Source: a virus
IMG/VR virus record: IMGVR_UViG_3300035698_002613
Coordinates: 1-25,761 of that record
Reading direction: 5' to 3' (one strand)
DNA length: 25,761 bases
Below are positions 1-25,761 of this stretch, in pieces. Below the pieces are notes generated by a model. The model saw nothing but the letters and a program-made list of their open reading frames with translations, was not told the DNA's origin and ran no database searches. The translations under genes were made by a program, and so were the position numbers. Every line of letters starts with the position of its first letter. Position 1 is the first letter of the stretch.

Positions 1-2
1 AC

Positions 3-584
3 GACCTCCCGACAACGTGCCTCCTGTCTCATTACCACGATGACCATTCACACGCATACGAGAAGTTGACAGAGATGGGCGTGACGGTATTCGCTACACA
101 CCAGACGTTCACTGTCCTGCCCCCTGTAAAGCGTGGCCGGCGGTTGAAAGAGATCGTGCCAGATGAGCAGTTCACGGTTGGACCGTTCAAAGTTACTCCT
201 TTTTCAACCTCGCACGACGCCGAAGGATCGGTAGGATATGTCGTGGAGCAGGGCACGGATGCCCTATTGTTTGCGACCGATACCACGCACATCACAGAGC
301 AATGGGAAACACCGTTTACGCACATCGCCATTGAATGCAGTTGGGATCGGCAGAGCATCGTGGATGGACTCAACGATGGAAGTCTCAATAAGTTCTACGC
401 TGAACGGCTGACCCGGACGCACATGGAGAAAAGCCACACAATGCTCTACCTGAAGGAGTATTGCGACCTGTCACGCCTCAAGGAATTACATCTGATCCAT
501 ATGAGTGGTACGATGGACCGCGAGGCAGTCAAGGCAGAGTTTGAAGATGAATTTATGGTGCCAGTGACCATCTGTGATTCATGA
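3..584 (+). CDS. Metallo-beta-lactamase fold hydrolase (5' end outside window)
   Basis: The reading frame is open to the window edge, so the start is missing. The first residues contain SHYHDDH, the HxHxDH metal-binding motif of the metallo-beta-lactamase (MBL) superfamily. Later come a conserved His-Asp in STSHDAEGSVGY, an acidic metal ligand region in FATDTTH, and a terminal LHLIHMSG, which together match the YycJ/PhnP-like branch. Such enzymes hydrolyse phosphodiesters or nucleic acids using two metal ions. Phages often carry them near recombination genes, so a DNA-processing role is plausible, but the substrate cannot be read here. A TTG codon at 66 is in frame but lies inside the domain and is not the start. 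The fold call is strong; the role is inferred. Confidence 0.85.
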   Translation, partial: DLPTTCLLSHYHDDHSHAYEKLTEMGVTVFATHQTFTVLPPVKRGRRLKEIVPDEQFTVGPFKVTPFSTSHDAEGSVGYVVEQGTDALLFATDTTHITEQWETPFTHIAIECSWDRQSIVDGLNDGSLNKFYAERLTRTHMEKSHTMLYLKEYCDLSRLKELHLIHMSGTMDREAVKAEFEDEFMVPVTICDS

Positions 585-594
585 TTACGCTTCA

Positions 595-627
595 GGCTCG
601 GCCCCTCGTTGGGGTCGGGCCGCTTTT
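595..627 (+). terminator. Rho-independent terminator after the MBL gene
   Basis: An 11-bp stem (595-605 with 611-621, two G-U pairs) closes a 5-nt loop and is followed by GC and TTTT. It fills the gap between the MBL gene and the next gene, so the two are probably only partly co-transcribed. Confidence 0.75.
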
Positions 628-638
628 GAAAGTCTGCA

Positions 639-1106
639 ATGGCAAACAATAAATTCACATTCACCAAACAGAACCGCATCAGCGTCTTTGAACGATTCTC
701 TGAGATCGATTGGAAAGCGGTCGCAACATTCCTCGACGCATGGAAGCCAGGGCAGCGGGGCACGATTCAGATCACCAGGCAGGGCAAGAAGAAGTCTCCA
801 GAGCAGTTGGGGTATTATTACGCTATGATCTTACCAATAGCCTTTGACGACTTCACAGATGATCATGGCGTAGCTCTGAATATGATGCTCGGCGAAAAGA
901 TGGTTACACTTCCACTGACTCAAACGAACGTAGATTGGTTTTTCAAGATTCAATATGCCGAGTTCAACAATGGCGAATACAAAGACAAGGCTGATATGAA
1001 TATGGAGGAATGCGCAGCCTTTGAAACGTATGTAATCAAGTGGCTGGCGACGTGGCGAAATGTCCACATACCACCGGCTGATAAAGATTGGCGTGAGAAA
1101 TTGTGA
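639..1106 (+). CDS. Phage hypothetical protein, possibly NinB-like
   Basis: A 155-residue soluble protein with no signal peptide or membrane segment. Residues 48-65 (KKKSPEQLGYYYAMILP) resemble the 'basic - S - xxQ - YY' stretch seen in NinB-type phage recombination proteins. The match is short and rests on memory of the family, so it is weak. The C-terminus is rich in Trp and charged residues. It lies just after an MBL-fold gene and before several small genes, a place where phages often keep recombination genes. The start follows the terminator hairpin directly with only a weak GAAAG ribosome binding site. The coding call is firm; the function is unknown. Confidence 0.7.
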   Translation: MANNKFTFTKQNRISVFERFSEIDWKAVATFLDAWKPGQRGTIQITRQGKKKSPEQLGYYYAMILPIAFDDFTDDHGVALNMMLGEKMVTLPLTQTNVDWFFKIQYAEFNNGEYKDKADMNMEECAAFETYVIKWLATWRNVHIPPADKDWREKL

Positions 1107-1113
1107 GGTGACT

Positions 1114-1428
1114 ATGACTGACGAACCCAAAGGGAAATGGTATCAAGAATTGTGGTGGAGGATCGCAGGGTTATTTATTGTTCCGTATATGATATGGAAA
1201 TACGGTCTTCATGATGCTGCAAACATAATGGAAAAGCGGGCACGTGATGCGAGACGGGAATACGATGATATGATGAAATTACCCTACCCAGAAGACTGTC
1301 ACTTTTTCAACTCATGCAGCAAAGCAGGGGATGGCATGTGCCCACAAGACTGTGGCGCGTACCGAGAATGCACTTGCCGCATGCCACCGCTTGACGAAAA
1401 AGATCCATTTGATAAGGTGAAACCATGA
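1114..1428 (+). CDS. Small membrane-anchored Cys-rich protein
   Basis: A 104-residue protein. The start at 1114 is chosen because a GAGGTGACT ribosome binding site precedes it; an upstream in-frame ATG at 1060 lies inside the previous gene. Residues 10-30 (WWRIAGLFIVPYMIWKYG) form one likely membrane segment. A basic, acidic helix follows, then a Cys-rich tail (CHFFNSC, CPQDC, CTC) with about six cysteines that could bind metal or form disulfides. The family is not recognised. It overlaps the next gene by ATGA, which suggests coupled translation. Confidence 0.65.
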   Translation: MTDEPKGKWYQELWWRIAGLFIVPYMIWKYGLHDAANIMEKRARDARREYDDMMKLPYPEDCHFFNSCSKAGDGMCPQDCGAYRECTCRMPPLDEKDPFDKVKP

Positions 1429-1700
1429 GCATACCAGGCAAGAGCGATCAGAGTTCCCCTGAATGGCTGAAGTACCTTGAAGCGGTAAAGGCTGGCGAAC
1501 CCAATCCAGTGCGGATCTTCCATGTGTCATGGTGTGGCCGGGAGACTGTGCGGCCTAAATGCTCCAAGTGTGCGCACCATCTGAATCAGTACAACCGGGG
1601 CCGAGCGAAAGCCAGACAGGTTGCCCGGGTTGAATGGCGGGCCAGATATTTACTGGCACATCCAAAAAAACCCTGTACACCGAAGCTGAAGCAGTTATAA
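1425..1700 (+). CDS. Hypothetical basic protein with a CxxC motif
   Basis: A 91-residue basic protein starting in an ATGA overlap with the previous gene. The middle (CGRETVRPKCSKCAHH) has a Cys plus CxxC and His pattern that could hold a zinc ion, and the C-terminal half is rich in Arg and Lys (RGRAKARQVARVEWRAR), suggesting nucleic-acid binding. No family is recognised. A terminator lies shortly downstream, so this is the last gene of its small operon. Confidence 0.6.
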   Translation: MSIPGKSDQSSPEWLKYLEAVKAGEPNPVRIFHVSWCGRETVRPKCSKCAHHLNQYNRGRAKARQVARVEWRARYLLAHPKKPCTPKLKQL

Positions 1701-1750
1701 TTATGAGTATGAAAACACTAAATTCGACGAATATCTCACTCACTCTGAAT

Positions 1751-1810
1751 CCCTCACGGTTGGCCTTTTGGGCGTCGAATCCCTTTTCATCCAACCGTGG
1801 GGGCTTTTTT
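1751..1810 (+). terminator. Rho-independent terminator with a branched loop
   Basis: A 13-bp stem (1751-1763 with 1791-1803, one G-U pair) has a 27-nt loop containing a smaller GGG/CCC helix, and is followed by C and six Ts. It separates the first small-gene operon from the duplicated pair beginning at 1823. A short open frame at 1634-1819 runs through it and is not a gene. Confidence 0.8.
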
Positions 1811-1822
1811 ACGAGGTGAACA

Positions 1823-2122
1823 ATGTTGAAGGTTCTACAGATGTCCTTGACCGAGCTTGAGGACCAAATCGCAACCGACAATTTCAAGTCTCAAGGCGAT
1901 GTGTGTATGGCAATGTGGGCCATTTACACGAAACGGTTGTACACAAAATCCGGCACATTCAATATGTATCTGGGCGAGGTGTGGCACGTTCCGGTCAGCA
2001 CAGGATACAAACTGGTTGGATTGGTTGACGACTCCGTGGGTCAGTATGCTTCAGTTGGCCGGTCATACAAGCCCGAGATGCTTATCTACAACAGGCGAAT
2101 ACACCATGAGGAAACATCGTGA
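1823..2122 (+). CDS. HTH-like phage protein, short paralogue of the next gene
   Basis: A 99-residue protein with a GAGGTGAACA ribosome binding site. Its sequence aligns with the first ~85 residues of its downstream neighbour: both have LxELED near the N-terminus, a Trp region, a TF/EF-x-x-Y(L/V) segment, and end the shared part with a 'VD-x-(S/T)-VGQY' signature. The shared part (GEVWHVPVSTGYKLVGLVDD) resembles a helix-turn-helix. It lacks the zinc domain of its neighbour, so it is either a truncated duplicate or a single-domain partner. It overlaps the neighbour by ATGA-type coupling (2119-2122). Function is unknown; DNA binding is inferred. Confidence 0.7.
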   Translation: MLKVLQMSLTELEDQIATDNFKSQGDVCMAMWAIYTKRLYTKSGTFNMYLGEVWHVPVSTGYKLVGLVDDSVGQYASVGRSYKPEMLIYNRRIHHEETS

Positions 2123-2865
2123 GCAACATCAAGCAACTTACAATTCCAGAACTTGAGGACAGAGTTCGACAGCAGTACAGCAGATACCAGCAATTCAAAG
2201 AGGAAACCGGATACTCTTTGGCCGAGCTATGGCACCGGGCCACATGGAAGAAAACACACAGCGAGTTCGGCAAGTACGTGAATGAAGTCCTAGGCATCTC
2301 AAAGCAGACCGCCTACCGGATCATCGGAACGGTTGACAAGACCGTGGGTCAGTACGAAAAGAAGATGTTAAACCAGGAGCCATCTGTTCCAACTCGGAAC
2401 ACTTCCGGCGATATTGAGCCAGAAACGCCGAAACCAACAGGTTTGGAACAGGAGCAACCCCCTAAAATCCTGGTTTACAAGGATCATGAGGGACAGCAGA
2501 TCGAAGGTGAAATGGCTGAGCTTTTCCTGAGATATGATGCACAGGCAAAGGGGTGGCTTGCGATCATAAGCGACTTAAAGCTGACTATTAAGAGAGAAGC
2601 CACGAAAGATGACCCGGTCTGGAAGGGATTCGATCTGACGGATACTTTGGCAAAAATAGAGAAGATCAAGGCCAATATTAAGTTTTCAAGGCCATGGGCA
2701 ATGTGTCCTATATGCGGTGGTGACGGTGGGGTCAAGGGAAGCTGTGGCACATGCACTGATCCTGAACCATATGATCCAAAGAACCCAAAGGCCAAGAAGA
2801 CCAAGAAGGGCAGGGGTTGGTGTATCCATCAGCAGTATAGAACGATACCGGGGGATGAGAAATGA
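2119..2865 (+). CDS. HTH-like protein with C-terminal DnaJ-type zinc finger
   Basis: A 248-residue protein. Residues 1-90 are the paralogous HTH-like region (GKYVNEVLGISKQTAYRIIG), a central linker is rich in Pro and Glu, then a helical segment (about 120-190), and last a CPICGGDGG...CGTC zinc site near residue 195-215 followed by a Lys-rich tail ending in CIHQ. The CxxCxGxG form is like that of DnaJ-type zinc fingers. Together this suggests a DNA- or RNA-binding phage regulator or replication accessory protein. I do not recognise a named family. It overlaps both neighbours by 4 nt. Confidence 0.7.
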   Translation: MSNIKQLTIPELEDRVRQQYSRYQQFKEETGYSLAELWHRATWKKTHSEFGKYVNEVLGISKQTAYRIIGTVDKTVGQYEKKMLNQEPSVPTRNTSGDIEPETPKPTGLEQEQPPKILVYKDHEGQQIEGEMAELFLRYDAQAKGWLAIISDLKLTIKREATKDDPVWKGFDLTDTLAKIEKIKANIKFSRPWAMCPICGGDGGVKGSCGTCTDPEPYDPKNPKAKKTKKGRGWCIHQQYRTIPGDEK

Positions 2866-2999
2866 AACGGAAATGCGAAATGTGCGGCAAGTGTCGAGAA
2901 TGTGCAGACATTGAGGTGGCCTGGGATTGGGATGTTGAAAAACCTGACATATTTATTATTGTTGCGTGCAGCGAATGTGTCGAAAAACTGGAATATTGA
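2862..2999 (+). CDS. 45-residue Cys-rich zinc-ribbon-like microprotein
   Basis: A small gene starting in an ATGA overlap with the preceding stop. The product has cysteines at residues 5, 8, 11 and 14 and again at 36 and 39 (ACSEC), a pattern consistent with one or two zinc-binding knuckles. It is acidic overall, with a WDWD segment in the middle. No family is recognised. The overlap, spacing and cysteine pattern support it as real despite its size. Confidence 0.6.
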   Translation: MKRKCEMCGKCRECADIEVAWDWDVEKPDIFIIVACSECVEKLEY

Positions 3000-3017
3000 A
3001 AGAGCAAAGGTGTAATC

Positions 3018-3647
3018 ATGAGAGAGCAATTGTGTACAGAAGCGAAGTTTTTGGAGTGCGTAAAGACTCATACAGTAAAGGTCATAAGAGAGGACGGGGT
3101 AAACCGTCACCTCGCATTTAGACGGGATGATCATTCCTGTGGTTGGTTCGATATCATCACATGGCCGGGTAAACTGTGTATCTGTGGCGATTACGGCACA
3201 TATGTATTTACACGCATTGAAGATATGTTTGGATTCTTTGGCATGGATGACGCGGCAAAGAAATACAGCAAAGAAAGAGGGAACACGCTTTCAATCAATC
3301 CTGGGTACTGGTCCGAGAAGGTTATGGCTATGGACAAGAACCACAAGATTGAACGGTGGTCTGCGGATATGTTCAGAGAAGCGGTAAAGCAACACTTTGA
3401 TGACTACTTTGAAGACTCCGAAGATGACAGCAAGAAAGATAAAGTGTGGGAATCTGTCGAGTGGAATATTTTACGGGAAGCTGACAACGAACATGGTGCT
3501 GTGGTTGCAGTCCACGATTTTGACTGTGATGGATTCAATTTTTGCGATTTATTCGAAACTTCCGTGAATGAATATAGCTTTCATTATCTGTGGAACCTGT
3601 ACGCGATTGTGTGGGGCATTGAGAAATACAGGGAGGTGTCACCATGA
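3018..3647 (+). CDS. Conserved phage protein of unknown function
   Basis: A 209-residue soluble protein with an AAAGGTG ribosome binding site. The N-terminal half has a pattern I recall from many phages: a 'RHLAFRR' stretch, then ITWPG, GDYGTYVFTR and DMFGFF, close to residues 30-75. The remainder is acidic and rich in aromatic residues and ends with a Trp/Tyr-rich helix. No catalytic motif is visible. It overlaps the helicase gene by 4 nt, and such genes usually sit in replication or early regions, but its role is unknown. Confidence 0.75.
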   Translation: MREQLCTEAKFLECVKTHTVKVIREDGVNRHLAFRRDDHSCGWFDIITWPGKLCICGDYGTYVFTRIEDMFGFFGMDDAAKKYSKERGNTLSINPGYWSEKVMAMDKNHKIERWSADMFREAVKQHFDDYFEDSEDDSKKDKVWESVEWNILREADNEHGAVVAVHDFDCDGFNFCDLFETSVNEYSFHYLWNLYAIVWGIEKYREVSP

Positions 3648-5284
3648 GCGAACGAAACTATCAACTGCAGGCCAGAGAGAGAACGGCAGAGATATTTCGG
3701 ACAGAGCAATCAGCGCTGATTGTCATGGCGACCGGGACGGGCAAGACGCACGTCTTCAGCCACATCATAAATGAGACACCGGGCCGGGCGTTTGTCATGG
3801 CACACAGAACGGAGTTGATCAACCAGGCAGCGGATAAGATCACGGCAATTGTGGGGTGTGACGTTCAGATCGAAAAGGCGGAACAGTACGCATCCAGGCT
3901 ATACCCATCCAAGGTTGTGGTGGGTTCGGTCCAGACAATGGCGCGTGGCCGGTACGCGGACTTCAATCCGATGGACTTTAATCTGTTTGTACTTGACGAA
4001 GCACATCACGGCATAAGTGCCACGAACCGGATGGTGATTGATCATTTCGCCACGAACCCAGACTGCAAGATACTGGGAGTGACCGCCACACCGGACAGGA
4101 CGGACGAGAAGGCACTGGGTCAGGTGTTCAAAAATGTGGCGATGGATTACGGCATCTGCGATGGCATCAATGACGGGTGGCTTGTGCCGATTGAGCAGAA
4201 TGAGGTGTTCGTCGAGGGCCTGGACTTCTCAGGGATCAAGACTGCAATGGGCGACCTGGCGAACAACGAACTGGCCGCGATCATGGAGTTCGAACAGAAC
4301 TTGCACGAGGTGGCATCCAGTACGATCCAGATTGCAGGGGATCGCAAGACGCTGGTCTTCGCTGCATCGGTGGCGCAGGCCGAACGATTAGCAGAGATAT
4401 TCAACAGGCACCGGGCCCGCTGTGCGGATTACGTGACGGGGAAGACTGCCAAGGACATCCGCGCTGATATGTTCAAGAACTACGCGAGGAACAGATTTCA
4501 ATATCTGATCAACGTTGGCGTGGCGACTGAAGGATTCGACGACCCTGGCGTTGAGGTGGTCTGTATGGCACGACCGACAAAGAGCCGGTGTCTTTATACC
4601 CAGATGGCTGGAAGGGGCACACGGCCAGCAGGGGAGATCGCATACCAGTTGAATGAATGCGAGACACCTGCGGATCGACAAGAGATGATACGGCAGAGCA
4701 TGAAACCGAAAGTCGAAATCATAGACTTTGTGGGCAACTGTGGCCGACACAAGTTGGTCAACAGCGCTGATATCCTGGGCGGTAAGTATGACGACGACAT
4801 CGTTGAGCTTGCCAAGGTCGAGATCAGCCGGAAAGCCAGGGATGGCGAAAAGGTCGAGGTCATGTCTGAACTGCACAAGGCAGAGGCAGAACTTGCTAGA
4901 CGCCGCAAAGAAGCGGTGGAGGCTGCACAGAGGGGCAACCTAACGCTCAAGGCGGCGTTTAAAGTGCGCGGTGTCAATCCCTTTGACGCAATGGGGATCA
5001 TACCTGCACGAGTACCAGGGTGGGCAGAGGGCAAGGAATCTACCTCCAAGCAGATCGCATTCCTAAAGAAGATGAACGTTGACGCGGTGGGTATGAACTC
5101 GGGGCACGCATCCCAGTTGATTGGTGAGATCATTGAGAGGTCAAAGGGCAAGTGCCAATTCGGTAAGCACCTGGGCACGCCGTGGGAGAAAGTCCCTTGG
5201 GGTTACAAGCAATGGGCGCTCAAACAAACGTGGCTCAGAGCCAACGTGAGAGCAGAGATAATGGAATCACTTAAGAGGGCATAG
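3644..5284 (+). CDS. DEAH-box superfamily 2 helicase
   Basis: A 546-residue ATP-dependent helicase or translocase. Motif I is ATGTGKT at residues 29-35, preceded by YQLQARE, which resembles the Q-motif. Motif II is DEAH at 118-121. VTATPDRTD (near 150) is motif III-like, and ATEGFDDPGV and QMAGRGTR (near 290-325) are motifs V and VI of the second RecA domain. The C-terminal ~200 residues are helical with a long basic stretch and a conserved domain ending WLRANVRAEIM. This is the SSL2/UvsW-like group used by phages for fork remodelling or recombination; which of these it does here is inferred. It overlaps the gene before it and is followed 2 nt later by a zinc protein. Confidence 0.95.
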   Translation: MSERNYQLQARERTAEIFRTEQSALIVMATGTGKTHVFSHIINETPGRAFVMAHRTELINQAADKITAIVGCDVQIEKAEQYASRLYPSKVVVGSVQTMARGRYADFNPMDFNLFVLDEAHHGISATNRMVIDHFATNPDCKILGVTATPDRTDEKALGQVFKNVAMDYGICDGINDGWLVPIEQNEVFVEGLDFSGIKTAMGDLANNELAAIMEFEQNLHEVASSTIQIAGDRKTLVFAASVAQAERLAEIFNRHRARCADYVTGKTAKDIRADMFKNYARNRFQYLINVGVATEGFDDPGVEVVCMARPTKSRCLYTQMAGRGTRPAGEIAYQLNECETPADRQEMIRQSMKPKVEIIDFVGNCGRHKLVNSADILGGKYDDDIVELAKVEISRKARDGEKVEVMSELHKAEAELARRRKEAVEAAQRGNLTLKAAFKVRGVNPFDAMGIIPARVPGWAEGKESTSKQIAFLKKMNVDAVGMNSGHASQLIGEIIERSKGKCQFGKHLGTPWEKVPWGYKQWALKQTWLRANVRAEIMESLKRA

Positions 5285-5286
5285 TC

Positions 5287-5469
5287 ATGGCTGAGTGCAT
5301 AGGATGTGGCAAAGATCAACAATCTTGTGGTTGTGACAAGGATTGCTGCGTATGTGGTGAAAGCATGAAGTTGGAATGGGGCCTTGAATGGCCCGAGGGA
5401 GATATCTATTGTTGGGGATGTGCCCACGATAGAATATATAAACTTGAAGCACCAACCACAAAGGAGTAG
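5287..5469 (+). CDS. 60-residue zinc-ribbon microprotein
   Basis: A small gene immediately after the helicase, with a GAGGG ribosome binding site. It has cysteines in CIGCGKD, CGCDKDCCVCG and CWGC, so up to four CxxC pairs that could bind two zinc ions. It resembles small phage zinc proteins of unknown role. Its place between the helicase and the primase region suggests a replication accessory, but this is inference. Confidence 0.65.
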   Translation: MAECIGCGKDQQSCGCDKDCCVCGESMKLEWGLEWPEGDIYCWGCAHDRIYKLEAPTTKE

Positions 5470-5472
5470 AGT

Positions 5473-5697
5473 ATGGACGTTTACGAAGTGGTAAAAAAGC
5501 TGACCGGGCCAATCAATCCGGTAGGCGAATCAAACACCGACGATGCCAGGTTTGAGAACCTCAAACAGACCACCTATCTAGTTGAAAAGTTAATGGCTGA
5601 CATCGCAAGCGTGGCCGCAAATTCTGACAGGCAAGAGTTTTCAATGAAACGTGCGGGCAAGTACGCTCAGAAGTTCTATGGCGAATTACCGGAGTAG
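5473..5697 (+). CDS. Small conserved phage protein
   Basis: A 74-residue protein with a good AGGAGTAGAG ribosome binding site. The N-terminus (VYEVVKKLTGPINPVGESNTD) resembles a small phage protein I recall from replication regions, carrying a 'GPI-x-PVGE-x-N' motif followed by 'ENL' and a helical tail. No enzyme motif is present. It lies between the zinc microprotein and the primase with no gap, in the same operon. Confidence 0.65.
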   Translation: MDVYEVVKKLTGPINPVGESNTDDARFENLKQTTYLVEKLMADIASVAANSDRQEFSMKRAGKYAQKFYGELPE

Positions 5698-5701
5698 AGC
5701 A

Positions 5702-6538
5702 ATGCCCTGGACGAAAGCAACCAAAGACAACCACTGCCCCATCTGTTCTGCCCCTGATTGGTGTGCCTGGACCGAGAAGACCATCAAGTGTATGCGTGTT
5801 TCCGATGGATCATACAAGCAGGCCCATGACGCATCAGGGTTAGCGTATTTCCACAAGGTTGACGGTGCGGTTCAGGTCGAACATAAGCCAGTACCAAGGC
5901 CCAAACCTGTCAAGGACGTGTCAGCCCTGCACGCTAAGTGGGAGGGGCGGAACGTGGGGCGGTTGGGTGAGTTACTAGGAGTGAGCGTTCGGTCGCTCAT
6001 GCGGCTTCGTGCTGGATTTGACGGGGCGGCGTGGACCTTCCCGATGTTCACGGGTATGGGGGAACTTATAGGTGCGCGTAGGAGATATGAGAATGGAAAA
6101 CAGAAATCAGTTGCAGGCACCCACACCGGATTATTTGTACCCACGGACATTACGACGGACGATCTGTTTGTGGTTGAAGGCAGTTCGGATCTTGCTGCCT
6201 TGCTTGACATGGGGTTCGATGGCGTTGGTCGACCAAGCTGTTCTGGAGGAACCGAGTACATCCAGGCATATCTTGGCATCTTCAGACGGAACGTGATCAT
6301 CGTGAGCGACAACGACGAGTGGAAGTTCAGGCCAGACGGATCACGGTACAAGCCAGGCCAGGAGGGCGCAGAACGTTTGATGGATGCCATACTACCCCTG
6401 ACCCGTTCAGTGACGATTATCAAGCCTCCTCGCCATAAAGACATCCGGGCATGGTACAACGACGGAGCGACGCGGGAACAGGTCTTGAGATTAATCAAGA
6501 ACACGACAACATTCTATCCTGAAAAGGGGAAGTCATGA
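5702..6538 (+). CDS. Zinc-ribbon/Toprim primase-like protein
   Basis: A 278-residue protein. ATG at 5702 is chosen because GGAG sits just upstream and the protein then begins with a zinc site (C12, C15, C21, C30). The middle is less conserved. The Toprim domain lies at about 150-230: FVVEGSSD with E159, and IIVSDNDEW with the D203-x-D205 pair that holds Mg2+. This fits a phage DnaG-type or bacteriophage P4/T7-like primase that makes RNA primers. No helicase domain is fused, which fits the separate DEAH helicase upstream. No DNA polymerase is in the window. The shared operon with the helicase supports a replication role. Confidence 0.85.
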   Translation: MPWTKATKDNHCPICSAPDWCAWTEKTIKCMRVSDGSYKQAHDASGLAYFHKVDGAVQVEHKPVPRPKPVKDVSALHAKWEGRNVGRLGELLGVSVRSLMRLRAGFDGAAWTFPMFTGMGELIGARRRYENGKQKSVAGTHTGLFVPTDITTDDLFVVEGSSDLAALLDMGFDGVGRPSCSGGTEYIQAYLGIFRRNVIIVSDNDEWKFRPDGSRYKPGQEGAERLMDAILPLTRSVTIIKPPRHKDIRAWYNDGATREQVLRLIKNTTTFYPEKGKS

Positions 6539-6923
6539 AACCAAGACTACTTGACCTATTCTGCGGTGCTGGTGGGTGCCCCACTTATTGACCCGGTAAC
6601 GATATGCGGCCACCAATTCAGACTCAGCATGGGCAATGGGCAAATGGCAACTGCCAAGGCATAGGTTGTTTGAATCAAACATTCCGTTGAAATCAGAGCC
6701 GTGCAATCATACTCGAGGTTTGACAATAGGTATCTATGGCAATGGTACGAATCGTTACCATCTGGATAAACTTGGCCGGGGCATGACTGCTGAAGATAAA
6801 CGAGGCGCCATGAGAATCGACTGGATGACTGTCAAGGAACTATCTCAGGCCATCCCTCCTGCGTACACAGAATATATCGGAAAACAATTATTTTCTTCTT
6901 TACAACTACGCAGGGAAGGTTAG
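6535..6923 (+). pseudogene. Internally deleted C5-cytosine DNA methyltransferase
   Basis: The start codon overlaps the primase stop (ATGA) and encodes KPRLLDLFCGAGG, the AdoMet-binding motif I of Dcm-type C5 methyltransferases, but a stop follows at 6589-6591 after 18 residues. Directly after, in a second frame, comes DPVTICGHQFRLS, and in a third frame from 6636 come RHRLFESN, IGIYG, IDWMT and IPPAYTEYIG, which are the closing motifs of phage Dcm proteins. The catalytic PCQ loop and most of the middle (roughly 100 residues, judged from the family) are missing. The protein is therefore broken by deletion plus at least two frame changes. It cannot methylate DNA as it stands. A sequencing or assembly error could explain a frameshift but not the large deletion. 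Confidence 0.85.
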
Positions 6924-6968
6924 TATTGAACGTATGGTTTCGCCGACTAAAAAACATACAAAACAATT

Positions 6969-7011
6969 ACCCTCGCACCGGGATTCTGGCGAAACCTGCG
7001 AGGGTTTTTTT
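6969..7011 (+). terminator. Rho-independent terminator after the methyltransferase remnant
   Basis: An 8-bp stem, CCCTCGCA (6970-6977) with TGCGAGGG (6997-7004), is flanked by A6969/T7005 and followed by seven Ts. It closes the replication operon just after the methyltransferase remnant. Confidence 0.8.
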
Positions 7012-7235
7012 ACGCGCATTATCGGGGCTCCGTCATACTCGGATAGACCCATGCACCAGCGGGTAGGGAACGACCCGAATGACATGCGGTGGATTAAGCA
7101 GGGTGAAACTCCCATGCCCCGACCATTTACATCTATTCTGCCCCGGCTGCGACATCGTGAAGGTTCGGTTATAACAAGTGGCCCAACCTGTCAACGCTGG
7201 GGCTTTATATTAACCAATTCAAAAGGAGTAAGATT
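7012..7235 (+). other. Non-coding gap with long-range pairing and a terminator-like hairpin
   Basis: About 220 nt with no convincing gene. TCGGGGC (7022-7028) is complementary to GCCCCGA (7126-7132) across a structured segment holding ACCC/GGGT and GGG/CCC helices. Nearer the next gene, AGGTT/AACCT and GCCC/GGGC arms are followed by TTTAT. An open frame (6934-7239) crosses it but has no ribosome binding site and an odd composition. It could be a small RNA or a long leader of the DUF6948-like gene; neither is shown. Confidence 0.4.
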
Positions 7236-7613
7236 ATGATTGTAGATGGAGTTGAATACGTCAAAAAAGACACTATGCCAGAAGTAACGTGGACGGGCGA
7301 CGAAAGCATTGCAATGAGAATGCAAGGCAAGGCGGTAATCGTTCGATCACGCAATGAAGGAATCAACGCAGGCATTGTTGTTCTGGCTGATGAGACAGGT
7401 GTCGAACTGAAGCAGTGCAGACGCATCTGGTATCACAAGCCCAAAGACGCGACACTGGCGTGGTATGAGGGCGTGTCAGTAAGTGGTCTTCACGCTGACT
7501 CAAAAGTTTCTGGCACTGTTGATACAAAAGTCATCGTCGAAGCTTATTCCATTACGGTCTGCCAGGACTCAGCTTTCAAGTCAATTATGGAGCATCCCAA
7601 TGTTAAGAGTTAA
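7236..7613 (+). CDS. DUF6948-like phage protein
   Basis: A 125-residue protein with a strong AAAAGGAGTAAGATT ribosome binding site. The central sequence VIVRSRNEGINAGIVV, then RIWYHKPKD, WYEGVSVSGL and SKVSGTV, with a VEAYSITVC tail, matches a phage family I recall as DUF6948. Function is unknown; the fold is probably beta-rich. The last ~14 nt overlap the start of a Gly-Tyr-Ser repeat gene, so the two are probably made together. It may assemble with, or act alongside, the repeat protein. Confidence 0.75.
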   Translation: MIVDGVEYVKKDTMPEVTWTGDESIAMRMQGKAVIVRSRNEGINAGIVVLADETGVELKQCRRIWYHKPKDATLAWYEGVSVSGLHADSKVSGTVDTKVIVEAYSITVCQDSAFKSIMEHPNVKS

Positions 7614-7872
7614 AGACAAGGTTGGCGATGGCTCTGGCTCTGGCTATGGCGATGGCTATGGCTACGGATCTGGCTACGGATCTGGATCTGGATCTGGCTA
7701 TGGATCTGGCTATGGCTACGGATCTGGCTACGGATCTGGATCTGGATCTGGATCTGGATCTGGCTATGGCTACGGATCTGGCGATGGCTATGGCTCTGGC
7801 TATGGATCTGGACCTGGCTATGGCTACGGACCTGGCTATGGCTACGGATCTGGATCTGGATCTGGCGAATAA
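7600..7872 (+). CDS. Gly-Tyr-Ser low-complexity repeat protein
   Basis: A 90-residue protein. The chosen ATG at 7600 overlaps the end of the DUF6948-like gene and has GGAG upstream. After a short basic head (MLRVKDKV) it is almost only Gly alternating with Ser, Tyr, Asp or Pro (GYGSG, GYGYG, GDGYG). Such sequences are disordered and, by analogy with Tyr/Gly-rich proteins, could self-associate; that is inference. An upstream ATG at 7483 is in frame but lies inside the other gene and has no ribosome binding site. The overlap and intact frame support translation. Confidence 0.65.
   Translation: MLRVKDKVGDGSGSGYGDGYGYGSGYGSGSGSGYGSGYGYGSGYGSGSGSGSGSGYGYGSGDGYGSGYGSGPGYGYGPGYGYGSGSGSGE
7624..7869 (+). 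repeat. Hexanucleotide-type Gly-X coding repeat
   Basis: About 41 hexamers of the form GGC or GGA followed by TCT, TAT, TAC, GAT or CCT. Gly uses only GGC and GGA codons, and TAC is always followed by GGA, which suggests growth by slippage of 12- to 18-nt units. The array has no stop codon in several frames on both strands, which produces large spurious open frames there. Confidence 0.9.
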
Positions 7873-7902
7873 CATGATACGCTCTTTCATGATTGCATAA
7901 AA

Positions 7903-7965
7903 GCACCAGTGGCAGGCAACCAAGCTGGACCCCAGCAGGCGGTGGGATATAACACCTGTGGCATG
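7903..7965 (+). ncRNA. First, degenerate structured RNA element
   Basis: Begins GCACCAGTGGC and ends CTGTGGCATG, which echo the ends of the tRNA-like element at 8040 (GCCACAGTGGC ... CTGTGGT). A GCTGG-ACC-CCAGC hairpin (7924-7936) sits inside, and GGTG/CACC could form a T-arm-like helix with an 8-nt loop lacking TTC. The end-to-end pairing has two mismatches. I regard it as a possible decayed copy; no tRNA can be called. Confidence 0.3.
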
Positions 7966-7983
7966 GATTACCCTCTTTGTTTT

Positions 7984-8018
7984 CCCCAGGGCAGTCTTTT
8001 GGACGTAAGTCCTTGGGG
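7984..8018 (+). terminator. Terminator-like hairpin between RNA elements
   Basis: CCCCAGGG (7984-7991) pairs with CCTTGGGG (8011-8018), 8 bp with one G-U, and an inner GTC/GAC helix. Only TCTTTG follows, so termination may be weak; it could instead be a processing signal separating RNA units. Confidence 0.5.
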
Positions 8019-8039
8019 TCTTTGAAAAACTGAATACAT

Positions 8040-8154
8040 GCCACAGTGGCGTAAATGGATAAACGCCTCTCCTGCTATTACACTAAGTGCGGTGAGACGG
8101 GTGCGGAGTGTAGCAACGCATCATATCGTGCAGGTTCAATTCCTGCCTGTGGTA
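8040..8154 (+). ncRNA. tRNA-like RNA with an oversized anticodon region
   Basis: The acceptor stem GCCACAG (8040-8046) pairs with CTGTGGT (8147-8153), 7 bp with a terminal G-U, followed by A (no encoded CCA). T8 and G9 are followed by a canonical 4-bp D-arm (GCGT/ACGC, 8049-8066) with A14, GG and A21 in its loop. The T-arm is perfect: GCAGG-TTCAATT-CCTGC (8130-8146). Between D and T arms lie 63 nt instead of about 22-38. The best anticodon-stem candidate is CTCC/GGAG (8069-8072, 8105-8108), leaving a 32-nt loop, and no U33-anticodon-A37 arrangement fits. It is either a tRNA carrying a ~25-40 nt insertion or a tRNA mimic. Standard tRNA scanners may miss it. Confidence 0.7.
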
Positions 8155-8157
8155 TTT

Positions 8158-8213
8158 GCCCCACCGCTGATACAGACCGCAGCGTCATGGCCGTTTAATC
8201 GCCGGCCTGGGGC
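8158..8213 (+). terminator. Terminator-like branched hairpin after the tRNA-like RNA
   Basis: GCCCCA (8158-8163) pairs with TGGGGC (8208-8213), enclosing GGCCG/CGGCC (8189-8193 with 8203-8207). ATTCGTT follows, so a T-run is poor. It occupies the same place relative to the AAAACTGAATA repeat as the hairpin at 7984. Confidence 0.45.
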
Positions 8214-8233
8214 ATTCGTTAAAACTGAATATT

Positions 8234-8300
8234 AAGTGGCCGGGCCTTCAGCTCACTAAGGTCAGAGCAGGGCCGGAAACGGCAACCGCGTCCACTTTTT
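8234..8300 (+). ncRNA. Third structured RNA element with D-arm-like and GAAA-loop hairpins
   Basis: AAGTGG (8234-8239) pairs with CCACTT (8292-8297) to close the unit, and the Ts that follow (8296-8300) make it terminator-like. Inside are GCTC/GAGC (8251-8254, 8265-8268) with a 10-nt loop beginning A, containing GG and ending A, exactly like a tRNA D-arm, and GCCG-GAAA-CGGC (8272-8283), a GNRA-loop hairpin. No T-arm is seen, so it is not a tRNA. Its function is unknown. Confidence 0.5.
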
Positions 8301-8306
8301 ACACGA

Positions 8307-8329
8307 GCCAGGGCGTGGCTATCCCTGGC
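8307..8329 (+). terminator. Perfect hairpin followed by AAAATTTT
   Basis: GCCAGGG (8307-8313) pairs with CCCTGGC (8323-8329), with a 9-nt loop, then AAAATTTT. It ends the RNA cluster and could terminate in either direction, though the downstream T-run starts after four As. Confidence 0.5.
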
Positions 8330-8363
8330 AAAATTTTACAATTGATTGACAGTGAAGTCCTGG

Positions 8364-8460
8364 CCGAGGTCAGGCGTGCAAGGGTGGATGGCTTAGTAGA
8401 ACACCAACGGTATCGACATCAGGTGGGCTACCTGGTGCCTGACAGTGTGTCAGACCTCCG
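8364..8460 (+). other. Multi-helix segment in a gene-free stretch
   Basis: GAGGTC (8366-8371) pairs with GACCTC (8453-8458) around two strong hairpins: CATCAGGT/ACCTGGTG (8417-8437, 8 bp) and CTGACA-GTG-TGTCAG (8439-8453, 6 bp), the latter sharing one base with the outer stem; a weaker GGTG/CACC arm lies between. The gene-free stretch 7873-8621 also holds CAGTGGCTT/AAGCCGCTG (8553-8575, 9 bp). An open frame from 8315 covers it, but only the part after 8711 looks coding. Confidence 0.4.
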
Positions 8461-8621
8461 ACCGTGTCACAGGGAAGGGTTGAGTTTACCGTCCATGAAA
8501 TGCCAGACGATACGGCAACGTGATGCTCTGATACCTCAGAAGACGCATACGGCAGTGGCTTTTTCCAAGCCGCTGTTCCGCCCATCGTATCCTAGAATCC
8601 GCAATAACAAAGGATTAGACC

Positions 8622-8717
8622 ATGACTCAGGAAACGAAAACCAGACTGTGCTTAATAGCCATTTTCAGATGGATGCTGTTGACGATTGTTTATCATGTGA
8701 GGAATATCGTATGCTGA
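8622..8717 (+). CDS. 31-residue single-pass membrane protein
   Basis: A short gene with AAAGGA eight bases before its ATG. After a polar head (TQETKTR) the product has one hydrophobic stretch (LCLIAIFRWMLLTIVYHV), then a short Arg/Asn tail. It ends in ATGCTGA with the next gene's start at 8711, the same coupling used at the following junction. It is too short for most holins and no family is recognised. The start signal and overlap support it. Confidence 0.5.
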   Translation: MTQETKTRLCLIAIFRWMLLTIVYHVRNIVC

Positions 8718-8944
8718 ACCTGTATAGATTAACCTGTGTGAAGAACATCGGTGGCCGCGTCGGTTGTTCTAAGGATGTTTATGCGGTCGCAGAAGACCCA
8801 ACAAAGGCGCACGATATGGTAATGAGCAAAATAAGAGAGTTGCACTGGCTATGCACTGACTACATATCGGAAACGGTTTTTATGGCATCGGTCGATGAAA
8901 CTGAAGGGCCGGAACTTTTAGTAATGGAGGCGTTTAAATGCTGA
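8711..8944 (+). CDS. Small hypothetical phage protein
   Basis: A 77-residue soluble protein. The start at 8711 has GAGGA seven bases upstream and lies in an ATGCTGA overlap; the open frame continues upstream to 8315, but that part lies over RNA-like hairpins. The sequence (LNLYRLTCVKN, DVYAVAEDPTKAHDMVM, ASVDETEGPELLVM) looks like a small alpha/beta protein in which 'VYAVAEDPTKAHDMV' resembles a beta-alpha unit. No function is known. Confidence 0.65.
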   Translation: MLNLYRLTCVKNIGGRVGCSKDVYAVAEDPTKAHDMVMSKIRELHWLCTDYISETVFMASVDETEGPELLVMEAFKC

Positions 8945-9174
8945 TCTGCAAGACATCACAAATGAACCTGGACATCGCACCAGGGGTTGACGCTCTATTG
9001 ATCATCAGGAGTTCATCAGACACGCCGTGGGATGAGGCCCAGGAGGAAGCAGCGGTTAAGGCCCATGACGGTATTGGGTTGTTCCTGGGTGACTGTGTGA
9101 AGTACAAGAAGGCGGTCTATGCGTGCATTAAGGAGGCAAAGGCAAAATGCTCTGCAAACACGGAAACGGAATAG
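8938..9174 (+). CDS. Small hypothetical phage protein
   Basis: A 78-residue protein starting in an ATGCTGA overlap with the gene before it; GGAGG lies upstream within that gene. It has an N-terminal beta-like stretch (DIAPGVDALLIIRSSS), an acidic middle and a Lys/Cys-containing C-terminal helix (YACIKEAKAKC). No known family. It contains the strong ribosome binding site for the next small gene at 9147. Confidence 0.6.
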   Translation: MLICKTSQMNLDIAPGVDALLIIRSSSDTPWDEAQEEAAVKAHDGIGLFLGDCVKYKKAVYACIKEAKAKCSANTETE

Positions 9175-9269
9175 AGGGTTGTTACCTCTGCGAAAGGGAG
9201 TTCAATGAAGAAACGAAGAAAACCGAACCTGAAGAAACCCAACAGCATGACGTGGCGCAAGAAGGCTGA
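9147..9269 (+). CDS. 40-residue zinc-binding microprotein
   Basis: AGGAGG (9131-9136) lies ten bases before an ATG whose frame encodes LCKHGNGIEGCYLCE then an acidic Glu/Gln-rich tail. The CKHG...CYLC arrangement resembles small phage zinc proteins I have seen in other phages. It overlaps the end of one gene and the start of the HNH gene in different frames. The strong ribosome binding site and motif support it; expression is not certain. Confidence 0.55.
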   Translation: MLCKHGNGIEGCYLCEREFNEETKKTEPEETQQHDVAQEG

Positions 9270-9615
9270 TAAGGCCTGGAAGGAGGCCCCGGGCACTGAG
9301 TACTGCGAGATATGTATTCAGCGTGGTACGGTTAAACCTGACCATCAGGTCCAGAACCATCACCTGATTGGGCGCACGAACCTGCGGTGGAGGCATCGCT
9401 TGGAGAACCGGATTCGGCTGTGTTCACAGCATCACACGATGGGCCAGTACCGCGTCAAGCAGGTTGCCCACGGTGATTTGAGTCAGGTTCGGGAGTTCAT
9501 GAATTGGCTTGCGGATCACAAGCCAGATCAATATGATTGGTGGATGTGTAACAAGGACGATAAGCGTCCAAGAACGGAAACGTATCAGGAATCTTTTGAA
9601 AGGATCACGAAATGA
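9205..9615 (+). CDS. HNH endonuclease
   Basis: A 136-residue protein with a very basic N-terminus. The HNH site is complete: C34-x2-C37 and C73-x2-H76 form the zinc knuckles, and H52-H53 (NHHLIGRTN) with N68 form the beta-beta-alpha metal active site. HNH enzymes nick or cut DNA; phage versions aid packaging, recombination or homing. Here it is upstream of the lysis genes, not beside the terminase, so a role in packaging is uncertain. It overlaps the next gene by ATGA. Confidence 0.88.
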   Translation: MKKRRKPNLKKPNSMTWRKKADKAWKEAPGTEYCEICIQRGTVKPDHQVQNHHLIGRTNLRWRHRLENRIRLCSQHHTMGQYRVKQVAHGDLSQVREFMNWLADHKPDQYDWWMCNKDDKRPRTETYQESFERITK

Positions 9616-10058
9616 GAAAGATGGCAGCAGTATTGATTGTCCTGCTTATCGCAGGCATGGCCCAGGCGTTGACAACCACATTCATTCTGAGCGATGACTT
9701 CGCGGGTGTGGATCTGGAGGTTGCACGATGGGGCCCCATTTCCGCAGGCGGCACGTTTGCCGTGGAATATTTCGAGCAGTCGACCAACTGCTTCGACGAT
9801 ATTGAGGTGGACATCGGTGATCATTACGTAGGGCCGAATCTGAAGTGCCACTTTACGCCAGAAGGTTCAAGGATCGATCCATTTATCGGGGTGTCTTATC
9901 TACTCAGAAACGCCGCGATCGACAACGAGTATTACGTCTGGGAAGCTGGGGTGGATGTCTATCTGACTGACAATATCGGATTAGGCGTGGCTTATGCCTC
10001 CTGCGATAACTTCTACCGGGACGATATGTGGATGCTGCGGATCCCTGTGCGGTGGTAA
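9612..10058 (+). CDS. Exported small beta-barrel-like outer-membrane protein
   Basis: A 148-residue protein. Residues 1-19 (RKMAAVLIVLLIAGMAQA) are a Sec signal peptide with an A-Q-A cleavage site. The mature part is rich in alternating hydrophobic and polar residues with many aromatic and acidic positions, and ends in MLRIPVRW, like the C-terminal aromatic signal of outer-membrane barrels. Segments such as FIGVSYLLRN, VWEAGVDVYL and IGLGVAYASCD look like beta-strands. It could be a host-surface modifier, as some prophages encode Lom-like proteins, but no family is matched. Start overlaps the HNH stop. A strong terminator follows. Confidence 0.65.
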   Translation: MRKMAAVLIVLLIAGMAQALTTTFILSDDFAGVDLEVARWGPISAGGTFAVEYFEQSTNCFDDIEVDIGDHYVGPNLKCHFTPEGSRIDPFIGVSYLLRNAAIDNEYYVWEAGVDVYLTDNIGLGVAYASCDNFYRDDMWMLRIPVRW

Positions 10059-10080
10059 CATACGGCATTTTCGGACTATC

Positions 10081-10126
10081 AATGGCTCTGGCCGTGTGGA
10101 ATTGCATCCGGCGGACCAGAGCCATT
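10081..10126 (+). terminator. Strong, probably bidirectional terminator
   Basis: AATGGCTCTGG (10081-10091) pairs perfectly with CCAGAGCCATT (10116-10126), 11 bp, with a 24-nt loop containing an inner CCG/CGG helix. TT follows on the + strand and an A-run-like flank allows weak use on the other. It ends the small-gene operon. Confidence 0.75.
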
Positions 10127-10179
10127 TTGCGTAAGAAGCGGGAAAGGTCAAAAAAAGATTAATATATTAAACTTTACCA

Positions 10180-10207
10180 TTTACATGGCCGATGAATATG
10201 TTATACT
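10180..10207 (+). promoter_or_regulatory. Sigma70-like promoter with extended -10
   Basis: -35 TTTACA (10180-10185), 16-bp spacer, -10 TATACT (10202-10207) preceded by TGT (extended -10). AT-rich DNA upstream (10150-10172, aaaaaaagattaatatatta) resembles an UP element. It should drive the gene at 10259 and the lysis genes after it. Confidence 0.75.
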
Positions 10208-10258
10208 GGTTATTAGTAAGAGACAATTGAATAACGAAACGCAGTAAAGGAGTAAATC

Positions 10259-10525
10259 ATGAGAGCCACGACAGTAGAAAACAAAACATTGATATATGGG
10301 GACGGAACAGAAACAAAGTATATCGCCTATCACGCATGGGACGACCAGGGCAAAAACTTATTTTCTGTTTATGTCAATGACGACGAACTGATGGCATTAC
10401 TGAATGGCGACTTTGTGAGCTCAATGCCCGAGCATGAACAGATTTACAGTGATCAATTATTGGGGTGCATCAAGAGCCATGAGAATGACCTTGCTGATGC
10501 CTATAAAAAAACCTCTCCAAAATAA
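10259..10525 (+). CDS. Small hypothetical protein, first gene of lysis-side operon
   Basis: An 88-residue acidic, soluble protein with an AAAGGAGTAAATC ribosome binding site. It has a beta-like start (KTLIYGDGTETKYIAYHAWD) and an acidic middle (VNDDELMALLNGD), with a Lys-rich end. It resembles no family I know. As the first gene after the strong promoter at 10180 it should be well expressed. Confidence 0.6.
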   Translation: MRATTVENKTLIYGDGTETKYIAYHAWDDQGKNLFSVYVNDDELMALLNGDFVSSMPEHEQIYSDQLLGCIKSHENDLADAYKKTSPK

Positions 10526-10568
10526 ACACTCATGTTGAAATAAAAGGGGTTGAAACGGACTTTCTGCT

Positions 10569-10754
10569 ATGAATATTGACATTCTAAAACGAGCACATCT
10601 GGCATCTATGATCGCGGGCAGCGGTATGACCAAGGTTGACATCTGCAATCAGGCCGGGATCAACAGGGTCACATTGAACTTGCATCTCAAGGGGTCAACT
10701 TCAATGAGCGTGGACAATCTGGTTAAGGTTTTAAAGGTTTTGGCCGATAGATAG
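10569..10754 (+). CDS. Small XRE-type helix-turn-helix regulator
   Basis: A 61-residue protein. The segment SGMTKVDICNQAGINRVTLNLHLKGSTSMSVDNLVKV is a classic helix-turn-helix of the Cro/C1 type, in which the recognition helix follows 'AGINRVTL'. No additional domain is present. The nearest ribosome binding site is weak, so it is probably made at low level. It could act on the promoter at 10180 or the one at 11530; that is inference. Confidence 0.75.
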   Translation: MNIDILKRAHLASMIAGSGMTKVDICNQAGINRVTLNLHLKGSTSMSVDNLVKVLKVLADR

Positions 10755-10785
10755 GGTGTAAGCATTATTTAATCAAGGGGTAATC

Positions 10786-11400
10786 ATGAAGGCATCAAAC
10801 TTGTGGATGGGCGTATTGTGGACAAGCATGGCATTGGGATCTGATCTACCTACGGTTCTTATCGATCCAGGGCATGGCGGGAGTGATCCGGGCGCGGTAG
10901 TCGATGGGGTGTATGAGAAGGACTTGAACCTTGCGATCGCTCAGATGATCAAGATTGAGGGTTTTGAGGTCAGATTGACCCGTACCAAGGACGAATACAT
11001 ATCACCTGCAGCACGAAAAGAGATGGCTGACCGTATCATGCCCGACCTGTTCTTGAGCATTCACTGCGATGCGTGGGAAACGCCGGACCCTAATGGGTTC
11101 ACGGTGTTCATCGAACGGAACTCATATAGGCGCACACTCACGGCGGCGATTGAGATCAACCGATCGATGAAAAGCACAGGGGCAGTCGATCGGTCAATCA
11201 AAAAGGCACAATTCACGGTCCTGACAGGGCGCGCTCCATCTGTCCTGCTGGAATGCGGGTTTGTGACCAACCCTGAAGAACTCAAGAACTTGTGCCTGCC
11301 ACTGTATCAGGCGACGATTGCCAAGTGCATCGCACAGGGCATCAATCGGTGGTATGACCAGATGGGCAGCGTGATCGCGGATAAGGTGGTGTCGGAATGA
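10786..11400 (+). CDS. N-acetylmuramoyl-L-alanine amidase (endolysin)
   Basis: A 204-residue zinc amidase of the Amidase_3 family that cuts the bond between MurNAc and L-Ala of peptidoglycan. Zinc ligands are H30 (DPGHGG), E44 and H93 (SIHCDA); the catalytic Glu is E156 in LLECGF. The N-terminus (MKASNLWMGVLWTSMALGSD) has a weak hydrophobic stretch that could act as a signal or signal-anchor, so export without a holin is possible. No holin is found nearby. It has an AAGGGGTAATC ribosome binding site and overlaps a small zinc protein gene at its end. Lysis is the likely role. Confidence 0.93.
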   Translation: MKASNLWMGVLWTSMALGSDLPTVLIDPGHGGSDPGAVVDGVYEKDLNLAIAQMIKIEGFEVRLTRTKDEYISPAARKEMADRIMPDLFLSIHCDAWETPDPNGFTVFIERNSYRRTLTAAIEINRSMKSTGAVDRSIKKAQFTVLTGRAPSVLLECGFVTNPEELKNLCLPLYQATIAKCIAQGINRWYDQMGSVIADKVVSE

Positions 11401-11525
11401 ACCCATACACAGAGGAAAGCAAGTGGCATTGCAGCGTATGTGGCGAGGTTCACGATTGGTACTGGCAAGCAAAACAGTGCTGCGATCCAGACGCCATAAA
11501 TCTCATGGATGAGCTCAAGGAATAA
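11397..11525 (+). CDS. 42-residue zinc-ribbon microprotein
   Basis: Starts in an ATGA overlap with the amidase stop. It has C12-x2-C15 (CSVCG), two more cysteines at 28-29, and a His-Asp-Trp region between, consistent with a small zinc site. No family recognised. It ends just before the promoter at 11530. Confidence 0.55.
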   Translation: MNPYTEESKWHCSVCGEVHDWYWQAKQCCDPDAINLMDELKE

Positions 11526-11529
11526 GGTC

Positions 11530-11557
11530 TTGACATTGACCCAATAGGGCGTATCAT
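11530..11557 (+). promoter_or_regulatory. Strong sigma70 promoter
   Basis: -35 TTGACA (11530-11535, perfect), 16-bp spacer, -10 TATCAT (11552-11557). The start is expected near 11564, at the first base of the 12-nt inverted repeat that follows. It controls the structured RNA and then the NUMOD4/HNH gene. Confidence 0.85.
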
Positions 11558-11563
11558 TAGAGC

Positions 11564-11648
11564 ATGAATATCGACCATCACAATCAAAACACTACCGTCA
11601 CAGGGGAACCATGTCTTGGTCGATATTCTTTCTCCTGTGGCGGTTTTT
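11564..11648 (+). ncRNA. Candidate attenuator or ~85-nt small RNA with two competing helices
   Basis: Helix A pairs GAATATCGACCA (11566-11577) with TGGTCGATATTC (11617-11628), 12 bp perfect. Helix B pairs 11594-11608 with 11630-11644, 15 bp with two G-U pairs, and is followed by TTTTT (the last stem base is T11644), a strong intrinsic terminator. The arms interleave: the 3' arm of A lies in the loop of B, and only one base separates it from B's 3' arm, so both helices cannot easily form fully together. A ligand, protein or ribosome could therefore switch between read-through and termination. If always terminated, it is a ~85-nt RNA. An ATG at 11564 in frame with the downstream gene would make this coding, but no ribosome binding site precedes it. 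Confidence 0.75.
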
Positions 11649-11665
11649 CTATGATTGGAGTCGAT

Positions 11666-11983
11666 ATGAGAGCAATTGAGGGGTTTCCTGGGTATTTCAT
11701 TGATCGAGACGGGACAGTGTGGTCGAGGATGGGAATGGGACCATCAGGGTTGCAAGATGAAGTCCATAAAGTAAAGGCCAGGGTCGGAAAGAGGGGATAT
11801 CTTGTTGTGACGTTGTGCCGCGATTCCAAGCAATACAAAAGGCCGGTTCACAGGCTCATGGCTGTGGCGTACATCCACAATCCAGATCCGTCCAGAAACA
11901 GGTTTGTATTGCATGAGGATGACAATAGGGGGCATAACACGCTTGACAATCTGTACTGGGGGCAGCATTTCGGACAACAGTAG
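11666..11983 (+). CDS. NUMOD4/HNH-type homing endonuclease
   Basis: A 105-residue protein. Start at 11666 has GGAG eight bases upstream, and the protein then begins with RAIEGFPGYFIDRDGTVWS, the NUMOD4 DNA-binding motif. The second half (VHRLMAVAYIHNPDP ... VLHEDDNRGHNTLDNLYWG) is an HNH-like nuclease core with a His, an Asp/Asn pair and 'NL-x-WG'. Enzymes of this kind are mobile and cut intronless or element-free alleles. In-frame ATGs at 11564 and 11651 are alternatives. Its position just beyond the switch-like RNA suggests it is normally kept off. An HTH peptide lies directly downstream. Confidence 0.8.
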   Translation: MRAIEGFPGYFIDRDGTVWSRMGMGPSGLQDEVHKVKARVGKRGYLVVTLCRDSKQYKRPVHRLMAVAYIHNPDPSRNRFVLHEDDNRGHNTLDNLYWGQHFGQQ

Positions 11984-12023
11984 GGATCTGCACAAGAATC
12001 ACTGTCTCAGGAGAGGCGATTCA

Positions 12024-12182
12024 ATGCCCCATAGCAAACTTGAACCGTTACAGGTCGTGTTCATAAGGGCGATGATTGCGAGTGGCGAAAGCCTCAGAGT
12101 GGTTGGTTTAAAGTTCGGGGTTAGCCCTGGGACTGTTGGCGATATATGCAAATATAGAACATGGAAATGGTTAGGGGCTTAA
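12024..12182 (+). CDS. Separate HTH peptide, likely tail module of the HNH protein
   Basis: A 52-residue protein with an AGGAGAGG ribosome binding site ten bases upstream of ATG 12024. LEPLQVVFIRAMIASGESLRVVGLKFGVSPGTVGDICKYRTWKW is a helix-turn-helix of the type often fused to the C-terminus of NUMOD4/HNH endonucleases, ending in the usual 'TWK'. Here it is a separate gene in another frame after a 40-nt gap. It may act as a subunit of the nuclease, or as an independent regulator. Confidence 0.65.
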   Translation: MPHSKLEPLQVVFIRAMIASGESLRVVGLKFGVSPGTVGDICKYRTWKWLGA

Positions 12183-12184
12183 CT

Positions 12185-13393
12185 GTGGAAGTACGTGTCG
12201 AGTGTACCTATGAGAAAATGATGCCGATTGGGAAATTGGTTCCTAATCCAAAAAATCCCAATCGGCACAGCCAGGAGCAGGTTGAGTGGTTGGCGAAAAT
12301 CATCGAGGCTCACGGATGGCGTCATAATGTGACGGTATCCAAACGGTCAGGATTCATTGTGGCCGGCCACGGGCGTTTGGCGGCGGCTGAACACCTGGGA
12401 TGTAAGAAAGTGCCCGTAGACCTGCAAGACTTTGAATCTGAGGCCGAGGAACACGCGGTGATGATGGCTGACAACTTCATTGCTGAACTGGCCGAGACTG
12501 ACCCGCTGCAGGTCCACGACCTATTGGCCGAGCTGGATGCCGCTGATTACCCGCTTGACCTCCTGGGGCTCAACGAGGATGAACTGGCCGAGTTCATGGC
12601 AGAAGAACCCGATCCAGGACTGACCGACGATGACGCGGTTCCTGACCCACCAAAGAAAGCCAAGACCAAACTGGGCGACCTGTACCAACTCGGCAACCAT
12701 AAATTGCTGTGTGGCGACTCAACCAAGGCTGAAGACGTTGAACGGCTGATGGGTGGCGAGAAGGCTGATATGGTGTTTACTGACCCTCCGTATGGGGTGG
12801 CTTACAAGGGGAAAACGAAGGACGCGTTGACTATTGAGAACGATGCGCTCACGGAGGAAGGGACCGCTGTGTTGATAACTGAGGCGTTTAATCACGCTGA
12901 TACGGTGATGAGGGACGGCGCATACTGCCTGGCAACGGTCCCGCCGGGACCGTTGCATCTGATTTTTGCTGATGATTGGAAAAAGCGAGGATGGCTGCGG
13001 CAGATCATGGTATGGGTCAAGGATTCAATGGTCCTAGGTCACAGCGAGTACCACTACCGCCATGAGCCGATATTGTTTGGCTGGAAGCCTGGGGATCGCT
13101 TAAAGTCTGCAGACCGGACAAAGACCACTGTCTGGGAGTTTGACCGTCCGAAGGCGTCTCGAGAACATCCGACCATGAAACCGCTGGCCATGTGGGTATT
13201 TGGTATTAAAACGCACACAAAGACCGGTGACCGGTTATACGAGCCTTTTGGTGGGTCCGGAACGACCTTGATGGCATGTGAGAAAACAAACCGAAAATGC
13301 TGCATAATGGAGCTAAGTCCCATATACTGCGACGTGATCGTAAAGCGTTGGGAAGAATACACAGGCAACAAGGCAAAGAAGGTAAAGGAGTAA
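12185..13393 (+). CDS. ParB-like/beta-class DNA methyltransferase fusion
   Basis: About 402 residues. GTG 12185 is preferred because TAGGGG lies upstream and it follows the HTH stop; an in-frame ATG at 12161 has no ribosome binding site. Residues ~10-80 are a ParB/Srx-type domain (VPNPKNPNRHSQEQVEWL, FIVAGHGRLAAAEHLG). An acidic linker follows. The methyltransferase has DPPYG (200-204, motif IV) before EPFGGSGTT (353-361, motif I), the order of the beta class, which methylates N6-adenine or N4-cytosine. Such fusions are common near phage terminases. Target sequence unknown. Confidence 0.92.
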   Translation: MEVRVECTYEKMMPIGKLVPNPKNPNRHSQEQVEWLAKIIEAHGWRHNVTVSKRSGFIVAGHGRLAAAEHLGCKKVPVDLQDFESEAEEHAVMMADNFIAELAETDPLQVHDLLAELDAADYPLDLLGLNEDELAEFMAEEPDPGLTDDDAVPDPPKKAKTKLGDLYQLGNHKLLCGDSTKAEDVERLMGGEKADMVFTDPPYGVAYKGKTKDALTIENDALTEEGTAVLITEAFNHADTVMRDGAYCLATVPPGPLHLIFADDWKKRGWLRQIMVWVKDSMVLGHSEYHYRHEPILFGWKPGDRLKSADRTKTTVWEFDRPKASREHPTMKPLAMWVFGIKTHTKTGDRLYEPFGGSGTTLMACEKTNRKCCIMELSPIYCDVIVKRWEEYTGNKAKKVKE

Positions 13394-13396
13394 GAC

Positions 13397-13936
13397 ATGG
13401 CAAAGGTAAGGATTTTGCTTTACAAGGCAGACAGATGGGGATTGGACGCGGCAATCAGTGGATGGACGAAGCTGTTCAACTGGGGCACGCGCCATTACAG
13501 CCATACCGAGGTCTGGACTATGCGGCACGACAACACCGAGCCAAAGGCTACAAATGATTGGGGCGGCGAGTGTTTTACATCAACTATGCGACCCCCTGCA
13601 AAGGGCACTGTGATACGGCCTGCATCTGATGTCCTGAAGCATCCAGAGCGATGGGATTACATCGAGATCGAGGTGGGCGACATTGCCCTACCACGCGCTA
13701 AGCAACTCGCTGCAAGGGCGGTAGAACGGAATCAGGGTTACGACTTCGCCTGTATTGCGGGATTCTTCCTGCCATTCAGGATCAGGAACGAGAAAAAGCT
13801 GATTTGCTCGGAAGCGGTTCAATCCTTCCTGGTCTGGTGTCGGATATTCCCCGATTACAAGGTATGGAGCCCAAGGCGTCTATCCAAGCGACTGACTGAC
13901 CTGGGGTATGAGATCAAGCCGCTGGTGGGATCATGA
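13397..13936 (+). CDS. Papain-like cysteine hydrolase (YiiX/C92 type)
   Basis: A 179-residue protein with an AAAGGAGTAAGAC ribosome binding site. H36 in HYSHTEVW and C137 in LICSEAVQ are the expected His and Cys of the permuted NlpC/P60-like YiiX/YebB group. WGGECF and NQGYDFACIAGFF are also typical of these folds. The permuted order (His first) fits the C92 branch, which cuts peptides or lipid/amide links. Its job in a phage is unknown; it may act on the cell wall or host proteins. Its last codons fall in a 19-nt direct repeat. Confidence 0.75.
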   Translation: MAKVRILLYKADRWGLDAAISGWTKLFNWGTRHYSHTEVWTMRHDNTEPKATNDWGGECFTSTMRPPAKGTVIRPASDVLKHPERWDYIEIEVGDIALPRAKQLAARAVERNQGYDFACIAGFFLPFRIRNEKKLICSEAVQSFLVWCRIFPDYKVWSPRRLSKRLTDLGYEIKPLVGS

Positions 13937-14264
13937 TGGGTACTGTAGGTATACGCAGCGTTATTCCGCAGAGGGCAAGAGAGATTATTGTGGTTCCGTG
14001 GGATCTGAGAATATTCTTTAAGGCGGTGAGATCGTATGAGACCGCGCAGCCAACAGAGTTCAATGTGACGTTTACAGATGGGGGATTATTGAAAATAGTC
14101 GGCGTTGTATGTGATGCTGAGGTCATGGAAGTGGAATGTTACGACCTAGTGAAACATTCAGGGCATTGGACAACAAAGATTTATCGACATCCACGCAGCA
14201 TCAGGATTGAAGTATTTCCCACAGTCAACGCGGTGTATTACCCGCAGATCAAGCCGCTGGTGGG
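13911..14264 (+). repeat. Pair of 19-bp direct repeats flanking the next gene
   Basis: agatcaagccgctggtggg is present exactly at 13911-13929 and 14246-14264, 335 nt apart. It encodes the same peptide tail (IKPLVG) at the ends of two successive genes. Recombination between the copies would remove the gene at 13933 and restore one continuous end. Confidence 0.9.
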
Positions 14265-14277
14265 GGTGGATGTATGA
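13933..14277 (+). CDS. Hypothetical protein between direct repeats
   Basis: A 114-residue protein starting in an ATGATGGG overlap with the papain-like gene's stop. It is beta-rich with no clear motif (IIVVPWDLRIFF, NVTFTDGGLLKIVGVV, IYRHPRSIRIEVF). It ends in IKPLVGVDV, repeating the end of the preceding protein. The direct repeats suggest it was inserted here or can be lost. Function unknown. Confidence 0.65.
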   Translation: MMGTVGIRSVIPQRAREIIVVPWDLRIFFKAVRSYETAQPTEFNVTFTDGGLLKIVGVVCDAEVMEVECYDLVKHSGHWTTKIYRHPRSIRIEVFPTVNAVYYPQIKPLVGVDV

Positions 14278-14543
14278 GGTGTCCAAAGTGCGGAAAGGAA
14301 ATGGTGAGCGTCAATATCCCCTGTCCTGATAATGACCCAACCTGCTGCGTGTTACATTCTCGGCCGGAGTGTGTGGTATGCAAGAAGGAGCATCGAGTGA
14401 ATATCAAGCCAGACGCGACACTCGCGGAATTGATAGTCTTTATCAACGGCATGTTCAACTCTATGGAAATCACCATCGTTCGGGATTGTGCTATTCCCAA
14501 GGGTATCGAGCGTCACTTTGATGATATGGAGGACCGAGGATGA
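14274..14543 (+). CDS. Small zinc-ribbon protein
   Basis: An 89-residue protein in an ATGA overlap at each end. The N-terminus has C3-x2-C6 (CPKCG), then CPDNDPTCC and CVVCKKEH, a multi-cysteine zinc ribbon. The C-terminal half is a helical region with IKPDATLAELIVFINGMF. No known family; genes like it often precede terminase genes and could bind DNA or protein. The role is inferred only from position. Confidence 0.65.
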   Translation: MRCPKCGKEMVSVNIPCPDNDPTCCVLHSRPECVVCKKEHRVNIKPDATLAELIVFINGMFNSMEITIVRDCAIPKGIERHFDDMEDRG

Positions 14544-15094
14544 GTAAGCCACTGACAACAGCCAAACGGGAAAGAATGTTCCAAGCGTGGTGCGAGGAAC
14601 AGAACTACCCCTACGTTGTACGGACGGTTGCGGTTTGCAAACCCACAGTGGTAAAGTACCGAAAGGTTGACAACTGGGACGCCAGGCTTCAGGTGGTCAA
14701 GGCCAAGGCAATTGACATCCTCGACGACCAGGCAGCAGAATACACCGCTGAACAGCTCAAGATCATCAAGAATGTGAAGAACGTATACCTGACCTGTCTG
14801 GTGGGCAAGACCCCCTGCCCACATTGCAAGAAGGCTGTGCCGGTCCCCAAATTGGATCCGAAGTTCGCTGATATCGAGAAGATCATACGGCTTGAAGAGT
14901 TCATGCGGGGCAAGCCGGACTCGAGACCTGACATCGGCCGGACCCTGGATGCCCTGTCAGATAATGCCCTGATCGACCTATACAACCGCCTGTCTGCTGA
15001 TATCGTGGGCATGCTGCAGGTACACCGAAAGACGCTCAAGAGCAAGAAACAGCGTGCGGCTGTGGAAGAAATCATCCGAGTGGTGAATGAGTAA
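14540..15094 (+). CDS. Terminase small subunit (putative)
   Basis: A 184-residue protein directly upstream of the large terminase and overlapping it by 8 nt. The N-terminus (YVVRTVAVCKPTVVKYRKVDNWDARL) is a helix-turn-helix ending in 'DNWDARL', typical of phage small terminases that bind the packaging site. A central helical part carries CPHCKKAVPVP, an added zinc-like CxxC. A second helical segment (DIGRTLDALSDNALIDLYNRLSADIVGML) could form the oligomer core. The position makes the call likely. Confidence 0.78.
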   Translation: MSKPLTTAKRERMFQAWCEEQNYPYVVRTVAVCKPTVVKYRKVDNWDARLQVVKAKAIDILDDQAAEYTAEQLKIIKNVKNVYLTCLVGKTPCPHCKKAVPVPKLDPKFADIEKIIRLEEFMRGKPDSRPDIGRTLDALSDNALIDLYNRLSADIVGMLQVHRKTLKSKKQRAAVEEIIRVVNE

Positions 15095-16571
15095 ATACCT
15101 TGCCACAAGGGAGAAGTTCAGAAAGCGGGCCCAGATAGCAAAGGCGCGCAAGTCGTTCACGGATTACTGCGTTTATGTTTCTCGGGGCGAATTTACCATT
15201 GGCAGGCCCCAGGCCATTCTCGGTAAAGAGATTGACGCATGGATCAAATCGCCGGAACCGTACAACCTCGCAGTCATCGAACCCCCCAGGCACGGCAAGT
15301 CCGAGATGTGTTCCCGGTACCTTCCCGGGTATCTATTCGGCCTGAACCCTGATGACCAGATCCTCGCTGCGTCATACGGCAAAGACCTGATCGAGAGCAT
15401 GTCCAGGGCGGCGCAGCGCATAATGATGTCTGAGGAATATGCCGAGGTATTCCCAGAGACACGCCTGGCAGTCCGTGGTGAGCGTAGGGACGACAACGCC
15501 ATCAAGCGGGGGGATGAGTTCACCGTAATCGGCAAGAAGGGGCATTACAAGTGTGGGGGCGTTGGTGGTCAGTTTACCGGGTTCGGTGCGCACTGGGGAT
15601 TGATTGACGATCCGATCAAGGGCAGGAAAGAAGCAGAATCGGCCACAATCAGGAACACGCTCAAACAGTGGTATCAGGCAGACTTCAGAACTCGACTGAT
15701 GAAGAATGGCCGTATGCTACTGGCCGCGACCAGATGGCACAACGACGATCTGACAGGGCATGTCCTGAAGACAATGGACCTGGACCCCGACGCGGATCAC
15801 TGGAAAGTGGTATGGTTGCCGGCCACTGCCGAGGGTGGCAAATACCTGCATCCTGATGACGATCGAGAGATTGGTGAAGCCCTGTGGCCGGAGATGTTCG
15901 ACGAGAAGGCGCTGAAGAAGATCAAAGCCACAGGCAACGTCCAGATCGGGGTCTATGGCGGTTCGTATGATTGGAATGCACTTTATCAGGGCAGGCCGGA
16001 ACCCCCAGGCGGATCAAAGATCAAACGCGGGAACATCAGGATCGTCAAGTCTGCTCCTGACGGTTTGACCTGGTGCCGGTTCTGGGATCTGGCGGTGACC
16101 GAGAAAACCACTGCAGACTACACCGCTTCATGTCAGTTGTCGATTGACTCAAATCTCAGGGTGTGGGTTAAGAATGTCATTCACTTTCAGCGGGAATGGC
16201 CGACTGTGCGCCGGACCATGAAAATGATATTGAAGCAAGAAAAGTGCGTCACCGGTGTTGAGGCAGTCGGAACTCAGACCGGATTTATCCAAGACCTGCA
16301 GCAAGATGCCGAACTCATGGGGCTGGACCTGGCTGACTTAATCGTTGCACAGGGCGTCGATGCGGATAAACTGACACGGGCACTACCGTGGATCGCCAGG
16401 ACAGAAGAAGGCCTGTTCTGTATCGTTGACGGTCCCAATGTGACTGAAACAGTCGATGAGCTGTGTGAGTTCACCGGCCACGATGATCCGCATGACGACT
16501 TGATTGACATGATATCGGGTGCATATAGGATGCAGTCAGAATCGTTTGAGGCTGAATCAGTAGTCTTTTGA
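15087..16571 (+). CDS. terL: Terminase large subunit
   Basis: A 494-residue packaging motor. The ATPase has PPRHGKS (66-72) as Walker A and GLIDDP (near 172-176) as Walker B. Its nuclease part has RFWDLAVTEKTTADYTAS (near residue 332-348), in which the Asp binds metal, then VEAVGTQTGF and a final HDDLIDMI with acidic residues of an RNase H-like active site. It packages DNA into the prohead and cuts it. Its overlap with the small-subunit gene and the portal downstream are as expected for terminase clusters. Confidence 0.95.
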   Translation: MSKYLATREKFRKRAQIAKARKSFTDYCVYVSRGEFTIGRPQAILGKEIDAWIKSPEPYNLAVIEPPRHGKSEMCSRYLPGYLFGLNPDDQILAASYGKDLIESMSRAAQRIMMSEEYAEVFPETRLAVRGERRDDNAIKRGDEFTVIGKKGHYKCGGVGGQFTGFGAHWGLIDDPIKGRKEAESATIRNTLKQWYQADFRTRLMKNGRMLLAATRWHNDDLTGHVLKTMDLDPDADHWKVVWLPATAEGGKYLHPDDDREIGEALWPEMFDEKALKKIKATGNVQIGVYGGSYDWNALYQGRPEPPGGSKIKRGNIRIVKSAPDGLTWCRFWDLAVTEKTTADYTASCQLSIDSNLRVWVKNVIHFQREWPTVRRTMKMILKQEKCVTGVEAVGTQTGFIQDLQQDAELMGLDLADLIVAQGVDADKLTRALPWIARTEEGLFCIVDGPNVTETVDELCEFTGHDDPHDDLIDMISGAYRMQSESFEAESVVF

Positions 16572-16572
16572 T

Positions 16573-16764
16573 ATGAAAACAACCGATATACCATCATCGG
16601 TGCCTTTTCGCATTAAAAGAGGTCTTGAAAACGGGCATCGAGTGTGGTATATTTTAGTTCGGACCGAAAGCAAATGGAAACAAATCGACAAGTTTATGGT
16701 CAAAAAAGACGCCATAGACCGCCTTGCGGATATGTGGGGCGAACTACTTGGAACGGAGATTTAG
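16573..16764 (+). CDS. Small hypothetical protein
   Basis: A 63-residue basic protein starting 1 nt after the terminase stop, with no clear ribosome binding site, so it may rely on coupling. It is a small alpha/beta sequence (GHRVWYILVRTESKWKQID then DAIDRLADMWGEL). It lies between the terminase and portal genes with tight spacing, which supports coding. Function unknown. Confidence 0.5.
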   Translation: MKTTDIPSSVPFRIKRGLENGHRVWYILVRTESKWKQIDKFMVKKDAIDRLADMWGELLGTEI

Positions 16765-16765
16765 G

Positions 16766-18391
16766 ATGAACCCATTTGCCCGGTACGCCATCAAACGGCA
16801 GATCGCCAACGAACGACTCAAAACAACACTCGCACGAGAAATCAGCGCCCGTCAACTTGAGCAGCACATCCAATCTGTCACTGAATCACTCCCGAACTGG
16901 GCTCAAGATAATGACGAGAATAGCTGGAATATGTATCACGGCCAGCGGATCCCCAACAACTACACACCCCAGGACATCATGGACATGCAGGTAAAGGCCT
17001 TGTCATTGGCACAGCGTCCGGGCGCCAGGGCGATCCTGACTACGATGGAGAACTTTGTTATCGGGGAAAAATCCGCAATGACTGCCGAGGATGAGAACCC
17101 CCAGGTGGATGAATACTGGCAAGAGTGGATGGACGTGTCGAACTGGGATGACAAGGACAAGGAATCATTCAGGCGGTATCTGAGGGATGGTGAGGTGTTC
17201 AATCGCTTCTTTGACCCTGTGAGCCGCAACGCCAGGCCGGGCAATAGTTTCCACCATCTGCTGACTCGATTCGTCGAGCCGCTTGAGATCCGCGACCGGG
17301 CCGGCAAGGAGGTCAACAGCTTCGGTATCCAGACCGAGCCGGAGGATATCGAGACTGTGGTGGCATTTCATCGCTGGTGGCATGACCTTGAAGGCAAGGA
17401 ACACAACGAAACCATTTTGCCCAAAGACATGATCCATTACAAGATCGGCGTGGACTCCAACGTAAAGCGTGGCCTGTCCTTCCTGATCGGTGCAGCGGAG
17501 TACATCACGAAATACGAGCAATGGCTGGATGACCGCGTGAAGCTGAACCGCCTGCGGAACCTGTACGGCATCGTGGGCAACGTGTCGAACCCTGCAACCA
17601 ACCTCACAACGCTTAAAAACAAGATGGCAGCGGATGCCACAGACAAGACCGAGAGTGGCGACGGGACGCCCAAGAAGATGCTGAACTCGCCATCTGTCCT
17701 GATGAGTAAGGGCGTGGAGTGGAAATACGACTCACTGAAGATCAACGCACCGGACACCAAAGACGATGGCCGTAACATCCAGCTTTACGTGGCGACTGCC
17801 TGCCAGTTGGCCGAATACGTGGTCAGAGCCGACGCGTCAAACTCAAATTACGCATCCACGATGGTATCCGAATCCCCGATGGTCAAGAACTTTGAAGCCT
17901 GGCGGGACAAGCACAGCACGTACACGAACCGCGTGAGCCAGATGGTAATTGGGTATGGGATCAAGTCCGGACAACTTCCGGCCATGTCCACCAAGACGGT
18001 CACCAAGGAAAAATGCAACGCCATGAGGGAACTTGTGCGTGAGGCCAAGGGGGTGCTCGAAAACCACAAGAAGGGCCTGTGTGAGTTGGTCCTGAAGGCG
18101 ATCACCGCCAAGACGGAACCCGTAGCAACCTCGACTAAGATTTGCCGAGAGTACCCACAACTGATCCACAGGGATGTCTTAGACGAATCGAAGGCGTATG
18201 AACTCCACCAGAAGAATGGGTGGGTGGGCCCTGAAACAGTGAGCTCCAGGCTCGGGTACGATTACGAGAAAGAGAAAGAGGACCTGGAAGCACTACAGGC
18301 CGAGAACGACGATCACGAGGACAAACGCAACGACGCATTTGATAAACGTCAAGTTGATATGGATAAGAAGGACTCGAAAGAGTCGTGGTAA
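16766..18391 (+). CDS. Portal protein
   Basis: A 541-residue protein. ATG 16766 is chosen with GGAG upstream. It is a large, mainly helical protein with DIMDMQVKALSLAQRPGARAIL near residue 75, a conserved 'FRRYLRDGEVFNRFFDP' wing region near 145, ILPKDMIHYKIGVDSN and FLIGAAEYITKYEQWLDDRVK (stem/crown helices), and a long Glu/Lys-rich tail from 500. This pattern and its place between terminase and minor head gene fit the dodecameric portal through which DNA enters. A GACTC-GAAA-GAGTC hairpin (18371-18384) lies in its last codons. Confidence 0.9.
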   Translation: MNPFARYAIKRQIANERLKTTLAREISARQLEQHIQSVTESLPNWAQDNDENSWNMYHGQRIPNNYTPQDIMDMQVKALSLAQRPGARAILTTMENFVIGEKSAMTAEDENPQVDEYWQEWMDVSNWDDKDKESFRRYLRDGEVFNRFFDPVSRNARPGNSFHHLLTRFVEPLEIRDRAGKEVNSFGIQTEPEDIETVVAFHRWWHDLEGKEHNETILPKDMIHYKIGVDSNVKRGLSFLIGAAEYITKYEQWLDDRVKLNRLRNLYGIVGNVSNPATNLTTLKNKMAADATDKTESGDGTPKKMLNSPSVLMSKGVEWKYDSLKINAPDTKDDGRNIQLYVATACQLAEYVVRADASNSNYASTMVSESPMVKNFEAWRDKHSTYTNRVSQMVIGYGIKSGQLPAMSTKTVTKEKCNAMRELVREAKGVLENHKKGLCELVLKAITAKTEPVATSTKICREYPQLIHRDVLDESKAYELHQKNGWVGPETVSSRLGYDYEKEKEDLEALQAENDDHEDKRNDAFDKRQVDMDKKDSKESW

Positions 18392-18403
18392 GATAGTCGA
18401 GAC

Positions 18404-18422
18404 GCTTGCGCGATGCGCAAGC
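18404..18422 (+). other. Perfect 8-bp hairpin after the portal gene
   Basis: GCTTGCGC (18404-18411) pairs with GCGCAAGC (18415-18422) with a 3-nt loop (GAT). No T-run follows, so it is not a standard terminator. It may stabilise the 3' end of the portal message or set the level of downstream genes. Confidence 0.6.
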
Positions 18423-18449
18423 CAATTACCTAAGTTAACAGGAGTAAAC

Positions 18450-18746
18450 ATGCGGCAAGTGACCATAGACGCCAAGGACGTGGCACCGATTGACCTGCGT
18501 AGATACTGGCGCACGGACAAGGTGACGAAGGAGAAACAGTGCATAATTGCCCTGGCATTCAATCAGCAGGATATCCGGCTTGAGATTGGCGACTGCGTGA
18601 GCATGGCGGTTACAACCTCAAAAGAGCCGATAAAGCTGATTGTTGTCGAGGATGAAAACGAAGTATTGGCTGTATTAGTGAAAGGCTTTGACGATGACAA
18701 AGAAGAAACAGAAACGCATGGCATATCTGAAACAGACCTGTCTTGA
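18450..18746 (+). CDS. Small hypothetical protein after the portal
   Basis: A 98-residue acidic protein. ATG 18450 is chosen for its AGGAG ribosome binding site. The sequence (RQVTIDAKDVAPIDLRRYWRTDKVTKEKQ, then LIVVEDENEVLAVLVKGFDDDKEETET) is a beta-rich core with an acidic tail. No family is recognised. Its position suggests a head-associated function. It overlaps the next gene by about 50 nt in another frame. Confidence 0.6.
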   Translation: MRQVTIDAKDVAPIDLRRYWRTDKVTKEKQCIIALAFNQQDIRLEIGDCVSMAVTTSKEPIKLIVVEDENEVLAVLVKGFDDDKEETETHGISETDLS

Positions 18747-19092
18747 CCTTGAGGGTCAACCCCTGTTCGACGCAGACACTTCCCAGCTGGCTGAACTGGC
18801 TGACCTGGCCGAGGAAGAATCAAAGGATATCCCCAAACCCGCAAAGGCCAAGAAGGACAAGAAAGATTCAAAGGCCTGGCCCACCCCAGAGGCTCAAGTC
18901 CTGGTAGATCAGGGTTGCAAGTACCTGGGCCATGATGGGCACACTGAATACCTGTACCGGGCAACACAAAGCGCGTGCCTGCGTGTGGGTGAGTTTGAGG
19001 AACGACGCGAGGCATTAATCGTCAAGGCCCGAAAGGTCGTGGCGGTCGGTTCAACGTTCGGGGCCGAACTCCTGGCACGACTTGAGAAATGA
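18694..19092 (+). CDS. Hypothetical protein in the head gene cluster
   Basis: A 132-residue protein that begins in the tail of the previous gene. ATG 18694 has AAAGG upstream; ATG 18718 is an alternative with a smaller overlap. It has a Lys/Asp-rich middle (KPAKAKKDKKDSKAW) and a C-terminal half (VLVDQGCKYLGHDGHTEYLYRATQ, CLRVGEFEERREALIVKARK) with a mix of beta and helix. No family is recognised. It precedes the minor head gene with an ATGA overlap, so it is likely co-expressed. Confidence 0.6.
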   Translation: MTKKKQKRMAYLKQTCLDLEGQPLFDADTSQLAELADLAEEESKDIPKPAKAKKDKKDSKAWPTPEAQVLVDQGCKYLGHDGHTEYLYRATQSACLRVGEFEERREALIVKARKVVAVGSTFGAELLARLEK

Positions 19093-20015
19093 ACAGACAA
19101 GACGCCATAGATGCCGCTGCCGCTGCTGGGTATAAGAACTTTGAGGCATACCGACGCCTGCAGTATAAAAAGGTCTTCGAGAAACTTGAGGACGCGGCGA
19201 ACCGTCTGTCTGATACAATAATGAAAGCTGAACGGGCAGGCAAGATACCCACTGCCCGGGAAGCTGCATTACTCAAGGCGGTCAAGAGTGAGATGGCCGT
19301 ATTGCGTAAAGACCTGCGCACCACCATCTCAAGGGGGGTCAACAACTCGGTAGACATTGGCATCAAGACCGGGATTAAGTCTGCGGAGGCCGCTGGTATC
19401 CAGAAGCGGTTCAAGGTCCATGTGGGCACATCGTTCACCAGCAAGTCAGGCTCGATCATCCGGTACAATGCCGGGGTTGAGACTTTCGCTGATTCGGCCT
19501 GGGCACGTATGGCGAAACGTGCCAAGGATAAGGTATTGGCCTGGAACCCTGGTGGACAGTCGTTCAGTGATCGGGTGTGGAATGTATCCTATGAAGCCAG
19601 AAAGGCACTCTTGCAGCGCGTGAAGACGGGTATCACTGATGGTGAGAGCGCGGCGAAGATCGCGCGGAACATAAAAGGGTATCTGCTCGACGATAAGCGG
19701 CGGTATGGGAAGGAACTGCGAGACTTTAAACCTGGCCGGGGCGTTTACAGGAGCCCGACCAAAAACGCGATGCGGATAGCGAGAACGGAAACGAGCCGGG
19801 CGTTTCATGAGGGAACGATTGAATACCAACGAACGCGGTCGTGGTCTGATGGCTTTGTGTGGCATATCTCACCGATAAACTGCTGTGATGAATGCACACC
19901 CCTGGATGGTCAAGTGTTCAGCGAGGGGGAGTTGCCGGAGATTCCTGTACATCCTCAGTGCATGTGCTGGCTGACTCTGCATGTTGATCCGGCTGTTGAG
20001 GCCCGGTTTGCGTGA
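19089..20015 (+). CDS. Minor head protein (SPP1 gp7/Mu F-like)
   Basis: A 308-residue protein. The C-terminal domain contains RIARTETSRAFHEGTIEYQR, then SDGFVWHISP, CCDECTPLDGQVFSEGELPEIPVHPQCMCWLTL, the hallmark of the phage Mu F/SPP1 gp7 minor head protein family, which joins portal and prohead. The N-terminal half is helical and basic. It sits after the portal, as usual. A convergent antisense XRE gene ends 3 nt beyond its stop. The call is strong on the C-terminus. Confidence 0.9.
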   Translation: MNRQDAIDAAAAAGYKNFEAYRRLQYKKVFEKLEDAANRLSDTIMKAERAGKIPTAREAALLKAVKSEMAVLRKDLRTTISRGVNNSVDIGIKTGIKSAEAAGIQKRFKVHVGTSFTSKSGSIIRYNAGVETFADSAWARMAKRAKDKVLAWNPGGQSFSDRVWNVSYEARKALLQRVKTGITDGESAAKIARNIKGYLLDDKRRYGKELRDFKPGRGVYRSPTKNAMRIARTETSRAFHEGTIEYQRTRSWSDGFVWHISPINCCDECTPLDGQVFSEGELPEIPVHPQCMCWLTLHVDPAVEARFA

Positions 20016-20018
20016 TCA

Positions 20019-20201
20019 TCACAACCCCTTCTGAATCAGGTTCAGGAACGAATTTGAGAAGCGACTGATCCCGCCCCCTTGTTCCCACTTCTGTATTAGC
20101 TTGACACTGGTCCCGTATTTGGTGGCGAATTGCTGCTGAGAGAGTTTGAGTCGTTTTCTAAGGGCCTGAACTTGTTTTGGTGTGAATGTATTGTGTGCCA
20201 T
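20019..20201 (-). CDS. Antisense XRE-family repressor
   Basis: A 60-residue protein on the minus strand, the only one in the window. The ribosome binding site GGAG lies six bases before its ATG. FTPKQVQALRKRLKLSQQQFATKYGTSVKLIQKWEQGG is an XRE/Cro-type HTH, with 'LSQQQFA...GTSVKLIQKWEQG' spanning the recognition helices. It is wedged between the minor head gene and prohead protease gene. It has its own promoter, with palindromes beside it. It may repress itself or the divergent head gene. Small XRE genes in this place are unusual in lytic phage operons. Confidence 0.78.
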   Translation of the reverse strand: MAHNTFTPKQVQALRKRLKLSQQQFATKYGTSVKLIQKWEQGGGISRFSNSFLNLIQKGL

Positions 20202-20235
20202 ATCTAACTCCGTTTAGGTGGGTAAATAAGAGAAA

Positions 20236-20264
20236 AGCATACCACAGCGTATCACGGAAATCAA
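20236..20264 (-). promoter_or_regulatory. Minus-strand sigma70-like promoter for the XRE gene
   Basis: Read on the minus strand, TTGATT (20264-20259) is followed by a 17-bp spacer and TATGCT (20241-20236), a fair -35/-10 pair. It lies 35 nt upstream of the XRE start codon, with GGAG in between. Confidence 0.55.
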
Positions 20265-20277
20265 CTATAATCATAGT
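20264..20277. promoter_or_regulatory. Palindrome near the divergent promoters (candidate operator)
   Basis: ACTATAATCATAGT has ACTAT/ATAGT arms around AATC and touches the minus-strand -35. It contains a perfect TATAAT reading rightward, though no good rightward -35 is seen. A second inverted repeat, TTACCG...CGGTAA (20289-20308), lies just before the protease ribosome binding site. Either could bind the XRE repressor; this is inference. Confidence 0.45.
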
Positions 20278-20317
20278 GTTCTCACAGATTACCGATAGAA
20301 TACGGTAAGAGGTGACT

Positions 20318-21250
20318 ATGAATAAGTTGGTTTTACTCACAGAAGCAGCACTTAAGAAGGTGACGATCGAAGAAACCGACAGCGGTGCTTTGATCAAGAA
20401 CGCATTACTCCTGGGCGCTGTATCGCTCAACGGTCGGCATTATTCTGAATCTGCAATGTCTGCTGGGTTCCCACTGTATGAGGGTGTGCAGTGCTATTTG
20501 AACCACATCACACCAGAAGAAATCAAGGCCGGTGGCCGGTTCGTCGAGAACCTCGCTGGCCGTTTCACTTCGCCGAGGTACATACCTGAACTCAAGGAAA
20601 TCAGGGGGGATGTCAAGGTTCTGAAGGATGACCCCGCAGGCAACAAGCTACTCAATATCGCAAAACAAATGCCGGAAATAGCTGGATTCAGCCACAATGC
20701 ACAAGGAAAAATGCACCGTGAGGACAACACAGACATTATCGACGAGATAACAGAAGTGTTCTCCGTGGACCTCGTAACGACGCCGGCAACGACAAACGGC
20801 ATTTTTGAAGACGTAAAACCAAAGGAGGTCCAAATGGACTGGTCAAAACTTACACTCGAAGAAATCAAGAACCACCGTCATGATCTGTATGAGTCCCTTA
20901 TCAAAGAGGGTGCCAAGAGCCGTGACGATGAAGTGAGCAAAATCACAGAGGCGAAGAATGCCGCTGTGAAAGTGGCCGACGATCTGACTGTGATCGAGGC
21001 AGGGCGTCAAAAAGAAACGCTCGTTGCTGACACACTGGCAGAGGCCAAACTTCCCGAATTCGCTGTGACGGATGCCCTGAAAGAGCAACTGTCTGGTGCC
21101 AAGGATGAAGCCGCGATGAAGGTGATTATCGAGGACCGTAAGGAACTCATCGCCAACAACACAGGCGGCGTCAAGGGCATGGGCGAGAGCAAACAAAAAC
21201 AAGAAGACAAAGGCTCGGTCAAGGACGTTGACGAAGCGATCAGCCTTTAA
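20318..21250 (+). CDS. Prohead protease fused to scaffold
   Basis: A 310-residue protein. ATG 20318 follows a GAGGTGACT ribosome binding site; a GTG at 20312 is upstream in frame. The first ~165 residues form a prohead-protease-like domain with a His (H126, GFSHNAQGK) and a Ser (S149, SVDLVTTPAT), typical of HK97/Mu-type serine proteases that mature the capsid. The rest is helical, acidic and low in aromatic residues, like a scaffold. The two parts are joined in one frame and the scaffold part also has its own start at 20834. Confidence 0.82.
   Translation: MNKLVLLTEAALKKVTIEETDSGALIKNALLLGAVSLNGRHYSESAMSAGFPLYEGVQCYLNHITPEEIKAGGRFVENLAGRFTSPRYIPELKEIRGDVKVLKDDPAGNKLLNIAKQMPEIAGFSHNAQGKMHREDNTDIIDEITEVFSVDLVTTPATTNGIFEDVKPKEVQMDWSKLTLEEIKNHRHDLYESLIKEGAKSRDDEVSKITEAKNAAVKVADDLTVIEAGRQKETLVADTLAEAKLPEFAVTDALKEQLSGAKDEAAMKVIIEDRKELIANNTGGVKGMGESKQKQEDKGSVKDVDEAISL
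20834..21250 (+). CDS. Nested scaffold protein from an internal start
   Basis: Within the protease gene, AAAGGAGGTC (20821-20830), a near-perfect match to the ribosome anti-Shine-Dalgarno, stands five bases from an in-frame ATG at 20834. It would yield a separate 138-residue scaffold (DWSKLTLEEIKNHRHD..., ending VDEAISL) in excess over the fused protease, as lambda Nu3 is made from gene C. The arrangement is known in phages; its use here is inferred from the signal. Confidence 0.7.
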   Translation: MDWSKLTLEEIKNHRHDLYESLIKEGAKSRDDEVSKITEAKNAAVKVADDLTVIEAGRQKETLVADTLAEAKLPEFAVTDALKEQLSGAKDEAAMKVIIEDRKELIANNTGGVKGMGESKQKQEDKGSVKDVDEAISL

Positions 21251-21266
21251 TGAATGGAGGTGACCT

Positions 21267-21725
21267 GTGGTCACAAAATACGTAAATGGGGTCAAAAACC
21301 TCGTAACGGTTCCCGTCGCAACTGGCACTGTCATTGCAAAATATGACATCGTGTGCATTGAGAGTGGTTACGGAATACCTGCCTCTGACATCGCTGATGC
21401 CGGGGACGCTGCCGCGAACCGCGAACTCGCTGCTGATGAGTTTTGGGGCATCGCTCAGACTGCATCGGATACTGGCGAGACTGAGGATCTGGTTGTTGAC
21501 ATCGGGCATGACTCGACTTATCAGATGGACCTGCAGTCTGCATCGGCCCTGTCTGTTGGCGACCTGCTCGAAATCTACGCCACGACCGCAGCCAACAGCG
21601 CAACGTTGCTGGTGGCCGGAACCACGAGCCAAGTGTTCATCTGTGTGAAGGATCAGGCGTCACAGGTGAGTCATAAAGTGCAGATGCTACCGCAACTTCT
21701 CCGTCATGGGGCAGTCAACGCATAG
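21267..21725 (+). CDS. Putative head decoration protein
   Basis: A 152-residue protein beginning at GTG 21267, with GGAGGTGAC just upstream. It is beta-rich (YVNGVKNLVTVPVATGTVIAKYDIVCI, then LVVDIGHDSTYQMDL, VGDLLEIYATTAANSATLLVAG). Between scaffold and capsid genes, proteins of this size are often decoration or stabilising proteins, and the 'ATGTVIAKYDIV' stretch fits that style. No specific family is established. Confidence 0.55.
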   Translation: MVTKYVNGVKNLVTVPVATGTVIAKYDIVCIESGYGIPASDIADAGDAAANRELAADEFWGIAQTASDTGETEDLVVDIGHDSTYQMDLQSASALSVGDLLEIYATTAANSATLLVAGTTSQVFICVKDQASQVSHKVQMLPQLLRHGAVNA

Positions 21726-21739
21726 AAAGGAGTCTTAAG

Positions 21740-22885
21740 ATGAAACGACTACTTGATCGAAAAGACATCCACAGTATCGTTGGTGCCTGTGTAGAGAAGA
21801 AAGTCAACGTTGGCGAGTTCTTGGAACATCGCCTGAACCTGCCAGAAGATGACGCCAAACAACTTACTACTGATCAGTTTGATTTCAAAGAGATCGCGGC
21901 TGGCCTGGGTGGAAACGTGTCGAAGGTTGCCCAGCGCAACGGCGACCCGATGTTCACAGAAGAAGTCAGCGCCACGCAGTTCTCGACCCTGGTTGGCGTA
22001 CTGCTGTCAAAAGTCGTCATGGACAAGTACGAAGCTGCAACCGTGATTGGTGATAGCCTGGTTACCAAGTTCAATTCAGTCTTGGAAGATGACCGCATTC
22101 CTGGTGCACACCTGACCGGCGATCTTGAAAAGGTCGAGGAAGGTAAAGATTACCCACGAACCGCTGACATCGATGAGAAGTATGCGACTATCAGTCATGA
22201 GAAACGTGGCTTGATGCTGGACGTGACCGAGGAAGCTGTCCGGTTCGACCGTTCTGGTCTGGTGATCATGCGTGCCGGTGATATCGGTGAACGTGCTGCC
22301 ATCGACCGCGAAACCCGCATTCTGAACGGTATCCAAGACGTTTCAGGGTATGAGCCATACTATCCCACTGGGACGGTTGAAGGCATGTACCAGAACGCTC
22401 AAGGTGCTGGCGATCCTCACGCTTACGACAACCTCGTTGTTGACGTGCTGGCCGACTACACTGACATCAATGCGGCGAACCTGCTGCTCACACTGATGAA
22501 AGATGACAACGGCGAGTATATCATAAACCGGGCAACCACGCTCCTGGTCCCTGAAGCTCTGCGAGTGACCGCTTTCAGAATCATCAACAATCAGGTCTTG
22601 AGTGGTGCCGCGAACAACGAACGCAACCCGTTCGCCAACGCATTCGCCACACTGTCCAGCCCCCTGTTGGATGCCCAAAGTTCGACCGCCTGGTATCTCG
22701 GTGATTTCAAGAAACAGTTCTTGGAAAAGATCATCATCCCGATGCAGGTCATGAACCGGCCCATGAGCGCCAAGCATTCTGACGGTTGGAATCGTGACGT
22801 TCTGGCCCAGTACAAGGTTCGATACGATCAGCAATTGGGTGCCCGGGACTACCGCAGAGTGGTCAAATCTGCCGGCACTGGGTAA
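21740..22885 (+). CDS. Major capsid protein
   Basis: A 381-residue protein behind an AAAGGAGTC ribosome binding site. It follows protease/scaffold and decoration genes, and precedes a strong terminator. Segments such as NPFANAFATLSSPLLDA and STAWYLGDFKKQFLEKIIIPMQVMNRP, then YKVRYDQQLGARDYRRVVKSAG at the C-terminus, look like the P-domain and A-domain of HK97-fold capsid proteins. The N-terminal helical arm (LLDRKDIHSIVGACVEKKVNV) could be the scaffold-like delta region. Most probably the shell subunit. Confidence 0.85.
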   Translation: MKRLLDRKDIHSIVGACVEKKVNVGEFLEHRLNLPEDDAKQLTTDQFDFKEIAAGLGGNVSKVAQRNGDPMFTEEVSATQFSTLVGVLLSKVVMDKYEAATVIGDSLVTKFNSVLEDDRIPGAHLTGDLEKVEEGKDYPRTADIDEKYATISHEKRGLMLDVTEEAVRFDRSGLVIMRAGDIGERAAIDRETRILNGIQDVSGYEPYYPTGTVEGMYQNAQGAGDPHAYDNLVVDVLADYTDINAANLLLTLMKDDNGEYIINRATTLLVPEALRVTAFRIINNQVLSGAANNERNPFANAFATLSSPLLDAQSSTAWYLGDFKKQFLEKIIIPMQVMNRPMSAKHSDGWNRDVLAQYKVRYDQQLGARDYRRVVKSAGTG

Positions 22886-22917
22886 GATTGCTCAAACATA
22901 GAAACCATTGACACGAT

Positions 22918-22952
22918 ACGGGGCGGGCTCAAAGCCTTGCCCCGTTTTTTTT
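22918..22952 (+). terminator. Strong terminator after the capsid gene
   Basis: ACGGGGC (22918-22924) pairs with GCCCCGT (22939-22945), with an inner GGCT/AGCC helix, followed by eight Ts (22945-22952). It separates the head genes from the three exported-protein genes. Confidence 0.9.
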
Positions 22953-22965
22953 AGGGAGCTTTAAA

Positions 22966-24330
22966 ATGAAAAAGAAACTGCTCGGGATCGCCTGTGTGGC
23001 ATTCCTTATGACGTTGATCTGTGTGGTGACTCCTGATCCTGCTATGGGTCAGTTTTTGTCCAGACTCCGCAATTATCAACTGACCGACATGACAATCGTC
23101 GGCACTACGACCGTTGAGGATCTGAATTTGACCGTGACCGATACCCCACCGACTGCGGTTGAGGGTGCTATGTACGGTGATGATTCTGAGGGACTTCCGA
23201 AGTATTACAACGGGTCGGGTTGGGTGGCGCTTGCCAATGGTACGTTCGTTGGCGGTGCTGTAACGGATAATCTTACGTTGGCAAATGGCAAGGTGGTGAG
23301 AAGTTCCACGACAACGGCTCAAACATCTGGTGTCCAGGTCTACGACAACGATACAGGGCCAGGGTATGTCAACGCCCTGGGTGTTACGAACGGCAACACT
23401 CCAGCCATCGTCATGGGCAATACGGGAGGCACCACAGCCATCACGTCAAACGATTGGGCCATCAGTACCGCAGGCGTGGCGACAGGCCTTGGCGCCGTTA
23501 CCGCAGATGGATTAATCACTGGCTCACTGGGTGCGACTGTAACCGGGGCGGCGATCAATGGCAATGTGAGTTCGAACTTCGCAATCAACCTGGGAACCGG
23601 GACATCCACTGGGACGGTCACTGTTGGCGGGACAGGGATTCAGAGCATCGCAATTGGCAATGGAGTTGCAGCCAAGACGGTGGCTTTGGGATCAACGAAC
23701 ACCACGTCAACCACTACGATTGCCTCTGGATCTGGTGGCGTAAATGTCAATTCCGGTGCTGTTGATGACCCTGTGAATATCGCCACTGGTGCATCCACTG
23801 GAACCGTGACAGTCGGCGGGACCGGCGCTCAAACTGTGGCAATCGCAGACGGGGCCGGGGCCAAGACTGTCTCACTCGGATCGACAAACACCACATCGAC
23901 AACCACGCTCAACGCTGGATCAGGGGGTATTGTCCTGACCGCTGCAGTTGATGCAGGTGGCAAGGCCATTGACAATATTTACAAAACGGTCCAGACCTTT
24001 GACGTGAACGATACCCTCTCTGCTTCAGAGTCGGGAAATGTCATCGTCGGAATCGGAATCACTGGCGAAGCTGCACGAACCCAAATCTTTATCCTTCCTG
24101 CGGCCGCAGCGGGTATCACATTCACCGTTGTGGATGCAAATGCAAGTGCTGGTGATGATGTATGGGTGACTGCCGCAGCGGGTGATACGATCAACGGTGG
24201 GACTGCTCAAAAGAGTTTCGTCAACACCGGCGACGTAATAAACGCAAGCTGTGTGTTCATTTGCAGGAATGCAACTGATTGGATCGCACTTCCCAGCGCC
24301 CTGGGAACATGGGCAAACGACAACAACTAA
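22966..24330 (+). CDS. Exported fibre-like beta-repeat protein
   Basis: A 454-residue protein. The first 29 residues (KKKLLGIACVAFLMTLICVV, then PDPAMG/QF) are a Sec signal peptide with an A-x-G cleavage site, unusual next to a capsid gene. The body is Gly/Thr/Ser-rich. A 63-residue unit occurs twice (NLGTGTSTGTVTVGGTG... and NIATGASTGTVTVGGTG..., each with KTVALGSTNTTSTTT-like endings), as in beta-helical fibres. The C-terminus is a beta-rich tail. It may be a secreted or surface-bound adhesin, or a fibre whose signal peptide has a different use. The ribosome binding site is AGGGAG. Confidence 0.7.
   Translation: MKKKLLGIACVAFLMTLICVVTPDPAMGQFLSRLRNYQLTDMTIVGTTTVEDLNLTVTDTPPTAVEGAMYGDDSEGLPKYYNGSGWVALANGTFVGGAVTDNLTLANGKVVRSSTTTAQTSGVQVYDNDTGPGYVNALGVTNGNTPAIVMGNTGGTTAITSNDWAISTAGVATGLGAVTADGLITGSLGATVTGAAINGNVSSNFAINLGTGTSTGTVTVGGTGIQSIAIGNGVAAKTVALGSTNTTSTTTIASGSGGVNVNSGAVDDPVNIATGASTGTVTVGGTGAQTVAIADGAGAKTVSLGSTNTTSTTTLNAGSGGIVLTAAVDAGGKAIDNIYKTVQTFDVNDTLSASESGNVIVGIGITGEAARTQIFILPAAAAGITFTVVDANASAGDDVWVTAAAGDTINGGTAQKSFVNTGDVINASCVFICRNATDWIALPSALGTWANDNN
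23587..23964 (+). repeat. Two tandem ~189-nt coding repeats
   Basis: Related segments start near 23587 and 23776, a period of 189 nt or 63 residues. Similar stretches include GGGACGGTCACTGTTGGCGG against GGAACCGTGACAGTCGGCGG and CCACGTCAACCACTACG against CCACATCGACAACCACG. The copies differ mostly at third positions, so they have been kept under protein-level selection. Confidence 0.8.
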
Positions 24331-24337
24331 TCAACTC

Positions 24338-24353
24338 GGGGGCTTCGGCCCCC
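24338..24353 (+). terminator. UUCG-loop hairpin
   Basis: GGGGGC-TTCG-GCCCCC, a 6-bp stem with a stable TTCG tetraloop, lies after the fibre-like gene. ATAACTTTCT follows without a proper T-run, so it may pause or process the transcript more than end it. Confidence 0.6.
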
Positions 24354-24374
24354 ATAACTTTCTGAGGTGCTAAA

Positions 24375-25646
24375 ATGAACAAAAAAACAATCTGGTTTCT
24401 TCTGGGCATTATGTCCGTTTTGGCTCTCGGATTTACTTCATTCGACGGTCATGAAATCCTGCCGAATTACCTCACAAGTCCCAGGGTGAGATGGCAAGCT
24501 ATTGGTAATCTGACCGCTGGTGAGACAACGCCTGCAGTGGGTGCCCGTGGCTATACCGCCATTTGGACGACTCTACTTGATGCCAATACGATCAAATGGG
24601 AAGTGCCGCAAGACGCATCTGGTTGTGAGTTCAGATTCGAGACTACCGCAAACGCAGACGCCCAGGTGATTGAGATGTGGGTGAGTGCATTTGACACGCT
24701 GACAGACTCATCTGGTGATATTTCAGATACAGCGGACAACTTTACCCTGGCAACGACTCTCACGCTCACAGGCGGTCAACAGGTTGCAGCAAACAGCAAC
24801 GTTTATGTCGATACCATTGTGGCATCAAATAGCATCCTGACGGGCGTTGTGTTGGACTCGGCCGCAGACAGGGTTGGTATTTACAAGTGCGACCTACGCG
24901 GCTACAAGCGCGTGGTGATGATCGCAACAACCTTTGAGGCGGCATCAACGTTATACGCTGACGCAAAGTGGTTCCCATTGTCAGGGACAAGCGGTGGCTT
25001 GACAGATACGGAACTACGGGCGTCTGACCTTCCTGTCTCTCTGGCCGGACCCACGAAGACCTCAACAGCTTCAGTGACGGACGCATGGCAGGTGGTTACG
25101 GCAGCGACAACCGTAGTGGGTGCCACGTCTGATTTCTCGGACTCATATGGTGACTCTGTGATGTACATTGAGGCCGCGCAGGTCGAAGCGGTGGCTCATG
25201 CCGGTGGTGCTGGTATAAAGGTGCAGGTTTCGTCTGATGGCCTTAACTGGGCAGACTATACCCCAACAACAGACCTGAACCTCACGGCTGATACAGCAGC
25301 GACCACGACCACTGTTGGTGCTGTGACTGATGCCAATACGGTGATTGATCTGACTGACGCGACCACCGGAGATTTTGACACTCAAGCAAAAGCCTGGTTC
25401 ATCAAGGATGGCACGATTGCCAACTCAGAGGTTGTGTTCACAAAGTCAAACGCCACGCATGTGGTCACGCTGATGGATGCGATTAAAGTATCTCATGCTT
25501 CTGGTGTCTCCGTGTACGACAGGGTTGACCAGTTTGTTGTGAATATCCGCGAGGGTATCACAAAGGCCCGTGTGGTTTACACCAACACTGATGCGGACTG
25601 CGATATTGCTGTGAGAGCAACGATTAACAAAGTCACCGCCCAATAA
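24375..25646 (+). CDS. Exported hypothetical protein
   Basis: A 423-residue protein. Residues 1-25 (NKKTIWFLLGIMSVLALGF) form a signal peptide or membrane anchor. The mature protein is acidic, Thr/Ala-rich and beta-rich, with repeated AT-T runs (TAGETTPAVG, LTADTAATTTTVGAVTDAN). Cysteines are few. The composition resembles surface or fibre proteins; no family is recognised. It follows a UUCG hairpin and uses a GAGGTGCTAAA ribosome binding site. Confidence 0.65.
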   Translation: MNKKTIWFLLGIMSVLALGFTSFDGHEILPNYLTSPRVRWQAIGNLTAGETTPAVGARGYTAIWTTLLDANTIKWEVPQDASGCEFRFETTANADAQVIEMWVSAFDTLTDSSGDISDTADNFTLATTLTLTGGQQVAANSNVYVDTIVASNSILTGVVLDSAADRVGIYKCDLRGYKRVVMIATTFEAASTLYADAKWFPLSGTSGGLTDTELRASDLPVSLAGPTKTSTASVTDAWQVVTAATTVVGATSDFSDSYGDSVMYIEAAQVEAVAHAGGAGIKVQVSSDGLNWADYTPTTDLNLTADTAATTTTVGAVTDANTVIDLTDATTGDFDTQAKAWFIKDGTIANSEVVFTKSNATHVVTLMDAIKVSHASGVSVYDRVDQFVVNIREGITKARVVYTNTDADCDIAVRATINKVTAQ

Positions 25647-25655
25647 GAGGATACC

Positions 25656-25761
25656 ATGAAACGCACCGCCCTACTCCTGACGCTCTGTTTGTTGTCGCTT
25701 GCCTCTGCTCAGTATGTCCACGTACAGCTTCCCCCTGGCGCACGTTCTCCGGTTCTGCCTG
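25656..25761 (+). CDS. Exported protein, 3' end outside window
   Basis: Only the first 35 codons are present. KRTALLLTLCLLSLASA/QY is a clear signal peptide with an A-S-A cleavage site, followed by VHVQLPPGARSPVLP. AGAGGATACC is the ribosome binding site. It is the third consecutive gene after the capsid terminator with an export signal. Confidence 0.7.
   Translation, partial: MKRTALLLTLCLLSLASAQYVHVQLPPGARSPVLP

Follow-up and report, generated by a model that had tools for sequence, protein, structure and literature searches.

The window analysed here, the whole 25,761-nucleotide stretch of DNA (25.8 kb), is a fragment of a viral genome; among its genes are those for a helicase, a primase, an HNH protein, a terminase and head proteins. 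An amidase-like protein, so named from its sequence and encoded at 10786-11400, suggests a bacterial host. Between the end of a glycine-rich repeat gene (7872) and the start of a coding gene (about 8711) we found no convincing gene; 7901-8494 was marked as a gap by an automatic gap detector, and the non-coding stretch exceeds 700 nt. It holds an array of structured elements, all on the plus strand, upstream of which a promoter search detected no sigma-70 promoter.

At the centre of the array, 8040-8153 is a tRNA body with an insertion. The preliminary description had claimed an acceptor stem, a canonical D-arm and a perfect T-arm with 63 nt in place of the anticodon region, and this is borne out by the sequence as well as by the RNA family model RF00005. 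In the acceptor stem, GCCACAG (8040-8046) pairs with CTGTGGT (8147-8153) over 7 pairs, one of them G-U. The D-arm (8049-8066) reads GCGT-AAATGGATAA-ACGC, and in the T-arm (8130-8146) GCAGG and CCTGC enclose the loop TTCAATT. All the elbow positions are kept, namely U8, A14, A15/U48, G18G19, A21 and the TTCAA T-loop. Among the features expected of an RF00005 tRNA, the 7-bp acceptor, the D-arm with its GG and the 5-bp T-stem with a TTCRA loop are present, and the 5-bp anticodon stem with its 7-nt loop is replaced by the 63 nt. The check with a tRNA covariance model that had been proposed for this element gave 34.6 bits, above the cut-off of 29 (E 3e-5), in a search confined to the 1.1 kb region; across the whole window, the match was missed with the default or fast filters. 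Likewise, ARAGORN with default settings (no introns) found nothing at 8040-8153, and with introns allowed it reported a tRNA-Ser(GCT) whose variable arm is long and which contains a 20-nt intron, corresponding to a class II gene with a Ser-GCU-like 5′ half; no CCA is encoded. A cloverleaf scan for acceptor, D-arm and T-arm at free spacing recovered the element and had no hit in dinucleotide-shuffled DNA totalling 2.4 Mb. The fold of 8036-8156 has a z-score of -2.9, and none of 150 shuffles was equally low.

The distance from the D-arm to the T-arm is exactly 63 nt (8067-8129), compared to about 22 nt in an ordinary tRNA, and this stretch stands in place of both the anticodon arm and the variable loop. 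ViennaRNA predicts in it an extended anticodon stem of 8 pairs (UCUC..GAGA) with a bulge, followed by a 6-bp variable arm (GGUGCG..CGCAUC); this predicted fold is not significant, as 15% of the shuffled inserts equal it (z = -1.0). The 5′ part reads CTCTC-CTGCTA, like a Ser(GCU) anticodon arm. In the 3′ half the arm is not cleanly closed, the stem proposed by ARAGORN containing a U-U mismatch and a G-U pair. No single contiguous excision leaves both a canonical anticodon arm and a short variable loop. We also suspected a motif, TGCGGTGA, common to the anticodon loops of the window and of two loci with related genes (L008 and L039), and found it to be at chance level over the tRNAs collected.

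Two neighbours of this gene are tRNA-derived. Upstream, 7894-7966 is a probable truncated tandem copy, alike at 15 of 20 positions to the 5′ end with its flank and at 8 of 10 to the 3′ end; both ends together were obtained in 0 of 20000 shuffles (p < 5e-5). Downstream, an AAGTGG...CCACTT element (8234-8297) combines a canonical tRNA D-arm at 8250-8268 (AGCTCACTAAGGTCAGAGC, 0.005 expected per window) with a GCCG-GAAA-CGGC hairpin, and has no T-arm. Because the upstream piece resembles both tRNA ends and the downstream one holds a canonical D-arm, the array is at least partly tRNA-derived, which gives substance to the term used in the preliminary description. It begins earlier than first noted, at 7894, and probably extends to about 8600. 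A further structured element occupies 8500-8600, where the non-coding stretch ends on its 3′ side (z = -3.5, 1 of 150 shuffles).

The other hairpins of the array are real but ordinary. The CCCC/GGGG hairpins mentioned earlier are present, one predicted in the gap that separates the tRNA from its upstream neighbour (7984-8018), the other closing, as GCCCCA...TGGGGC, a three-way-junction element with two 5-bp arms (8158-8213) that has no RNA-family match in Rfam. The two structured elements that had been placed on either side do fold, but modestly, with z-scores by segment of -2.0 (8154-8220) and -1.6 (8232-8299). Similarly, the 11-nt repeat AAAACTGAATA is exact and lies where it had been reported, at 8026-8036 and 8221-8231 with a spacing of 195 nt, but its weight is reduced by the fact that shuffling the region produces a repeat of at least 11 nt in 6.4% of cases (p = 0.064). 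We consider the repeat and these other folds as weak evidence. For the whole stretch (7898-8610) the z-score is -2.0 (1 of 60 shuffles), and five coding controls range from -0.6 to 0.4.

A competing pairing partner of the acceptor stem lies within the upstream piece. Over 10 bp, CTGTGGCATG (7956-7965) is perfectly complementary to 8037-8046, the 5′ acceptor region of the tRNA (p = 0.0017). In the predicted fold of 7898-8160 the pairing of 7956-7965 is favoured over the cloverleaf by about 7 kcal/mol (-93.1 versus -85.9 kcal/mol). Judging from these models, the complement may be a regulatory alternative, or it may merely be the 3′ end of the upstream copy.

Searches at the DNA level found no relative of the array in phages and none in plasmids, apart from one 33-nt chance match in the latter. 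In IMG/VR, the four contigs with paired 11-nt repeats at similar spacing read as protein-coding or are without a matching array. The comparison with homologous phage loci that had been suggested thus leaves conservation of the array unsupported. We then turned to the neighbouring genes: the helicase led to L008, the DUF6948 gene to 37 IMG/VR loci and the terminase to 2 distant loci, and the ORF at 8711-8941 led to none. In most of the 37 loci the DUF6948 gene is followed by a Gly-Ser/Tyr/Asp repeat gene, and most have coding genes at the place of the array, so that this site is not always non-coding. Over the window (7236-7872) and L002-L039, the succession of a DUF6948 gene and a (GS/GY/GD)n repeat gene is almost constant, and in many cases the contig ends fall inside the repeat. 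In L004 (3067-4309) and L025 (4496-5229), long, strongly structured non-coding DNA (z -4 to -4.8) comes right after this gene pair. Within the L004 stretch are TTGACA-TACAAT, which resembles a promoter, and one orphan tRNA, a tRNA-Ile(GAU) whose variable arm is long; this tRNA is the only RNA-family match in the two stretches, and neither has a detectable sequence relation to the window. A single orphan tRNA with an enlarged anticodon loop is found in L008 (6469-6568), which shares the helicase family of the window, and in L039 (3751-3834), which shares its DUF6948 family. A structured-looking stretch of L022 turned out to encode, on the minus strand, a terminase-like protein of 418 aa.

A wider survey shows that insertion-bearing tRNA genes are a recurrent kind in bacterial viruses. 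Scanning IMG/VR for canonical D- and T-arms separated by 46-76 nt returned at least 120 contigs, with at least 92 matches having good acceptor and T-stems. Conservation of the arms is no evidence here, since the scan pattern required them; the informative part lies between them. Over the loci collected the D-to-T distance is multi-modal, with class I at 22-23, class II at 29-39 and then values of 43 or more; at least 107 distinct viral tRNA genes have at least 43 nt between the two arms, and no such gene was found in shuffles. Together with the covariance-model match and the tRNA-derived neighbours, these many comparable genes in other viral contigs support the earlier proposal of an insertion-bearing tRNA. 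Group A of the survey is composed of class II tRNA-Ile(UAU) genes, which are conserved in many phages (L053, L055, L067, L072, L088, L101, L105, L106, L113, L135, L153). Group C is mixed: no excision works, and the gene is often the sole tRNA of its locus. The window element falls in this group. We also noticed an apparent complete tRNA nested in the anticodon arm of another tRNA (L060:4972-5120 and L107:2123-2269), and matches to permuted tmRNA and tmRNA (L104:4623-4908 and L120:2306-2384) in viral contigs with tRNA arrays.

Group B is a family with an insert of about 39-52 nt, which interrupts the anticodon stem behind nt 28 or 29 and is made of a short covarying hairpin and a near-invariant CAGCAA (for instance L107:5-120, L119:2726-2843, L116:4649-4764, L064:9330-9444, L173:5269-5384 and L209:7258-7372). 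The pattern occurs in 101 viral contigs and in 93 genome contigs, most of these 93 from Lachnospiraceae, and jumbo phages are often among the viral carriers. Of 162 distinct cases, 105 regain a perfect anticodon arm after a single excision, compared to 2% in shuffles, and each pair of the hairpin shows pair-keeping two-sided changes in 4-22 of 42 aligned sequences. Rfam recognises only the tRNA in these genes, and the papers searched gave no description of them. On the sequence evidence, these inserts resemble a family of small tRNA introns that has not been described before. A phage RNA ligase was considered as a sign of splicing; RtcB is present in 2 and a T4 Rnl1-type ligase in 10 of 25 CAGCAA records, hence neither is required in the phage. 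We rejected the window element as a member of this family: it scores 16.3 bits with the CAGCAA model R1, below two ordinary tRNAs of L040 (24.5 and 33.5), and allows no exact excision.

Our preferred interpretation, to which we give a probability of about 0.45, is that 8040-8153 is a genuine phage tRNA gene of the long-variable-arm type, nearest to tRNA-Ser GCU, with an interrupted anticodon arm, set within a short tRNA-derived array, and that its product is a non-decoding tRNA body. We favour it because the element matches RF00005, has no counterpart among the shuffled cloverleaves, keeps its elbow residues and shares the same 400 nt with a tandem copy and a second D-arm. It is also favoured because interrupted tRNAs recur, because L004, L008 and L039 each carry one odd orphan tRNA, and because no single excision yields a canonical arm, the stem spliced by ARAGORN remaining imperfect. 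The array would be transcribed as one RNA, in which the intact acceptor, D- and T-arms would promote tRNA-like folding and trimming by the host RNase P and 3′-end enzymes. Offering no anticodon loop, the product would act as a non-decoding tRNA body, either a mimic or a relic, rather than as a decoder, and the upstream 10-nt complement of the acceptor could keep it in an alternative fold. The analysis shows the tRNA body, the insertion, the tRNA-derived neighbours and the competing stem, whereas transcription, processing and the lack of decoding are inferred. Several points stand against this interpretation. The searches described above turned up no relative of the array, the fold of the insert is at chance level and the promoter search gave no sigma-70 promoter. 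Moreover, the neighbours are without T-arms and may be decay products, and the 5′ half contains a plausible Ser anticodon loop (CTCTC-CTGCTA), compatible with an excision leading to a working tRNA.

Other explanations are less probable. The neighbouring pieces are truncated, one to its ends and the other to a D-arm, the insert has no significant fold and its splicing would leave an imperfect anticodon stem, all of which is consistent with a phage tRNA cluster in the course of degradation, where the interrupted tRNA, like the fragments of a D-arm and of an acceptor next to it, would be a functionless relic. We hold this to be rather unlikely, given the perfect acceptor, D- and T-arms, the more than 700 nt of non-coding sequence that this compact phage genome retains, and a whole stretch that folds slightly better than chance (z = -2.0, 1 of 60). 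If 15-20 nt inserted in the anticodon loop were removed to give a working tRNA-Ser(GCU), this would agree with the ARAGORN prediction, with the perfect arms restored by excision in other viral tRNAs with inserts, and with the use of AGY serine codons at 16 per thousand of the phage codons. However, the element falls outside the CAGCAA family, the restored stem is imperfect and the insert is below the size of a group I intron; no bacterial splicing machinery is known to remove such introns, and we regard this explanation as unlikely.

An anticodon-less tRNA body could also titrate a host factor directed at tRNAs, such as an anticodon nuclease, the CCA enzyme or a synthetase. A non-decoding body is what a decoy is expected to look like, and phage tRNAs are known to act against defences that cleave tRNA, but the known cases use decoding tRNAs (PMC10264068, PMC11555353). 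No nuclease or defence gene was recognised here, and a tRNA that is decaying or spliced would account for the element about equally well. Since, in addition, a decoy for an anticodon nuclease should offer an anticodon loop, the link to such nucleases drawn in the preliminary description is unsupported here, and we see titration as a distinctly unlikely function. It overlaps partly with our preferred interpretation, a decoy being a special case of a non-decoding tRNA body. Finally, the tRNA could be embedded as a domain of one large structured phage RNA like GOLLD or ROOL. The length of the non-coding stretch (more than 700 nt), full-length folds spanning several elements and the strongly structured non-coding DNA at the corresponding place in L004 and L025 (z -4 to -4.8) argue for it. 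Nevertheless, the weak structure of the window stretch, its lack of detectable sequence in common with L004 and L025 and a search up to E = 10 that matched neither GOLLD nor ROOL make this possibility improbable. Returning to the non-decoding tRNA body, we advance a broader and doubtful proposal: that phages keep arrays of anticodon-less tRNA bodies, derived from their own tRNA genes, as regulatory or decoy RNAs, the window holding one whose fold would be switched by the upstream anti-acceptor strand.

Counts and explanations of phage tRNA genes take it for granted that these genes decode, and interrupted ones like those described here are missed or misread by the default tRNA finders. If they are spliced, an unknown small-intron chemistry operates in bacterial viruses; if they are not, these are tRNA bodies with another job. 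Either outcome bears on the purpose of phage tRNAs and on the evasion of tRNA-targeting defences.

How does the window element compare with known systems? No group I or group II intron match was found in Rfam. Like the archaeal and eukaryotic tRNA introns at position 37/38 (PMC4090602), the insertion can be placed in the anticodon loop, but the amidase-like gene suggests a bacterial host and the spliced stem is imperfect. GOLLD and ROOL, ornate phage RNAs (PMC12286853), are long, non-coding and associated with tRNAs like the array, whose structure is much weaker and which matches them neither in sequence nor in the models; the model search for them covered 7600-8700. As in tmRNA, tRNA-like ends surround a long insert at the place of the anticodon, but the insert is of only 63 nt, the canonical D-arm is kept and no Rfam tmRNA match was obtained up to E = 10. 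With the CAGCAA-insert genes the element shares a tRNA body with about 40 extra nt between D- and T-arm, whereas the hairpin and CAGCAA at nt 28/29 are absent and excision leaves the arm unrepaired. Class II phage tRNA genes (RF00005) differ from it by the 63 nt between its D- and T-arms, its lack of an intact anticodon arm and of CCA, and its position as an orphan among fragments, but they have the same acceptor, D-arm, T-arm and elbow residues, and the same long-variable-arm layout readable by ARAGORN.
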